Source: a virus. Taken from it: a DNA stretch of 52,672 bases. Below are positions 1 through 52,672 of this stretch, in pieces. Below the pieces are notes generated by a model that saw only the letters and a list, made by a program, of their open reading frames with translations, had not been told where the DNA came from and searched no databases. The position numbers and the translations under genes are program-made. Where the stretch lies: IMG/VR virus record IMGVR_UViG_3300050821_009922, positions 1 to 52,672 of that record; one strand, 5' to 3'. Each line of letters opens with the position of its first letter. Positions within the stretch are counted from its first letter, which is position 1.

Positions 1-97
1 CCAGCATGGGATCATGCTGGAGGCGATCAAGACGGGGTTCAATGCCCTGATCCAGTCACTCAGCCCTACTTCTCCCCTGCACGAAGAGAATTATTAC
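1..97. repeat. Left copy of the 97-bp terminal direct repeat
   Basis: These 97 bases are identical to 52576-52672. The repeat lies inside an open reading frame that continues across the join, so it most simply reflects assembly of a circular or circularly permuted genome rather than a packaged terminal repeat. The copy begins with a 20-bp inverted repeat (CCAGCATG-GGAT-CATGCTGG, 1-20). Confidence 0.95.
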
Positions 98-196
98 GAG
101 CAAGAAGCTGCCGAGCAGTCCGAGCAATCGCTGGAGTATTATTATCAGCAGGCCCACAAGAAATATATTGAGCCTGATCCCTGGAGGTCGAATTGA
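1..196 (+). CDS. Hypothetical protein, C-terminal part; gene wraps around the contig end
   Basis: The frame is open from the first bases and continues the gene that starts at 52436. Joining the two pieces through the 97-bp overlap gives one protein of about 112 residues. The C-terminal part here is acidic, rich in Glu, Gln and Tyr, and ends PDPWRSN. I do not recognise the family. The middle segment (MLEAIKTGFNALIQSL) looks like an amphipathic helix. The stop (194-196) overlaps the TTG start of the next gene, so the two are translationally coupled. It is the first gene after the promoter at 52303 and so probably an early gene. Confidence 0.85.
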   Translation, partial: QHGIMLEAIKTGFNALIQSLSPTSPLHEENYYEQEAAEQSEQSLEYYYQQAHKKYIEPDPWRSN

Positions 197-492
197 GACA
201 ACTCTCCTGGCTGGCCCGTCACTACCGGATATTTCCTTGGGGATACATTGCGTTCATCAGTGTAATCACCATGTATGAGATTTGGCATCCCTGCCAGACC
301 TGGTGGGGAAGGTTGTTTTACTGGCTGAACATTCCCTTTGTAGGACTATGTATGTATTCCATGGGTAAGAGTGTGGCCTCTATTGATCGCATTAAACAAG
401 AGATTGATGAGATCAAAGCTGAGACTTCTAAGCTTGAGGTAATTGCTAAGGCCAGATACCGATTTAATTTCAACAACGAACGCGAACCGTAA
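193..492 (+). CDS. Small membrane protein with C-terminal coiled coil
   Basis: Ninety-nine residues from a TTG start that overlaps the previous stop (TTGA) and lies 5 bases after a GGAGG at 183-187. Two hydrophobic stretches are visible, around residues 17-30 and 43-60, each rich in Trp and Phe. A charged heptad-like helix follows (residues 62-88, IDRIKQEIDEIKAE). The likely topology is a two-span inner-membrane protein with a cytoplasmic coiled coil. Family unknown. Its early position fits a role at the host envelope such as superinfection exclusion, but that is inference only. Confidence 0.75.
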   Translation: MRQLSWLARHYRIFPWGYIAFISVITMYEIWHPCQTWWGRLFYWLNIPFVGLCMYSMGKSVASIDRIKQEIDEIKAETSKLEVIAKARYRFNFNNEREP

Positions 493-520
493 GGTGAACG
501 TGAGATAGGAGAATTGATCT

Positions 521-985
521 ATGGCCCGAGGAGTATTAGCGATTGTACAACGTCACTTTCCCAACGTCACCAAGGTAGAAGATGCCAAGAAGAATTTGAC
601 CATCGAGGTGACCAAACATGATGAGTCCAGCTCCAAGCGCCGCAACCATGAAGAGTGTGCCATGGCAGTAGCCTGTAAACGGGCTTACAAGGCAGACGGC
701 GTGATTATTGCCCGTAGTGTGGCATACTTAGTAAAGGGAACGCTAGCCGTTAGATTCAAGATTCCAGGCAGCGTGGCCCGAGAGATTACCAGCTTCGACC
801 GGGGAGCAGAGTTCAATCCTGGGACATACTTTCTATCTAAGGTTCATCCCACTAAAAGTTTAGAGGGTAGAAAGAAATGGGATAAGGGTAAGGGTGGAAA
901 TACCGGTCCTAGTCGGGAAATACGCAAGTATCATCACACTGAAAATATCCGGGCAGTGCTGGGCTCAGTGGATGATAAAGGCTAG
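521..985 (+). CDS. Conserved-looking hypothetical protein
   Basis: A 154-residue basic protein preceded by a purine-rich ribosome site (ATAGGAG, 506-512). The N-terminal half carries an alanine-rich segment with paired cysteines (CAMAVACKRAYKADG) followed by a beta-rich core (SVAYLVKGTLAVRFKIP, FDRGAEFNPGTYFL). The C-terminal 40 residues are Lys, Gly and His rich and look disordered. I do not recognise a named family; the order of a C-x-M-A-x-A helix and a short beta domain recalls unannotated phage proteins. It sits in the early plus-strand operon. Confidence 0.8.
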   Translation: MARGVLAIVQRHFPNVTKVEDAKKNLTIEVTKHDESSSKRRNHEECAMAVACKRAYKADGVIIARSVAYLVKGTLAVRFKIPGSVAREITSFDRGAEFNPGTYFLSKVHPTKSLEGRKKWDKGKGGNTGPSREIRKYHHTENIRAVLGSVDDKG

Positions 986-1013
986 TAGCCTTTCAATGAA
1001 ATGGAGGCTAACA

Positions 1014-1478
1014 ATGCCGAAGAAAGTGGTCTGGATGAGTCGACATGCCCCCCTGATCTCCCAGAAACTTGAGTTAGAACGTCTGTTTCCCGGACATGAA
1101 CTGATCACTGATACCCGGGCGTTCTCTTCAGCAGAGGTGATTAAGCGAAGATTCATCGAGGCCAAGGGGGATGAGATGGTGGTGGTGGCTCCCTGGGCGG
1201 TGATAAGGGAGTTGATCCGGCTGGGCATCAAGCCTATCTATGCCGAGATGCTGCAGATCACCGCTACCCGAGCCAAAGCCATGGACCCCAGAGAAGTGGC
1301 CACCATGGCCGTCGGGAAAACCAGCAAGCGTAGATACTACAAGTTTCTCAAGTTCTCGTATTGTACTGATGTCTCATTGACGTTGGTACCCATCCCCAGC
1401 CTCGAGTCACCCAAGGTTGGTCCCAAACAAGCGGTGTTACTTAACCCTGATGGTAGCACCAAAGCTATCATCAAATAG
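1014..1478 (+). CDS. Hypothetical protein, alpha/beta fold
   Basis: I place the start at ATG 1014, six bases after GGAGG (1003-1007); the frame extends upstream but has no ribosome site there. The product has 154 residues. The pattern of a predicted strand (VVWMSRHAPL), helix, strand (MVVVAPWAVI), helix and a basic helix (ITATRAKAMDPREV) suggests a small Rossmann-like fold. The opening MSRHAPL and the later strand VVVAPW are the most distinctive parts. Function unknown. Confidence 0.8.
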   Translation: MPKKVVWMSRHAPLISQKLELERLFPGHELITDTRAFSSAEVIKRRFIEAKGDEMVVVAPWAVIRELIRLGIKPIYAEMLQITATRAKAMDPREVATMAVGKTSKRRYYKFLKFSYCTDVSLTLVPIPSLESPKVGPKQAVLLNPDGSTKAIIK

Positions 1479-1489
1479 GAGGCGTGATT

Positions 1490-1765
1490 ATGGGTGGAAT
1501 TGGTAGTGGAAGGAAAAGTAGTGGTCCAGGCTTTAGTGCTTACTGGGCTAAGATGACTCCCGAGCAGAGGAGTGTAGAGATGATCCGCAGGGCTTCTTTG
1601 CGCAAGAATAAGAAACAGAGACGGGAGCAAGCCTCTACTGAGAGTCCGTTTCCTCCGGAGTTACAGAATAAGCCACAGATTACTGCTAGTCGTCGTACTC
1701 TGAGAGGGCTTGTCACTGACTTAGAGGCAATCACCGCTGAGCTAAAGGCCATGTTTGGAGATTGA
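1490..1765 (+). CDS. Small basic hypothetical protein (GSGR N-terminus)
   Basis: ATG 1490 follows AGGAGG (1477-1482) by seven bases, and this ribosome site overlaps the stop of the upstream gene. The 91-residue product begins MGGIGSGRKSSGPG, a glycine-rich basic opening seen in many small phage proteins. A Lys/Arg-rich helix (residues 32-50) and a C-terminal predicted coiled helix follow. It may bind nucleic acid, but no catalytic residues are visible. It is the last gene before the regulatory gap at 1766-1923. Confidence 0.75.
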   Translation: MGGIGSGRKSSGPGFSAYWAKMTPEQRSVEMIRRASLRKNKKQRREQASTESPFPPELQNKPQITASRRTLRGLVTDLEAITAELKAMFGD

Positions 1766-1782
1766 TCAAGGTCTTAGCTAAG

Positions 1783-1827
1783 AGTCTATTATTAAGTATC
1801 TATAGTAATAGATATATATAATAGACT
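1783..1827. repeat. AT-rich nested palindrome upstream of the ATPase gene
   Basis: AGTCTATTAT (1783-1792) is the exact reverse complement of ATAATAGACT (1818-1827). Inside it TATCTAT (1797-1803) pairs exactly with ATAGATA (1808-1814) around an AGTA loop. The structure spans 45 bp in a 158-bp intergenic gap and is followed at 1831-1836 by a TATAAT sequence. It could be an operator, a replication element or a cruciform; no convincing -35 element lies at the right distance from the TATAAT. Confidence 0.7.
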
Positions 1828-1841
1828 TAGTATAATGAAAC

Positions 1842-1897
1842 AATCCCTCTTGGTAAGCCCCAAGTAACAATCTGAACAAAACTTACTGAGAGGGATT
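1842..1897 (+). promoter_or_regulatory. Long hairpin in the 5' leader of the AAA+ ATPase gene
   Basis: Bases 1842-1857 and 1882-1897 can pair over all 16 positions in RNA (14 Watson-Crick and 2 G-U pairs), with a 24-base A/C-rich loop. If transcription starts just after the TATAAT at 1831-1836, the hairpin would form the very 5' end of the ATPase message. It could act as a stability clamp or an attenuator; only a short T-rich stretch (ATTTCTT) follows, so a terminator is less likely. Confidence 0.55.
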
Positions 1898-1923
1898 TCT
1901 TGCGTCAGAATGGAGAATCAGAA

Positions 1924-3411
1924 ATGGCTAATGTTGATCCCAAAGATGCTGCTATTGAGCAACTCAAAACTGCACTTACCGAGGTAACTGAGAAGTTGAA
2001 GGAACAGGACAAGATACTGAAAGACTTAGCTGAGCCCCCGGGAATGTTGGCCACACTGACTAATATCCTGCCAGTAGAAGCAGACGGTAGCCAGAAGCTG
2101 ATCATTGATGAACGGTTATTCGTACTCAGGCCTAAAAACTTGGCTAAGACCAAGCTTGAAATTGGGGATAGATTGCATGTCGGGAAGTCGACCATGGGAT
2201 CAGTGGCACTGATTGGCAAGATTGAGATCCCGGCTACTCCCATGGCGACTATGAAAGTGGCAGAGATTGTGAATGGACGGGTAATGCTAGAGCTGGGGGG
2301 CCAGATCATTCCCTTGCACAAGAATCCCCTGAAGAATGTTGAAGTGGGGGATCGGTTGGTGGTGGGAGGGCATTCTCCCTTCTTAGCCACCGCCATTGAG
2401 AATCTGGGGAAGGCTGAGAAGAGGTTTCAGTTCAACGAAGAACTGAATCTCAACTGGGATGATGTAGGGGGTCAGGTCAATGCTAAGGCTCAGCTGAGAG
2501 AGGCAATTGAGTATCCCATTCTGCACAAAGATCTCTACAAAGCCTTGGGCAAGAGGCCGATCAAGGGGGTGCTCTTGGAGGGGCCGCCGGGGTGCGGGAA
2601 GACTTTGCTCGCGAAAGCTGCAGCGGCAGCGATTGCCAAGTTGCATGATGTTGAGGCGGCAGCGAGTGGGTACATCTACGTGAAGGGACCCGAGGTTCTC
2701 TCCAAATGGGTGGGAGAAGCTGAAGCCACCATTCGGGGACTGTTTCATCTGGCCAGGGCTCATCGGGCTAAGCATGGCTATCCCGCAATTGTATTCGTGG
2801 ATGAGTGCGAGTCTTTGCTCAGCCGCAGGGGATCGGGAGTCAGCAGTGATATGGACAAGACCATTGTGCCCGCTTTCTTGGCAGAGCTGGATGGGTTGAG
2901 TGACTCGGGGGCCATGGTGATTCTGGCGACCAATCGGCCAGACCGGCTGGATTCAGCGGTTGTCCGGGAGGGCAGAATTGACCGCCGCATCCGGGTAGAC
3001 CGACCCAACCAGAAAGACTCGGCTGAGATCTTCCGGATCTATCTGAACCGGGTACCTACCGTGCAAGATGCAAAAGCGCTATCAGCCCATGCTGCAGAAG
3101 GCCTGTTTAGCCCCTCTAGCGGCTTGCTGGTGCTCAAGACGGAGCGGGGGGATACATTTCCCTTCACCTTGGGCCACATCGCCTCAGGGGCCATGATTGC
3201 GGGGATTGTAGACAGGGCTACGAGTCTGGTGTTGCAGCAGGCAGTGGCAACTGGGAATAAGTCGAAAGCTGCCATGCAACTCAATCAAGAGCACTTGTAC
3301 CAAGCCACTGATGCAGTTAAGACCATTATGGCTCAAGTGGATCACACCGCTGATATCCGAGCACTTGAGGACTTCCTCAAGACCAAGATTGTAGGGGTAG
3401 TACCAGCCTAA
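1924..3411 (+). CDS. AAA+ ATPase of the bacterial proteasomal ATPase type (Mpa/ARC-like)
   Basis: A 495-residue protein; ATG 1924 follows GGAGA by seven bases and is preferred over TTG 1900. Domain order is an N-terminal coiled coil (about 8-36), two tandem OB-like beta domains (about 40-105 and 108-160), then a AAA+ module. Visible motifs are WDDVGG (178-183), Walker A GPPGCGKT (220-227), pore loop KWVG (261-264), Walker B IVFVDE (289-294), RRGSGVSSD, sensor 1 ATNRPD (335-340) and GRIDRR arginine fingers. Coiled coil plus two OB folds plus RRGSGVSSD is the plan of actinobacterial Mpa/ARC, which form hexameric unfoldases that feed Pup-tagged proteins to the 20S proteasome. The C-terminus (KIVGVVPA) lacks the QYL or HbYX docking motif, so it may unfold without a standard proteasome. 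It is co-transcribed with the next four genes. Confidence 0.9.
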   Translation: MANVDPKDAAIEQLKTALTEVTEKLKEQDKILKDLAEPPGMLATLTNILPVEADGSQKLIIDERLFVLRPKNLAKTKLEIGDRLHVGKSTMGSVALIGKIEIPATPMATMKVAEIVNGRVMLELGGQIIPLHKNPLKNVEVGDRLVVGGHSPFLATAIENLGKAEKRFQFNEELNLNWDDVGGQVNAKAQLREAIEYPILHKDLYKALGKRPIKGVLLEGPPGCGKTLLAKAAAAAIAKLHDVEAAASGYIYVKGPEVLSKWVGEAEATIRGLFHLARAHRAKHGYPAIVFVDECESLLSRRGSGVSSDMDKTIVPAFLAELDGLSDSGAMVILATNRPDRLDSAVVREGRIDRRIRVDRPNQKDSAEIFRIYLNRVPTVQDAKALSAHAAEGLFSPSSGLLVLKTERGDTFPFTLGHIASGAMIAGIVDRATSLVLQQAVATGNKSKAAMQLNQEHLYQATDAVKTIMAQVDHTADIRALEDFLKTKIVGVVPA

Positions 3412-3439
3412 GTTATTCATTAACAAGGAGATTGTTAAA

Positions 3440-3634
3440 ATGGACCAGAAGCAGAAAACAGGATCAGTGTCTGCCTTGGGAGGTGGTGGAGGCTCAGATC
3501 TGAGTATCTCTCACCGAGTAGAAGCTCCCAGTATCGACGATGTGCTGAGAGCTGCCAGATCAGCTATCTCAGCTGCCAAGAAAACCATTGCCACTACTTC
3601 ACTGAAAGGATGTGGGTGCTTTGGAGATGACTAA
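3440..3634 (+). CDS. 64-residue Gly-rich small protein, possible partner or tag of the ATPase
   Basis: ATG 3440 follows AAGGAG and starts 28 bases after the ATPase stop. The product has 64 residues: a polar N-terminus (MDQKQKTGS), a GGGGGSD run, a helix beginning PSIDDVLRAARSAISAAKK, and a Cys-containing tail ending GCGCFGDD. Length, poly-Gly/Asp segment and the IDDVL helix recall Pup, the intrinsically disordered tag recognised by the Mpa coiled coil, but the diagnostic C-terminal GG[QE] is absent. The protein at 3949 repeats the helix motif. An adaptor or substrate role for the neighbouring ATPase is inference; family unknown. Confidence 0.75.
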   Translation: MDQKQKTGSVSALGGGGGSDLSISHRVEAPSIDDVLRAARSAISAAKKTIATTSLKGCGCFGDD

Positions 3635-3965
3635 CTTATTGAATATACTTGAGATAGGCGTTACTACTGGGGTGATTTCCCTCACTCTGACCAAATCCAA
3701 GCTGTTCAGCCCGGTCAGAAACTGGGTCCGTTACCGGTCCCCCTGGTGGGGAGAGCTGGTTTCCTGCCCCTACTGTGCCTCCCACTGGGTTGGGGGGCTA
3801 CTTACCCTCACCTCAAGGCCAGCAGGCCCTCTAGCATGGCTTTCTGCCTCCGCAATGGCCATTCTAATAGCAGCCCTGACCTCAGCCGTGATCTTCAGGG
3901 CAATTTCAACCATCAGTCCATCCCACCAGCCGGAGTTGGAGGAACTCTATGCCGAAAGCACCTAG
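3627..3965 (+). CDS. DUF1360-like membrane protein
   Basis: About 112 residues from ATG 3627, overlapping the end of the 64-residue gene; GTG 3612 is an alternative start. The pattern of an N-terminal hydrophobic helix, then LTKSKLFSPVR, then WWGELVSCPYCASHWVGG, then a second long hydrophobic helix (about residues 70-95) matches the DUF1360 family of small membrane proteins found in phages and bacteria. The paired cysteines (CPYC) are the family hallmark. Molecular function is unknown. Its place between the ATPase and the helix-motif protein suggests a link to the membrane, by inference. Confidence 0.75.
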   Translation: MTNLLNILEIGVTTGVISLTLTKSKLFSPVRNWVRYRSPWWGELVSCPYCASHWVGGLLTLTSRPAGPLAWLSASAMAILIAALTSAVIFRAISTISPSHQPELEELYAEST

Positions 3966-4377
3966 CCCAGAGAAGCAACAGGTTGAGATTGTTGAGGAAC
4001 CTAAGACTCCTCGGGAAGTGGCTGCGGCTGAGCTACTGAAACGACTGGAGAAACCGGTCCAGCCACCACCCATTGAGGACACCTTGGAGAAGGCTAACCA
4101 GGCCATTGCTCAAGCTAAAAAGGCTCGTACTCGGGAGAAAATGACTTGGTACTGCACCGATTGTGGGGGTCCCCATATCCAGAACGATAACATGGGGTTA
4201 GGGCTGGGTCACATCAACGTTGATGTAGACGATGGGAAGTTTGTTGATGACTCTGGCCAGCCTCTTACCGGAAGTCCCCTTCGCCTCATGCAAGAGTACG
4301 CCGCTCCGAAAGCTCAGTCCGGCCAGGGACACAAAGCAGGAACTAACGCTCAGACTCTATCAAAAATGAAGCAATGA
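3949..4377 (+). CDS. Hypothetical protein sharing a helix motif with the 64-residue protein
   Basis: ATG 3949 follows GGAGG by six bases and overlaps the previous gene by 17 bases. The 142-residue product has a Pro/Glu-rich N-terminus and a helix PPIEDTLEKANQAIAQAKK (about 39-57). This helix matches PSIDDVLRAARSAISAAKK in the 3440 protein at many positions, after which comes a small Cys pair (WYCTDCGG). The C-terminal half is Gly and Gln rich. The shared helix suggests that both small proteins bind the same partner, perhaps the coiled coil of the Mpa-like ATPase; this is inference. Confidence 0.75.
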   Translation: MPKAPSPEKQQVEIVEEPKTPREVAAAELLKRLEKPVQPPPIEDTLEKANQAIAQAKKARTREKMTWYCTDCGGPHIQNDNMGLGLGHINVDVDDGKFVDDSGQPLTGSPLRLMQEYAAPKAQSGQGHKAGTNAQTLSKMKQ

Positions 4378-4388
4378 AAGGAGTTACT

Positions 4389-4808
4389 ATGCCTATCACT
4401 ACCTCTCAAGACACCATGAAAGCCCTTCTGGATGAAATTACCAACGCTGATCCGGAGATGCTTCCGCCTCCCAGCAAAAAGGAATCCAGCGACCGACACC
4501 TGGGCTTCGTCACTGACGACTACATCAAGCGCGTATTCTCCCTCTCCTGCTTCTACCGCCGCGAGGGTCAACGCCTGCAGATTGATCTTGAAGCTGCCGG
4601 GGAAGAGCCTAAACAGTCTCCTGACTATAACATGCACAAACAGCGCCACGACACCCTCATGGAGGTATTCTGGTTCCTACTTCGGTCTCAGATCAACATC
4701 TGGGGAGTCGACATCGGTATCCGCAAGGGCTGGGAAGTGGTCCAGTGCAACTCCGATGATGACAAGCTACCCAAGGCTCTGCTCAAGAAGTTGCTGGGCG
4801 GAGAGTAG
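4389..4808 (+). CDS. Hypothetical protein, last gene of the ATPase operon
   Basis: ATG 4389 follows AAAGGAG by six bases; the ATG at 4374 overlaps the previous stop (ATGA) but is too close to its own site. The 139-residue product is mostly helical and charged with a central segment DYIKRVFSLSCFYRREGQRLQIDL and a C-terminal GWEVVQC strand. No domain is recognised. It ends 16 bases before the operon terminator. Confidence 0.75.
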   Translation: MPITTSQDTMKALLDEITNADPEMLPPPSKKESSDRHLGFVTDDYIKRVFSLSCFYRREGQRLQIDLEAAGEEPKQSPDYNMHKQRHDTLMEVFWFLLRSQINIWGVDIGIRKGWEVVQCNSDDDKLPKALLKKLLGGE

Positions 4809-4824
4809 GGCTGATCGACTTCTG

Positions 4825-4854
4825 GGCAGGGCTGACCCCCCTGCCTATTTTTAT
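4825..4854 (+). terminator. Rho-independent terminator of the early operon
   Basis: GGCAGGG (4825-4831) and CCCTGCC (4839-4845) form a 7-bp GC stem, followed by TATTTTTAT. It lies just after the stop at 4808 and before the convergent gene at 4972-5724. Confidence 0.85.
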
Positions 4855-4971
4855 GTCTGTAAGTTGTTGAGAATACGTAGTAGCTGAGTGAAAGAAAGAT
4901 CTTAAGAAAGAGAGTTCACTCACCTATTATGTATTTTCAATAACTTAGAGTGGTATAGAATGGTCTAGTGG

Positions 4972-5724
4972 TCACATGGTCATACCATACCTTTCGTATG
5001 GTTTTATCGGTACCAGATGGCCTTGGAGATTGAAAGTAAGCTCTATGATTTCGGCGGGACCATTGCGGGGGCAGATGTGCAGGGTACGTCTGGGGTCTTC
5101 AGCATTCTTGAGATCGGTTGGCTCCAGCAGGAAGATAGTCTCGGAATAATGGCCCCAGCCTGCTGCTCCTGAGATCCGTTGTCTGGCCAACTCATAGCGT
5201 TCAAATGGTTTAAGTTTAGGAGACTCCATGACGCCTAAGATTGTTGTCCCGGTCTCGCGCATAAACTTCCGACAGCGCATGATGAATTGCTTGACACACT
5301 TGCTATTCCCGGGTGGATTCACAAAGCTACCGTAGGCTTCGACTACAGCCAGCTGGGCTTTAGATCTCTGGATCTCGTCCAAAAGATAATTGGCATCATC
5401 AAGCCCCATATCAAATCCTGGAAGTAATGGAACTTCTTTAGAATCAATCCCCATGCTGTCCAATGTTCTATGGACAGAATCTTCACTCCGATCCGCTGAG
5501 ACGTAGATCCATGGGACTGGATTCGACCTCTTGCCAAATACCGTATCCCCCTTCTGCCAGCGCAACAACATGTCAAACAACAAGCGGGATTTACCCGACC
5601 CAGACGGTCCTCCAAACAAGCTAACCTCACAGCTGGGTAGCCAGGATTCAATCAGAAATTGGGGTGGATGAAAGGGCTCTTCACGTAGGCAGAAGGGACT
5701 CAAGGGTCGTATTGGCTCAGGCAT
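4972..5724 (-). CDS. RepA-like RecA-fold ATPase (replicative helicase/initiator type)
   Basis: A 250-residue protein encoded alone on the minus strand among plus-strand genes. It carries Walker A GGPSGSGKS (about 38-46), a Walker B-like strand (LAVVEAYGSF, with Glu where Asp is usual), and a C-terminal RISGAAGWGHYSETIFLLEP segment. The RISG.A.WGH pattern is typical of the AAA_25/RepA family of hexameric DNA helicases and phage ATPases. It probably acts at the replication fork or origin. Its own divergent promoter (5838-5811) allows control separate from the recombination operon. No polymerase or primase was recognised elsewhere, so replication would rely on host enzymes. Confidence 0.8.
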   Translation of the reverse strand: MPEPIRPLSPFCLREEPFHPPQFLIESWLPSCEVSLFGGPSGSGKSRLLFDMLLRWQKGDTVFGKRSNPVPWIYVSADRSEDSVHRTLDSMGIDSKEVPLLPGFDMGLDDANYLLDEIQRSKAQLAVVEAYGSFVNPPGNSKCVKQFIMRCRKFMRETGTTILGVMESPKLKPFERYELARQRISGAAGWGHYSETIFLLEPTDLKNAEDPRRTLHICPRNGPAEIIELTFNLQGHLVPIKPYERYGMTM

Positions 5725-5810
5725 GGTTCTCCAGCGTCCGGGGAGGGGGCTGGAGAGCCCTCCCCTTGATCTGCTAGGCAGCAGGACTGGGGATCAACCA
5801 GTCGGGCGAA

Positions 5811-5838
5811 ACCATAGCACTATTTTCCCGCTTGTCAA
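5811..5838 (-). promoter_or_regulatory. Minus-strand promoter for the RepA-like gene
   Basis: Read on the minus strand, TTGACA (5838-5833), a 16-bp spacer and TATGGT (5816-5811) form a sigma70-like promoter pointing at the RepA-like gene, whose start codon ends at 5724. Confidence 0.6.
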
Positions 5839-5860
5839 GCTAAATATTCCTCCTTTCCAC

Positions 5861-5889
5861 TTGACACACGTAAGCATTACATTTAATAT
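5861..5889 (+). promoter_or_regulatory. Plus-strand promoter of the recombination operon
   Basis: TTGACA (5861-5866), exactly 17 bases, then TAATAT (5884-5889). The predicted start of transcription is at about 5896, the first base of the next ATG, so the first gene may be translated from a leaderless message. It lies back to back with the minus-strand promoter at 5838. Confidence 0.7.
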
Positions 5890-5895
5890 TGACTC

Positions 5896-6096
5896 ATGCC
5901 CAAACAGAAAGTGAGTAGGCAATGGAGCTGGGCTTTACGCAAGCAAGCCAAGGGTCGCTGCGTACGATGTGCTAAGAAGCGTAGTCATTACAAGTGGCTG
6001 TGCGATCACTGTCAGGGGAAAACAGCGGTCTACATGAAGCGCTGGCGGCTGGCCCAGAAGAAGGCAGCTCAAGTGAAAGCGAGGATATTGAAATGA
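5896..6096 (+). CDS. Small zinc-ribbon basic protein
   Basis: Sixty-six residues, very basic, with C-x2-C at CVRC (about 22-25) and a second pair at CDHC (about 36-39), enough for one zinc site. The rest is a Lys/Arg-rich helix. It may bind nucleic acid. No ribosome site precedes the ATG and the promoter -10 ends only six bases upstream, so leaderless translation is possible. Its stop overlaps the next ATG. Confidence 0.7.
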   Translation: MPKQKVSRQWSWALRKQAKGRCVRCAKKRSHYKWLCDHCQGKTAVYMKRWRLAQKKAAQVKARILK

Positions 6097-6344
6097 AGGT
6101 TAGGGTGGTACCCTCTCCCAAATCCAGCAAAGAGTTCACCGTGGAACTCCAGCAGGGAGCCCAATACTTCCGGTTGGACTACACGGGTGCTAAATCCGAG
6201 TGTCAGTGGTATGCCAAGATGTTCCGGGTGGCACTGAAGAAGAGTAGTGCTGAAGATTCCCGGCCCGTGACCCGCAAGCCCCGATCAAAACGAAGTGACA
6301 TTGAGACTGCCATTCCCACCATTATTGGGAAGGCCAGTGCCTAG
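6093..6344 (+). CDS. Small basic hypothetical protein
   Basis: ATG 6093 overlaps the previous stop (ATGA), giving 83 residues. The N-terminal half is a beta-like segment (MKVRVVPSPKSSKEFTVEL, QYFRLDYTG); the C-terminal half is Arg/Lys/Ser rich. Function unknown. It lies immediately upstream of the resolvase gene. Confidence 0.7.
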   Translation: MKVRVVPSPKSSKEFTVELQQGAQYFRLDYTGAKSECQWYAKMFRVALKKSSAEDSRPVTRKPRSKRSDIETAIPTIIGKASA

Positions 6345-6346
6345 CT

Positions 6347-6862
6347 ATGCGGCTCGTTTTCACCGTACCTGGAGGCGTCCAAGCCAAGGAAAGGCACCGC
6401 ACCGCTGCTCTCAAGCGCTGCATGGCCTGTCACCGCACCGTGATTGGCTGGCCCTGCCGGTACTGTGGCGGGAAACAACTGGAGTTTGTGGCCAATGTCT
6501 CAACCCCGGGGAAGAAGAGTGAAACCTATGAGTCATTTGTTGCCCTCTGCGCCCGTGAAGCTGGAGCAATTCCAGGCGGAACTGAAGCAGTTATTCTTAC
6601 AGCTAGATTTTATTTCAGTATCCCTAGAAGCCGTCAAAAAAAGCTTAGTGAAGGCGCGGTTCACACTCAGCGGCCTGATCTCGACAACTGCCTCAAGTCC
6701 ATCAAAGACGGACTCAACCAAGTAGCTTGGCATGACGACTGCTGTGTGGTAGAAATCCATGCCCGGAAGCTGTGGACTCATGGAGAGCCCAGGGCTGAAA
6801 TTGTAGTAGAGAGTCTAGCTGAAGCATCTAGCACTCTACTTCCACTGGAGATAAAGGCGTGA
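6347..6862 (+). CDS. rusA: RusA-family Holliday junction resolvase
   Basis: A 171-residue endonuclease that cleaves four-way DNA junctions during recombination and packaging. The core RPDLDNCLKSIKDGLNQ (109-125) and HDD (129-131) supply the aspartates that bind the catalytic metal in RusA (D111, D113, D130/D131). The N-terminal strand FTVPGGVQAKERHR (5-18) matches the V.G.P..K.R start of the family. An insertion at 25-40 contains two Cys pairs (CMAC and CRYC) and probably binds zinc, which E. coli RusA lacks. It is followed by an overlapping GTG start. Confidence 0.85.
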   Translation: MRLVFTVPGGVQAKERHRTAALKRCMACHRTVIGWPCRYCGGKQLEFVANVSTPGKKSETYESFVALCAREAGAIPGGTEAVILTARFYFSIPRSRQKKLSEGAVHTQRPDLDNCLKSIKDGLNQVAWHDDCCVVEIHARKLWTHGEPRAEIVVESLAEASSTLLPLEIKA

Positions 6863-7068
6863 TTACCTGTGAGTTCATCCAAGGTTCCCGAAAGGAATCC
6901 GGTACGGGCTTTATCTCCCACGATGTTTTTTGTGGCAAGCCCGCTGCCAAGTATCGCTGCAAGGGAGAGTTAAGCTCAATAGTTATGCCACTCTGCGAGC
7001 ATCACAAGAACTTTGTAGTGAATCAGTATAAGTGGCAGGTAAGCTTAGCTGCTAATCAAGCGAGTTGA
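6859..7068 (+). CDS. Small Cys/His-rich protein
   Basis: GTG 6859 overlaps the RusA stop (GTGA). The 69-residue product has C4, a FCGKPAAKYRC segment and LCEHHKNF, four candidate zinc ligands in the order expected of a small zinc-binding fold. Function unknown. Confidence 0.7.
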   Translation: MITCEFIQGSRKESGTGFISHDVFCGKPAAKYRCKGELSSIVMPLCEHHKNFVVNQYKWQVSLAANQAS

Positions 7069-7101
7069 GGCCAAGGGCCGTAGACGAGCGGTACAATAGA
7101 C

Positions 7102-7287
7102 ATGATGATATTTGTGCAACTCAGTCCCCGTAAGTTTATTGTTGTTAAAGTAGGCGGCACTTATAATGTCGTACAGGGTGTAACTGTAAACCCTGCCATT
7201 GCTAGACATGGAAATATAGTCTCTGGTCCAAGTGACTATGACTCAGCCATGAAATTCTTTACAGATAATGTAGGTATTGCTGCATGA
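7102..7287 (+). CDS. Small hypothetical protein upstream of the nuclease
   Basis: Sixty-one residues with a beta-rich start (IFVQLSPRKFIVVKVGG). No clear ribosome site precedes the ATG, which lowers confidence, but the stop overlaps the start of the next gene (ATGA), as is usual in this operon. Confidence 0.55.
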   Translation: MMIFVQLSPRKFIVVKVGGTYNVVQGVTVNPAIARHGNIVSGPSDYDSAMKFFTDNVGIAA

Positions 7288-8174
7288 CTGGAAATGGCTT
7301 ACTCATGCTGGACGCGAGCGCTATAAAATGCTGGCTCGATTGTAGGGAGCAATACCGGCTGCGCTACATCGAGAACCGGGTCAGTACTGAGCCCAGCTAT
7401 CATCAGTGGATTGGGATAGCGGTTCATCTGGCTGCAGAGACCCATAACCGGGGAGGCAGCTATGAAACCGGGCTGGCGCTGGCGGCTTCGAAGCTGGCTG
7501 AGTTTCCCGAGGAGTTGCTGAATCCCTATAAGCGGCAGAGATTCCGGGAGTTGGCGAGTGAGCTACCCAGCCTCTGTGCGGCCTATTATGACGGGGTTAC
7601 CGTGGGCAGTGTAGTCGCGGTAGAAGAGGAGTGGAGCTATGACTACATACCGGGGATCATACTCTGTGGCAGGAAAGATAAAGTTGAGACTGATCCGGCT
7701 GTAATCTTTGATCTCAAGACCGCGTCAGAAATTGGCCGATCCTGGAGAGCTGATTTCAAGAATCAGATGTTAAGAGACTGGGGACTGGCTCTCTACGACT
7801 GGCATGAGTGCCGGATTGGCAGGTCCCCAAAGACAGTCAAGATTGAGTGTCTGGTGAAGCCCTATAAGGGTTCTGAGTGTAGACTTGAGATATTTGATCT
7901 CCCTGAGATCACCGCATACCGGAAGCGCTTTGAGCAACAGTTGCAATGGGTGGTAACAGAGATTGCCCACTATCATAAGTACTACTCAGCGCAGCAACCT
8001 TGGCCTCAAGCCCAAGGTCAATGTATGACCAAATTTGGTCCATGCGAATTCTTACTCGGTTGCAACCAGGGCTGGAATCCTAAGATATTAGCTAACTATA
8101 CAAATAGAGAAGAACACTTGAATCTAAGGAGAGAATCCAATGTCGTCACCATTCCAAAAGGGGGAGCCCAGTAG
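7284..8174 (+). CDS. PD-(D/E)XK exonuclease, Cas4/RecB-like, with Fe-S cysteines
   Basis: A 296-residue nuclease. GRKDKV (129-134, D132) and FDLKT (142-146, D143, K145) are the metal-binding core of the RecB/Cas4 nuclease fold, and QMLRDWGLALY (161-171) is the usual QxxxY-like helix. C20 at the N-terminus together with C247, C254 and C260 near the C-terminus match the one-plus-three arrangement that holds an iron-sulphur cluster in Cas4 and AddB. H48 in GIAVHLAAE is the conserved first motif. With the RecT-like protein next to it, it probably resects DNA ends for single-strand annealing recombination. The last 35 bases overlap the next gene. Confidence 0.85.
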   Translation: MTGNGLLMLDASAIKCWLDCREQYRLRYIENRVSTEPSYHQWIGIAVHLAAETHNRGGSYETGLALAASKLAEFPEELLNPYKRQRFRELASELPSLCAAYYDGVTVGSVVAVEEEWSYDYIPGIILCGRKDKVETDPAVIFDLKTASEIGRSWRADFKNQMLRDWGLALYDWHECRIGRSPKTVKIECLVKPYKGSECRLEIFDLPEITAYRKRFEQQLQWVVTEIAHYHKYYSAQQPWPQAQGQCMTKFGPCEFLLGCNQGWNPKILANYTNREEHLNLRRESNVVTIPKGGAQ

Positions 8175-8859
8175 CTCTGCTCAGAAGTCTGAAGATAGAG
8201 CTGCCGATAAAGCCCTGGTCCTCAAGTCTGACACTCAACAGAAATTACAATCCAAGCAGCTGGACGCTCTGCAGAATATTGCCAGCTTCGACTGGAAGAC
8301 CGTACCGCCTCCCATGCTGGCCCAGATGCTGGTGAATATTCCATTTAAGGGAGGCCAGGGCGAGCCTGACTATTTCCTAATGCCCTGGCAGGCCATGATC
8401 TTTGCCATGAGGTGCTTTGAGTTGGGACTATCCCCATTTTCCAATGAGGTCTGGTTCAATCCCAAGAATAACAAGGTCAATGTCACTTTTGAGGGTAAGC
8501 TAAAGTTGGCCCGCAAGATGGGGCTGAATCTGAGCCCACCGCAACTGACCCGAGACCCCATTGACAAATCGAAGCCACTGATTTCTTATACCTGCGTCAT
8601 CAACTCCCCCACCGGCCCCTGTAGCTACACTGCTGTGCTCAAAGATTGGATTCAGCCCAAGTCCCCCGTATGGCGAGAACGTCCCGAGCATATGCTGCAA
8701 CTGAGAGCTTCGGAGAAGTGTTTGAGCTTTGCGAGTGGGATTGGTAGCAGTGAGCTAATGGGCGAGCAGGATCTTCAGGTGGGCGATGAAGCGGCCAAAG
8801 TTTTACCCAATGTGGAATCAACTAACTTTGAATACAAGGAAATGGAGACTAAACAATGA
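8140..8859 (+). CDS. RecT/Bet-like single-strand annealing protein
   Basis: A 239-residue protein from ATG 8140, seven bases after AAGGAG. The middle (about 70-150) has the pattern LMPWQAMIFAMRCFELGLSP, then NEVWFNPKNNKVNVTFEGKLKLARKMG, which fits the conserved region of the RecT/Red-beta superfamily: a helix with GLSP, then a beta pair and a K-x-AR-x-G helix. The N-terminal 40 residues are polar and probably disordered. Gene pairing with an exonuclease, as in RecE/RecT or lambda exo/bet, supports the call. It would anneal complementary strands and promote recombination-dependent replication. Confidence 0.8.
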   Translation: MSSPFQKGEPSSSAQKSEDRAADKALVLKSDTQQKLQSKQLDALQNIASFDWKTVPPPMLAQMLVNIPFKGGQGEPDYFLMPWQAMIFAMRCFELGLSPFSNEVWFNPKNNKVNVTFEGKLKLARKMGLNLSPPQLTRDPIDKSKPLISYTCVINSPTGPCSYTAVLKDWIQPKSPVWRERPEHMLQLRASEKCLSFASGIGSSELMGEQDLQVGDEAAKVLPNVESTNFEYKEMETKQ

Positions 8860-9593
8860 GCCCTTTCTACCAGACAGTTGAACTCAATTCCCGTGAAAGA
8901 CTCTCACTCACCCCGGGCAGCTACGGATCAAGCTCCCAACCCGGTCTCAAGATTCTCAGCTACATTGACAAGGCCTCTAAGCCTGACAAGACCGGGGCTA
9001 TGCGGCACAGCTTCTTAGTGTCCGCTACCCGGCCATCCCGGGAGCAATTGCAGCAGGCAGCTACCAAGAATGGTAATGGCAAGGCAGCCGCTTCAGGTGA
9101 GGACTTCTTTGAGCCCAGCTACGAGGGCACCGCATTTCTGAGTGTCACTCTACACGAAGACTGGAAGCATCCCGCTGCACTGGCGATTGCCTTTACCGAG
9201 GCTACCCGCAACAAAGAGGGCATTATTGGCCACGATTATGTTTCTGAAGCGGTGGCAGCAGGCGAGTTTGAGCAGCAGATTGCTTTGGATGGTCAGGCCT
9301 ATTATCGCAAGCTAGCCACTGACAAGGTGATTGCCGCGAATACCCCTGAGGATCAGATCCAGGCGGCAGTGGAGGCCCAATACCGCAAGGAGCTGATGCA
9401 GATTTCGATCAAGATGGGGGAATACTTCACTCTCCAGGACTGGGCCGGGATACCGCGTGATCCCAATCATGATCCCATCAACTTGGTAGGGGCTGAGTTT
9501 GCCGGGAAGGTGGAGAGTTCTAGTTTTGGGGATAAGACTGGGAGTGAAGTGACCCGGGTGTACTCGTTATCTAAGAAGAAGGCGGCAGCTTAA
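8856..9593 (+). CDS. Hypothetical protein of the recombination operon
   Basis: A 245-residue protein coupled to the RecT-like gene by an ATGA overlap. The N-terminal part resembles a beta domain (LKILSYIDKASKPD, HSFLVSATRPS), and a second part (FLSVTLHEDW, LAIAFTEAT) is also strand rich, with a helical Gln/Ala region and a C-terminal basic tail. Its position next to an annealing protein would suit a single-stranded-DNA-binding partner, but no OB-fold signature is certain. Confidence 0.7.
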   Translation: MSPFYQTVELNSRERLSLTPGSYGSSSQPGLKILSYIDKASKPDKTGAMRHSFLVSATRPSREQLQQAATKNGNGKAAASGEDFFEPSYEGTAFLSVTLHEDWKHPAALAIAFTEATRNKEGIIGHDYVSEAVAAGEFEQQIALDGQAYYRKLATDKVIAANTPEDQIQAAVEAQYRKELMQISIKMGEYFTLQDWAGIPRDPNHDPINLVGAEFAGKVESSSFGDKTGSEVTRVYSLSKKKAAA

Positions 9594-9643
9594 TCTCCAT
9601 CGGGTTGGGTGCCAATCGTGGAGGCATCCCATCTTGGAGTGAA

Positions 9644-9723
9644 CCGGGGGCTGAACTCTAAGATCCCGCGCTGTGGTGGCTGGTACCCCTCACAACGGGA
9701 GACTTGTACCGGACAGCCCCCGG
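9644..9723 (+). ncRNA. Candidate structured RNA element
   Basis: CCGGGGGCTG (9644-9653) pairs perfectly with CAGCCCCCGG (9714-9723), enclosing 60 bases. These include a second pair of arms (GGTAC near 9682 and GTACC near 9706). The element sits in the 146-base gap after the gene ending at 9593 and overlaps no gene. It does not match a tRNA or a riboswitch that I can name. The structure is read from base pairing alone. Confidence 0.4.
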
Positions 9724-9739
9724 GCTCAAGAAGGCAACC

Positions 9740-9919
9740 ATGGCCAGTATAACCTGCAAGTTATGTGGCATGACTAGCCACAACCCGAATGACGTAATCA
9801 ACCGCTACTGCGGCCATTGTCACCAATTTCTACAGGCCCTTGAGCTAGATCGCGACCCCAGAGATCCGGGTAAGGATACAAAGGGGGTACCCGACTCGGA
9901 GCGAGCCGCAGGCGAGTGA
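9740..9919 (+). CDS. Small zinc-ribbon protein
   Basis: ATG 9740 gives 59 residues: CKLCGMTSHNPNDVINRYCGHC, a C-x2-C then C-x2-C zinc ribbon of a type common as a stand-alone gene in phages, followed by an acidic tail. The frame is open upstream to 9704, but the zinc ribbon and the usual length favour 9740. It may bind nucleic acid or protein; function unknown. Confidence 0.7.
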   Translation: MASITCKLCGMTSHNPNDVINRYCGHCHQFLQALELDRDPRDPGKDTKGVPDSERAAGE

Positions 9920-9928
9920 GAGGAGTAG

Positions 9929-9995
9929 TCCTGCCGATCCAGCGCGGCTAGGCGCTGGCGGCAGGATTGCAAAGGGCTGCCGTTAAGCCCTTTGC
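9929..9995 (+). promoter_or_regulatory. Two tandem strong hairpins in the leader of the 10014 gene
   Basis: Hairpin 1: TCCTGCCG (9929-9936) pairs with CGGCAGGA (9959-9966), with an inner CAGCGC/GCGCTG stem (9940-9945, 9952-9957). Hairpin 2: GCAAAGGGCT (9969-9978) pairs perfectly with AGCCCTTTGC (9986-9995) around a 7-base loop. No T-run follows, so these are not standard terminators. They lie 6 bases upstream of the ribosome site of the next gene (GGGAGA, 10002-10007) and could control its translation or protect the message end. Confidence 0.6.
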
Positions 9996-10013
9996 TCTAA
10001 TGGGAGAATTAAA

Positions 10014-10271
10014 ATGTACACAGAATCATCTGATGGTAAAGTGTTGTTGACCTTGGATCATAGCGAATACAATACCCTGCTACTGGCCTTGGGTTATGCC
10101 TTGGGGTCAGCAGTCAAGATCAACGAGAAGCCCATGGCAGAGTCTTTCCTGAGACTGGCTAATACCATCAATGATGGCAACCCTGACTGGCAGCCCTACT
10201 ATGTCCCTGATGAAGAAACCGGAGAACTCCATGAGATGTCGATGGTTGATATTCCCCCTATTGCTAATTAG
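10014..10271 (+). CDS. Small conserved-looking phage protein
   Basis: An 85-residue acidic protein after GGGAGA. The helix LTLDHSEYNTLLLALGYALGSA with a following helix AESFLRLANTIN resembles small all-helical phage proteins of unknown role. The C-terminus is acidic. The lipoprotein gene starts inside its 3' end in another frame. Confidence 0.75.
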   Translation: MYTESSDGKVLLTLDHSEYNTLLLALGYALGSAVKINEKPMAESFLRLANTINDGNPDWQPYYVPDEETGELHEMSMVDIPPIAN

Positions 10272-10650
10272 TCTGGGCTGTGCCAAGAAGCCCCTGGTAG
10301 CCCCAGTCCCGGGAGCGGTTGATACGGTCGATGCCTGGGCCTTCAGAATCGTCTCTGACTCCCAAGCCGCACTTCACTCCGTCAAGACCTGGCAGCAATG
10401 CACGGTACATGGGTTCCCACCTAGTGTGCTGGTCGATCTGACCTCTCAGACATGCGATATCAAGGCAGGCGCTTTTCCCGCCTCTGCCACTCCAGCCCTC
10501 AATGACGCCATTGAAGCCTATAATCTTGCTGAAGCAGCCGGGCTGGCCTACCACTCCGGGAAATCAGCCGATATTGCCGGGCTGACCAGTGCCATAAACC
10601 AGCTCTCAGCTGCCATCAGCTCACTTCTCAGCAAAACGGGAGGTAAGTAG
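10231..10650 (+). CDS. Lipoprotein, possible outer spanin or surface protein
   Basis: ATG 10231 lies inside the end of the previous gene and gives 139 residues. The signal MRCRWLIFPLLLISLGC is a classic lipobox (LGC with Cys at 17), so the mature protein would be lipidated at that cysteine and anchored in the envelope. The mature part is Ala/Ser rich with a Cys pair and a helical C-terminus. An overlapping lipoprotein gene next to other membrane genes is reminiscent of Rz1-type outer spanins, but the mature part is longer than usual, so the role is uncertain. Confidence 0.7.
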   Translation: MRCRWLIFPLLLISLGCAKKPLVAPVPGAVDTVDAWAFRIVSDSQAALHSVKTWQQCTVHGFPPSVLVDLTSQTCDIKAGAFPASATPALNDAIEAYNLAEAAGLAYHSGKSADIAGLTSAINQLSAAISSLLSKTGGK

Positions 10651-10652
10651 CC

Positions 10653-10985
10653 ATGGCATTGGCCATCATTCTCCTTAATCTGCTCCCTGGGCTCCTCAAG
10701 GGCATCCCCGGGATCTCTACTGCCATTCAGCAGATCATCTCAGATGTGACCTCCTCGGTAGCAGCTATTCTGGGCTCCGGAGTGGTCACCCAGCCCTCTA
10801 TCAACACTGCTCTGGCTGCCTGGGCAGGCGTGCTTTCAGCCCTGAAATCAGACCCTGGGCTCCCCGCAGATAAGCTGGCAGCCATCACTGAGCTGGAACA
10901 GGCCATCCAGGCCGCTCTCCTCAACGATACCAGCGCTGCCCGTCAGGTAGACTGGAGTAAGGTCTCCACTATCGCTACGGTATAA
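10653..10985 (+). CDS. Ala/Leu-rich hypothetical protein
   Basis: A 110-residue protein starting 3 bases after the lipoprotein stop, with AGGTAAGTAGCC upstream as a weak ribosome site. The N-terminal 20 residues (MALAIILLNLLPGLLKGIPG) are hydrophobic, the remainder is a set of Ala-rich helices. It could be membrane associated. It lies in the lysis-like end of this operon; function unknown. Confidence 0.65.
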   Translation: MALAIILLNLLPGLLKGIPGISTAIQQIISDVTSSVAAILGSGVVTQPSINTALAAWAGVLSALKSDPGLPADKLAAITELEQAIQAALLNDTSAARQVDWSKVSTIATV

Positions 10986-10995
10986 TGGTCCTCCC

Positions 10996-11193
10996 ATGAC
11001 CACTGAAATCAGCGTCAATGACCAGAAATGGATCAATGCCCTCAAGCCCTTCTGGGGAGGGGGCACCGTTCCCTTCTGGCGGGATGAAGACGGCTCCATC
11101 GACGCTCAGAAGACCATTGACTGGCTGATGCGGGCCCGGGGCCAGAAGAAGATTGGCAAGATGGGTGAATCCCTGGAGTGGCCTGAGCCGTGA
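10996..11193 (+). CDS. Small hypothetical protein
   Basis: Sixty-five residues, Trp-rich (KWINALKPFWGGGTVPFWRD), then a helix ending in basic residues. The stop overlaps the GTG of the next gene. No family recognised. Confidence 0.65.
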   Translation: MTTEISVNDQKWINALKPFWGGGTVPFWRDEDGSIDAQKTIDWLMRARGQKKIGKMGESLEWPEP

Positions 11194-11672
11194 GCGACTA
11201 TGGGGAGCGTATCGAGCTGGTTCTGCTGCGCCAAGAAGTCCGCCAGCTGGTGGAGCTGAATCTCAGTAATCGCGAAGAAATTTCCCTGCTGAAACAAATC
11301 CGCGATAGACTATCCACGCCCGCAAGACTCAGCTTCATCAAGCTCATTTTTGGAGGACGTATGCCCGGTCCCGTGACACTCAACCCTGGCCAATCAGTGG
11401 TCGCCACCGTGGAAGGATTCGATCAATTTGGCGATCCTTTTCCTATCGACTTTACCGCGAATCCCGTGACCTTCACCTTGGACAATCCCACACTGGATAC
11501 TGAAGCAGCAGGTACCACTCCTGGCACCGAAGACATTACCTACGAGGCTGCCGGGACTGCCAACCTCACCGCTACCTGTGCCGGATTCAGTGACACCGAG
11601 CAGATCATCAATTCATCCCCGGCCCCCAAGCTCGCCTCCATTAAGGTCAGCTTCGGTACGCCCACTCCATAA
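11190..11672 (+). CDS. Coiled-coil plus Ig-like (BIG) domain protein with a possible internal start
   Basis: GTG 11190 overlaps the previous stop (GTGA) and gives 160 residues. Residues 1-57 form a charged helix (RIELVLLRQEVRQLVELNLS). From residue 58 the protein is an Ig-like beta domain (VTLNPGQSVVATVEGFDQFG and so on) of the bacterial Ig-like type. ATG 11361, which begins this domain, has a perfect TGGAGG six bases upstream, so a separate 103-residue product is likely to be made as well. Such domains bind surfaces or carbohydrates on virions; the role here is unknown. Confidence 0.65.
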   Translation: MSDYGERIELVLLRQEVRQLVELNLSNREEISLLKQIRDRLSTPARLSFIKLIFGGRMPGPVTLNPGQSVVATVEGFDQFGDPFPIDFTANPVTFTLDNPTLDTEAAGTTPGTEDITYEAAGTANLTATCAGFSDTEQIINSSPAPKLASIKVSFGTPTP

Positions 11673-11739
11673 ATGTTCAGTTTTGACCAGTCACAGGGCC
11701 ACACACCATGAGACACTGATCCCCCGAAGGGAGACTTCG

Positions 11740-11901
11740 ATGATAATTTACCTTAGCCTATTGGTATCACTGGTAGGCTGCTTGATGTACGCGCTTTGCG
11801 TAAATCCCAAGCTATCAGAAATTGGAAGGATGATGTTCTGGACTGGACTGCTGGCCTTCCTGCTACGAGTCGTGGCCCCTTCCATCGGAGTCTTGCGCTG
11901 A
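11740..11901 (+). CDS. Small two-span membrane protein, holin-like
   Basis: ATG 11740 follows GAAGGGAG; 53 residues with two transmembrane stretches (about 2-19 and 31-48) separated by a short NPKLSEIGR loop. Size and topology fit small holins or unassigned phage membrane proteins. It is the last gene of the plus-strand operon and faces the lysis genes of the late operon. Confidence 0.65.
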   Translation: MIIYLSLLVSLVGCLMYALCVNPKLSEIGRMMFWTGLLAFLLRVVAPSIGVLR

Positions 11902-11906
11902 ATGAA

Positions 11907-11937
11907 GAAGGGGCACGGCTCCCAGCTATGCCCCTTC
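11907..11937. terminator. Hairpin between convergent operons, possible bidirectional terminator
   Basis: GAAGGGGCA (11907-11915) pairs exactly with TGCCCCTTC (11929-11937), with a short inner GCT/AGC stem. It lies six bases after the last plus-strand stop and about 40 bases before the end of the last minus-strand gene. T-tracts are weak on both sides, so function as a terminator is inferred from position. Confidence 0.5.
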
Positions 11938-11979
11938 GCGCTCTTCTACTACCCTCATGACAATCAATTGCTAACCACT

Positions 11980-12201
11980 CTACCACTCCATCAGATTCCG
12001 TGCAATCTGTTCCCGATCTTCCCGCCGATCCGCCAGTACCATCATGGTCATGATAATCCGGGTCTCGTGGTCTTTGACCCGGCCAAACTTGGCTCCCATG
12101 GCATTAAGATCTTTGCGGACCTGCTGCAGAGTAGTCCAGGCAACTCCTCCTGAGAAGATGATCGAAATGGCAAGCCCGAGCAGGGCCAGTGGAATAGTCA
12201 C
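11980..12201 (-). CDS. Small membrane protein with coiled coil, lysis module
   Basis: A 73-residue protein from GTG 12201, overlapping the endolysin stop (GTGA). One N-terminal transmembrane helix (about 3-23) is followed by a charged coiled coil (VRKDLNAMGAKFGRVKDHE and beyond). This one-span-plus-coil plan resembles haemolysin XhlA-type or holin-partner proteins and inner spanins. It is the last gene of the late operon. Confidence 0.65.
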   Translation of the reverse strand: MTIPLALLGLAISIIFSGGVAWTTLQQVRKDLNAMGAKFGRVKDHETRIIMTMMVLADRREDREQIARNLMEW

Positions 12202-12686
12202 ACCGTGATCTCATCAATATCGGGCGGTGGACCCAGCTGCTCAGCCGTATACTCATTGTAAATGGTCATCACCTTCTGCCAGCGAGCCGGATCAGTCGAC
12301 CAGGTAGCCGAGACATGGATAATATAGTCTTCTGGAGTAGTAGCCTGCAAAGCTAGCTTGTAGTTGGGATAAACCGATGCCAGTCGGGTCAACGTGGCCA
12401 ACCGGTCAGCAAAACAGTCTTCAACAGTCGGATAATTTACCCAGCTTGAATCCACTTCAATCCACTGTCCACTCTGAAACTCCCGGGTAGGCAACGACAC
12501 CGTGCCATAAACCGCATGGGAATGCTGCTTCATGCCAAAGAGATTGTGATACCGGATTGCCAGCTCGCTCTTGCCATAAGCCGACTCCAGCGCCGCCTCA
12601 CAAGCAGCCATATCCGGGTATGGATGAGCCACCATGCGTGCCGAGGCTGAAGAAGAGGCCACAAACTGTCTCTTATCCGGGTCCAT
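12198..12686 (-). CDS. Endolysin, beta-N-acetylglucosaminidase (GH73/FlgJ-like)
   Basis: I place the start at ATG 12686, five bases after GAGG; ATG 12701 is also possible. The 162-residue product has EAALESAYGKSELAIRYHNLF (about 30-50), the GH73 signature, in which E34 is the expected catalytic acid, then a NLFGMK motif and a Tyr/Trp-rich groove region (YPTVEDCFADR). The enzyme would cut the glycan strands of peptidoglycan at host lysis. No signal peptide is present, so it should need a holin; membrane proteins are encoded on both sides. Confidence 0.8.
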   Translation of the reverse strand: MDPDKRQFVASSSASARMVAHPYPDMAACEAALESAYGKSELAIRYHNLFGMKQHSHAVYGTVSLPTREFQSGQWIEVDSSWVNYPTVEDCFADRLATLTRLASVYPNYKLALQATTPEDYIIHVSATWSTDPARWQKVMTIYNEYTAEQLGPPPDIDEITV

Positions 12687-12693
12687 TTCTACC

Positions 12694-12930
12694 TCATTCA
12701 TCGCTGACCGCAGAGAAAACCGCAAACGCAGCCAGCTCCACCAGAGCCCTTCGCCATTGTCTCTTACCATTCAAACTCGCTTGGGACAAGGCCTCCAGGC
12801 GCTTGCCCAGATCGTGGGTTACCTCCGTGCGATCACGAATGGGGGAAGGCTCGCGCCGATAAATCAATACCTGCACAGCGTCGGCCACTTCGCGAACCGC
12901 TCTAGAAAACGATTCTGGGTCATGAGTCAT
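12694..12930 (-). CDS. Small charged protein in the lysis module
   Basis: From ATG 12930 the product has 78 residues: an N-terminal helix (SFSRAVREVADAVQVL), an Arg-rich middle, and a C-terminal hydrophobic stretch (RRALVELAAFAVFSAVSDE). The stop lies eight bases before the endolysin start. No clear ribosome site is seen, and an upstream start at 13014 in the same frame is possible but would overlap the previous gene by 65 bases. Function unknown. Confidence 0.55.
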   Translation of the reverse strand: MTHDPESFSRAVREVADAVQVLIYRREPSPIRDRTEVTHDLGKRLEALSQASLNGKRQWRRALVELAAFAVFSAVSDE

Positions 12931-12949
12931 GGAAAGGTTAGGGGCATAG

Positions 12950-13318
12950 TTACAATTTACGGATTCCGGAACTGCTTGAATCGGTTGACTCTGCCTTGGC
13001 AGTGATCGGCACACTCAGAAGATTCCCCCAACCATGTTGCACCGCGTACTGCTGAAACCAGTGCCACAGGCCATAGAGAATCGTGGCTCCCGAGGGAATA
13101 GCAATGGTCAGGCTATGGCCCCCACCACTCAGATCTCCCCAAGCCCAACTGACTCCTAGCGCTGCAATCCCCGAGGTCACAATTCGGGCTGCCGTATTGA
13201 TCCCTGCAGTATGTTCGGTGATCCAGGGAATCTTTGACCAGCGTTGCAAAAATTGGATGGCATAAGCACACACTGCCGCCGCCCCAATCTGAGTCCCCAG
13301 CATGGACGGATTTGACAT
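12950..13318 (-). CDS. Membrane protein, holin candidate
   Basis: ATG 13318 follows GGAGA by seven bases; 122 residues. Three hydrophobic segments are visible (about 8-26, 42-62 and 72-95), followed by a polar Ser/Lys tail. Number of spans and position next to the endolysin gene suit a class I-like holin, but no sequence signature proves it. Confidence 0.6.
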   Translation of the reverse strand: MSNPSMLGTQIGAAAVCAYAIQFLQRWSKIPWITEHTAGINTAARIVTSGIAALGVSWAWGDLSGGGHSLTIAIPSGATILYGLWHWFQQYAVQHGWGNLLSVPITAKAESTDSSSSGIRKL

Positions 13319-13386
13319 TTGCATTCTCCAATTTTGCGTTGAATCCCAGCCCACCACAAGACTACTTCCGGGCCATTACCAAAGTG

Positions 13387-13782
13387 TTATCTTGGGTCAG
13401 CTGAGCTGACAAACTGACACGCTGCCGTAGTTCCATTCACGGTATACACCGTGATATTGCACCGGCACCCCAGACTCGGCTTATTGCTAACACTCCTGAA
13501 CTCCCCAGAAGTAGAGGTACTCTGGTCAAACTGGTTGTACGTGGTACCACCATCCACCGAGCACTCAAAGTTGGTGGTGATGGCGGTGGCAGTCCCCCCA
13601 CTCACCACCACCTGCCAGGAATACTTGTTATAGATCCCCGGAAAGAAGAAGGTGGTTCCCGCCCCGGTAGTCGCGGTTCCGGCGGCAATTGAAACTGCCA
13701 GCTGTCCCGGATTATAAGTTGCCCCCCAGAGCAGAATGGATGCCAGCATAATCAGAGAGAATACTGCCAATACTCGTTTCAC
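13387..13782 (-). CDS. Secreted-type protein with Sec signal peptide
   Basis: GTG 13782 (overlapping the previous stop as GTGA) follows GGAGGG; 131 residues. A signal peptide (MKRVLAVFSLIMLASILLWG) precedes a beta-rich, Gly/Thr/Ser-rich body with several cysteines. The region EFRSVSNKPSLGCRCNITVYTV resembles short host-type exported proteins. This is one of three proteins with export signals in the virion part of the late operon, an odd feature for cytoplasmically assembled particles. Confidence 0.7.
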   Translation of the reverse strand: MKRVLAVFSLIMLASILLWGATYNPGQLAVSIAAGTATTGAGTTFFFPGIYNKYSWQVVVSGGTATAITTNFECSVDGGTTYNQFDQSTSTSGEFRSVSNKPSLGCRCNITVYTVNGTTAACQFVSSADPR

Positions 13783-13970
13783 TTGTGATCCCTCCGCTTC
13801 GATTTCTTCTTGTGAGCTCGGATATAGCCACCTGAACTGGTAAGTCTGCCTGCCCTCTTCATGGACAATGCTTCCGCCACCGCTTGGTCTTGAGGCACTC
13901 CCTCATGCCGCAGAAGTGAAATCTTCTTTCCCTCCGGTGAGCGTGGCTTACGTCTAGACTTCTTCTTCAC
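13779..13970 (-). CDS. Small very basic protein
   Basis: Sixty-three residues from GTG 13970, overlapping the stop of the upstream gene (GTGA). Lys/Arg-rich ends (KKKSRRKPRSPEGKK and KKKSKRRDHK) surround a short acidic helix. Such proteins may bind DNA inside the head or the capsid. Function unknown. Confidence 0.65.
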   Translation of the reverse strand: MKKKSRRKPRSPEGKKISLLRHEGVPQDQAVAEALSMKRAGRLTSSGGYIRAHKKKSKRRDHK

Positions 13971-16102
13971 TGGATTCCATGCTTTCTTTTAAACTCAGCC
14001 AGCTGGTCAGCGCTATAGTTAGCCCCACCACCTCCACTGCTGGTCATAGTGGGAGAACTGGGCCCACTGCCAAACAAAGACTTATACTGAGCCTCCACAT
14101 CCTGAAGCTTATTCCGGGTATTCCAGTAGGCCGGATCTCTAGAGGCTAATTGCTGCTTGAGCTGCAATCTCAACGAGTCCAGCTGGCCTTGTAGAATTTG
14201 AGCTTTAACTGCTGGACCGGGCTCTCCGGGACCCCTTCTAGTTGCCATGTCAATAAATGGCTCAGCGGCAGAGGGAGCACGCGGTACCGAAGTAGTCTCC
14301 CGTATGGGAGCCGTTCTGATAGTTGATGGAACTGGGAATTCCTTACGGGGATACTTGGCCACCCATTCCCGGATCGTCTTATTGCTCAGTAGGGGCTCAG
14401 TGAAGACCCGAGGTGGCAGGTAATCATAGGCACTCTTAGGGCGGGAAGTGTACTCTAAAATTCTCTGCCGCCGTACTGCCACCGGGTCAACCGGATGTAC
14501 CGGATCGGGAGCCTTAGCAGTCTTCAAGTTGGGAGCCTTGGGAAGCTTCAACTCTGGAGGCTCTCCTAGCTTAGATTCAGCAGGAGGCTCAAATTTACCC
14601 GGAGCAACCGGTACTCGAACCTTAGGTAAATTATTGACCTCAGTATCCAGCTTACGAATAGCTGATGCAGTCCCAGGTGAAGCCCCAGCATCGGTATATT
14701 TTGCCAGCCTCTCAATCAGAATATCCCCAGTCTTCCCGGTAATCTGGGGAATCAGAGAGGCCGCATTTGGAGCCTTTAGTGCTACCGCTAAAGGCGACCC
14801 TCCTGCCCGGGTCACGGAATGCATGTCCCTCCAGTCTGACTCAAACTGGGAATGGTCTTTAAGTAGCGAGGTGTAATCTTCTCCAACTCCAGCCCTACCT
14901 GCCATGGAGTTAAGCTGTCCCCCAATCACATCATCCCGCATATAGCGCAGTGCCCTCAGCACATTGGGAGGAACTGGTCGTCCATAGATAGCATCTCCCA
15001 ACGCTGAGTAATGAGTCCTAAGCTCGTCCCAGGTCGGGTCTTTCAGCCCCCAATCTCCACGCTCAATCCAGCCTGCCAAATCCCTAAACTGACGTACCGA
15101 TCCAGGGGAGCCATGCAGAAACTTCTCCTCAGCGGTCTTCATGCCAGACTGCAAATCCTTGGCATTTCCTGTTTCATCATTCAATATGCCCAGCGCTCCA
15201 CCCTTCTGAGTTGGGGTTGTGCGCAGCTTGTGCCAGCGAGAATCCAACCGGGACTTTACTGTCTGATAGGTATCCTTGAGATTCTTCTGCAATCTCTCTC
15301 CATACTCAGACTGAGATCGCTCCAAGGTAGCCTTACGATTATCCACTTTCTGAGATTCCCGCTCAGCAGCTTTAGACTGAGCAGACCTTTCCACCCACTC
15401 CCGTCGTGCCTGGTTCACCTTCTCAGCATGTTCAGATTTATTCTGAGCGCCAGACTGGTTATAGTCGTCCATCTCCTTCTGATACTTGGCATAGGCTTCA
15501 TTCACTTTATTGGAGTGTTGTTGCAGAATGTTCTGATTAGACTTCTCAACCTCAAGCTTAGCCTTCTCAAAGCGCTCAGCTCGTTTGGCGATCTGCAACT
15601 CCCTCACCATTTGCTCAATTAGCACCGGCTCCCGTCCTGCCCCAGCAAAGCGTTGCAGAGTAGCGGCAGTAATATCTTTGGCAGCCGACTTGATAGGCTC
15701 AGGACCTTCTCCTGTTTTATTCATCAACATCATAGCCAAAGCATCACCGATAACATTCTCGGGCTTACTATAAGTTGACTTGAGGGACTCTCCCATTGCC
15801 TTAAGTCCACCACCATGAGCATAAGGTGGCTTATTGACCGCATTCAGCAATTGACCAACATAGTCAATCGTGCCTAACGGATTAAGATCAGACTTGAATC
15901 TCCTTGCAACTGCCCCAGTAAGTCCACCTATAGGAGGACGCTGTTCTGAGGTCTGGATAAAGTTGATCATCTCCGGACGGCGCTCCAGCACCTTACGTAC
16001 CAACTGATCATCCGGGACAGAATCCAGCTCCGGAGCCCGTTGCTTGATCCGAGCAGCAAACTCAGCAATCGTGAGCTTATTGGTTGTTTCTTGGTCCGGC
16101 AC
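13967..16102 (-). CDS. Large internal virion protein with central coiled coil (711 aa)
   Basis: I choose GTG 16102, six bases after TTGGAG, over TTG 16114. An N-terminal segment LTIAEFAARIKQRAPELDSVPDDQLVRKVLERRPEMI has the pattern (F..RIK...P......D..L...V....P) found in many phage virion proteins. Residues about 190-320 are a long charged coiled coil. A Pro-rich region (about 470-560) follows, with a second coil near the C-terminus. Size, order in the operon and lack of enzymatic motifs suit an ejection or internal core protein of a short-tailed phage. Overlap with the next gene is 26 bases. Confidence 0.7.
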   Translation of the reverse strand: MPDQETTNKLTIAEFAARIKQRAPELDSVPDDQLVRKVLERRPEMINFIQTSEQRPPIGGLTGAVARRFKSDLNPLGTIDYVGQLLNAVNKPPYAHGGGLKAMGESLKSTYSKPENVIGDALAMMLMNKTGEGPEPIKSAAKDITAATLQRFAGAGREPVLIEQMVRELQIAKRAERFEKAKLEVEKSNQNILQQHSNKVNEAYAKYQKEMDDYNQSGAQNKSEHAEKVNQARREWVERSAQSKAAERESQKVDNRKATLERSQSEYGERLQKNLKDTYQTVKSRLDSRWHKLRTTPTQKGGALGILNDETGNAKDLQSGMKTAEEKFLHGSPGSVRQFRDLAGWIERGDWGLKDPTWDELRTHYSALGDAIYGRPVPPNVLRALRYMRDDVIGGQLNSMAGRAGVGEDYTSLLKDHSQFESDWRDMHSVTRAGGSPLAVALKAPNAASLIPQITGKTGDILIERLAKYTDAGASPGTASAIRKLDTEVNNLPKVRVPVAPGKFEPPAESKLGEPPELKLPKAPNLKTAKAPDPVHPVDPVAVRRQRILEYTSRPKSAYDYLPPRVFTEPLLSNKTIREWVAKYPRKEFPVPSTIRTAPIRETTSVPRAPSAAEPFIDMATRRGPGEPGPAVKAQILQGQLDSLRLQLKQQLASRDPAYWNTRNKLQDVEAQYKSLFGSGPSSPTMTSSGGGGANYSADQLAEFKRKHGIQ

Positions 16103-17411
16103 TCTGCGCTCCAAATATACTGTCCAGAGTCTTATCTATATCCACTGGTGCAGAAGGTGATTGAGTAGTTGGTCCACCAGTCCCAGTATCCATGGCTGCC
16201 TTGATCTCACGCTCAATAAGAGTTAACTGATTTCTTGCATCCTTGGAACTGGGAGTAGTAATGGGATTCGGCAGCTCCCGAATATACTGATCCATCAATT
16301 GCTGAGTTGATCGTGGTAGGCCAGTAATCGAGCGCAAGGCATTGATCGCACTGATAGCCCGATTCAGTTGGTACACGTAGTTTCTCTCTTTAGCAGACAT
16401 CATGCTATAGACTCCAGCATGAGCCAACTTGGTGATTGTCCATTGGCTAGGGTCTGGAGTAGTTCCCACCCCTGCTGAAATTAGTAATGCTCGGCTAGCC
16501 TTGCTATCCAGAACATCAACTGTGGATGCCAATCCCGGAACCGATGATGTTCCAAACAAACTGACATGAAGAACCCTTAATCCAGCCTCCATCTCCGGCT
16601 TAAGCTGACCCTTAGCTCCAGGAGGAGGCTTGACTCCAATCATGCGGCTTCCGGGAGGGAGAGGAATCTTGGGAAGATTCGACGTGCTGAGAGACCCTCC
16701 TGTAGCAATTGGCCCGGACTGAGTTGCATTAGGATTATCTGTGGCTCCGCTTGTTAGGGGAGTTGGGATAGAGGTATCTACTGGCCCCATGGGAGGAATC
16801 ATAGACGATCCTGATTCTCCCCTTGGTACCTTGCGAGTAACGGAACGAGTGGGAACCTGAACAACTACCGGTCCATATCCAGGTACATCCACTGTCATAG
16901 CCTGAAAACCATCACGCACCGTTTCCTGGCCCGGCAGGGCCTTATCCTTGGCAATCGCCTGTAGCACAGGCCGGATGGCATCCGAGGCTCCCTTGATATT
17001 CCCCTCAGCTACATAACCATTAGTCATAGCCTGCAACATGGGCTGGGCTTCAGGAGGAGCCTGAGCGATCTCATCCTGCAATGCCTTAAGCTGATAGCCA
17101 ACTTCTGGATTAAGCTGAATCGACTTTACAAATGGGCTGCCATCGGCATTTTGGCCTGCAGCAATCATGGTATTACCCAGCAGCTGCCACTTTGAAATAG
17201 TGGGCTTATTCGATTCAGCCGATAGGCGCTTTTCCCTAATTCCAGCAATGTCCGCATACTGCTTAGAGATCCCAAGTTCCTGCTCAGAAACGCCTAGCCG
17301 GTTCTGCTCAATCGCTAGCTTAATCTTCTCAATCTGTTCTTGACGCTTAAGTTCCTGAGCTTGAGCTAGCGACCCACCAACCGATGCTAGACCTGCTGCA
17401 AATCCACCCAT
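16077..17411 (-). CDS. Putative internal virion/ejection protein (444 aa)
   Basis: Residues 1-60 are Ala/Gln-rich helix with a coiled coil (QELKRQEQIEKIKLAIEQNR). The middle is a long Pro/Ser/Gly linker, and the C-terminal 120 residues are helical (VYQLNRAISAINALRSITG). Its place between tail and lysis genes, next to the 711-residue coiled-coil protein, suggests the set of internal proteins injected with podovirus DNA. No enzymatic motif is visible. Confidence 0.65.
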   Translation of the reverse strand: MGGFAAGLASVGGSLAQAQELKRQEQIEKIKLAIEQNRLGVSEQELGISKQYADIAGIREKRLSAESNKPTISKWQLLGNTMIAAGQNADGSPFVKSIQLNPEVGYQLKALQDEIAQAPPEAQPMLQAMTNGYVAEGNIKGASDAIRPVLQAIAKDKALPGQETVRDGFQAMTVDVPGYGPVVVQVPTRSVTRKVPRGESGSSMIPPMGPVDTSIPTPLTSGATDNPNATQSGPIATGGSLSTSNLPKIPLPPGSRMIGVKPPPGAKGQLKPEMEAGLRVLHVSLFGTSSVPGLASTVDVLDSKASRALLISAGVGTTPDPSQWTITKLAHAGVYSMMSAKERNYVYQLNRAISAINALRSITGLPRSTQQLMDQYIRELPNPITTPSSKDARNQLTLIEREIKAAMDTGTGGPTTQSPSAPVDIDKTLDSIFGAQSAGPRNNQ

Positions 17412-17413
17412 AA

Positions 17414-17632
17414 TCAGACCTTTTGTGACTGCCTTCTACGATTCGATTTCCCGGAAGTCCTCTTCACATTCGACTGCCGCTTACCTTCCTGGCTCAACCA
17501 GGGACGCTTCCAATAGCGATTAATCTCTCCCAGTTCATCGGCTTCCCAGGATCGTTTCCGAGGCTTAGGCTTGGACTGCTTTCCCCCAATATAAATATCG
17601 GGCCCTTTGATCATGGGAGGTTTCTCTGCCAT
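17414..17632 (-). CDS. Small basic protein
   Basis: Seventy-two residues, with start and previous stop sharing one base (TGATG). Almost a third of the residues are Lys or Arg, with a Trp-rich segment (RYWKRPWLSQ). Likely a minor virion component or DNA-binding protein; no family recognised. Confidence 0.65.
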   Translation of the reverse strand: MAEKPPMIKGPDIYIGGKQSKPKPRKRSWEADELGEINRYWKRPWLSQEGKRQSNVKRTSGKSNRRRQSQKV

Positions 17633-18225
17633 CAGATTGGCCCCAAACTGCTGGTATCCCCGGTAAATAACCCGGGATTGGCTGTGATCCCACCGGTTGA
17701 GCTACCCACATCCCCCCAGCCCCCTTGATCACTAGGCAATGGACCAGTGGGACCAGTCGGCTGGTTCTGGCCCGGCAATATCCCCTTCAGCATCTGGGCT
17801 AGCTGATCCGGTCTCATAGTCGACTGAATGGATGCCAGCGTCTCAGCCGGTAATCCCAGTGCCTTGAAGGCCTCAGTAATCGCCATCTGCTGCTCATTCT
17901 GCTGGTAGGGAGCCAAGGCTTGGCTTAGCACCTGGGTCTGAATGCCAGGGGCCTGGGAGAGACCCTGCTCAGCCAAGCTGGCATTCACAATATTCTCCGT
18001 TCCCTTGACCAGACCTGTCTCCAGGGGCTTATCAAACTGTTTCACCAATGAATTGATGGCCTCGGGGTGCTTGGAGTAATAGATTGATCTGTCCAGCGCT
18101 GACTTCTCTTTATTGGCCAGTGAGAACTGATTGATCATGCCAGCAATCGACGTGATCGCTCCCAATCCCTTCACGATCCCGCCTGCTCCGCCAATGCTGC
18201 TCAGAATATTGCTAAAAGCATCCAC
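17632..18225 (-). CDS. Hypothetical virion-module protein
   Basis: A 197-residue protein preceded by GGGAGG. The N-terminus is a Gly/Ile-rich hydrophobic segment (ILSSIGGAGGIVKGLGAITSIAG), followed by Ala/Gln helices and a Pro/Gly/Thr-rich tail. The hydrophobic opening is like that of small podovirus internal proteins that enter the host membrane; the role is inferred. Confidence 0.65.
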   Translation of the reverse strand: MDAFSNILSSIGGAGGIVKGLGAITSIAGMINQFSLANKEKSALDRSIYYSKHPEAINSLVKQFDKPLETGLVKGTENIVNASLAEQGLSQAPGIQTQVLSQALAPYQQNEQQMAITEAFKALGLPAETLASIQSTMRPDQLAQMLKGILPGQNQPTGPTGPLPSDQGGWGDVGSSTGGITANPGLFTGDTSSLGPI

Positions 18226-18237
18226 ATTAACCTCCCA

Positions 18238-18645
18238 CTATCCCTGACTGCCGCTCAGACCGTATGTAGCTCCTACCATAGTGTCACCACCAGGGCCAGT
18301 GCTGCTCCCAGGTGCCACTGGTGTCCCTAAAAAGGCATTCAGTGCCCCCTTACCAGAACTAGTAGTAGCCTCCCCCGGTAGCCCGGCAATCACACTGGCG
18401 AGATCAGTCAAGCTGGGAGCGCTCAGAGCTCCACCCCCCTGCTCCTGCGCGTTGGGAAGCGACGCTAAAATCGCCTTCTGCTTGGCCTGCTGATCAGCCT
18501 GAGACTGTTTCAGGGCAGCTTCCTGGGCCTGCTTGGCGGCATCTCCACCTGAAGGCTTACCCACCCCGGCAATCTGCATACCCAGCTCTGTACCGCCTAT
18601 CGCTGCTGAAATTGCCCCAATGATGACTGGAAGAGTAAATGGCAT
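18238..18645 (-). CDS. Hypothetical virion-module protein with hydrophobic N-terminus
   Basis: ATG 18645 shares a base with the upstream stop (TGATG) and follows GGGAGA. The 135-residue protein opens with PFTLPVIIGAISAAIGGTELG, a Gly-zipper-like hydrophobic segment, then a Gln/Ala coiled region and a Gly/Ser/Thr-rich tail. It is similar in plan to the next protein (17632-18225), so the two may be paralogous internal proteins. Confidence 0.65.
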   Translation of the reverse strand: MPFTLPVIIGAISAAIGGTELGMQIAGVGKPSGGDAAKQAQEAALKQSQADQQAKQKAILASLPNAQEQGGGALSAPSLTDLASVIAGLPGEATTSSGKGALNAFLGTPVAPGSSTGPGGDTMVGATYGLSGSQG

Positions 18646-19034
18646 CACTGTTCTCCCACATGCTTGGCATTCACGCTGCCATAGACCACTGTAGTCGCAG
18701 TGGTGAACATGGCACCAGCCCGAAATGCAATCCGAGCCAAGGCTTGTTCCTCTTTACGTTCAGCCACATTCAGCAGTGCCATATAGCCCAAACACTTCCG
18801 TTTATGCAGGTCCCGTATGAATGCTCTCAGCAACCGCAATAATGCCATGGGAGAGGCCTCGGGAAGCATCTTTATTCGCCATATAAACGCCAGTCCATGA
18901 CAGGGCGCTGCAATCAGTATCCCCACAATTTCATCATCATCTTTCGCCAGCCACACCCAGTCCGAGTCCAAACTCAACAGATGCCAGTTTTCCCCTTCCT
19001 TAAGGCCTTCCGGAATATGGCTAAGATCAATCAC
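18645..19034 (-). CDS. GNAT-fold acetyltransferase-like protein
   Basis: A 129-residue protein from GTG 19034. The sequence of strands and helices fits the small GNAT fold: WVWLAKDDDEIVGILIAA, then FIWRIKMLPEA, a helix with RLLRAFIRDLHKRKCLG, then LNVAERKEEQALARIAFRAGA. The acetyl-CoA pyrophosphate loop (usually R/Q-x-x-G-x-G/A) is not obvious, so activity is uncertain. GNAT-like proteins occur in the internal virion region of several podoviruses. Confidence 0.6.
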   Translation of the reverse strand: MIDLSHIPEGLKEGENWHLLSLDSDWVWLAKDDDEIVGILIAAPCHGLAFIWRIKMLPEASPMALLRLLRAFIRDLHKRKCLGYMALLNVAERKEEQALARIAFRAGAMFTTATTVVYGSVNAKHVGEQ

Positions 19035-19156
19035 TTGTAGCTACGTCTCCTTGTTCGCTTGCGAGCACTTCTGGGCAACTCGATCCCACCGCTGGGCTCT
19101 CTAAGATCCCGGGGAGGAGGCGACAGCACCTTGGCCTTGGGCTTATCTTGTCTCAT
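19031..19156 (-). CDS. 41-residue basic protein
   Basis: A short gene packed with overlaps at both ends: its ATG (19156-19154) overlaps the tail-hub stop and its stop overlaps the next GTG. The product is Arg/Lys rich (RSARKRTRRRSYK at the C-terminus) with a Pro-rich middle. The double overlap argues that it is real. Function unknown. Confidence 0.65.
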   Translation of the reverse strand: MRQDKPKAKVLSPPPRDLREPSGGIELPRSARKRTRRRSYK

Positions 19157-21765
19157 ACCGTAACCCTGCCTCGAATGGCCTTAGCAATCGCCAGCCAGTC
19201 CACCGAGTCAATCTCCAAGGGACCCGTCCAGCTGATATCCGAGTAGGCATCCATACCTGTAATCCCCAACTCGGCATAGGCCACAAACTCTCCTCCACCC
19301 ATGGGAGACACCGTGAAGTTCTTGGTTGATAGCTGAACTCCCTGCACTCCGTTCACTGTAGTCTTGGTCACCAAGCCCACTGGAGTTCCTTCTCCCCGTA
19401 ATGCCAGCTGGCGAAAATAGACCCGATCACTTGCGTCTTTGCCAAATACTTGCGGGGTCCTGATACTCGCCCTCACCAGATTGTCGGGGGCTCCAGCTTG
19501 CACCGCTCCGACATCCCAAGTGGTATCAAGCCCTGCCCCGCCCAACCAGCGCCTGACTCCACCGTCAACAAATCCTCCCATGACTGTAATTGGGATTGAT
19601 CCAATGGTCCGAAACTGCTTCAGCGCTGAAATCGTAAAGGGAAGATCAATAATCGTCCAAGATTTAAGGATTAGGTCATAGCATAATAACCGGGAGATCT
19701 GACCAAAATTAGACTGGGTGCCACCAGTATGTCCTATAAATAGAGCATCCATGGCAGCTACAGTGGTAGTACCTGGAAATACTACAAACTGGTTCTCACT
19801 ATTCGGCCCTCCACTCCCAATATAAATTCTCCACTGAGAAAATCCCGCCCCGGAAGGAAGATGGACCACTAATCTGGTATTCGACATCACCGGAACAAAG
19901 ATGGTTTGCTCTGATCCGATCTGAGTAAAGGTATGACCATCGGCAGAAACTCCCTGCACCGTGACCCACCAGTTACCACTCGTGAATGGCAATACTCCAA
20001 GATTGTCAGTCGAAAGTGAGAATGTAAGCGATGGATTAGACGTAACCAGATTACGCACTGATATAGCGCAACAGTACATAGGTGGCACTGAGGTCATCGC
20101 TGCTTTAGCAAACCAGATATAGTTCCAGTCTGCCGGGAAGATGTCAGGCTCTCCACCAAAGATATAGGGGCGAATCTCCTCGGAAATGAGCCGATCTCTC
20201 ACTCCATCAAACATAGCGATTCCCAGATGAGTCATCCTCACAATCCCAAATCCAGGCACGAACTGAATCGTCCGGGGAGACACGCAGCCAAGATCAGTCT
20301 GAGCCCGCTGAATGGAGAAGTTCGAGGCCCCGAACACGCCATTGATCTGAAAGGTGGAGAAGTCCTTGAATACTACTAGTGACCCGCTGGGAGGAATCCC
20401 TGACTCGGCGATAGTGAAGGTCGCCATTCCAGTAATCTGGGTTCCGTCATCGCGGTCGAGAAACGCCACGTTGAGCGGATTCCACGAGTTGGGATTGTTA
20501 AGATCGCTCATCTTGATACAGCTGGGCCCATCGAAGTTGTCAGTCGTGGAAGTAGGAGACGTATTCCCGATCCACAGACTCCCGGCATAGACAATGCCGT
20601 GCCCTGCGCCACGCGGAGCCGTCGCCGCTGCAATCGCCCCAGTGTTCTTCCAGTAGACCGTGCCATCCACCACAATCGAGCCCAGCGTGGCCGAGAAGGC
20701 AGGTGCTCCTCCTGCTCCCGTAGTTCCAGCCTGCGTCACGGTAAAGACATAGTTCGTGCCGCCGATGTTGACCGCGATCTGGTCTCCTACGTTCTGCACC
20801 GTCGACGCAGTACGCGAGCCGTAACTGGCCTGGAAGGTGTTCGTCAGCGGAATCGTGTTGGGCGTGGTCCCGTCTGAGCTATAAGGGACGATTCCGTTCC
20901 CTAGTATCAGAATCATCAGATTCTTGAACTGAAGGATCTGCGGGATGGGAGATAGTATCCCACTAATTCCGCCACTTGGATTCGGTGGCTGATTCCCAGA
21001 AGTAGGCGTTCCTGCCCCAGTCCCCCCACTCCCACCAAATCCTCCCGGGGTGCCATCTTTGATGGGCAGGTCTCCAGCAAACGGAGGAAAGGTAAATATC
21101 TCATTCCCAGGAATAACATAGGACGGAGATGGCACCGAGATAAACTCTACCGATTGAGTATTATCCAGCACGGGTGGAACGCTAGGCCCGAGTGAGCCAT
21201 CTACCACATTGTCTTGATACGAAGATACTCCGACTCCGACAGTTCCCGAGAAATGCTCAGTCCCGGCTCCCCCTCCAGCGACAGTACGATAAATATTGTA
21301 GCCCTGGGCCCGTGGCACCAATGTCCAGCTAACCGATCCCTTCTGAGCAGTCAAAGTTGCTGTGACTTCTAGCGATGCGTTAGTCTCTCCACCATTGCCA
21401 TCAAGCGCAGTAACTACCCACTTGTAAACTCCAGTCAGAGTCCCAGCCGCTCCCGGCGCAGCAGCGACTCCAGTAGGGCGACCAAGATGGGTATTTGCAT
21501 CTTTAACTAAGGCAAAATAACCATTCGCTGCTCCCAAGGGCTCATAGAGAAATATCTCTGCAAAGAACCCAATTGAGTTAGTGCCTACTGCTCCGTTCTG
21601 GGCAGAGATTAGCTGAGATCCATCACAAGTAAATAGCGAACCACGAGGTAGAAATATCACGTTCGAGTCGCGCGGGAATGAGCCCGGGGGCTGGGCGAAG
21701 TCCGAGGCGGCGGCGTTCACGCCGTGAAGCCATTTTGCTTGCTTGATCTTCGCTGTCTTAGCCAT
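19153..21765 (-). CDS. Tail hub/nozzle-like protein, beta-propeller type (870 aa)
   Basis: A long beta-rich protein. The N-terminal SNVIFLPRGSLFTCDGSQLIS and later repeated strand-turn units (VYAGSLWIGN, SWNPLNVAFLDRDDGTQITGMATF, VVFKDFSTFQINGVFG) have the form of the propeller core found in podovirus tail proteins such as P22 gp10 and T7 gp12. Insertions include Fn3-like segments (about 100-190), a Gly/Pro linker (about 235-265) and a carbohydrate-binding-like piece (about 310-390). Its place downstream of the adaptor supports a tail-tube or hub role. Specific family membership could not be confirmed. Confidence 0.7.
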   Translation of the reverse strand: MAKTAKIKQAKWLHGVNAAASDFAQPPGSFPRDSNVIFLPRGSLFTCDGSQLISAQNGAVGTNSIGFFAEIFLYEPLGAANGYFALVKDANTHLGRPTGVAAAPGAAGTLTGVYKWVVTALDGNGGETNASLEVTATLTAQKGSVSWTLVPRAQGYNIYRTVAGGGAGTEHFSGTVGVGVSSYQDNVVDGSLGPSVPPVLDNTQSVEFISVPSPSYVIPGNEIFTFPPFAGDLPIKDGTPGGFGGSGGTGAGTPTSGNQPPNPSGGISGILSPIPQILQFKNLMILILGNGIVPYSSDGTTPNTIPLTNTFQASYGSRTASTVQNVGDQIAVNIGGTNYVFTVTQAGTTGAGGAPAFSATLGSIVVDGTVYWKNTGAIAAATAPRGAGHGIVYAGSLWIGNTSPTSTTDNFDGPSCIKMSDLNNPNSWNPLNVAFLDRDDGTQITGMATFTIAESGIPPSGSLVVFKDFSTFQINGVFGASNFSIQRAQTDLGCVSPRTIQFVPGFGIVRMTHLGIAMFDGVRDRLISEEIRPYIFGGEPDIFPADWNYIWFAKAAMTSVPPMYCCAISVRNLVTSNPSLTFSLSTDNLGVLPFTSGNWWVTVQGVSADGHTFTQIGSEQTIFVPVMSNTRLVVHLPSGAGFSQWRIYIGSGGPNSENQFVVFPGTTTVAAMDALFIGHTGGTQSNFGQISRLLCYDLILKSWTIIDLPFTISALKQFRTIGSIPITVMGGFVDGGVRRWLGGAGLDTTWDVGAVQAGAPDNLVRASIRTPQVFGKDASDRVYFRQLALRGEGTPVGLVTKTTVNGVQGVQLSTKNFTVSPMGGGEFVAYAELGITGMDAYSDISWTGPLEIDSVDWLAIAKAIRGRVTV

Positions 21766-21776
21766 AAGATATAACT

Positions 21777-23102
21777 CTAAGGAATGACGATTCCGCCAGT
21801 TAACCCACCAGGCACCAATCCTCTCACTCCATAGTCCCCGTACATCCGGGCCTGTCTCGGTCCAGCCACCGGCTTATTTGACTTTACATAATCCATGAGC
21901 GCCTTCTCTGCTGCAGCCTGCAACTTCTGGCCCTCGTCAGTCTCCTGCTCAGCCTTGCGGAAACTTCCTAACATCCAGTCCTTGAGAAACGGCTCCCAGC
22001 CCGGAGGTACTCCTAGCGCAGTTATTCCTTGGCCCACAGAATAAACATAGGGCATCCGGTAACCATTCAGCTCAATATTAAGCTCAGTGACCATGGCTCC
22101 TGAGAGAAATGGAAATGGCTGTGTTCCAGCCCATCCCCGAATACAGTTCTGAAGTTGTGCTCCAGTCTGTGCTGAATAGCTGACCACTTCAGAGTTTAAT
22201 CCATCAGAGATCAGTACATACCCATCAGCTAGTAACCATCCCGAAACTCCCGTGATCGCAATATTATTATCAGTTGCCAAAATGTTGGCATTGGTAGACG
22301 CAGTGCCTGCCGTTCGTGAAGGAGTCCAGTACAGCTCCAGTCGAGTAGTATCTGACTGGGCATCGGTCATCAGCGAGATCGAGATATTCGCGGTCAAATT
22401 CCGGTTACGGAAGGTCTCAGCCTTGTTGCCGAGATCCAGCTCCCAGCCATCGTAAAAGCACTGATCGAGCCTGAGCCACTGGCCCTGCAGAGTGGTCACG
22501 TAGCGGCGCTGGCCAGAGACACTCGCAATCCCGACTGCGTCCTGGATGCCTCCCGTGATTCGCGCAGCGGCCCTAAGCGCATCATTTACCCAACGGTACA
22601 TCGTGGCAGCAGAGACAAAGCTTCCATCAGAATCAGGAATGAAGGCCGAGGAATTCACCGGTGGCTGCCCAGCCGTAATTCCAAGGTTAGTGAAATTCAG
22701 AGTATTCGCTACCCCCGGAACTAGGCCTCCTGTCAAAGTATAGAGTGCATAGATATTCTCCTGCCCGGTCAGGGTCCCTAGATATATACGTACCGCCACT
22801 GCTCCTATGCTGGGTGTAACCACCACCGTGAATCCATTGTTCCCACCAGTAGTAGTGATAGCTTGCTCAGCGCTCCCCAATGACTCACCCCATGGATTAA
22901 GCTGAGTAATTACCGTGAAATAGGACCCGTTGGGTAAAGTTCCACCCGCTAGAACAGCTTGAGCTGGAACCCCAACCACAGGAATACCCAGTGCCATCTG
23001 AGGATTGTCGGGCCCGAGGGCCCTGACATTCATGATCAGATCGCCCACTAGGCCCCTAGGAGTCAATGCACCGATACCGCTTGTCACTGGAGAGACTGGC
23101 AT
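21777..23102 (-). CDS. Head-tail adaptor/tail protein (441 aa)
   Basis: After a beta-rich N-terminal half, residues about 165-240 have the adaptor-like pattern MYRWVNDALRAAARITGG, RRYVTTLQGQWLRLDQ and FYDGWELDLGNKAETFRNRNL. The C-terminus (PGWEPFLKDWMLGSFRKAEQE, then a helix) resembles the carboxy end of phage adaptor proteins that contact the portal. No ribosome site is seen; translation may be coupled to the fibre gene upstream. The adaptor role is inferred from position and pattern. Confidence 0.65.
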   Translation of the reverse strand: MPVSPVTSGIGALTPRGLVGDLIMNVRALGPDNPQMALGIPVVGVPAQAVLAGGTLPNGSYFTVITQLNPWGESLGSAEQAITTTGGNNGFTVVVTPSIGAVAVRIYLGTLTGQENIYALYTLTGGLVPGVANTLNFTNLGITAGQPPVNSSAFIPDSDGSFVSAATMYRWVNDALRAAARITGGIQDAVGIASVSGQRRYVTTLQGQWLRLDQCFYDGWELDLGNKAETFRNRNLTANISISLMTDAQSDTTRLELYWTPSRTAGTASTNANILATDNNIAITGVSGWLLADGYVLISDGLNSEVVSYSAQTGAQLQNCIRGWAGTQPFPFLSGAMVTELNIELNGYRMPYVYSVGQGITALGVPPGWEPFLKDWMLGSFRKAEQETDEGQKLQAAAEKALMDYVKSNKPVAGPRQARMYGDYGVRGLVPGGLTGGIVIP

Positions 23103-23103
23103 A

Positions 23104-24189
23104 TTAGTTAATTATAAAATAGCTAAAGCATTCAGGATTTGTGGTGAACGTGCCTAAGTTAATGGTGAAGCTGGTGGCTGCGACGACGGCTGAGATCTCT
23201 GGGAGAGCCGTGGTGATACCTGTATTACAGGTCACGCCTAGACGTGTGCCTGTGGTCGTATCGTTGCGCCCTTCGATGAAGATTTCGCTATTGGCTGTTA
23301 CCGCTGATGTGTTGACCACACACGTCCCTGTCGAGGCGTTGGTGGCACATGAAAACGAGCCTGCCATAGATGCGGAACAAGAGACCACGCTTGGATTAGC
23401 TGCTGTTCCTACGGCACCGCAGTTTGAACCAGTGGCCAGCGTATTGAAATTGGAGACACCATTGCCGTTGAGGCTTAGTCCTATAGGAGCATTATCTTTG
23501 ACGAAGGCCGCCAGCGTCCCGTTGATTAGGAAATTAAGTGCATGTGAACCGTCGTAATAGATACCAGTATTGGTTGAACTAGAGAATGCGTAAGCTGGAT
23601 TGGTGACTGATCCGTTTGGGGAGAGAAGTTGGGGGCTGGCACAATTGGCTGCTCCGTACTTGAATTGCCATTGCGTTCCAGCTGTCCCTAGGCCTGCCGC
23701 GATAGAGGCTGTGGCTGCTGCCGTGCAGGTAATATTTGAGATCCAGTTTGTAAAGGCCACACCGCCTGCATTCCACGTTGCTGTATGGCTAAAGGTTGGG
23801 TTACTAGTAGTGATAGTACCTTGAGTATGAGTAAGTGCAGTACCACCTGTAGTAGTTGTGGCTGCTCCAGCTCCGTCAGTAGATAGCTTGGTATCGGCCT
23901 TGATGTCAGGAGCTGTATTTCCCAATACTACAAAATTATTTGGTAGAGAGCCTCCCGTATTTGTAACCGTTCCAGCCCCACCACTAGTAGGAACCACCGT
24001 CCAAGTATTGGTTGCCGTACATTGATTTAACCCAGTCGTAGCAGCAGTCTTAAAATATAATTGACCAATAACACAGGTTGCTGGAATTACTGGCCCATTG
24101 TCAGGAAGAACTCCAATTGTAGGAGTATTCTGGGCTAATCCATATCCTGACAATCCTGATAGTATTAGTAAAATAAGCCACTTATTCAT
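23104..24189 (-). CDS. Fibre protein with Sec signal peptide (361 aa)
   Basis: ATG 24189 follows GGAGAAA. An N-terminal signal peptide ends GLAQ (about residue 20). The body is Thr/Ala/Gly/Ser rich and strand forming, with NPAYAFSSSTNTGIYYDGSHALNF and FLINGT, a repeat unit common in trimeric tail fibres. A C-terminal CFSYFIIN end resembles fibre knob domains. The signal peptide is unexpected for a tail fibre. An adjoining gene of the same style (24198-28811) also has one. Confidence 0.75.
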   Translation of the reverse strand: MNKWLILLILSGLSGYGLAQNTPTIGVLPDNGPVIPATCVIGQLYFKTAATTGLNQCTATNTWTVVPTSGGAGTVTNTGGSLPNNFVVLGNTAPDIKADTKLSTDGAGAATTTTGGTALTHTQGTITTSNPTFSHTATWNAGGVAFTNWISNITCTAAATASIAAGLGTAGTQWQFKYGAANCASPQLLSPNGSVTNPAYAFSSSTNTGIYYDGSHALNFLINGTLAAFVKDNAPIGLSLNGNGVSNFNTLATGSNCGAVGTAANPSVVSCSASMAGSFSCATNASTGTCVVNTSAVTANSEIFIEGRNDTTTGTRLGVTCNTGITTALPEISAVVAATSFTINLGTFTTNPECFSYFIIN

Positions 24190-24197
24190 AATTTCTC

Positions 24198-27100
24198 CTA
24201 ACTAGCCGGAGCTGTCCATGTGTGGTAGTACACGATCATACGAATAATACCAGCTCCTGGGTTGGCATTAGTGGTAACACGCACCTTGGCAGCCGACACT
24301 TGACGTGGTCCAGGTGCACCGGTCTGATCTGCCTGTACGAAGCACACACCTGTTGTACCTGCCGTGAGGGTTGACTGCGTATTACAGAAACGCGCGGCAG
24401 TCGTAGCGTCGCCGATAATGAAGTTAGCGGCAGTCGTGATGGTCGTTATGATGCGGTAGACCAAGGCATCAATGATAGAGTTGGCAGGTAGGCAGCTAAG
24501 ACTAGTATCCGTGGTGGTTCCGCCCACGTTGAGCGTAGTCGCACCGAAGCTGGTTTCGCAGGCTGCGCTCGTCTGGGTCTGCATCGAACCAAAGGTCCCT
24601 GCATCCTGTACGTTGACCGAGTTCGAAAGGTATAAGCTGCGAGGGCGATTGGCTCCAGTAGCGCCAATATCATAGGTGTTGTCAAGACCAGCGAAGAAGT
24701 GGCCACCTGTAGATACTAGCCAACGCTTAAGTCCAGAGTTAGGAGTTGTGCCTGAACCGCTAGGATTAGAAGTCCAGAAATTTATCGCTCCACCGTTGCC
24801 TGCGCCCGTTGATGGACCACCCGTAATGTCGGTATCTGTGCCCGCCTGATCTGTACCAGTAAGTACGGCCCTACCCAACATACCACCATATTCCAAAATT
24901 GTGCGAGTAGCATCATTAGACGAACCTTGATCACTGCGTCCACCAATCCACACTGGACGGGCTGACACATTTGATCCACCACCAACTGTCCCGGTCATCC
25001 ATGTCAGCACCCGGCTGCCAAGATCTTCCTGAATAGCTCCCGAGAATTGTGTAGCGGAGCCTGTCTTTGGGTACGCCCAGCTAATAGCTGTGTTTGCTCC
25101 TGGTAGGAGGACATGTACGTCCCACTTATGATAATTCTGACCGGAAATTTGCGGGGTTCCGCCAGCCGAACAGCACCACCAATCCGGGCGAGATGTTTGT
25201 AGGTTGGAGACTGTCACGCTCCCGCGAGGATTAGGCCAAAGAGCGACTTGTCCTCCCGATACGCCTACGTCTTGAATACGACCAGAAGATACCCCTGTAA
25301 CTCCATTCGCCCCATCAATAACAGTCTCATTCATGTACTGCAATACCATACCACCACTGGATATTGTGCCGTGGTTCCAGTTAGGCTCGACCATCAGGCC
25401 GGTTGTCGAATCCGGGGCAGGGCAAAGCGTGAGCGGATACTGAGTCACAAGTCCGCCGGAGAAGCTGATGCTGGTAGCGGTGTTAGAAGTCACGATGCCA
25501 TAGCAGTTCGCGCTCGTGCCACTCAAAAACCCGACTAAGTATCCGGTGAAGGCGTTCACGGTCCAGCCTGCCGTGTTCACTGGCGACGTGGTCGGCACAA
25601 AGACCGCTGCCGAGGTGCCGCCGGTCCAGTTGTGGGAATTATCCGGAGCGCCCGTCGAGGCGGTGATAAACATCGCCGTAGCCGAGAAGGTAGGAGCCGC
25701 AGACGGCGTGTACACCGCTCCGCTAGATCCACCCACCCAGGTATGAGAGTTATCGGCTGTCCCGCTCAAGTGAACTAAAAACAGAGACTGACTTGAACTC
25801 ACTCCGGGTGTGGGCGTGACTTGAGTTGCGGTAATGCCAGTCGAGGTCTGGGTAAAGGTTTCACCGGGAGTAATCGGAGTAGACCCATTGGTGCCGGTCA
25901 CGGTGGCAGTCGATACCGGCAGATTGAGCAGGGTCGCCGTCGAGCCAGTGGTAGCTTGAGTAACGGTCTCCGAAAGGATAAATGTGCCAATCGTCTGCGA
26001 TCCAGCGACCGTTTGATTTGTGTCGGTAATAGAAGTTGAGGTTCCGCTTGAAGCGATAATCGGAGCACCCACAGTACCTGCTCCGATGAAGCCTCCAGAA
26101 TCAGTGGTCACCTGGTAGTACGCACCGTCGCCCGTAACTTGATTGCCAGTATAAATGGTTCCCACTGGGGCACTACTACCCGGGGCCCAGTGAGCGGCTT
26201 GATTTGCATTGCCTGAGTCAATAAGGTATAGATTGGCTGCCGATACAATCTTACGACTCTCTGAGCGAACATGCTCCATGATCATCGGGCCTTGTGGGGC
26301 TGACGAAAGCACGTCATAGCCGGTCTGAGAGGAAAATCCATTCTCAAAGGTTGTGCCGTAGATAGTGATAAAGCCACCACCATAGTTAGCAATACCATAC
26401 TGCGGGGAACCTTGAATGTCGCCTCCCGACCAGCCTATAGCAAGCGCATTTTGAGCGTTCACGGTCGGGGTGCCGATCTGCCAAGCAGCGGTAGTAAAGC
26501 TCTGTGCGGCGCAGTCATCACAGTAAATGTTAGAACCTTGCGCCCCACCGCCAGACTTAGCAATTTGTACTCCGACTGCTGCTAAGCCACCACCAAAGAA
26601 ACCGTTATGCTTAAAGTCGATGAATTGTGGGCGTAGATCGCCAGGAGTGGTTACCCCGTCATAATCAAGATCAATTTGCGGAAGAGTGCTAGAAGCCGAA
26701 CTCGTCCACCCACAATCATAGAAAGCTCCGTAGGCAATCGACTGCGCATTGAAAATTCTAGCATTACTTGCGGTCTGAGTTATTCCGGAGTTTAATCGGC
26801 CATCGCAAACGATCTTAAAGTTAATTACGTCGAATAGTTGTAGTTCACCGTTTATAGAGTAATTGCTGGACAAATGCCATGGGCGATTGTAGACGTTAAG
26901 ACCACTACCATTATTACGGGTTGCCGATGGGCCGTTGCCAAACGCTGCCCAGATTGAAGCTTGTAAAGCAGCCGTGTTGACTGTAGGCGATGCCGTATTG
27001 GAAGCTCCCCACCACTCTGGACGCACATCCTGCAATACCGATGCCCCGGTGAAGTCGATGGCACCTGTGGTAGCAGTACCTTGAGAATTAAAAAATATCT

Positions 27101-28811
27101 GGTGCAGATCCGGATCGGTAATGCCACCTAGTATGGTTGCTGTTGCATTACCCACTTTGAGTGGTTGCTGACAATAAACCCAGGAACCGGTCGGAGAACT
27201 AGTAATCGTTTGATTAGCGGTCACCGATCCACCAGCGCTCGATAGTTGATATTGTGCGCAGGCGAAACCGTTCGTTGATTGTCCCGCGAGTCCCGCTGGT
27301 TGAGTAAATCCCGCACCCGCGCTACACGTCTCCGCCGTGAAGGGTTGACCGCCATAGGCAAATAACAGACTGCCAGCTGTGCTTGAAGCCGTGGCAGTCA
27401 TAGTAGTCGAGTCAGCATTTGTACAAGCACCCTTACCGTCTGGTGATACCACAGGCCCCATGCCAGAAAACTGATTTACTAGTACTTGAATATGCGTGGT
27501 CGCTCCGTTAGCGTTCGCTGTAATTGTGCAAGTTCCACCGGTTAAATTAGACGCGACCCATACGCCAACATTGCGTGGCTGATTTGCTAGGGATTGCTGA
27601 ACGTGATAGAAGATATCGTTGCAATTATCAGTAACACTCGTTATCTTGAACGTAAATCCTGGATATGGTTGTACAGATACGATTGCTGCGTTACCTGCAG
27701 TAAGTGTGAGAGTTGTACTTCCACTCGTAGCATTGGCAGTATTACAAAGTAATCCACTCCCTCCACCGTTGCACTCTGCGCTTGTCCCATTCACGAAGAC
27801 TGCTCCACCGACTGGCGTAGTAGAGGAGATCATTTCAATTGCTCCACCGCCTGAGAAATCATGGCTTATATTGGCAGGGAAAACAGTATTCTCAAGACGG
27901 CAATGCGCTCCCGCTACAGTAGAGCCGATCCATAAAATGGTTGCTTCAGTCGATCCAATTGTATTAAGTAAGGCCTTAACTCCCCCATGTGGTCCTACCG
28001 AAGTGGAGTCTGAAGTCCCATCACAAGTAGCCCAATCCCGTACATCATAGGAAGGTCTTGCTTGGGAAACAAAGTTAAAGCCATTTCCAACAACTTGAGT
28101 GCTTACGCTGGGAGATCCAATAATTCCGGTCCCTCCTGGACAGGGACTGTCTCCTAACACGTTGCCAACTGCCCAAACAGCACAATCTCCAGGAGTAGAG
28201 GAAACTAAGTTTGTAGTGGTCACACTTGTGCCTGTTCCAAATGGAGGAAGACCACCACCGCCTCCCCCTCCAGAAGAAGAAATAGTTACTCCTCCAAGTC
28301 CGTTATCCGTAATAGTGATATTGGTTCCTTGGATAAGATTAAGTAATCCCTGAGTTCCATTGACTACTCCATTAGTTTCAAGTTTGACTGCATAGGGAGG
28401 CAATGTGACCGATGCTGCTTGAAGGGTGGTAGTGACATTCTGATTGGTTCCTGTAATGGTAATTAAAGTATTGAAACAGATTGGCGGACCCGGGAAAGCA
28501 TTAAGTGCTGAACAGATCGAGAAATTCCACTGGGATGGCGTAGGCGAAATTTGATTATTATCTGCAAGCGAGATAGTAAACTTTCCAAATGAGTCACAGC
28601 TAATTGGTACTACAGTCTGGAATACCGATCCTCCTAGCAAATAAGGCCCAGCTCCAGGAGTAGTATTCTGGCCTACAAAGTTTGCTGACCCAGTGCAATT
28701 GCGATAAGTTACTCCGGTGGGATCAAATACCTGAGCAGTAACAGTAGTATGCTGAGCAAAAGCTGAAGCACTCAGCAATGAAATCAACGCTACTAGAATC
28801 CAGCTCCGCAT
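24198..28811 (-). CDS. Giant tailspike/fibre with Sec signal peptide and beta-helix (1537 aa)
   Basis: ATG 28811 shares one base with the stop of the HNH gene (TAATG) and follows GGGG; earlier starts are less likely. Residues 1-20 are a signal peptide ending AFAQ. A pectate-lyase-like region begins near VRPEWWGASNTASPTVNTAAL and AAFGNG, as in tailspikes that bind or cut host glycans. Near residues 1015-1065 a unit DNSH-x-W-x-GG-x-S occurs twice in tandem. The C-terminus (IIRMIVYYHTWTAPAS) is a fibre-end type. It is the longest gene of the phage and probably the receptor-binding protein. Confidence 0.8.
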   Translation of the reverse strand: MRSWILVALISLLSASAFAQHTTVTAQVFDPTGVTYRNCTGSANFVGQNTTPGAGPYLLGGSVFQTVVPISCDSFGKFTISLADNNQISPTPSQWNFSICSALNAFPGPPICFNTLITITGTNQNVTTTLQAASVTLPPYAVKLETNGVVNGTQGLLNLIQGTNITITDNGLGGVTISSSGGGGGGGLPPFGTGTSVTTTNLVSSTPGDCAVWAVGNVLGDSPCPGGTGIIGSPSVSTQVVGNGFNFVSQARPSYDVRDWATCDGTSDSTSVGPHGGVKALLNTIGSTEATILWIGSTVAGAHCRLENTVFPANISHDFSGGGAIEMISSTTPVGGAVFVNGTSAECNGGGSGLLCNTANATSGSTTLTLTAGNAAIVSVQPYPGFTFKITSVTDNCNDIFYHVQQSLANQPRNVGVWVASNLTGGTCTITANANGATTHIQVLVNQFSGMGPVVSPDGKGACTNADSTTMTATASSTAGSLLFAYGGQPFTAETCSAGAGFTQPAGLAGQSTNGFACAQYQLSSAGGSVTANQTITSSPTGSWVYCQQPLKVGNATATILGGITDPDLHQIFFNSQGTATTGAIDFTGASVLQDVRPEWWGASNTASPTVNTAALQASIWAAFGNGPSATRNNGSGLNVYNRPWHLSSNYSINGELQLFDVINFKIVCDGRLNSGITQTASNARIFNAQSIAYGAFYDCGWTSSASSTLPQIDLDYDGVTTPGDLRPQFIDFKHNGFFGGGLAAVGVQIAKSGGGAQGSNIYCDDCAAQSFTTAAWQIGTPTVNAQNALAIGWSGGDIQGSPQYGIANYGGGFITIYGTTFENGFSSQTGYDVLSSAPQGPMIMEHVRSESRKIVSAANLYLIDSGNANQAAHWAPGSSAPVGTIYTGNQVTGDGAYYQVTTDSGGFIGAGTVGAPIIASSGTSTSITDTNQTVAGSQTIGTFILSETVTQATTGSTATLLNLPVSTATVTGTNGSTPITPGETFTQTSTGITATQVTPTPGVSSSQSLFLVHLSGTADNSHTWVGGSSGAVYTPSAAPTFSATAMFITASTGAPDNSHNWTGGTSAAVFVPTTSPVNTAGWTVNAFTGYLVGFLSGTSANCYGIVTSNTATSISFSGGLVTQYPLTLCPAPDSTTGLMVEPNWNHGTISSGGMVLQYMNETVIDGANGVTGVSSGRIQDVGVSGGQVALWPNPRGSVTVSNLQTSRPDWWCCSAGGTPQISGQNYHKWDVHVLLPGANTAISWAYPKTGSATQFSGAIQEDLGSRVLTWMTGTVGGGSNVSARPVWIGGRSDQGSSNDATRTILEYGGMLGRAVLTGTDQAGTDTDITGGPSTGAGNGGAINFWTSNPSGSGTTPNSGLKRWLVSTGGHFFAGLDNTYDIGATGANRPRSLYLSNSVNVQDAGTFGSMQTQTSAACETSFGATTLNVGGTTTDTSLSCLPANSIIDALVYRIITTITTAANFIIGDATTAARFCNTQSTLTAGTTGVCFVQADQTGAPGPRQVSAAKVRVTTNANPGAGIIRMIVYYHTWTAPAS

Positions 28812-29134
28812 TAGCATTCCCCTACGAAGCGATGCCAATCATATCTATAAGGAGAATCTCTCTTATTTACATTCTGTTCTCGCATAGTAGCCCACTTTAC
28901 ATTTCCTGGAGCGTAATGGCCATCATTGTCGATGCGTTCCAATGTCAATCCCTTAGGTTTCATTCCCATTATTTCCACAAACTGACTAAAGCTAGTAAAT
29001 AGGAACTTTATCCCTCTTGCTCCATAATATTTAAAGTCTGGACACTCTGGGTTATTACATCTATAACGAGCATTTCTAAAAGACTCATAGGTTTTTCTGT
29101 ACGGATTATTTAAGTAAGAAGTTCGTATATTCAA
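28811..29134 (-). CDS. HNH-associated homing-endonuclease-like protein
   Basis: A 107-residue protein with the pattern YGARGIKFLF, MGMKPKGLTLERIDNDGHYAPGNVKWATMREQN. The E-R-I-D-N-D-G-x-Y-x-x-x-N-V-x-W-A-T segment is the core of a widespread phage HNH-type endonuclease group in which the metal ligands lie in this stretch. It lies between the terminator at 29152-29188 and the tailspike gene, as a homing element would. Confidence 0.75.
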   Translation of the reverse strand: MNIRTSYLNNPYRKTYESFRNARYRCNNPECPDFKYYGARGIKFLFTSFSQFVEIMGMKPKGLTLERIDNDGHYAPGNVKWATMREQNVNKRDSPYRYDWHRFVGEC

Positions 29135-29151
29135 CTAACACCTCCTCATAC

Positions 29152-29188
29152 CAAAAAGGGCCTCGGGGCAATATAGCCCAAAAGCCCT
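29152..29188 (-). terminator. Rho-independent terminator, minus strand
   Basis: Read on the minus strand, AGGGC (29188-29184) pairs with GCCCT (29161-29157) around an inner GGGC/GCCC stem, followed by TTTTT (29157-29153). It lies between the capsid-linked gene ending at 29220 and the HNH gene, separating the head from the tail-fibre part of the late operon. Confidence 0.7.
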
Positions 29189-29219
29189 CCCTTCTCGGTC
29201 GCGTTAATAGCAACGCCCC

Positions 29220-29618
29220 TTATTGGATACCCACAACCTCCACGTCATAGGTCTGAGAGTTGTTGGTGGTGGCAATGTTAGTGATGTTGATATTGGCTAC
29301 GCCCCAGTCCAGGAAGAAAAAGAATGTGGAATCGTAGAATAAGCTGTTCGAGGCTGACGCGGCATCACCAGGATAGATGTTGGTGGTATTGGTACCGTCA
29401 GTGGCAGTAATGGGACCTACCTTGACGTTAACGTTGAGCCGCACACCTGCCCCACCACTCTTGATGCGCACGTATCCCACTCGGGGCCGAATAGGAGTAA
29501 AGTTCCCAGTGGGAGGACAAAGCACGGGAACATTGTTGTTCAAGTTAATGTTCGAGAAATAGACTGCCGGGATACCATCTGCCGATAGCCAAGTTGCAAC
29601 ACTATTCTGAAAGCTCAC
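29220..29618 (-). CDS. Small virion protein downstream of the capsid gene
   Basis: GTG 29618 follows GGAGG by five bases; 132 residues. It is almost entirely strand forming, with many Asn, Thr and Val residues (SNINLNNNVPVLCPP, NVNVKVGPITATDG). Position just after the capsid gene and beta composition suit a decoration or head-fibre protein; this is inference. Confidence 0.65.
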   Translation of the reverse strand: MSFQNSVATWLSADGIPAVYFSNINLNNNVPVLCPPTGNFTPIRPRVGYVRIKSGGAGVRLNVNVKVGPITATDGTNTTNIYPGDAASASNSLFYDSTFFFFLDWGVANINITNIATTNNSQTYDVEVVGIQ

Positions 29619-29698
29619 TGTGTCCTCCGTACATGTCCGGTGCCATGAGAGGCACCACCACAAGTGGTCATTACAGTAAATCCCTTTAAATTAATTAC

Positions 29699-30838
29699 TT
29701 ACGTACTCAACACTTTAATTCCCATTCTGGGGGCCAAATCCTCTACCTGCCAGGTAAGGAACATCTGGCTGGTCAGCACGTCCTGGTTGGTCGGACGTAG
29801 CCATGGCGTCAACCGGAAGTAGCTGCCCGGGTGGAATACCGGGTGCAGATACTTGGTATTCACAATGTAGTAGACCTGGGCTGCGATGAACGGGTCATCC
29901 AGCACAATGGCGTTATTGAACAGGAAGTGGTAGCGGAAGCCTGCCTGAACTGCTTCCCGGTCCTGCATGTTGTCGCCGTAGCGGGCGAAGTAGCTGGTAC
30001 CCGCGCCCATGAACTGTGCCTTGAAGTTAACGTAGCGGGTACGGTCGCCGAGGATCAGGTCGGGTTCATCGTAACCCAGCTTGACGGTAGCGTAGGCGGT
30101 GTCCATAATCACAGCGGTAATCGCGGTACCAGTGGTCGACTGCGGAGTCGGCGGCTGCCAGAAAGAGTTAGCTGCCACTGACCGGTCAATACCTGCAATC
30201 ACGTTGGTAGCAATAGTGGCCGTGGTCGGGGAAGCAGGGGTCCCGGAACCAATCCAGGACTCGATATCGTCGATATCATTGGCGGTGTTCTGCGGAGTGG
30301 TATGCCACAAAGCACGGGAAAGCTTCTGCAGGAAGGACGAGGATGCGGCCTCTACCTTCATCTGGATGATATCTAGACCAGACCCAGCATTACGAATCAC
30401 GTCAGTGACCGGGATCGAGATGGCCTCGTAGTAGTCGCGCCAGACTTGGTTAGCAGACTGGATCGAGTCGGTGACGGTAGTATTCAGAAGCTGGGCTCCC
30501 ACATAAGCACCACCGGTCAGCTCCTCAACGAACAATAAGGGGTAGATCAGCTCACCGCCCTTAAATACCTTACCCTTACGGCATAGCGCCCAGAAAGTAG
30601 ACGAGGGCAGCATGACGTTATCGGCCAGGACCGGCTCGATTGCCTTCTGGGTAATCGCCTGCATGGTATTGGCTAGAACGGCAGGGGGTGAGTTTATTCC
30701 TGTACCAAAAACGCCTCCCGCAAGTTCTTCTATTTCACCAACATAGAAGAAACCTTCACGCTCAATGACTTCATCGCTGGCGATGTCGATAACTACTTTA
30801 GTACTAATCCACCGTGGTTGCTTCAGTTCATCAAGCAT
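29699..30838 (-). CDS. Major capsid protein (HK97-like fold expected)
   Basis: A 379-residue protein preceded by AGAGGA. Typical capsid features are an N-terminal arm, GELIYPLLFVEELTGGAYVG and VWRDYYEAISIPVTDVIRNAGSG (E-loop-like region), a central GLDIIQMKVEAASSSFLQKL helix, and PDLILGDRTRYVNF with QAGFRYHFLFNNAIVLDDPF near the C-terminus. It lies directly after the scaffold gene, separated only by the HNH gene. No protease gene is visible, so maturation by proteolysis is unproven. Confidence 0.85.
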   Translation of the reverse strand: MLDELKQPRWISTKVVIDIASDEVIEREGFFYVGEIEELAGGVFGTGINSPPAVLANTMQAITQKAIEPVLADNVMLPSSTFWALCRKGKVFKGGELIYPLLFVEELTGGAYVGAQLLNTTVTDSIQSANQVWRDYYEAISIPVTDVIRNAGSGLDIIQMKVEAASSSFLQKLSRALWHTTPQNTANDIDDIESWIGSGTPASPTTATIATNVIAGIDRSVAANSFWQPPTPQSTTGTAITAVIMDTAYATVKLGYDEPDLILGDRTRYVNFKAQFMGAGTSYFARYGDNMQDREAVQAGFRYHFLFNNAIVLDDPFIAAQVYYIVNTKYLHPVFHPGSYFRLTPWLRPTNQDVLTSQMFLTWQVEDLAPRMGIKVLST

Positions 30839-30847
30839 GATTTCCTC

Positions 30848-31387
30848 TCAGCAAGCCGAAATTCCATATTCCCGATTTGCTTCAAATTGATGCGGACAAT
30901 AGCCGTACTTACCATGTGCAAAGTTACAGTTCATGCAAAGAATTCGGTACTCCCCTTTCGGATAGCCTTGCAGGCGCAGCTTCCGATAGAGGTCATACCC
31001 GAATTTCTCGCCAGCACGGCGTAAGGCAGCGCCATTCCCCTTGACGTGATCCCCTGTGAGAAATTCAAATCTTTCGTCGCCACAACAAGAACAGCAGCCA
31101 CCATAAGCTTCCAAGAATGCTAGCTTTTCAGCAATAACATTTACGCTAGAGCCAAGCGCTATCTTGGACTTGTTTCTTTGTTTCCATTCATTGATACGAG
31201 CCAACTCTTCGGCAGCGTGCTCGCTATAGCGTTTACGCCAAGCATTTTTGCGGTACTGACGAACCTTGTCAGGATTAGCCTCACGCCATGCCTTCGTCAT
31301 CTGCTTACAAGCTTTCGTGTTTTTAGCGTAGTATTCCCGACTAAATTGGTTACCACGCTCGATTGCTTCCTTACTTTTTCTCGCCAT
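30848..31387 (-). CDS. HNH endonuclease inserted beside the capsid gene
   Basis: A 179-residue basic protein. The C-terminal half has a zinc-binding C-x2-C (CCSCCG), the HNH core LTGDHVKGNG (D-H for the metal), then LCMNCNFAHGKYGYCPH, with Cys and His zinc ligands. The N-terminal half is a Lys/Arg/Trp-rich helix that would contact DNA. Free-standing HNH genes in head modules are typical homing endonucleases. Confidence 0.85.
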   Translation of the reverse strand: MARKSKEAIERGNQFSREYYAKNTKACKQMTKAWREANPDKVRQYRKNAWRKRYSEHAAEELARINEWKQRNKSKIALGSSVNVIAEKLAFLEAYGGCCSCCGDERFEFLTGDHVKGNGAALRRAGEKFGYDLYRKLRLQGYPKGEYRILCMNCNFAHGKYGYCPHQFEANREYGISAC

Positions 31388-31399
31388 GCGCCTACGTTA

Positions 31400-32191
31400 T
31401 CATGCCTGACCAGTCAGGTTGTAAATCTGTGACAGAAATTCAGGGTCTTCCTTGAGACGATTGAAGCTTTCCCTGAGGGTCTTAGGACGGTCTGGATCAG
31501 CTGTCGGCGCTACCCCCACTGGCATCCCGGAAGGCCTGGCCAGGTTATTGGACAATAGATCCTGGCGGGCCTTGGAATAGGCCTCCTCGCGGATCTTCTC
31601 AGCTTCAGCCTTACGCTCCCGGGGAGTACGCCACTCGTCATAGACCTTGCGTACATCAGGAACTCCACCAGAGTCCAGATACTTCTTCTCAGCAGCCGTC
31701 TTCACTGCCACGTCATAGCCAATCTCTTTGCGGAAGTCCTCTGGCATGGCTGAGTAACGCATCTCAGAGAAGGTATCAGTGATGTACTTAACGCCTAAGC
31801 CTAGAGCCTTCTGGAACTGGGCAATCTGTTCAGCCTGCTTGGTGATCTGAGCTTCTACGTTGGCCTTGAGATACTCGGCCACCGGAGCAAAGAATGGGTC
31901 TTTGATCCAGTCAGTAGTAGTTGTAGTGGGCTGCTGAGTCTGCTTATTCTTGGCTGCTTCCATAGCAGTCCAGATATTCACTACTTCCTCCTGGGCAGCG
32001 GCCAGCTTCTTAGCCTCATCTGCCAGCTTCTGGCGCTCAGCGTCCAAAGACTTAGCCAGATCCTGGCCACTGGCATCCTGAAACTGGCGTAGCTCGCCTA
32101 GCGTCATTTTGAGACCATCACCCACAACCAGCTCCATCGTGTCTGGATAGGTCTTCTTATCGCGGATTGCAGCTCCAAGATCGAAGTTCAT
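31400..32191 (-). CDS. Scaffolding protein (263 aa)
   Basis: ATG 32191 follows AAGGAGA. It is a highly charged, mostly helical protein with a central coiled coil (LDAERQKLADEAKKLAAAQEE) and a basic or Pro-rich C-terminus, lying immediately before the capsid gene (apart from the HNH insertion). This composition and place are standard for a capsid scaffold. Confidence 0.75.
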   Translation of the reverse strand: MNFDLGAAIRDKKTYPDTMELVVGDGLKMTLGELRQFQDASGQDLAKSLDAERQKLADEAKKLAAAQEEVVNIWTAMEAAKNKQTQQPTTTTTDWIKDPFFAPVAEYLKANVEAQITKQAEQIAQFQKALGLGVKYITDTFSEMRYSAMPEDFRKEIGYDVAVKTAAEKKYLDSGGVPDVRKVYDEWRTPRERKAEAEKIREEAYSKARQDLLSNNLARPSGMPVGVAPTADPDRPKTLRESFNRLKEDPEFLSQIYNLTGQA

Positions 32192-32200
32192 AGAGTCTCC

Positions 32201-32443
32201 TTAGCTCTGTCCCAATACCGCAAAGGCAGTGGATGCACTGGAAGGGGCTGCCACAACATAGACCGACTCAAGACTGATATACCCATCAAGAGCTGCTTTC
32301 GCCAGAACTGCATTGGCCTCATCCACATGAGGAGGAAGAACCACGATGCGATATTTGGGCTTAGCTACTGGCTTGGCAGGAGTTGCTGTAGTTCCTACTA
32401 GCTCGGGTCCGGAACTCTGGGGCGTAACTGGAATCGTTGCCAT
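32201..32443 (-). CDS. Small virion-module protein
   Basis: Eighty residues after AGGAGG. A low-complexity N-terminus (residues 1-28) is followed by a small alpha/beta segment (YRIVVLPPHVDEANAVLAKA). Family unknown; it lies beside the scaffold gene. Confidence 0.65.
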   Translation of the reverse strand: MATIPVTPQSSGPELVGTTATPAKPVAKPKYRIVVLPPHVDEANAVLAKAALDGYISLESVYVVAAPSSASTAFAVLGQS

Positions 32444-32452
32444 AATTTCCTC

Positions 32453-32893
32453 CTACATTCCTGGCTGTGGGCCAAACGGTGTTGCCCCCGTGGTTGGTTG
32501 CTGCTGAGCAGACTGCAATCCCAGCGGGGGATGAACATTCTTAAGTGTTTCCTGGGCCTTCTCAAAGGCCTTGATGGCAGCGTTAAGACCGGTCACTGCC
32601 TGGGAGATTCCCTTGGCTGCATCAGCTACCCGGTTGACTGCTACCGGAAAGAGGGCGCTAATCGCCTGCTTATACTTCTGCAAATCTGCCACAATCTTGC
32701 CCGGATCAACGTTCTGCAGCTGAGAGTATTCCTGGGATACGGCTGCCCCAATTGCCTCCGGATTCACGCCCCCACCCGGTGACCCAGGTGCTGACGAGGG
32801 AGGGCCTCCACCCGGACCACCGGGGGCTCCACCGCCACCAATCTTTGACATCAGGGCGGGAAGAAGCATGGCAGCTATGGGAGAAGTGGACAC
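32453..32893 (-). CDS. Hypothetical head-module protein with Gly/Pro linker
   Basis: GTG 32893 lies three bases after the stop of the 59-residue gene; 146 residues. A hydrophobic start, a Gly/Pro-rich linker (about 19-42), then a long helix region (residues 45-120). Probably a minor structural protein; no motif recognised. Confidence 0.6.
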   Translation of the reverse strand: MSTSPIAAMLLPALMSKIGGGGAPGGPGGGPPSSAPGSPGGGVNPEAIGAAVSQEYSQLQNVDPGKIVADLQKYKQAISALFPVAVNRVADAAKGISQAVTGLNAAIKAFEKAQETLKNVHPPLGLQSAQQQPTTGATPFGPQPGM

Positions 32894-32896
32894 TGG

Positions 32897-33076
32897 TTAC
32901 TTGGTCCCCTTCTTAGTGCCTGGCTTGGTAGCCTCGTCCAGAAATCCCTGGAAGTCATCGGGCTTCATTAGGGGATTGTTCATAATCCCGGGTCCCGGAT
33001 CAGCCTTACCTGGCTCCGCATTCAGCGGCGACACCAGAGAACTATTCTTGAACGTGTTCCCCATCTTATCCGGCAT
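32897..33076 (-). CDS. 59-residue small protein
   Basis: ATG 33076 follows AGGAGA by six bases. The product is polar with a Pro/Gly-rich middle and a Lys-rich C-terminus (KPGTKKGTK). The strong ribosome site and tight spacing to both neighbours support it. Function unknown. Confidence 0.65.
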   Translation of the reverse strand: MPDKMGNTFKNSSLVSPLNAEPGKADPGPGIMNNPLMKPDDFQGFLDEATKPGTKKGTK

Positions 33077-33085
33077 GTAAGTCTC

Positions 33086-33340
33086 CTATTTTCTCTGTGA
33101 TCGGTGATAGCCCAGAACCCCACCGCTATCGTCACTTTTTGGCGTGCGGGGCACCATGTCATCATTTGAAGGAATCTGGTCGCCATCCCGGGCCCAGTCA
33201 TCAGCATTGTGGACCGTGGGAATACCGGCAGTCTGAGGCCCCACTAGAATTGAGTTCCGCCACTTGTCGTGAGTAGTGTCACGAGTGGGATGCCCGGTAT
33301 TCTGGGGAAGCGTCTCACGGTCGTCTTTGCGTAGAGGCAT
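33086..33340 (-). CDS. Small hypothetical protein
   Basis: Eighty-four residues, highly polar (Asp, Arg, Thr, Asn), probably disordered. Starts at ATG 33340, seven bases downstream of the end of the 43-residue gene. Function unknown. Confidence 0.55.
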   Translation of the reverse strand: MPLRKDDRETLPQNTGHPTRDTTHDKWRNSILVGPQTAGIPTVHNADDWARDGDQIPSNDDMVPRTPKSDDSGGVLGYHRSQRK

Positions 33341-33347
33341 GGTGGTC

Positions 33348-33479
33348 TCAGTATTTCGAGTGATGACGCTTGCCCGCCTTGCGGGTAGAGCGCCGCTCAG
33401 ACTTGCGGGAGGCTGATTTCTTGAGCGCCTTGAACCCGGGCTGAGAGCTTTCTACGCCCTTCATTCTGGGGTCTTTCAT
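33348..33479 (-). CDS. 43-residue basic protein
   Basis: ATG 33479 follows GGAGA by six bases. The product is dominated by Lys, Arg and Ser, including KSERRSTRKAGKRHHSKY. It may be a DNA- or capsid-binding peptide. Real by ribosome site and spacing. Confidence 0.65.
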   Translation of the reverse strand: MKDPRMKGVESSQPGFKALKKSASRKSERRSTRKAGKRHHSKY

Positions 33480-33495
33480 GGATAGTCTCCTTGGT

Positions 33496-33528
33496 AAAAG
33501 TGCCGGGATGGGGATGGGCCACCCCGGC
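33496..33528 (-). terminator. Hairpin with short T-run between small genes
   Basis: On the minus strand, GCCGGG (33528-33523) pairs with CCCGGC (33507-33502), extended by TGG/CCA inside, then ACTTTTACC. The T-run is only four bases, so it may be a partial terminator or attenuator within the late operon, between the 13-residue gene and the 43-residue gene. Confidence 0.45.
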
Positions 33529-33556
33529 GTGGGTTGACTACTGGCTACTCAGGAGA

Positions 33557-33598
33557 CTACTTTTTACGTCCGCGACCCTTTTTATGCCGACGAGCCAT
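33557..33598 (-). CDS. 13-residue basic micropeptide
   Basis: ATG 33598 lies six bases after GGAGG, the strongest site nearby. The product is MARRHKKGRGRKK, nine of its thirteen residues basic. A very short gene like this could be a DNA condensing peptide or a translated spacer; a real function cannot be shown from sequence. Confidence 0.45.
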   Translation of the reverse strand: MARRHKKGRGRKK

Positions 33599-33657
33599 GA
33601 TTGGCCTCCTTTCTGCGTCACATACGTGGCGCTCAAACCGCTTGACTAGCGAGAGCA

Positions 33658-33915
33658 TTACCGAGGTGACGCAGCCGGGATACCAGCCTTCGTGGGACCG
33701 TACTGCTGAAGCAGTGAGGAAGCTGTATGAACTAGCATCTCTTCGTAAGCAGGAGTGGAATCCCCTACTTCGGCTATCTTGGATTTGTGGAGATCAAACA
33801 TGGTCACCACTTGTCCGTCGATAGCTAATTGGATGCCCAGCCGCCAGTCTTCCCAATCCGTACCTTGACGAAGGATTTCTACTTGATGTCCCCGAACGCG
33901 CATCTCAGTGTCCAC
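33658..33915 (-). CDS. Small hypothetical protein near the portal gene
   Basis: Eighty-five residues from GTG 33915, or 81 from ATG 33903; neither has a clear ribosome site. The N-terminus is strand rich (VRGHQVEILRQG, LGIQLAIDGQVVTMF), the rest helical. Function unknown. Confidence 0.55.
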   Translation of the reverse strand: MDTEMRVRGHQVEILRQGTDWEDWRLGIQLAIDGQVVTMFDLHKSKIAEVGDSTPAYEEMLVHTASSLLQQYGPTKAGIPAASPR

Positions 33916-33972
33916 ACTGAGGGTAGCGAGTTATAAATAGCAAATGATAGTTTCGTGGATTTCGCGGAAAAG

Positions 33973-34191
33973 TTACTTCGGTACTCGTAGCCACCACTTT
34001 CCAGTGGGGTCCTGATAAGTAGCTACACCGAATACGATGATCTCGCCATCGCGTAGCATTTGCTGAATACGGCGTGGGGTACGACGATAGAGTTCAGCAA
34101 ATTCACGGACGGTGATCCAGCGGAAGATTGGATCAAATGTGCTCCAGGGAGGAGTGGCCGATATAGATTGAGTGGTAACTCCTATGCTCAT
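33973..34191 (-). CDS. Small helix-turn-helix protein
   Basis: A 72-residue protein whose start overlaps the portal stop (ATGA). The segment ITVREFAELYRRTPRRIQQMLRDGEI is a winged or excisionase/MerR-type helix-turn-helix (HTH_17-like), followed by a beta wing with W-W-L-R. A DNA-binding protein made in the late operon could serve as a regulator or a packaging cofactor. Confidence 0.7.
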   Translation of the reverse strand: MSIGVTTQSISATPPWSTFDPIFRWITVREFAELYRRTPRRIQQMLRDGEIIVFGVATYQDPTGKWWLRVPK

Positions 34192-35906
34192 TTAACCGTT
34201 CTTCCCTTCTTGACCGTCATCAGTGCCCGCATAGCATTCTCGCCCTCAGCCTTCTCCGCAATCTCCTTGGCTCCCGGCCAGCCCAGAGTAGTTAGCAAGG
34301 TTTCGTTATCAATTACACCAGCCTGCTTGAGCATAATGGCTGCCTTGCGGAGATTCTTGGCGGACAGGACTTCAAGCGATCCCGGATCAACCATGATGTT
34401 CCAGGAAGAATAGTCCTGGATGGGCTGCCATTCGGACATAGCAAACTCGCCCTCATCAAAGGTGGGAAACTTAAGGCCCCGGCGCTCCCCGAAAAACTTG
34501 GCGTAGAGGTAGAACACTAACTCTGCTGCCTTCTGAGTAGAACGAGCAGACATGCGTGCGCGAAGCTTAGTAAGCTTTGAAGACTCATCAATAGCCGATT
34601 CATAGAGTTCTACTGAGAGGTTCCCGGCTCCTGGTTGGCCACCCCGAGCCCCGGCATAGCCCTGGATCTCGGCTTGCTTGACCAGGGCAAACTTGATGTA
34701 TTCCAGGTAGCTGGCAGGGAAGGCATTAGGGGATACAAACTTGGGTTCCCCATGGTTCATGTTGACGACTTGAATTTCTCCGGGGAGTCCGCCGAATTTG
34801 TCGGCGTCGAGACCAGAACCATCTGGTAGGAGCCAGATACCATTGTTGCAGCGATAGGCGTTCTCAAACGCCTGGGTAAGACTGCGTTCAGCAAACTCCT
34901 GCAAAGTACGCGTATAGCGAATCGGAGGAGGAGCCCAGAATCCTTCAAGTTTGGGAAGCCCCCAGTATGGGATAAACGGAAACTTTCGGTGTGGAGTTGG
35001 ATTATCCCCGTCATAGAGAACAACTCCGTCACCGTCAATGGTAAGTCTGCCATTGGGAAACCTCAGCTTAAATTTAGATGCCGAGAGGAATTGATCGCCT
35101 GATTTAGAGCCCGCTGATTCCTTGACCTTTTCTGGAGTGGGATCAAGGGTGTAGCAGAAGCGGACGCTGACTAGACCCGTGGAGGGTACTCCTCGGGATG
35201 CTGGAGCACCGCCCATCGAGGTCAGTGGCCCGAATGGCATCTGCATGGAAGGGGTCACACCGCCCACTGGTGTACGGGCAGAGGGCTTGGGAGAGATACG
35301 GTAGGCTGTATCCGGCCAACGCCTACGTACCGCATCCAAGGTCATGGGACGGGTATAGACGGCGTACTCCCAGGAATCATCGAGTGATGTCGGGTCGGGA
35401 TCAAAGTCGTCAGGGTCAATGGCATCAAGCCATACACTTCCCCTGCCGTTATAGGCAAAGGGATCAATCCCTGCAGCCAGTATTCCGGTGCCTGCAAAGT
35501 TGGCCCAAAGCTGAGCCATCATAATGGAAAGTGAATACCATTCTTGCTTCCAGATACCACGGTAGATGGACTCCCGCTTGACATCCCGTTTTCCTTCTTC
35601 ATCGGTGAGGTAGATAACGGGAGAGTTGTCAGTCAGCTCTGCCGTCTCTGACAACATCTGCATCTGCAGTTCTGGAATGTCGACCCGGGGACGGAATACC
35701 AGTGGACCGGTGCCCTGGGAGGCATCTAAGGAGTAAAAGTCCTTGACATTTCTGAACCAACTCTCCCCCAGAAGATCACGTTTAGCATCCTTGGCAATAC
35801 GCTGCAGGAGGTCGATCTGCTGAACTAATGTAGGACGCTCATCACTGCCACTGGGAGTAGCATTGCGACTCCAGCTGGGACCGGTCATGATGGCAGAGGT
35901 GCTCAT
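34188..35906 (-). CDS. Portal protein (572 aa)
   Basis: Large, acidic-to-neutral protein upstream of the scaffold and capsid genes. It shows the features of a portal: an N-terminal helical region (IDLLQRIAKDAKRDLLGESWF), ALWANFAG-like core (MMAQLWANFAGTGILAAGID), a central wing with WLDAIDPDDFDPDP, and a C-terminal helix followed by LYAKFFGERRG and a crown-like Ala-rich end. Its start overlaps the stop of the preceding gene. It would form the dodecameric vertex for packaging. Confidence 0.85.
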   Translation of the reverse strand: MSTSAIMTGPSWSRNATPSGSDERPTLVQQIDLLQRIAKDAKRDLLGESWFRNVKDFYSLDASQGTGPLVFRPRVDIPELQMQMLSETAELTDNSPVIYLTDEEGKRDVKRESIYRGIWKQEWYSLSIMMAQLWANFAGTGILAAGIDPFAYNGRGSVWLDAIDPDDFDPDPTSLDDSWEYAVYTRPMTLDAVRRRWPDTAYRISPKPSARTPVGGVTPSMQMPFGPLTSMGGAPASRGVPSTGLVSVRFCYTLDPTPEKVKESAGSKSGDQFLSASKFKLRFPNGRLTIDGDGVVLYDGDNPTPHRKFPFIPYWGLPKLEGFWAPPPIRYTRTLQEFAERSLTQAFENAYRCNNGIWLLPDGSGLDADKFGGLPGEIQVVNMNHGEPKFVSPNAFPASYLEYIKFALVKQAEIQGYAGARGGQPGAGNLSVELYESAIDESSKLTKLRARMSARSTQKAAELVFYLYAKFFGERRGLKFPTFDEGEFAMSEWQPIQDYSSWNIMVDPGSLEVLSAKNLRKAAIMLKQAGVIDNETLLTTLGWPGAKEIAEKAEGENAMRALMTVKKGRTVK

Positions 35907-36166
35907 TGTGGCTTAGTCTCCGGGGAAAGCCATTCTTCCAGATACTCTGCTGGGGACTTCCCAGCATCTCCCTGTTGCCCCTTTAAAAGTTCTTCCACAT
36001 TCGCGGTGGCTGCAATCAGATCCTTGAGGGACACAATGGCGGGGCAAATAATCCCAGCATTCTCTGCCAATGCAGTTTGAAGATACATCCAGGCAGATAC
36101 CTTCTCCTGCTTACGCTTATGGGAGAATTCCCGGAATATTTCTGCCAGTACCTGCTGGGGAGTCAA
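35903..36166 (-). CDS. Hypothetical protein between terminase and portal genes
   Basis: I choose TTG 36166, which overlaps the upstream stop (TTGA), giving 87 residues. Upstream in-frame ATGs would overlap the previous gene by up to 190 bases without ribosome sites. The product is helical (QQVLAEIFREFSHKRKQEK, LKDLIAATANVEELL) and may be a head-assembly or packaging partner. Start uncertain. Confidence 0.5.
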   Translation of the reverse strand: MTPQQVLAEIFREFSHKRKQEKVSAWMYLQTALAENAGIICPAIVSLKDLIAATANVEELLKGQQGDAGKSPAEYLEEWLSPETKPQ

Positions 36167-36591
36167 TGCCTGGGCTCTTCCGGCTCCGGCATCCCGGCCA
36201 CTGCTTCTGCTCCCTGGGCTCTCCATTGCCGCATCGCATCTGCCTGAACCCGCTTCTTGAGATCCTCCAGGATTTGGTCCTCGGTCATCACCCGGTGTTT
36301 TGAGGGATCGGACGAGAGAGGTGATTGCTTCGGGATCGAAGTGCTTGTGGTCCATCCGGAGCCTCGGACTGGAGCGATGACTAGAGCTGGAGAGCCTGCC
36401 CGTAGAACACACTGCTGAGCAGAAATATCCCAGTCCACGAGAAGTGTACCACCGCTGTCCAGCTTCTCCAGTGATTGCGCACTGAGGCGGAGTTCCCCAC
36501 CGGTTTGCTCGATGAGGGCCAGTAGGAGAAGTGTCAGGTAGGACTCGCGGGAAAGGGCTCCCTGCGTGCGAGGGAAGGAGTTCATGATCAT
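36163..36591 (-). CDS. Hypothetical protein after the terminase module
   Basis: ATG 36591 follows TTGGAGGAG by six bases and overlaps the stop of the 30-residue gene (ATGA). The 142-residue product has an N-terminal helix with Leu-rich start (SYLTLLLLALIEQTGGELRL), a short beta region, and an acidic C-terminus. Family unknown. Confidence 0.65.
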   Translation of the reverse strand: MIMNSFPRTQGALSRESYLTLLLLALIEQTGGELRLSAQSLEKLDSGGTLLVDWDISAQQCVLRAGSPALVIAPVRGSGWTTSTSIPKQSPLSSDPSKHRVMTEDQILEDLKKRVQADAMRQWRAQGAEAVAGMPEPEEPRH

Positions 36592-36680
36592 GGCTTTCTC
36601 CTCCAACAATGCCTACACACGTACCAGTTTTTCAGTTTAATCCAGCGATGCCGCTTGCGTTTGCGGGAACAGTGCATCAT
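36588..36680 (-). CDS. 30-residue basic Cys peptide
   Basis: A very short gene that overlaps both neighbours by four-base stop-start junctions (ATGA). The product is basic and carries three cysteines (C4, C22, C25), the last two as C-x2-C in YVCRHCWRR, plus nearby His, enough for a small zinc site. The overlap pattern and a GGAG-like site support it. Confidence 0.6.
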   Translation of the reverse strand: MMHCSRKRKRHRWIKLKNWYVCRHCWRRKP

Positions 36681-36835
36681 TGTCTCCTCGCCTTCTTGTC
36701 AACCACAAGCAGGTACTGATAAGGAGGCCTGCCACACAACACAGCAGTTCCACGAAATTCCGCCCATAAATCGCTGATGTGTCCGCGAGGCTCGCGATGA
36801 TAGATCGCAACGATTACTTTCCATAGCTTGTTCAT
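36677..36835 (-). CDS. 52-residue small protein
   Basis: ATG 36835 overlaps the terminase stop (ATGA) and the stop overlaps the next start. The product begins MNKLWKVIVAIYHREPRGH, with a beta-like Tyr/Val-rich C-terminus. Family unknown. It is below the usual length cut-off but is well placed between coupled genes. Confidence 0.65.
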   Translation of the reverse strand: MNKLWKVIVAIYHREPRGHISDLWAEFRGTAVLCGRPPYQYLLVVDKKARRQ

Positions 36836-38643
36836 CGCCAGCCCTTGGCTTTCTGCTCTTGCTCGCGGTCATAGCGATCCCGGTCGCGGAGGAGCTGCTT
36901 GTAGACTCCGGCAGTCACTGAGCCCAAGTGCTCGAAGGTCATTTGTGGATTCAGCTTCTGGAGAGCCCGGGAATCCTGATCGGCATCGGTGGAGAGTGAG
37001 CTGGTAGCTCCTTCTAGCTTTCTGGGATGCCACTCAGAGCGGGCCACATTCGCCAGCATATAGGCCATGAGAACATCGTCGTGACCGAAGGCGATCTCCC
37101 AGCGCTCCCAGGAATCCTTGCGAGTAGCTACGTCCATCTGGCGTACTACTTCCTCATCACGCACGGTACACATACGATGAACAATGGATTCCCGAAAGGT
37201 AATCAGGAGGCGTTCCCGGGAACGGTAGGTAGTCTCCCAACCGTAGCTACCACCCCGCTTGCCTGCGGAGTATCCGGGGGCAATTTTGTCGTCTCTAGTA
37301 CCGCGCCAACGATAGAGGTTGGGATAGTGGAAGTAATCTCGGAGTCGCATCTGGCACCACAGCCCAAGGTTTCCAGTGAGTTCAATGCAAAGCATTCCAC
37401 GGTTATAATAGTGACCAATATAATGGCAGAGTCGGGCCAGGTATTCTGGATCAACTCGTTGAGCATATCTAAGAACTTGATTACCTGTTTCTCCGTCAAG
37501 GCCTACGATGGCCGCAAAGTCGCCTTCATCTTTACCTCGCGCTGCGTCAACTCCGAAATAGTAACGGTGATCCTTGATGGGAGGTTCCCATTGTAGGACT
37601 GGGCTAACGTCATTGGGCTTGCAGTAAATGTGGCTGGAGCTGGTTCCGGAGAAGACCTCGCCTGCAATCTCAACCTTCTTGTAGGGCTGAATGGAGTTGC
37701 GGGCAATGGACATCTCTTCCCGGGTAAATGCCGGTTCCCCAGTCGAGATAAAGGCCACATCTGGGGTGACCGGGAATTCCTGGTCAAAGATCTCGACATA
37801 GCCCCGGCAGGCGGGAGAGTCGATGGTCATGCGCCGCCAGGCGATCTGCTGAGGAGTAGCCTTGATCAGCTTACCGTCAATGTTGATACCCTCGGTCATG
37901 AGCAGGCGCTCGTCGTCATCTTTGGGGGCATCGGGGACAGGATGGTCGTAGTCGACACAAGTAGGGTCAATTAACCAGGAGAGAAAAATGGGAGTGAACT
38001 CGGTGTCACCACGAACACTGGCGTTCCAGAAATCGTAGAAGACTTCTCCAATACCGGTGCGACCGTTGGCGGTAGTTTCAACCACAATGATGGTATCGGC
38101 TGATCTGGGGACAGTGGGAAGCAATGCAGCAAAGGTTCCCGAGCCCGGGTAAAACGCTGCCTCACTACAGTGCAAGTCAGTAAGACTCATTCCCCTGCCA
38201 CCTTCTACGTTTCCAGCAGTTGCAATCGAGAGATATGAATCTCCACTGGAGTGGGGAAATGTGATTTTGTGCTGAGTCATAGGAGGAAGATTGAGAATGG
38301 ATTTAAGTGTCTTCTGAGATGGAAGGGACTCAGTGACCAGCGTGCGAGGGGTCTTGAATAGCTCCTTAGAAGATTTGAAGTCGTGGGTAACGATAAGAGA
38401 ATTCACTCCTGACTTACTGGTGCTGTGAACTGCCAGTAGTGCATCTGTGTAAGTAGAGATGCCCTGGCGACGGGCTTTCAGAATCACTGCCCGCATGGGA
38501 CGGTTCGAAGAGTGCTGCTTCTTGAGAGCAGTGTGGACTTTACGCTGGGAAGGATTCAGGGAGAATGGGATAAGCCTCTGGGAAAGTTTATCCCGAATGG
38601 GTAAACGAACCATGAACTCTTCGGCTCGGTCCAAGTTGAACAT
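36832..38643 (-). CDS. terL: Terminase large subunit
   Basis: ATG 38643 shares a base with the stop of the upstream gene (TAATG), giving 603 residues. The N-terminal ATPase has a Walker A-like KARRQGIST (about 56-64), a Walker B region LTDLHCSEAAFY (about 154-165) and the coupling stretch IIVVETTANG. The C-terminal RNase H-like nuclease begins near FGVDAARGKDEGDF (first Asp about 366) and ends with FGHDDVLMAYMLA. It packages DNA into the prohead. The module lies 31 kb from the end of the late operon. Confidence 0.9.
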   Translation of the reverse strand: MFNLDRAEEFMVRLPIRDKLSQRLIPFSLNPSQRKVHTALKKQHSSNRPMRAVILKARRQGISTYTDALLAVHSTSKSGVNSLIVTHDFKSSKELFKTPRTLVTESLPSQKTLKSILNLPPMTQHKITFPHSSGDSYLSIATAGNVEGGRGMSLTDLHCSEAAFYPGSGTFAALLPTVPRSADTIIVVETTANGRTGIGEVFYDFWNASVRGDTEFTPIFLSWLIDPTCVDYDHPVPDAPKDDDERLLMTEGINIDGKLIKATPQQIAWRRMTIDSPACRGYVEIFDQEFPVTPDVAFISTGEPAFTREEMSIARNSIQPYKKVEIAGEVFSGTSSSHIYCKPNDVSPVLQWEPPIKDHRYYFGVDAARGKDEGDFAAIVGLDGETGNQVLRYAQRVDPEYLARLCHYIGHYYNRGMLCIELTGNLGLWCQMRLRDYFHYPNLYRWRGTRDDKIAPGYSAGKRGGSYGWETTYRSRERLLITFRESIVHRMCTVRDEEVVRQMDVATRKDSWERWEIAFGHDDVLMAYMLANVARSEWHPRKLEGATSSLSTDADQDSRALQKLNPQMTFEHLGSVTAGVYKQLLRDRDRYDREQEQKAKGWR

Positions 38644-39179
38644 TAGGCTTGGTTCACCTGTTTCTGGCGGGGAGTAGATTTGGCATGGCTGGGCATGTTG
38701 CGGGCCAGCAGACAATTCTGGGAACAGTAGTAGGAATTGATTGGCATGTGGAATTGATCTCGCTCGGTCAGGATCTGGAAACCACCCGACTTTGAGATAT
38801 CAATCATACGGCCACAGGTCTTGCAGGGAGCTCGGTGGGTACCTGCATCGAGAGATTCCTGTTTCTGGCGGCGGGCTTGGGCTACAGAAGTGGAGCATAC
38901 GTTGAGAGCATTGAGTAACAATCCACAATCAGAGTAGCTCACGTCTGGGAGAGGAATTGATTCCAGCTCATTGATTAGATCCAGTACCTTGTATGCTACC
39001 TTGGCAATCAAAACAGTGTGGGTGGGTGCAGGCTTAGAGATGACGCGAGGCTTTTTGGCGGGTTGAGGTAGTACATCTGTGGCAATAGGATTGGCTACCT
39101 CACCACGCTTGGCGGCACGCTTGGCCTTCATCTTCTCACCGAAAGCAACACGTTGTTCTGGGGTCCAGACTCGGGGCAT
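38643..39179 (-). CDS. Possible terminase small subunit or packaging accessory protein
   Basis: A 178-residue protein directly before the large terminase gene. The N-terminus (WTPEQRVAFGEKMKAKRAAKRG) is a basic helix often seen in proteins next to terminase genes. The C-terminal half has zinc-type cysteines, CKTCGR and YYCSQNC, four ligands. The position suits a small terminase subunit, but the fold is not the usual helix-turn-helix, so the call is uncertain. Confidence 0.55.
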   Translation of the reverse strand: MPRVWTPEQRVAFGEKMKAKRAAKRGEVANPIATDVLPQPAKKPRVISKPAPTHTVLIAKVAYKVLDLINELESIPLPDVSYSDCGLLLNALNVCSTSVAQARRQKQESLDAGTHRAPCKTCGRMIDISKSGGFQILTERDQFHMPINSYYCSQNCLLARNMPSHAKSTPRQKQVNQA

Positions 39180-39188
39180 GTAAATCTC

Positions 39189-39374
39189 CTAGTTAGTAGA
39201 TCGGGCTAATTTAATGCGGGAAGGCTCAGCTGTTTCCTTCTGAGTAAGAAAACAAACAGTGCCACACTTACGGCAGAATACCTCAGTGATTTCTGTGACT
39301 TGTTCTGGTCCATCGACCGCAATACGCTGCTTCTTGATAAGAAATTCGTGAGCGTCATCAGGACAAATAGTCAT
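39189..39374 (-). CDS. Small zinc-type protein
   Basis: Sixty-one residues with FCRKCGTVCF (three cysteines) and one upstream Cys (about residue 4), possibly a single zinc site. Preceded by GGGAGG and coupled to the gene above. Function unknown. Confidence 0.65.
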   Translation of the reverse strand: MTICPDDAHEFLIKKQRIAVDGPEQVTEITEVFCRKCGTVCFLTQKETAEPSRIKLARSTN

Positions 39375-39619
39375 GGCTTTCCTCCCGGAAAAGAGTACTC
39401 CTTTTTCATCTCAAGATAACGGGTAAGGCGACGCTGTTGATCCAGATCGTTCTGATACTTGGTGTAGAGTGATGACGCTCGTTGGGCTGGTTTGGTTAGG
39501 GCCCGGGAGCACCCACATTCACATTGGAAGAACCAGAAGGCCTCGTTCTCGTTGAGCAAAAACATAGTGCGCTTGCACTGGGGCCAATGGCACTGGGGAG
39601 CTTTCAAGTATCTACTCAT
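39371..39619 (-). CDS. Small zinc-ribbon-like protein
   Basis: Eighty-two residues. CHWPQCKR and FQCECGCSR give up to five cysteines for a zinc ribbon in the N-terminal half, and the rest is a charged helix. The start overlaps the stop of the glycosyltransferase (ATGA). Function unknown. Confidence 0.65.
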   Translation of the reverse strand: MSRYLKAPQCHWPQCKRTMFLLNENEAFWFFQCECGCSRALTKPAQRASSLYTKYQNDLDQQRRLTRYLEMKKEYSFPGGKP

Positions 39620-40431
39620 TTCACTTCCTGGAGAGCGTCTTCGGTGGCTTGATCAAAGACCTCAATAGAACCCGCATAGTCCATGTAGCCGGAGTGGACT
39701 AGTCTTACTAACGGGGCTGCATAGAGCTTGAAACCACATTGACGGGCCAGCTCACAGAAGGCCCAGTCCTCGCTCATGTATTGCCTACCACCACTGCCCA
39801 GAGGATAGCGGATATCCGGACCCGTGGGAAAGAAATCGTAGCCCGTGCGATTCTGGAAGAGGGGCTCATCGGCGGAGTAGTCAAAGGTGATGGAGTCCCC
39901 CAGCTTCTCGATCATGGTGGTAAAGACCTCGCGCTTGATGCGTAAAAACCCGGTGCCCAGATGGCGCACCTCGATTAAGTCTTCAAGCGAGTAGTCTCCC
40001 GGAACTGACCAGTTCATGACTGGGATAAAGCCATAGTAGGGGAGCTGGTCGGGAGAGACTCCGGCCTTGGCTGCAGCTTGAATACGGGTCCAGTCCAGCT
40101 GCTTACGAGGGTAGACTCCTCCCACAATGGGCTCATCGCATGAGAGCAAAGTGAAGACATCTTCAGTGGAGAAGCTGATGTCTGCATCCACGAATAGAAG
40201 GTCGGTGTCTCGGGTGTCCAAGAAATGAGCGACTAGTCGGTTGCGAGCCCGGGGGACCAAAGAATCACAACCGACCGCCTTGATGCCCAAATGAATCCCG
40301 GAGCGCTGGCAGGAGAGGGCAAGACTCATGACTGAGTTGTGAAACCCAATGTGAAGCATATTGCCATAGCAAGGATAGGCTAGAAATAATCTGCGCTGAC
40401 GGAGTTTATCCCAGTCAATTACCGGTTTCAT
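39616..40431 (-). CDS. GT-A-type glycosyltransferase
   Basis: ATG 40431 overlaps the stop of the next glycosyltransferase and follows AAGGTGG, giving 271 residues. It shows LFLAYPCYGNMLHIGFHNSV at the N-terminus and LLFVDADISFSTED, where the DxD-like Asp-Ala-Asp is the nucleotide-sugar and metal site of GT-A enzymes. Later motifs EDWAFCELARQCGF and LVRLVHSG continue the fold. It would transfer a sugar, perhaps to phage DNA, to virion proteins or to the host surface; the acceptor is unknown. Confidence 0.8.
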   Translation of the reverse strand: MKPVIDWDKLRQRRLFLAYPCYGNMLHIGFHNSVMSLALSCQRSGIHLGIKAVGCDSLVPRARNRLVAHFLDTRDTDLLFVDADISFSTEDVFTLLSCDEPIVGGVYPRKQLDWTRIQAAAKAGVSPDQLPYYGFIPVMNWSVPGDYSLEDLIEVRHLGTGFLRIKREVFTTMIEKLGDSITFDYSADEPLFQNRTGYDFFPTGPDIRYPLGSGGRQYMSEDWAFCELARQCGFKLYAAPLVRLVHSGYMDYAGSIEVFDQATEDALQEVK

Positions 40432-41321
40432 GCTGCCACCTTGCTGGACTCGCGATGCTGGGTCTCGATGATGTATTGGCCCAGACGATCGGTTGTACAA
40501 TGGAATACGAACTTGAGGTGGATACGGCCATGCAGGGATTTCCAGATTGACCTACCTTCAGCGGTATCCCAGTAATATCCATCTCGGTCAATGTAGGTGA
40601 GGGCTTCTAAGAGTTCTGGCTTGGGAAGATGGGTGCAGGTGGTGGTAGGACATTCACTGAGATCCAGAAACAATGGGATAGAACCGTTAGCCATAATCTC
40701 CAGGTGCCGCATACAGTCCCAGCCGCCCTTGCGCATGGTGAAGGCAAACAGTGACTTTGAATAGTCAGAGTAGTAGTCATGCTCTGATTGGAATATGTAG
40801 GTCGATCTATCCCGGGGATCAGAGTAGGCCCGGACTTGAGACTTAATTGAGGGCTTGATGGTGGAGATCTTGGAAGTGGGAATGGCGAAGTGGATGGGGT
40901 AGACCTGAGGCATGAGTTGAGGTAGCTCGCGCTTGAAGTAAAGGCCGTGGCGGGTCAGATTGAAGAGCATGTGAGATTGGTCTTCCCCGTCGATGAGTAG
41001 AATCTTCTCCCGGGGATAGCGGGATACCGATAGATCAAAGAAAGACTGGTCACGCTGGATGGAGCCGTAGATGATGAGATCGAATTCCCGGGAGGTGATG
41101 CGCTCCTTGATATGGGTACGGTCAATGGGGATCTCGGGGAGGATCTTGGTCATGGTGAAGCCCCGGCCATAGAGGGATGATACGTCGCCGTAGTCCTGGT
41201 AGAGATGGGGAATACGGGGATAGTCGATGACCGTGGGGCCGAAGAGTTGACGCAGGCCAATGAAAGCAGCATCACACTGGTAGTCCATGCGTGTGGCGGG
41301 GGAGAGGAAGAGGATGTTCAT
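40428..41321 (-). CDS. Glycosyltransferase, GT-B/exostosin-like
   Basis: A 297-residue protein, coupled at both ends by ATGA overlaps. The C-terminal half has FAFTMRKGGWDCMRHLEIMANGSIPLF, the pattern of the exostosin-type donor-binding domain (a short R-x-G helix, then R-x-x-E, then G-x-I-P). The N-terminal half is an alpha/beta domain. Probably acts with its neighbours on one glycan pathway. Confidence 0.7.
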   Translation of the reverse strand: MNILFLSPATRMDYQCDAAFIGLRQLFGPTVIDYPRIPHLYQDYGDVSSLYGRGFTMTKILPEIPIDRTHIKERITSREFDLIIYGSIQRDQSFFDLSVSRYPREKILLIDGEDQSHMLFNLTRHGLYFKRELPQLMPQVYPIHFAIPTSKISTIKPSIKSQVRAYSDPRDRSTYIFQSEHDYYSDYSKSLFAFTMRKGGWDCMRHLEIMANGSIPLFLDLSECPTTTCTHLPKPELLEALTYIDRDGYYWDTAEGRSIWKSLHGRIHLKFVFHCTTDRLGQYIIETQHRESSKVAA

Positions 41322-42724
41322 TGCGGGTCTTTCACGATGACCCCAAGGCCCCAGGTGCCCGGGTAAATAAACGATCTTAGCTTGTGCTCAGAGGTGTACT
41401 TCCAGAAATACTCGCCTACGTATTCACTTGGCCAATCACCCCCAGCTGCTTCCCGGGTATGGTTCGGTAGGGGGGCAATATCGTGGCAGAGCACAAGTCC
41501 TCCCGGCTTAACCCAGCGCATAGCATTGCTCAAGTCTGCCGTGAAGCCCTGGGGGGAGTGATCGCCATCAATGAGAGCCAGGTCAAAAGAGTGCTCATCG
41601 AATACACAGGCTCGGGAGTCTTGGCATATGATACGCCACTGCGGATGGGTCCAGAGACCGGAGCAGTCATTGATATCAACTGAGGTGAGGTGACCACCCT
41701 TTTGTTCCAGGCCCAGTAGGAGGGCAGAAGTGGAGGCCCCGTCACGGACCCCGATCTCCAGTATTTGGCCCTTGGCTAAGCTTCTGAGCAGGGGTAGAAA
41801 GTCCTTCATGTCGCCCTGGGCTAAGCCCTGGTTGTAACGGAGGAGGATGGGGGAATGATATGAGTCACCGGCCTGGCTCAGATTATGGTTTCCATTGAGG
41901 GCCTGGGACACTGATTGGGTGAAGTCCAGTTTCTGAATGGAAGCCAGGGCATCGGATTCCATCTCTTGGCGCAGGGTCTCGTCTCCTGTCAGTACTTTAC
42001 AGGCATCTACCAGGTCTTCGTAACGGTGCCAGGTAAGGGCCCCGTTGAGATCTCGGGCATAGGTGTCTAGATCTGAGGCCATCTCACTGACCACACACTT
42101 TGAGTTCGCGAGTAGATAGCTTACCCTGACGATATTGAACAGACTTCTGCCGTCGTGGTTAACGTTGAGGACTATTTTGGAGCGGGAGATCAGTTGGTCC
42201 CGGCCCCCTCCGTAGCAGGAGTCGGTGGCTACTACAATGAGTCCAGCAGCTCTTAAGTCTTGGATCAGCTTGGCGCGACGGGGGGTCATCCAGCCTGCAA
42301 AGAACACGTCTATGTCTTGGATAGTTGCTCGGGGGATACGGGTAAGGTTTGGAGTGTAGCCGATGGGGATGTGGTGAGCAGGGATGCCTGACTTAAGCCA
42401 ATTAGCCACGTTGAGCTGGTTGTAGTCCCAGATCTTAGATCCGGAGGAGGCCACCAGATTGTGAAGATTAGCCATGGAGGGATGAGAGGGTTGTTCCAAG
42501 TTGTAGATGATGGAATCGGGGGGTAGGGCTTTGTCCGGGGAGAACAGTTCTGCTCCGAAGATAATGTTGATACCGGTACCGGGCATGGCAAAGGCATTCT
42601 CAGTGGACATGGTTTTGTGACCCAGTGAGCTGAGGGCCCAGGTCAGGGAAGATCTCACTTCTTCAAAGGCTGAGCTGTGGAGAAAGCCGGTGGGTCTGAT
42701 GATGGTACAGTTGTAGTTAGCCAT
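41318..42724 (-). CDS. Fused glycosyltransferase-methyltransferase (468 aa)
   Basis: ATG 42724 is chosen over TTG 42739; neither site is strong. Residues about 1-270 look like a GT-B-type domain (FFAGWMTPRRAKLIQDL, then VLNVNHDGRSLFNIVRVSYLLAN and the R-x-x-E-like end). Residues about 300-465 form a class I methyltransferase with ILEIGVRDGASTSALL (SAM site), FDLALIDGDHSP (the acidic strand 4) and WVKPGGLVLCHDI, as in the Methyltransf_24 group. The fusion suggests that a glycosylated product is then methylated. It starts the operon's sugar cassette. Confidence 0.8.
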   Translation of the reverse strand: MANYNCTIIRPTGFLHSSAFEEVRSSLTWALSSLGHKTMSTENAFAMPGTGINIIFGAELFSPDKALPPDSIIYNLEQPSHPSMANLHNLVASSGSKIWDYNQLNVANWLKSGIPAHHIPIGYTPNLTRIPRATIQDIDVFFAGWMTPRRAKLIQDLRAAGLIVVATDSCYGGGRDQLISRSKIVLNVNHDGRSLFNIVRVSYLLANSKCVVSEMASDLDTYARDLNGALTWHRYEDLVDACKVLTGDETLRQEMESDALASIQKLDFTQSVSQALNGNHNLSQAGDSYHSPILLRYNQGLAQGDMKDFLPLLRSLAKGQILEIGVRDGASTSALLLGLEQKGGHLTSVDINDCSGLWTHPQWRIICQDSRACVFDEHSFDLALIDGDHSPQGFTADLSNAMRWVKPGGLVLCHDIAPLPNHTREAAGGDWPSEYVGEYFWKYTSEHKLRSFIYPGTWGLGVIVKDPQ

Positions 42725-42908
42725 GGGAGTGGTATCCAAACTCAGTTTCCTCTGACTCTTCTTCCATGATTCTCATGAGCAATATGCGGATCATGTCCCC
42801 CACCTTACGGTGCTCTCCCTTGGCTTTGGCTATGAGCCACTCATCCATGGGAATCGTTATCTTGAATGCCCGTACTCTGGGGTATTCCACAGGTAAACCA
42901 AATACCAC
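42717..42908 (-). CDS. Ribbon-helix-helix-type regulator
   Basis: Sixty-three residues from GTG 42908, with an in-frame GTG at 42890 as an alternative. The segment RAFKITIPMDEWLIAKAKGEHRKVGDMIRILLMRIMEEE has the strand-helix-helix pattern of MetJ/Arc-type repressors. Acidic C-terminus. As the first regulator in the late operon, next to a possible promoter, it may autoregulate it. Confidence 0.65.
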   Translation of the reverse strand: MVFGLPVEYPRVRAFKITIPMDEWLIAKAKGEHRKVGDMIRILLMRIMEEESEETEFGYHSHG

Positions 42909-43187
42909 TTTGTATACAGGAAGTCAAGTCAATTACCACTTGACAGGCATGATAAGCTGGACAGGTGCGAGCGGGACACGGGGAACCAGCAACCGACCTC
43001 AATTCCAGTACAACTCCCAATACAACCCGGTACAACAAAGTTTACCGTAGATCTACTCCCCAGATCTGTGGAGGCCAGGGCCCCCGCCAGAGAGACCGTA
43101 GACAGAATAAGCGTTGGGGGCTCGGTGGATCTCCCGGGAACCTCCCTGATTCGCACTGGCGTGCTCATGCAGTCCGATGGACTGCGG
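42909..43187 (-). promoter_or_regulatory. Noncoding regulatory stretch upstream of the regulator gene
   Basis: No gene is supported in these 279 bases. The reading frame 43309-42929 is Ser/Cys rich and has no ribosome site, so I reject it. Visible elements are a perfect 7-bp inverted repeat GCAGTCC-GAT-GGACTGC (43169-43185) and, on the minus strand, TTGACT (42927-42922) 17 bases before TATTTG (42904-42899), a weak promoter toward the late operon. Confidence 0.5.
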
Positions 43188-43481
43188 TCAGTCGTAGTCT
43201 GGTTGAGTGGCAGTCGGGTCTCCGTAGATGGCAATCGCAAGCGCTTTAGCTTTCCGTTTCTTCCATGAGTGATAACCGAGTCGCTCATTGTAGGACGGTG
43301 GTAAGCCATGACGTGCTACTCGGTTAGCTGCAGCCCTGAGAGAAGCGATAAGCGTAGCGGTCAATCGGGTACGGTGTTGTGGCCGACTACAGTACTCAGC
43401 AAAGAGTTCATCAGAGCGTCTATATTCCTCTTGAGTAAGGGGTTTAGCAGTACGTGCCCGTAAGGTTATCAGGTTTCCCAT
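43188..43481 (-). CDS. Hypothetical protein at the head of the late operon
   Basis: A 97-residue basic protein. It begins with GNLITLRARTAKPLTQEEYRRSDELF, continues as Arg/Ala helices, and has YNERLGYHSWKKRKAKALAIAIYG near the end. It may bind DNA. It is the first gene leftward from the AT-rich regulatory region. Confidence 0.7.
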   Translation of the reverse strand: MGNLITLRARTAKPLTQEEYRRSDELFAEYCSRPQHRTRLTATLIASLRAAANRVARHGLPPSYNERLGYHSWKKRKAKALAIAIYGDPTATQPDYD

Positions 43482-43516
43482 AAGCTAAAACGGTTCAATA
43501 CTAACATTGATACAAG

Positions 43517-43609
43517 TTAGAATCACTACTCCACTCAATTCTCATTATCATTTTGATAATGGTATAACAGTATTAGAATCAATGAGTTACAGAGGTGTAC
43601 TGATTCTAA
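43517..43609. repeat. Three TTAGAATCA boxes
   Basis: Identical 9-base boxes at 43517-43525 and 43573-43581 in direct orientation and 43601-43609 inverted. The spacings are 56 and 28 bp, so they keep a constant multiple. They would be suitable binding sites for a repressor or an initiator. Confidence 0.7.
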
Positions 43610-43695
43610 AGGGGTTATGGGGATTATGAAAATGGTTTGCAAGATAGAATATAGTATAAGTATAGTATTATGAGTGGATTACAAGCGTTGTAATA

Positions 43696-43724
43696 TTGAC
43701 ACAAGAGGGGAATAGGCGCATACT
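43696..43724 (+). promoter_or_regulatory. Rightward promoter
   Basis: TTGACA (43696-43701), 17 bases, CATACT (43719-43724). It reads toward the gene at 43904 with a leader of about 170 bases. A second TTGACA at 43791 has no proper -10 element. Confidence 0.65.
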
Positions 43725-43746
43725 AGTGGCGTAGTTGAGGGGTTGC

Positions 43747-43779
43747 GGTCGGTTGCAAGTGGCGTGAAGCGTACCGACC
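43747..43779 (+). promoter_or_regulatory. Leader hairpin 1
   Basis: GGTCGGT (43747-43753) pairs exactly with ACCGACC (43773-43779), enclosing 19 bases. It lies within the predicted leader of the 43904 gene and may regulate its translation or bind a regulator. Confidence 0.5.
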
Positions 43780-43831
43780 TGAAACGGTGATTGACACTCA
43801 TCGGCTCCAAGACTTGAGGTGCGATACCTTA

Positions 43832-43853
43832 CACTCGTAATCCAATACGAGTG
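43832..43853. promoter_or_regulatory. Operator-like inverted repeat upstream of 43904
   Basis: CACTCGTA (43832-43839) and TACGAGTG (43846-43853) form a perfect 8-bp inverted repeat with a 6-base spacer. It is about 50 bases before the start codon and looks like a dimeric repressor site or a second leader hairpin. Confidence 0.55.
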
Positions 43854-43903
43854 ACCGGACTAGCCAAACGATAGTGGGCAAAATATCAATTGAGGTAATT
43901 ACC

Positions 43904-44794
43904 ATGGCACGTACAATGAAACAAGAATTACAAGAGAAGTTAGCTGCAGGCACATTGGCAGTCTCTCCCGCGAAGTCTCCAGTTACTGAGAGTCTGAAAG
44001 ATAAGGCGACCGAAGCTAAGGCCAAGGTCACTGAAATATTCACCCCCTCTCAGGTAATCGGAACCTTCACGGAAGCGCTTCCCAAAGACCAGAGTAGCAA
44101 GCTGAAAAGCTTGTATGATGACCTTTTGAGCGAGTTCGCCAATGAAGCACAGTCCCGGGTAGAAATCGGCTCTACTCTGATTTCCATACGGGAGTTGCTG
44201 GGGGAAAACTTCGGTAAGTTTTTGGCTGATTGCGTGGTCAAAGCCTTGCGCAAGTCTCTCCCAACCTGCTACCGCTACATTGCTCTGGCATCTGCCTTCA
44301 ATCACAAGTTCGCCAAAAACAAGGTCTTTAAAACCGCTCTGTCCCGTATCTGGGGAGGTGAGGGTTGCTTTGACTCAGTGAATGGCGAACTGAAACCCGC
44401 AGTGGACGAAGCTATTGGCGCTATTGGGGGAATCCCTGAGAGTACCGATTCCGGAGTCTGCGAAGTAGCTGCCCGGAAGTTTGTCGATGCGGTGGACAAG
44501 CTTGTGAGCAACTCACGGTCAGCCACTCCGGGCGGGAGAAAATGGGATGCGGAAACCATGACTAAAAAGCATGTCGGAGTGGTCAAGGGGTTCCGTGCCT
44601 ATATCACAAACAAGAGTGTCAGCGCTAACCGGGCCATCAAGCTGCTTACCGCTTTGCTGGTAGAGGCAATGGTTGAAATGTCCGCCAATGACATCAAGAC
44701 CGCATTCGATGCTGCTACTAAGCAAATCAGTGAGCGTAAGTTGGAAGTGAAGAAAGCCCACGAAGAAATTGAACAGACGGTAGCAGTCGCCTAG
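43904..44794 (+). CDS. Hypothetical protein, DUF3102-like (weak)
   Basis: ATG 43904 follows GAGG (9 bases); GTG 43874 is an in-frame alternative. A 296-residue protein with an N-terminal Ala/Lys-rich part, then RVEIGSTLISIRELLGENFGKFLADCV, which resembles the G-x-x-L-x-x-x-R/K helix of DUF3102-type replication-associated proteins. A second helical domain has VAARKFVDAVDKLVSNSRS, and the C-terminal charged helix reads ERKLEVKKAHEEIEQ. It is the only gene between promoter 43696 and terminator 44874. Function unknown. Confidence 0.7.
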   Translation: MARTMKQELQEKLAAGTLAVSPAKSPVTESLKDKATEAKAKVTEIFTPSQVIGTFTEALPKDQSSKLKSLYDDLLSEFANEAQSRVEIGSTLISIRELLGENFGKFLADCVVKALRKSLPTCYRYIALASAFNHKFAKNKVFKTALSRIWGGEGCFDSVNGELKPAVDEAIGAIGGIPESTDSGVCEVAARKFVDAVDKLVSNSRSATPGGRKWDAETMTKKHVGVVKGFRAYITNKSVSANRAIKLLTALLVEAMVEMSANDIKTAFDAATKQISERKLEVKKAHEEIEQTVAVA

Positions 44795-44873
44795 TCTCAT
44801 GGCAACCTGCATACTGGTACTGTCAGAACTGTTACTCATTCTGCTGGTACTGGGAGTGAGACAATCGTAAACT

Positions 44874-44917
44874 AAATAGCCTAGTGGGGTTAGATTCCCT
44901 GCTAGGCTATTTTTTTG
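44874..44917 (+). terminator. Strong rho-independent terminator
   Basis: AAATAGCCTAG (44874-44884) pairs exactly with CTAGGCTATTT (44902-44912); inside, GGG/CCC can extend the stem; a run of eight T ends it (44910-44917). It terminates the gene ending at 44794. Confidence 0.9.
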
Positions 44918-45040
44918 GTCCCAGAGTCCCGTCCGGTAAAAAACTACTGCTAATTAATTACACCCCTGATATTCCCAAGTATTCCATGTCCACTCCCATC
45001 CAATCTGCCCAAAACTACTTTCACCATATAGTCCCAGAAC

Positions 45041-45069
45041 TTGACTCAAGCTATTGATAAGACTATACT
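45041..45069 (+). promoter_or_regulatory. Near-consensus promoter
   Basis: TTGACT (45041-45046), exactly 17 bases, TATACT (45064-45069). Same form as the promoter at 52303. The start of transcription would be near 45076, just before a structured leader (45080-45156). Confidence 0.8.
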
Positions 45070-45079
45070 TAGTATAGAT

Positions 45080-45156
45080 CAAGGGAGCAATGAACAGGAA
45101 GCTGGTTGTAGTGCTTAGGGTTGAGCGCAGATAATTCCTGCTCATTGTCTCCCTTG
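45080..45156 (+). promoter_or_regulatory. Structured leader with nested upstream reading frame
   Basis: Bases 45080-45098 pair with 45137-45156 over 18 of 19 positions, with one bulged base and one mismatch. The left arm contains the ribosome site and ATG of a 14-codon reading frame (45090-45134) that ends two bases before the right arm. Translation of the small frame would therefore open the stem. The design resembles a leader-peptide attenuation or coupling element controlling the genes at 45244 onward. A strong T-run is not present. Confidence 0.55.
45090..45134 (+). CDS. 14-residue leader peptide
   Basis: ATG 45090 follows AAGGGAG by two bases. The product MNRKLVVVLRVERR has repeated Val and Arg codons that could sense tRNA or ribosome speed. 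It lies inside the pairing region described in the previous entry. Its reality is unproven. Confidence 0.4.
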   Translation: MNRKLVVVLRVERR

Positions 45157-45243
45157 TTCTTGAGTCCGTTCTGCAGTAAACAATCCTCATCAGGTCTGAG
45201 CAATAGGCCTATTGCTAAAGTACAAAACAAAGGGGTTACAGCT

Positions 45244-45354
45244 ATGTGGGAAATCCTGTCAGTGTTGTTCTTTTTGTGGCTAATGGCACAGACCATTCGG
45301 GGAATCGTGGCTTTGCTGAACTGGGGAAGTGAATCCCTGAGGAGGCTGGAATGA
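45244..45354 (+). CDS. 36-residue single-span membrane protein
   Basis: ATG 45244 follows AAAGGGG by eight bases. The product starts with MWEILSVLFFLWLMAQTIRG, a transmembrane helix, and has a short basic tail. The stop overlaps the next ATG. Confidence 0.6.
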   Translation: MWEILSVLFFLWLMAQTIRGIVALLNWGSESLRRLE

Positions 45355-45431
45355 GATGGCTTCTGATTGCTGCCAGTAGTCTCACCGTAGTGTTGCTGCT
45401 AGTGCTAATATTCCGTCCCAATCCATTTTGA
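45351..45431 (+). CDS. 26-residue membrane micropeptide
   Basis: ATG 45351 overlaps the previous stop (ATGA) and follows GGAGG by five bases. One hydrophobic helix (WLLIAASSLTVVLLLVLIF) spans nearly the whole product. Together with the 36-residue protein it forms a pair of one-span membrane peptides. Confidence 0.55.
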   Translation: MRWLLIAASSLTVVLLLVLIFRPNPF

Positions 45432-45464
45432 TCCATCTGTTCCTCCCCCGGAAAAGAGTTTGAG

Positions 45465-45641
45465 ATGCTAACCAGACTGCAAGCCTGGGCCAATCTGGGC
45501 TGGGTAGTGCCCAATCTGGACTGGAGTGCCCATAGCCATAAATGCACCGAGTGTAGAGAGATTCTGGAGTGTCACTGCAATGACCCATTGGCCCGCTGGA
45601 CTACTTGTGTAGAATGCCAGACAAAACCGAGGGCTGCCTAG
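45465..45641 (+). CDS. 58-residue Cys-rich protein
   Basis: ATG 45465 follows GAAAAGAG. CTEC and ECHC in the middle and CVEC near the end give six cysteines or histidines for a zinc fold. The N-terminus is Trp-rich. Function unknown. Confidence 0.6.
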   Translation: MLTRLQAWANLGWVVPNLDWSAHSHKCTECREILECHCNDPLARWTTCVECQTKPRAA

Positions 45642-45646
45642 ATCCC

Positions 45647-45847
45647 ATGACCAATTCGAAGACCCGGGAAGAACTGCTAGAAGAGCTGGAGAGGCTGGAG
45701 TCGGCTAAGAGTTCGCTCGATTCCGGGCTCAGACCAGTGGCAGAGGCCAGAATCTCCCAGCTGAAAAGGCTGCTAGGGGCCTCTGAGAGCCCCGAGAACC
45801 CGTCTGGGGTATTCCGGGGTGGGTTAAGGCCTGGGAAACGATTCTAG
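45647..45847 (+). CDS. Small helical hypothetical protein
   Basis: From ATG 45647 the product has 66 residues with a helix-rich first half (TREELLEELERLESAKSSLDS) and a Gly/Arg-rich tail. An alternative start in the same frame is ATG 45614. Family unknown. Confidence 0.55.
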   Translation: MTNSKTREELLEELERLESAKSSLDSGLRPVAEARISQLKRLLGASESPENPSGVFRGGLRPGKRF

Positions 45848-45874
45848 GTGGTCTGGAGCTTCAGCAATAGGCCT

Positions 45875-45967
45875 TTAATCATTCCCCATGACCAGCAGAA
45901 TGGCAATTGCCACCAAGGTCCCCAGCGAGAGCTTGATGAATAGTCCCAGAGTGACCAGTGTATCCAT
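45875..45967 (-). CDS. 30-residue membrane micropeptide on the minus strand
   Basis: ATG 45967 gives MDTLVTLGLFIKLSLGTLV and onward, a single hydrophobic helix, ending at TAA 45875-45877. It lies against the direction of its neighbours and has no strong ribosome site, so confidence is low. Confidence 0.3.
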   Translation of the reverse strand: MDTLVTLGLFIKLSLGTLVAIAILLVMGND

Positions 45968-46113
45968 GGCAGAGGGCTTTCTGCAGTGAGCTGGTGAGCA
46001 GGCCCAGGGGAGGGGCATTCCCCTTGAAATTAGACTTAAGCGTAGGCCAGGACTAGATTACGAAAGTAGTTGCACCCTCCAAGTATTCCAAATCCATTCT
46101 GAAAGGAATCTCT

Positions 46114-46410
46114 ATGGCTAAAATAACCATCTCAGAAGCCCTTAACTGGCAGAAGACTCTGTCCCATCGTCACGATGAGCTAGTCAATCTGCGTAACCAA
46201 AACTCTGCCTCAGAGCTGCGCTACTTGGGAGCGAACGCTGATAAGACCATCACCAAGACTCCCCTGTACGATCCCAAGCTGCTCGACAAGCAGATCACCC
46301 TCATTGCCCGGGAGATGCGCCTGCTCAATGACGCCATCAAGCGTACCAATGCCACAGTAGAAGTTTTGGGCTATGACCAGAACGATGCGGTTCTGGGAGA
46401 GTTGACTTAA
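46114..46410 (+). CDS. Coiled-coil hypothetical protein
   Basis: ATG 46114 follows AAAGGA; 98 residues. It begins MAKITISEALNWQKTLSHRH, then a region with many Asn/Leu, then ITLIAREMRLLNDAIKRTNATV. This is the pattern of a short helical hairpin resembling the DIP1984-type family, but the match is weak. Function unknown. Confidence 0.65.
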   Translation: MAKITISEALNWQKTLSHRHDELVNLRNQNSASELRYLGANADKTITKTPLYDPKLLDKQITLIAREMRLLNDAIKRTNATVEVLGYDQNDAVLGELT

Positions 46411-46443
46411 TTTTCTATATCGGGGATAGGAAGTGAGGAGTGG

Positions 46444-46506
46444 ATGACTAGCCAGCGACGCACCTGCAATGGCGATATATTTGCAATGGCTGCAACGGTC
46501 CTGTAA
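46444..46506 (+). CDS. 20-residue reading frame with a strong ribosome site
   Basis: GAGGAG precedes ATG 46444 by three bases. The product would begin MTSQRRTCNGDIF and end at TAA 46504-46506. The end of the frame lies in a hairpin (AACGG/CCGTT, 46493-46511), so a regulatory leader is also possible. Confidence 0.25.
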   Translation: MTSQRRTCNGDIFAMAATVL

Positions 46507-46656
46507 ACCGTTACCTCTCTACAAAAGAGGACAACTTGTTAATTGGTTGTTAGTGGCTGAAATGAAGTAGTTGATTGTCCCTATGTGTTGGTGGTTGATT
46601 GTTCTACCTGTCATCGGCCCACTTCTTGTCCCCGGCCAAATCCAAGGAGGATTCCT

Positions 46657-46878
46657 ATGGCTTGGTTCCATTCCCATCGCTGGAAAGTAACCGGAGTCAC
46701 TCAGCTGCAATGGCTCCATACCAAGTGTCCCTGCACTGAAATTCTCATGGTATGTGATTGCGGGGAAGCCAAGACCATTAACCTCACTGGCCAGTGGTCG
46801 CTGGAGCAATTGCAGCCCGCTCCTAATCGGGTTGCTGCCGATACTGAGTTCTTCAAAAAACTAGGAGTCAAAATATGA
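46657..46878 (+). CDS. Small Cys-containing protein
   Basis: ATG 46657 follows AAGGAGG by six bases; 73 residues. It starts with WFHSHRWKVTGVTQLQW, then KCPCTEILMVCDCGEAK, four cysteines for a zinc site. The stop overlaps the next ATG. Confidence 0.7.
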   Translation: MAWFHSHRWKVTGVTQLQWLHTKCPCTEILMVCDCGEAKTINLTGQWSLEQLQPAPNRVAADTEFFKKLGVKI

Positions 46879-47069
46879 CCGTAGTTATGCTGCCCAAGAC
46901 TGAAATCCCAAATCTGTCCCAGAAGTCCGATCTGGAAATGTTCGAGGAAGTTCTGCATATCATTCTGCAAGATGGTCCACTCACTACTGAACAAATCCAA
47001 CACCTCAACGCTATCAACCAAGAATTCATCCGGCGGGACTCGTTGGCTGCTGACCGAGGGGGCAGATAG
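46875..47069 (+). CDS. Small acidic helical protein
   Basis: ATG 46875 overlaps the previous stop (ATGA); 64 residues; helical pattern LEMFEEVLHIILQDGPLTTEQI, reminiscent of small helix-turn-helix regulators. No certain motif. Confidence 0.6.
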   Translation: MTVVMLPKTEIPNLSQKSDLEMFEEVLHIILQDGPLTTEQIQHLNAINQEFIRRDSLAADRGGR

Positions 47070-47148
47070 CCCGAGTCACTTTTCATTCCCCCGCCCACGG
47101 CCCCAGAGACTCCCCCAGCTGGGGCCATGCCATTTTCTGGAGACTGCC

Positions 47149-47229
47149 ATGCCTGACTCTGATCCCATCCCGGAACCTACCAACCCGTTCGATATCCCAA
47201 CTCAAGAGAGGAGAGACTATGGACACTGA
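47149..47229 (+). CDS. 26-residue Pro-rich micropeptide
   Basis: ATG 47149 follows GGAG by six bases; the product is polar with several prolines and ends RRDYGH. Its end overlaps the next gene's start by 11 bases. It follows a GC hairpin (47099-47126). Confidence 0.4.
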   Translation: MPDSDPIPEPTNPFDIPTQERRDYGH

Positions 47230-47629
47230 GAAGATTGTTGCTAAATACGGTACCGATATTACCAAACTCAACATTGCCAATGTTCGGAAGTGGGTGAGAG
47301 CATTGCAAAGTGGTAAGTATAAACAAACAACTGGACAACTTTTCGATGACTATAAAGCCCCTAAGTTCTGCGTGTTGGGAGTAGCAGCTCATCTATCCGG
47401 TCTTAGCAATAACGAGTTGCAAGGTGATACCGAACTTGCTGAAGGCCCCATGGAATGGCTGGGAGTCCAAGATTCAATCCCAAGTATCGGCCCCAAGTCA
47501 GCCGCTGATCGCAACGATGGCGGTGAATCATTTAAGAGTATCGCCACTGCCATTGAGCGTTACTGGATCAAGCCCTATGAGAAATTCAAGCACTGCTTTC
47601 TTAAGCAGAAGAAAGGAGTGGCCAAGTGA
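47219..47629 (+). CDS. Conserved-looking hypothetical protein
   Basis: ATG 47219 follows AGGAGAG; 136 residues. It contains VRKWVRALQSGKYKQTTGQL and FCVLGVAAHLSG, a pattern (W-x-x-A-L-x-S-G-x-Y-x-Q and C-x-L-G-V) I recall from many phage proteins of unknown function. The role is not known. Confidence 0.7.
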   Translation: MDTEKIVAKYGTDITKLNIANVRKWVRALQSGKYKQTTGQLFDDYKAPKFCVLGVAAHLSGLSNNELQGDTELAEGPMEWLGVQDSIPSIGPKSAADRNDGGESFKSIATAIERYWIKPYEKFKHCFLKQKKGVAK

Positions 47630-47802
47630 TCCCTGCCCAACTCTTACCTGATCTCATCCACTTCCTCCGGGAAATGTCGGGAGAGATTCCCTACGACCAG
47701 CGCCAGGTCAAGGGTGGACTATCCCGGCAACAAGAGGCCGCCCGACTACTTGCATTGGTGAGAGCCCATCTCATTGCTGAGAAAATAGAGGTATCCCAAT
47801 GA
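47626..47802 (+). CDS. 58-residue protein
   Basis: GTG 47626 overlaps the previous stop (GTGA) and follows AAAGGAG. The product is mostly helical (PDLIHFLREMSGEIPYDQR, QEAARLLALVRAHL). The stop overlaps the next ATG. Confidence 0.65.
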   Translation: MIPAQLLPDLIHFLREMSGEIPYDQRQVKGGLSRQQEAARLLALVRAHLIAEKIEVSQ

Positions 47803-48230
47803 TTGAACTTCACTCTGACAATCCTCCTCTGGGGCTCTGGTTCATTGGTCTCGATGACAAAATCGATTTCATGGGCTGTCTGCAACCCGTGAAGGATAAG
47901 CCCGGGAGTTTCCACTTTGACTTCCGTTTCCGCTACCACAAGGATGACCAGGTGTTTGACTCCCAGGATGAGAAACACTGGTACCACGTCGAAACCAAGG
48001 AAACCTCAACTCCTGATGAGGCCATTCACAAGATCCGGGGACTGGTATTCAAGCTGGCTGAGATGCAATCCCACGATGGACCCAATCCTCCCCAAGTAGA
48101 TGAGTTGCTGTACCGGGACTATCCCAACTTTGATGCCTTCATGGAGGCCTTTAGCAATAAGCCTTATGCTTATTCCAAAATAGCCACTAAGGAGTATGCG
48201 GAGGAGCTGATGAAGGGAGCCAAGCCGTGA
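47799..48230 (+). CDS. Hypothetical protein
   Basis: ATG 47799 overlaps the previous stop (ATGA). The 143-residue product is beta rich at first (LGLWFIGLDDKIDFMGCLQP, FHFDFRFRYHKDDQ), then helical, with a Tyr/Asp-rich C-terminus. It ends overlapping the next GTG. Family unknown. Confidence 0.65.
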   Translation: MIELHSDNPPLGLWFIGLDDKIDFMGCLQPVKDKPGSFHFDFRFRYHKDDQVFDSQDEKHWYHVETKETSTPDEAIHKIRGLVFKLAEMQSHDGPNPPQVDELLYRDYPNFDAFMEAFSNKPYAYSKIATKEYAEELMKGAKP

Positions 48231-48466
48231 GCAGCCGCTGGACTCACTCTATCTGCGAGGACTGCTGGGAGAAGAAGCATCCCGGGGAAGAACCCTATCG
48301 CTTTCGGGAGATGTACCGGGATGAGAAACCTATTCCCTGCTGCTACTGTAGTCGACCACACCAATCCGGGATCTATGTAAGAGATGATCCCGCTACACTA
48401 CGTTGCTATGGAGTGCATCCCGATAGCCGTAGGGAGCGCGTTAGCGCGAGCGAGGCGAAGCAATAG
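48227..48466 (+). CDS. Cys-rich small protein
   Basis: GTG 48227 overlaps the previous stop (GTGA); 79 residues. CEDCWEKKHPG and CCYCSRPHQSG give two zinc-type Cys/His groups. The 3' end carries a short GC-rich inverted repeat (GCGC-GTTA-GCGC). Function unknown. Confidence 0.65.
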   Translation: MSSRWTHSICEDCWEKKHPGEEPYRFREMYRDEKPIPCCYCSRPHQSGIYVRDDPATLRCYGVHPDSRRERVSASEAKQ

Positions 48467-48497
48467 AGTTATAACTTAGTAGTAATAGGAGGAAGAT

Positions 48498-48953
48498 ATG
48501 TGTTTACCAGTAGCACCCTACAAGATTGAACGGGAATGGAAGTATAAGGGATTGAGCTGTGCAGTAGTGATGGGAAGAGAGGCAGGGAGTCGGTGTGGCT
48601 ATGTTAGGGTTCCACCGGGTCATTCTGAATATGGCAAGGACTATGATGATGTAGAAGTCAGTGTCCATGGGGGCCTAACCTTTGCTCAGCAGGAGCCCTG
48701 CACTGAGCATAGTGATGGCCAGGGCTGGTGGTTTGGCTTTGATTGTGCCCACTTCCAAGATGCCATGTATGATCCCAGCGTTAATCCCGATACTCCCGGA
48801 CTCTCAGAAGAGACCCGCAATGTGCTGACTACTATGCATCACATGAACCTCAAGTATCTCACTCATGGGATTACTACTCACTACTGGACTGAGGCAGAAG
48901 TGGTGGCTGAGACTGAGCAGCTGGCAGAACAGTTGGCGGAGGTGAAATCGTGA
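48498..48953 (+). CDS. Conserved-looking hypothetical phage protein
   Basis: ATG 48498 follows AGGAGGAAG; 151 residues. Distinct segments are CGYVRVPPGHSEYGKDYDD, VHGGLTFAQ and WWFGFDCAHFQDAM, a set that recurs in phage proteins of unknown function. The order of VHGGLT and FDCAH is my main support. No enzyme site is clear. Confidence 0.7.
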   Translation: MCLPVAPYKIEREWKYKGLSCAVVMGREAGSRCGYVRVPPGHSEYGKDYDDVEVSVHGGLTFAQQEPCTEHSDGQGWWFGFDCAHFQDAMYDPSVNPDTPGLSEETRNVLTTMHHMNLKYLTHGITTHYWTEAEVVAETEQLAEQLAEVKS

Positions 48954-49162
48954 CTGACTCTGAGCTAAGACATATCTTCATTGAGATCTTCAATGGCAGA
49001 GGTAATCATGGCAGCTTTCTGCGGGCCTTTGCTGAGGCTTTCATTTTGGCTGATATGGATAACTGGCATCTATTGCGGCCTGCTGCCCGGGCCATTGCAG
49101 GGAAGTACCACTTGACTGATTATCTGGACACTTTCCAGCAACCGGAGGCTGCCAGTGGGTAA
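48950..49162 (+). CDS. Small conserved-looking phage protein
   Basis: GTG 48950 overlaps the previous stop (GTGA); 70 residues. It contains FNGRGNHGSFLRAFAEAFI and WHLLRPAARAIAGKYHLTD, a helical pair often seen in small uncharacterised phage proteins. Confidence 0.7.
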   Translation: MTDSELRHIFIEIFNGRGNHGSFLRAFAEAFILADMDNWHLLRPAARAIAGKYHLTDYLDTFQQPEAASG

Positions 49163-49433
49163 ACGAATGGTCAATATTGCTGGGCTGGAGGTTGAAGTAG
49201 TCCCAGATCAGACTGTGATTGACTCGGGAGTGCCCATTGCAGCAGTGCGATTATCCGAGGCTGATCAACCTCTGGATGAGAAATATGACCCCGGGACTCA
49301 GGCGGGATATTTCTGCTGGGTATGCAATGAGGAATGCATTCTGGCTCCCAGCGGTCAGGCCATCTACGCAGTAGGTAAGAATCCCTTGGTATGTATGGCG
49401 TGCATTCTGGCAATGGGGGACAAGGAACAATGA
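49155..49433 (+). CDS. Small protein with two Cys pairs
   Basis: GTG 49155 or ATG 49167, 92 or 88 residues. It has a beta-rich first half, then CWVCNEEC and VCMACILA, four or more cysteines for a zinc site. The stop overlaps the next ATG. Confidence 0.65.
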   Translation: MGKRMVNIAGLEVEVVPDQTVIDSGVPIAAVRLSEADQPLDEKYDPGTQAGYFCWVCNEECILAPSGQAIYAVGKNPLVCMACILAMGDKEQ

Positions 49434-49672
49434 CCTCTCCTAAAGACCTTCCCCGAGATGAGCTGATGCAGCTGGCTGACGATGCTCTCAAGCGTTACCC
49501 GGGAGCCACCATCCATTTCAAGTTTACCTGTGAGCACTGTGGGCATAGATGCATGTTAAGCGATACACTCTGGGAAAATGGGGAATGCGATGAATGCGGC
49601 CAGACTAGTCCCATCACCCAAGGAGGCTTCTCGCTGTGGCTAAACAACGTGGCCATGCCAAATATAAAATAA
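49430..49672 (+). CDS. Zinc-ribbon protein
   Basis: ATG 49430 overlaps the previous stop (ATGA); 80 residues. CEHCGHRC and CDECG give a zinc ribbon in the middle of the protein, preceded by a helix. Function unknown. Confidence 0.65.
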   Translation: MTSPKDLPRDELMQLADDALKRYPGATIHFKFTCEHCGHRCMLSDTLWENGECDECGQTSPITQGGFSLWLNNVAMPNIK

Positions 49673-49854
49673 CCGCTCCTAATTTCAATATGTACGATCC
49701 CCCTGATGGCTGGAAGTACGGGTTTCCCAAACCCTACCGACCACTTCCGGGAGAGAAGATCACCGACACTCTGCGCCGGGATGGTTATCCCGAGAGGCTC
49801 ATGGCTACTGCTGAGATCAATACCCGGTATTGGCATGATCCCACTATTGAATAA
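49636..49854 (+). CDS. Small hypothetical protein
   Basis: GTG 49636 follows GGAGG by nine bases and overlaps the previous gene by 37 bases. The 72-residue product is rich in Pro, Tyr and Lys (YGFPKPYRPLPGEKI) and has no recognised motif. Confidence 0.6.
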   Translation: MAKQRGHAKYKITAPNFNMYDPPDGWKYGFPKPYRPLPGEKITDTLRRDGYPERLMATAEINTRYWHDPTIE

Positions 49855-49883
49855 TTGACTCACCCGTACCTATTACATAGAAT
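49855..49883 (+). promoter_or_regulatory. Strong-looking promoter
   Basis: TTGACT (49855-49860), 17 bases, TAGAAT (49878-49883). It directly follows the stop at 49854 and serves the gene cluster from 49941. Confidence 0.75.
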
Positions 49884-49940
49884 AGATCAATGGGAGACCT
49901 ACTTCCATTCCCCCGACTTCCCAAACATTACTGGAGTCCT

Positions 49941-50138
49941 ATGGACTACGCCAATATCAACGCTGCTGTTACCCGGGCCATCAAAGAAGCTGAGGAGTTC
50001 CATGCCTTGGCCAATGAGCTACCCCTGCGGGTGCGCAACAAAGTCCTGAAACACAATCAACCCGACTACCAAGATCCCATCTATGCTCCCTGGGGAGGGC
50101 TGTTTCCTCATCCCCGGGTAAAACGGGAGGGATTTTAG
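49941..50138 (+). CDS. Small hypothetical protein
   Basis: ATG 49941 follows CTGGAG; the alternative ATG 49890 lies at the predicted start of transcription and so would be leaderless. The chosen 65-residue product is mostly helical (INAAVTRAIKEAEEFHALAN) and ends with a basic segment. Function unknown. Confidence 0.6.
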   Translation: MDYANINAAVTRAIKEAEEFHALANELPLRVRNKVLKHNQPDYQDPIYAPWGGLFPHPRVKREGF

Positions 50139-50226
50139 TGAAACGAGGACCTGAGCGTAGCGATGGTCCGTAGTTGAACGGAACAATGCGGCTGCGCTGT
50201 CGGCCCGATGCCACGGAGGGAGGGAA

Positions 50227-50421
50227 ATGAGCTTGCTCGGTGATTTGTTTGGCTACGACCGAATAGGGAACGATCTGATCGGCGTCAACCTCGAGCCGGA
50301 ATGGAATTGTGCGAACTGCGGAATCTCATGCACCGCGCATACGCCCGAAATGGAAGCGGCTTGCCTGCGTAAGCTATGTGCTCGGCCCGAGACAGCGGAG
50401 GGAGGAAAAAGGGATGAGTGA
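50227..50421 (+). CDS. Small Cys-rich protein
   Basis: ATG 50227 follows GGAGGG; 64 residues. CANCGISC and two further cysteines suggest a zinc site. This gene begins a group (50227-52108) with base usage unlike its neighbours, richer in CG dinucleotides. Confidence 0.6.
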   Translation: MSLLGDLFGYDRIGNDLIGVNLEPEWNCANCGISCTAHTPEMEAACLRKLCARPETAEGGKRDE

Positions 50422-50767
50422 GGAGCGGGCGGAGTTCGAGAAGTGGAGTTTAGCGCAGCCGCTATGTTTGGGATATCCAGAGTGTGACGGCGCGTTGGTG
50501 GGCATGGAACACTCTGAGAAATGCCCCGTGAAAACTCCAGGGCGCACATCCGATACGACATACTTTGACGCCTACGCAGCCGGAAAGCGTGCCGGGGATA
50601 GGGAGCTAGTGGAGACGCTGCGGTTATTACCTGACTTACTAACTAACGTTGCGCAGATACTCGATGTTGTGAAAGGTGAGTGGGGCGAAGCGTGGTCAGA
50701 TTGGGATCAGGAACAACGTGACCGAATCACCACATGCCTGGCGCTGCTGGCGAAGGAGGGCGAGTGA
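50414..50767 (+). CDS. Hypothetical protein
   Basis: ATG 50414 overlaps the previous stop by eight bases. The 117-residue product opens with charged residues (SEERAEFEKWSLAQ), has CLGYPECDGALVGMEHSEKCP, and a helix-rich C-terminal half (LVETLRLLPDLLTNVAQILD). Family unknown. Confidence 0.6.
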   Translation: MSEERAEFEKWSLAQPLCLGYPECDGALVGMEHSEKCPVKTPGRTSDTTYFDAYAAGKRAGDRELVETLRLLPDLLTNVAQILDVVKGEWGEAWSDWDQEQRDRITTCLALLAKEGE

Positions 50768-50895
50768 CCGTTACAACATCCGCGAACAATGTCGTGCTCT
50801 CGAATCTTAGGATGATCGTCTACAGGATCGGCAAGCGACACTTGACACCACGGCAATGGGGAAATCCTGAAATACGCCGGGAACGTGCCCAGTGA
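50764..50895 (+). CDS. 43-residue protein
   Basis: GTG 50764 overlaps the previous stop (GTGA) and the end overlaps the next GTG. The product is basic with no recognised motif. The double overlap supports it. Confidence 0.5.
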   Translation: MTVTTSANNVVLSNLRMIVYRIGKRHLTPRQWGNPEIRRERAQ

Positions 50896-51698
50896 ACCAG
50901 GAGACGTGGTGTCCGAGTTGCGGAAGCAACGACAAGGATGTTCGCAAGACTGTGTTACTCCATACAGTCTCGACTGGGTTCGGAGATGTCGAGGAAGTAC
51001 GCGGAGATTGCCCGAATGGGTGGCACTCCACTCCGCAGCCGCCAGCGCCGGAGCCTTGCCCAGTATGCGGAAACGAAGAACGCAATCAGGTCGACCTGCT
51101 GACATGCGAATGCCCCGACCCAAGTACGCTTGCGAGTCGTCAAAAGATTGCAGAGGAAATGCGTGCCGCCGCTCCCAAGCAGCCCGTGTCCGCAGCGTTA
51201 GAGCCTCAGATTAGGGGATGCCTGAATTGCGGCCACGACTACGATCTATCAATCCAAGGCGCGATATGCCCTCACGAAACAGAAGAACGACGCAGGGATT
51301 CAATTCCACCATGGCCTAAACCGACAGCGTTACCAGACTCGCTTACCAAACTAGGCAATTATCTAGCCGCGCACGATAGGGATATTGACGCCTGCTGGAC
51401 TGCCAAGGTGATTGAGGAGGTCCGCCACGAGATCGCCGCGCTACGGCAGAAAATTGAAGACTTGGACAACGGAAGAGGCAACTTCGACGAATTAGAACGA
51501 AAGAATTACTTGCTCAACAAGCGCGAAAAGGAGATAGCCGCGCTGAAGGAGGAGATCATACGATACGGTGACCACGCGCCATCTTGCCGCGAATGCGGCT
51601 CAGCCAAACCGTGCACTGAACATCCTTGCGATTGTGGCTGGGAGGAATTGCGCTCCCGCATTGCCGAACTGGAGAAAGAGAAAATGAGAAGGCTATGA
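50892..51698 (+). CDS. Multiple zinc-ribbon and coiled-coil protein (268 aa)
   Basis: GTG 50892 overlaps the previous stop (GTGA). The N-terminus has CPSCG (residues 7-11), then CPVCG, CEC and CLNCG groups, and the C-terminal half is a coiled coil (about residues 170-225, EVRHEIAALRQKIEDLDNG) with a last Cys-rich group (CRECGS, CDCGW). The repeated zinc ribbons suggest an adaptor or nucleic-acid-binding protein. It may be a mosaic of smaller domains. Confidence 0.65.
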   Translation: MNQETWCPSCGSNDKDVRKTVLLHTVSTGFGDVEEVRGDCPNGWHSTPQPPAPEPCPVCGNEERNQVDLLTCECPDPSTLASRQKIAEEMRAAAPKQPVSAALEPQIRGCLNCGHDYDLSIQGAICPHETEERRRDSIPPWPKPTALPDSLTKLGNYLAAHDRDIDACWTAKVIEEVRHEIAALRQKIEDLDNGRGNFDELERKNYLLNKREKEIAALKEEIIRYGDHAPSCRECGSAKPCTEHPCDCGWEELRSRIAELEKEKMRRL

Positions 51699-52108
51699 AA
51701 CCGGGCGAATCGAGGGTGTTGCGTGAGTTATCATGCCCACAACACATGCTGTCGCACCCGAACGAGTTCTGGCTTTTGTATAGAGCGGGCAGGCGATTGA
51801 TGGGAACATTTGATCCGTGGAACTTGCCGAAATGGCGCGATTATCAGAACGCGATGGTGATTCTCAAGAGTTGCCGCGATGCAATCCCGGCGCACCCCTG
51901 CCGCGCTTGGACCGAGCATAAACTCGGCTTCGTCTACGAGATTTGTTGCCCGAATTGCGAGACGGTATTCGAATGGACCGGGAAGTTCTATGCGCCTCGC
52001 TGCCCCGCATGTCAGCTCTGGCTATCCGAGCGCAATGCGGCCAGCGAGCGCAAGGGGGAAGGGACCCCAACGACCACTTCTAGCGGGCAGAACTCTGTGG
52101 CCAGATAG
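51695..52108 (+). CDS. Zinc-ribbon protein
   Basis: ATG 51695 overlaps the previous stop (ATGA); 137 residues. CCPNC and CPAC in the second half form a zinc ribbon. The first half is helical and basic, and the C-terminus is Ser/Thr rich. Function unknown. Confidence 0.6.
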   Translation: MKPGESRVLRELSCPQHMLSHPNEFWLLYRAGRRLMGTFDPWNLPKWRDYQNAMVILKSCRDAIPAHPCRAWTEHKLGFVYEICCPNCETVFEWTGKFYAPRCPACQLWLSERNAASERKGEGTPTTTSSGQNSVAR

Positions 52109-52131
52109 GATGCCGAACTGGAGGGGAAGAA

Positions 52132-52290
52132 ATGAAACCCTATAAGTATTGCAGCAAGCCTACCCACGATCCGGCAGAGATCTGTCTGGACTGCTATCCT
52201 GCTGTGTTGCTGGTACAGAAGATCTCAGCTAAAGTTCTGGAGAATATCATCCGGGATGTTCATATCCAGAAGTTCATGAAGACAAGATAG
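52132..52290 (+). CDS. 52-residue Cys-containing protein
   Basis: ATG 52132 follows GGAGGGG by five bases. C7 and CLDCYP form a small Cys group; the rest is a helix with many Lys/Arg. It is the last gene before the promoter at 52303. Confidence 0.6.
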   Translation: MKPYKYCSKPTHDPAEICLDCYPAVLLVQKISAKVLENIIRDVHIQKFMKTR

Positions 52291-52302
52291 CCCACTGAAA
52301 TA

Positions 52303-52331
52303 TTGACTCATGATTATCTGAGTAGTATACT
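52303..52331 (+). promoter_or_regulatory. Near-consensus promoter of the early operon
   Basis: TTGACT (52303-52308), 17 bases, TATACT (52326-52331). The start of transcription would be near 52338, giving a leader of about 100 bases before ATG 52436. Confidence 0.8.
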
Positions 52332-52435
52332 GGAACTACAGTCGGGCAAGATAGTGATGGCCTGATGCTGCTATTCAATTACCCATCTTTTTGGTATCAA
52401 ATTTCCCAATCACAATTTAATCCTTGGAGGCTAAA

Positions 52436-52672
52436 ATGCCTGACTATTCCCATTTCGAATCTAGGTTTAAGAATGAAAGAAATTCCCATATGGGAGTTGC
52501 CGCAGTACGCATGGAGAGCCATAAACATGGTGATGATGGGGGCTGGCATCTGAAGATTGATGTCCGGCTAGGTCCCCAGCATGGGATCATGCTGGAGGCG
52601 ATCAAGACGGGGTTCAATGCCCTGATCCAGTCACTCAGCCCTACTTCTCCCCTGCACGAAGAGAATTATTAC
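52436..52672 (+). CDS. Hypothetical protein, N-terminal part; continues at base 1
   Basis: ATG 52436 follows TTGGAGG by five bases and the frame stays open to the end of the contig, matching the frame at base 1-196. The joined protein begins MPDYSHFESRFKNERN and has a beta-like middle (GGWHLKIDVRLGPQHG). Family unknown. Confidence 0.85.
   Translation, partial: MPDYSHFESRFKNERNSHMGVAAVRMESHKHGDDGGWHLKIDVRLGPQHGIMLEAIKTGFNALIQSLSPTSPLHEENYY
52576..52672. repeat. Right copy of the 97-bp terminal direct repeat
   Basis: Identical to 1-97; see the entry at base 1. Confidence 0.95.

Follow-up and report, generated by a model that had tools for sequence, protein, structure and literature searches.

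The window, as we call the whole 52,672-nucleotide stretch of viral DNA analyzed here (IMG/VR record IMGVR_UViG_3300050821_009922, positions 1 to 52,672), encodes an AAA+ ATPase that has the architecture of Mpa/ARC, belongs to a viral clade of its own and is linked to genes for a family of small proteins with a weak likeness to Pup. We prefer to read this locus as a self-contained, adaptor-fed unfoldase, possibly tethered to the membrane, rather than as a thief of substrates from the host proteasome. That it is a self-contained, adaptor-fed phage module with no need of a 20S core is, in our judgment, an evenly balanced proposition. The features of the locus are collected in Table 1.

Table 1. 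Features of the ATPase operon and its flanks in the window.
Feature	Position	Strand	Details and basis
Promoter-like site, 10/12	1809..1836	+	precedes the ATPase gene; based on a consensus match only
Mpa/ARC-like AAA+ ATPase	1924..3411	+	495 aa; family match and trees
N-terminal helix, candidate short coiled coil	1939..2031	+	residues 6-36; AF2 model
First OB-type domain	2044..2220	+	about residues 41-99; AF2 strands, Foldseek to Mpa 7px9/3fp9
Second OB-type domain	2239..2412	+	about residues 106-163; AF2 strands, Foldseek to Mpa
AAA+ core	2437..3078	+	residues 172-385
AAA+ core sites			Walker A GPPGCGKT 220-227, pore loop KWVG 261-264, Walker B VFVDE 290-294, R348, R351
Pup-like small protein 1	3440..3634	+	64 aa; scores 32.8 bits with a helper-family profile that excludes it
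Cys tail C58-G-C60 of Pup-like protein 1	3611..3619	+	translation, family pattern
DUF1360 membrane protein	3627..3965	+	112 aa; motif CPYCASHW
Pup-like helper 2	3949..4377	+	142 aa; 14.9 bits to the helper-family profile
Protein of unassigned family, ends LLGGE	4389..4808	+	139 aa; last in run, may lie outside the module
Terminator-like hairpin and T-run	4823..4847	+	past the last gene; consensus match only

The ATPase and its viral relatives

The ATPase reading frame begins with ATG and contains no internal stop, and an upstream TTG at position 1900 could lengthen it. Its place in a phage, claimed by a first-pass annotation made from the DNA letters, is borne out by the tailed-phage genes on the same contig, which encode terminase, portal, major head and internal virion proteins. 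The motifs WDDVGG, GPPGCGKT, VFVDE, RRGSGVSSD and ATNRPD are present in the translation as that annotation quoted them, and the Walker A and B, pore-loop and arginine residues are conserved.

Pfam AAA matches the protein with E=1.5e-31. Among the NCBIfam families, TIGR03689 (pup_AAA) scored highest, with 280.6 bits (residues 12-455); the models for CDC48 and PAN gave 191.8 and 169.9 bits. This score misses the curated TIGR03689 cut-off of 504.75, and the cellular-type ARCs L030 and L033 reached 609 and 631 bits in the same test. When the PDB sequences were searched with phmmer, Cdc48 came out on top in summed score owing to its two AAA domains; Mpa gave one continuous match of 191 bits, whereas the better Cdc48 domain gave 155 bits.

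The N-terminal region carries the family likeness as well. The first 165 residues alone align with TIGR03689 model positions 17-156 (E=0.0095). An AF2 model of residues 1-171, computed from a 39-sequence alignment that included four cellular-type ARCs, reached a pLDDT of 90.6 and consists of a 31-residue helix followed by two five-strand domains. The 13 best matches of this model in a Foldseek search of the PDB were all Mpa (7px9, 7pxc, 7ljf, 7pxd and 3fp9; best E 4.6e-4, prob 1.00), and because of this we take the OB-like domains to be real. The Mpa/ARC-type architecture and the two OB-like domains of the first-pass annotation are thus confirmed by both the profile search and the structure prediction that it had proposed; a Vps4-, Cdc48- or FtsH-type best match lacking an OB ring was looked for and not found. 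It was also right that the docking tail is missing, the C-terminus reading VGVVPA in place of GQYL. This motif is not universal, even within ARCs (PMC3511204).

How widely is this ATPase distributed among viruses? A scan of viral contigs with its single sequence returned zero relatives, whereas alignment-based scans, which also supply the search for phage homologues proposed earlier, returned about 90 distinct ones. In a FastTree analysis of 236 AAA domains, the 90 viral rows formed a single clade (support 99) that is sister to cellular Mpa/ARC (joint support 97) and apart from PAN, CDC48 and FtsH. Similarly, IQ-TREE placed 36 viral rows of 78 in one clade (99/94) and 15 ARC rows in another (100/96). 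In both trees, the AAA+ core of the window ATPase is sister to the cellular ARC clade and lies outside it. The identification as Mpa/ARC consequently holds for the architecture, and we do not extend it to orthology, given the viral sister clade and the missed TIGR03689 cut-off.

About 60 of the viral relatives are of the window type, mostly with the coiled-coil helix and two OB domains, and include a subgroup with one OB. About 30 resemble the ATPase of phage Polewnik; many of these carry an N-terminal GCGDPxCxxC motif, and OB homology was looked for in them and not seen. The contigs that bear the module range from those of small phages to those of huge phages of >600 kb. Viral-contig matches ending in QYL or MYL (L025, L030, L032 and L033) were classed as cellular-type ARCs. 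A record labeled as a human-gut bacteriophage (H29/L004, MT835496.1) was removed from the viral set: it holds an actinobacterial arc(mpa)-dop-pup-pafA region, probably a bacterial contaminant. L231, which falls in the viral clade, came out of a cellular genome collection; its 13.7-kb contig, from a metagenome bin, may itself be of viral origin.

Several variants were observed among these loci. In the short-ATPase subgroup (L003, L024, L026, L028, L029, L034 and L070), proteins with an intact N-terminus have 362-417 aa and apparently one OB, L029 and L034 being N-terminally truncated ORFs, and the accompanying helpers contain GCGCGG or CCGCGC internally, with a second conserved stretch after it. 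The viral contig L133 (5911-8349) encodes an 812-aa ATPase ORF with an apparent intein- or HNH-like insertion before the aligned AAA core. Several viral loci encode a second, different AAA protein of ~500 aa no more than ~3.5 kb from the ATPase gene (L017 8258-9751, L119 9037-10596, L121 8668-10362, L019 12781-14244, L146 3860-5470 and L132 3706-5199). A related AAA ATPase (L317 5737-7029) is found on the Methylobacterium indicum plasmid NZ_AP024147.1, which also has phage-like genes (ribonucleotide reductase, YqaJ) and is possibly a phage-plasmid.

Small helper proteins and the DUF1360 protein

The genes within 1924-4808 are tightly packed or overlapping and are flanked by promoter-like and terminator-like sites. 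In 34 of the 60 window-type loci, a DUF1360 gene lies 127-898 bp downstream of the ATPase on the same strand; beside the Polewnik-type ATPases, none was found (0/30 loci). The window DUF1360 protein passes the curated cut-off of PF07098 (24.7 bits vs 21), and its AF2 model is all-helical with a pLDDT of 93; a fold search of this model against the PDB gave zero significant matches. Across 28 DUF1360 proteins, an Arg, two Cys and a His are invariant, in the pattern RxW...CPYCxSHW. Our literature search found no paper on DUF1360 in phages and almost nothing on DUF1360 at all. For the last protein of the run, no homologue was found in related loci; its final three residues are as in the Pup of some bacteria, which may be chance.

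The usual ORF between the ATPase and DUF1360 genes encodes 60-120 aa: a basic N-terminus, often rich in Gly, then a PxxDDVLxxLDxAIxxA helix and a cysteine tail (CGC, CWC, CVC, CKC, CEC, CTCW, CCCC and others). Among the small ORFs of these loci, 0.23% have a C[GC]C near the C-terminus. In the window, Pup-like protein 1 has a G-rich N-terminus, the helix EAPSIDDVLRAARSAISAAK (residues 28-47) and the Cys tail GCGCFGDD, and helper 2 has the helix PPPIEDTLEKANQAIAQAKKA, then CTDCGG and one more region, its profile score lying above that of the best unrelated ORF (9.1 bits). An adaptor-like ORF occurs in 41/60 window-type loci, a count that is partly circular in that the family was hand-assembled from ATPase-adjacent ORFs; at least two occur in 12 loci, and the helper profile found none in 19. 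Several loci that lack DUF1360 have a helper-like ORF ending in the knuckle ICxCGxPGCxIGPF, sometimes as a tandem pair.

What the helpers share is the N-terminus and helix; the C-terminal parts differ among Cys tails, knuckles and other domains. In L095 (8075-8485) and L097 (7169-7663), a larger C-terminal domain replaces the Cys tail behind the same N-terminus and helix, which suggests a modular recruitment segment. The motif ICxCG[DN]PxC is found both in small proteins (L018) and within the N-termini of Polewnik-type ATPases (ICWCGDPNC in L148, ICWCGNPNC in L218), so the cysteine module exists in trans and in cis. The Cys-tail type of helper occurs only with DUF1360 (22 vs 0; Fisher 4.8e-8), an association that is phylogenetically clustered. 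As independent evidence of coupling it was rejected, since supported branches yield only 2 independent pairs, which is not significant.

Could the cysteines make the helpers a covalent, thiol-linked analogue of Pup (joined to targets by a disulfide or a thioester) and DUF1360 their exchange factor? The C-terminal CxC tails and the CPxC of DUF1360, with both of its cysteines invariant, would fit such chemistry. We nevertheless judge it very unlikely, in view of the lack of any ligase in our searches, the normally reducing state of the cytosol and an all-helical DUF1360 model with no significant PDB match.

In Pup itself, which is small and disordered, a helix attaches to the coiled coil of Mpa, the N-terminus enters the pore by threading, and the C-terminal Glu is the residue that PafA conjugates (PMC3511204). 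In the phage helper, the parts follow one another as they do in Pup. The helper profile ranks true Pups higher than unrelated ORFs. For 29 actinobacterial Pups kept out of the profile, the median score was 14.6 bits, with 27 of them at 9.1 or more; the best of 3,834 unrelated ORFs, a mechanical background, reached 8.0 bits. The real Pups also exceeded their composition shuffles in 27/29 cases. With hhalign, the helper pattern IPxVDDxLKxLDxAL aligned to LDxLLDEIDxVLEE of Pup with a score of 23.8, whereas the highest of 150 column shuffles reached 11.7; as proof of homology this is undercut by the reversed Pup profile, which scored 20.7. The Pfam Pup model (PF05639) gave no match to Pup-like protein 1 at E<=10, whereas the true Pup of L004 scored 66.5 bits, and the terminal GGE or GGQ is absent from the helper. 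Since the reversed controls score close to the forward ones, Pfam Pup is silent and the background is mechanical, we limit our claim to a Pup-like architecture, with a sequence signal that is real but weak and is in part explained by the reversed-Pup control, and do not claim homology.

The same controls bear on the possibility that the cysteines bind metal (zinc or Fe-S), that the helpers serve the motor as small regulators or metal sensors, with no role as tags, and that their likeness to Pup is a convergence of acidic amphipathic helices. Such a role would suit the knuckle-like motifs (ICxCGxPGCxIGPF, CGDPxCxxC) and the near-equal scores of the reversed-Pup control. It sits less well with the conserved order of basic Gly-rich N-terminus, helix and tail, and with the helper-profile scores of the Pups themselves, which outscore their reversed versions in 26/29 cases (mean 14.0 vs 8.7 bits). 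We regard it as rather unlikely.

Partners, host and proposed mechanism

Family searches of 40 records including the window, some of them fragments, found no Pup ligase or Dop (0/40) and no 20S-type protease (0/40). ClpP was considered as a protease partner and rejected; it exceeded the cut-off in 8/40 records but not in the window. Within the clade, Polewnik and Strzyga alone are isolated phages with a named host; both infect Brevundimonas, and the Polewnik type is only a cousin of the window ATPase. Brevundimonas belongs to the Pseudomonadota and shares its family with Caulobacter. When the host Pup genes were searched for in this phylum, as the first-pass annotation had advised, no Pup ligase was found in 150 sampled Pseudomonadota genomes or in the Caulobacter control genome. 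A proteasome goes unmentioned in the Polewnik paper, and a literature search found no paper on a phage Mpa/ARC.

The annotation had suggested that the phage acts on host or tagged proteins, or robs the host proteasome of its substrates. That the ATPase is a decoy or thief of this kind, acting on host-pupylated proteins or on the host proteasome, draws on its nearest cellular family being Mpa/ARC, on the match of its N-terminus to Mpa and on the missing 20S docking tail. The evidence above did not support robbery of the host proteasome or action on host-pupylated proteins: the ATPase is accompanied by its own Pup-like helper genes, ligase/Dop and 20S were not found in the 40 records, some phages of the clade infect a host phylum without Pup ligase in the sampled genomes, and a separate viral clade would not be expected of a recent host capture. 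We consider such theft quite improbable; together with the thiol-linked tag, it is the least supported of the rivals. On the other hand, the annotation's alternative idea of a different partner gains support.

The lack of a protease partner in the family searches of the window would also suit a chaperone for virion assembly or membrane remodeling, acting on phage structural or membrane proteins, with the helpers as substrates or scaffolds rather than reusable adaptors. DUF1360 is, after all, a membrane protein, and several helpers have extra domains. We find this unlikely, as the window operon lies on the other strand from the structural genes and distant from them.

How, then, might a self-contained unfoldase operate? 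The motor would be an AAA+ hexamer from a family sister to Mpa/ARC, composed of a short N-terminal coiled coil, a double OB ring and the AAA+ core, with small adaptors or tags of its own to supply it. In analogy to Pup, the adaptor helix may bind the motor coiled coil, and the disordered adaptor N-terminus may be threaded into the motor pore. The C-terminal cysteines, in place of the conjugated GGE/GGQ of Pup, would join the adaptor to something else. The likeliest target is the DUF1360 membrane protein, where present, reached via CPxCxSHW through a shared metal site or a disulfide, and the cysteine knuckles or globular domains of other adaptors might reach other targets. The ring could then pull on the attached protein at the membrane and remodel or extract it, with whatever consequence for the host, and a 20S core would be unneeded.

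A broader proposal is that viruses keep a Mpa-plus-Pup-like system of their own, apart from that of cells. Its small interchangeable tags would share an ATPase-recognition helix and be joined by cysteines to their targets or to a membrane anchor, with no ligase and no proteasome. We hold this to be credible, while leaning somewhat against it.

Comparison with known systems

The AAA+ cores of PAN, CDC48 and FtsH are related to that of the phage ATPase, yet they form separate clades. Mpa/ARC (TIGR03689) has the same helix, double OB and single AAA+ domain in equal order, together with the motor motifs. The phage protein differs in its separate viral clade, its shorter N-terminal helix, its score below 504.75 bits and its lack of GQYL, and searches of the phage found neither a Pup ligase nor a 20S. 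The ATPases of the Brevundimonas phages Polewnik and Strzyga, annotated as proteasome-associated ATPases, belong to the same viral clade (Polewnik being in the tree); unlike the window ATPase, they show no coiled-coil or OB homology, carry an N-terminal CGDPNCxxC in cis and have no DUF1360 nearby.

The corynebacterial ARC offers a cellular parallel, as the ATPase is retained there without a 20S and without the docking motif (PMC3511204). The phage shares both traits but differs in that no Pup ligase or Dop was found, whereas Pup and its enzymes are present in those bacteria.

With Pup (PF05639), the helpers share a small size, a low-complexity N-terminus, a mid-protein helix that aligns with the Mpa-binding helix of Pup and a place in the ATPase operon. 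They differ in having cysteine motifs for GGE/GGQ, in the lack of a Pfam match and of any ligase found, and in that a phage locus often has at least two different helpers. Pupylation is regarded as a cellular system of unclear origin. The ATPase operon is an unstudied phage module, of which we found no description, and it gives DUF1360 a genomic context. If our reading is true, an ATPase and a small recruiting protein can function as a unit alone, which might bear on the origin of Pup.
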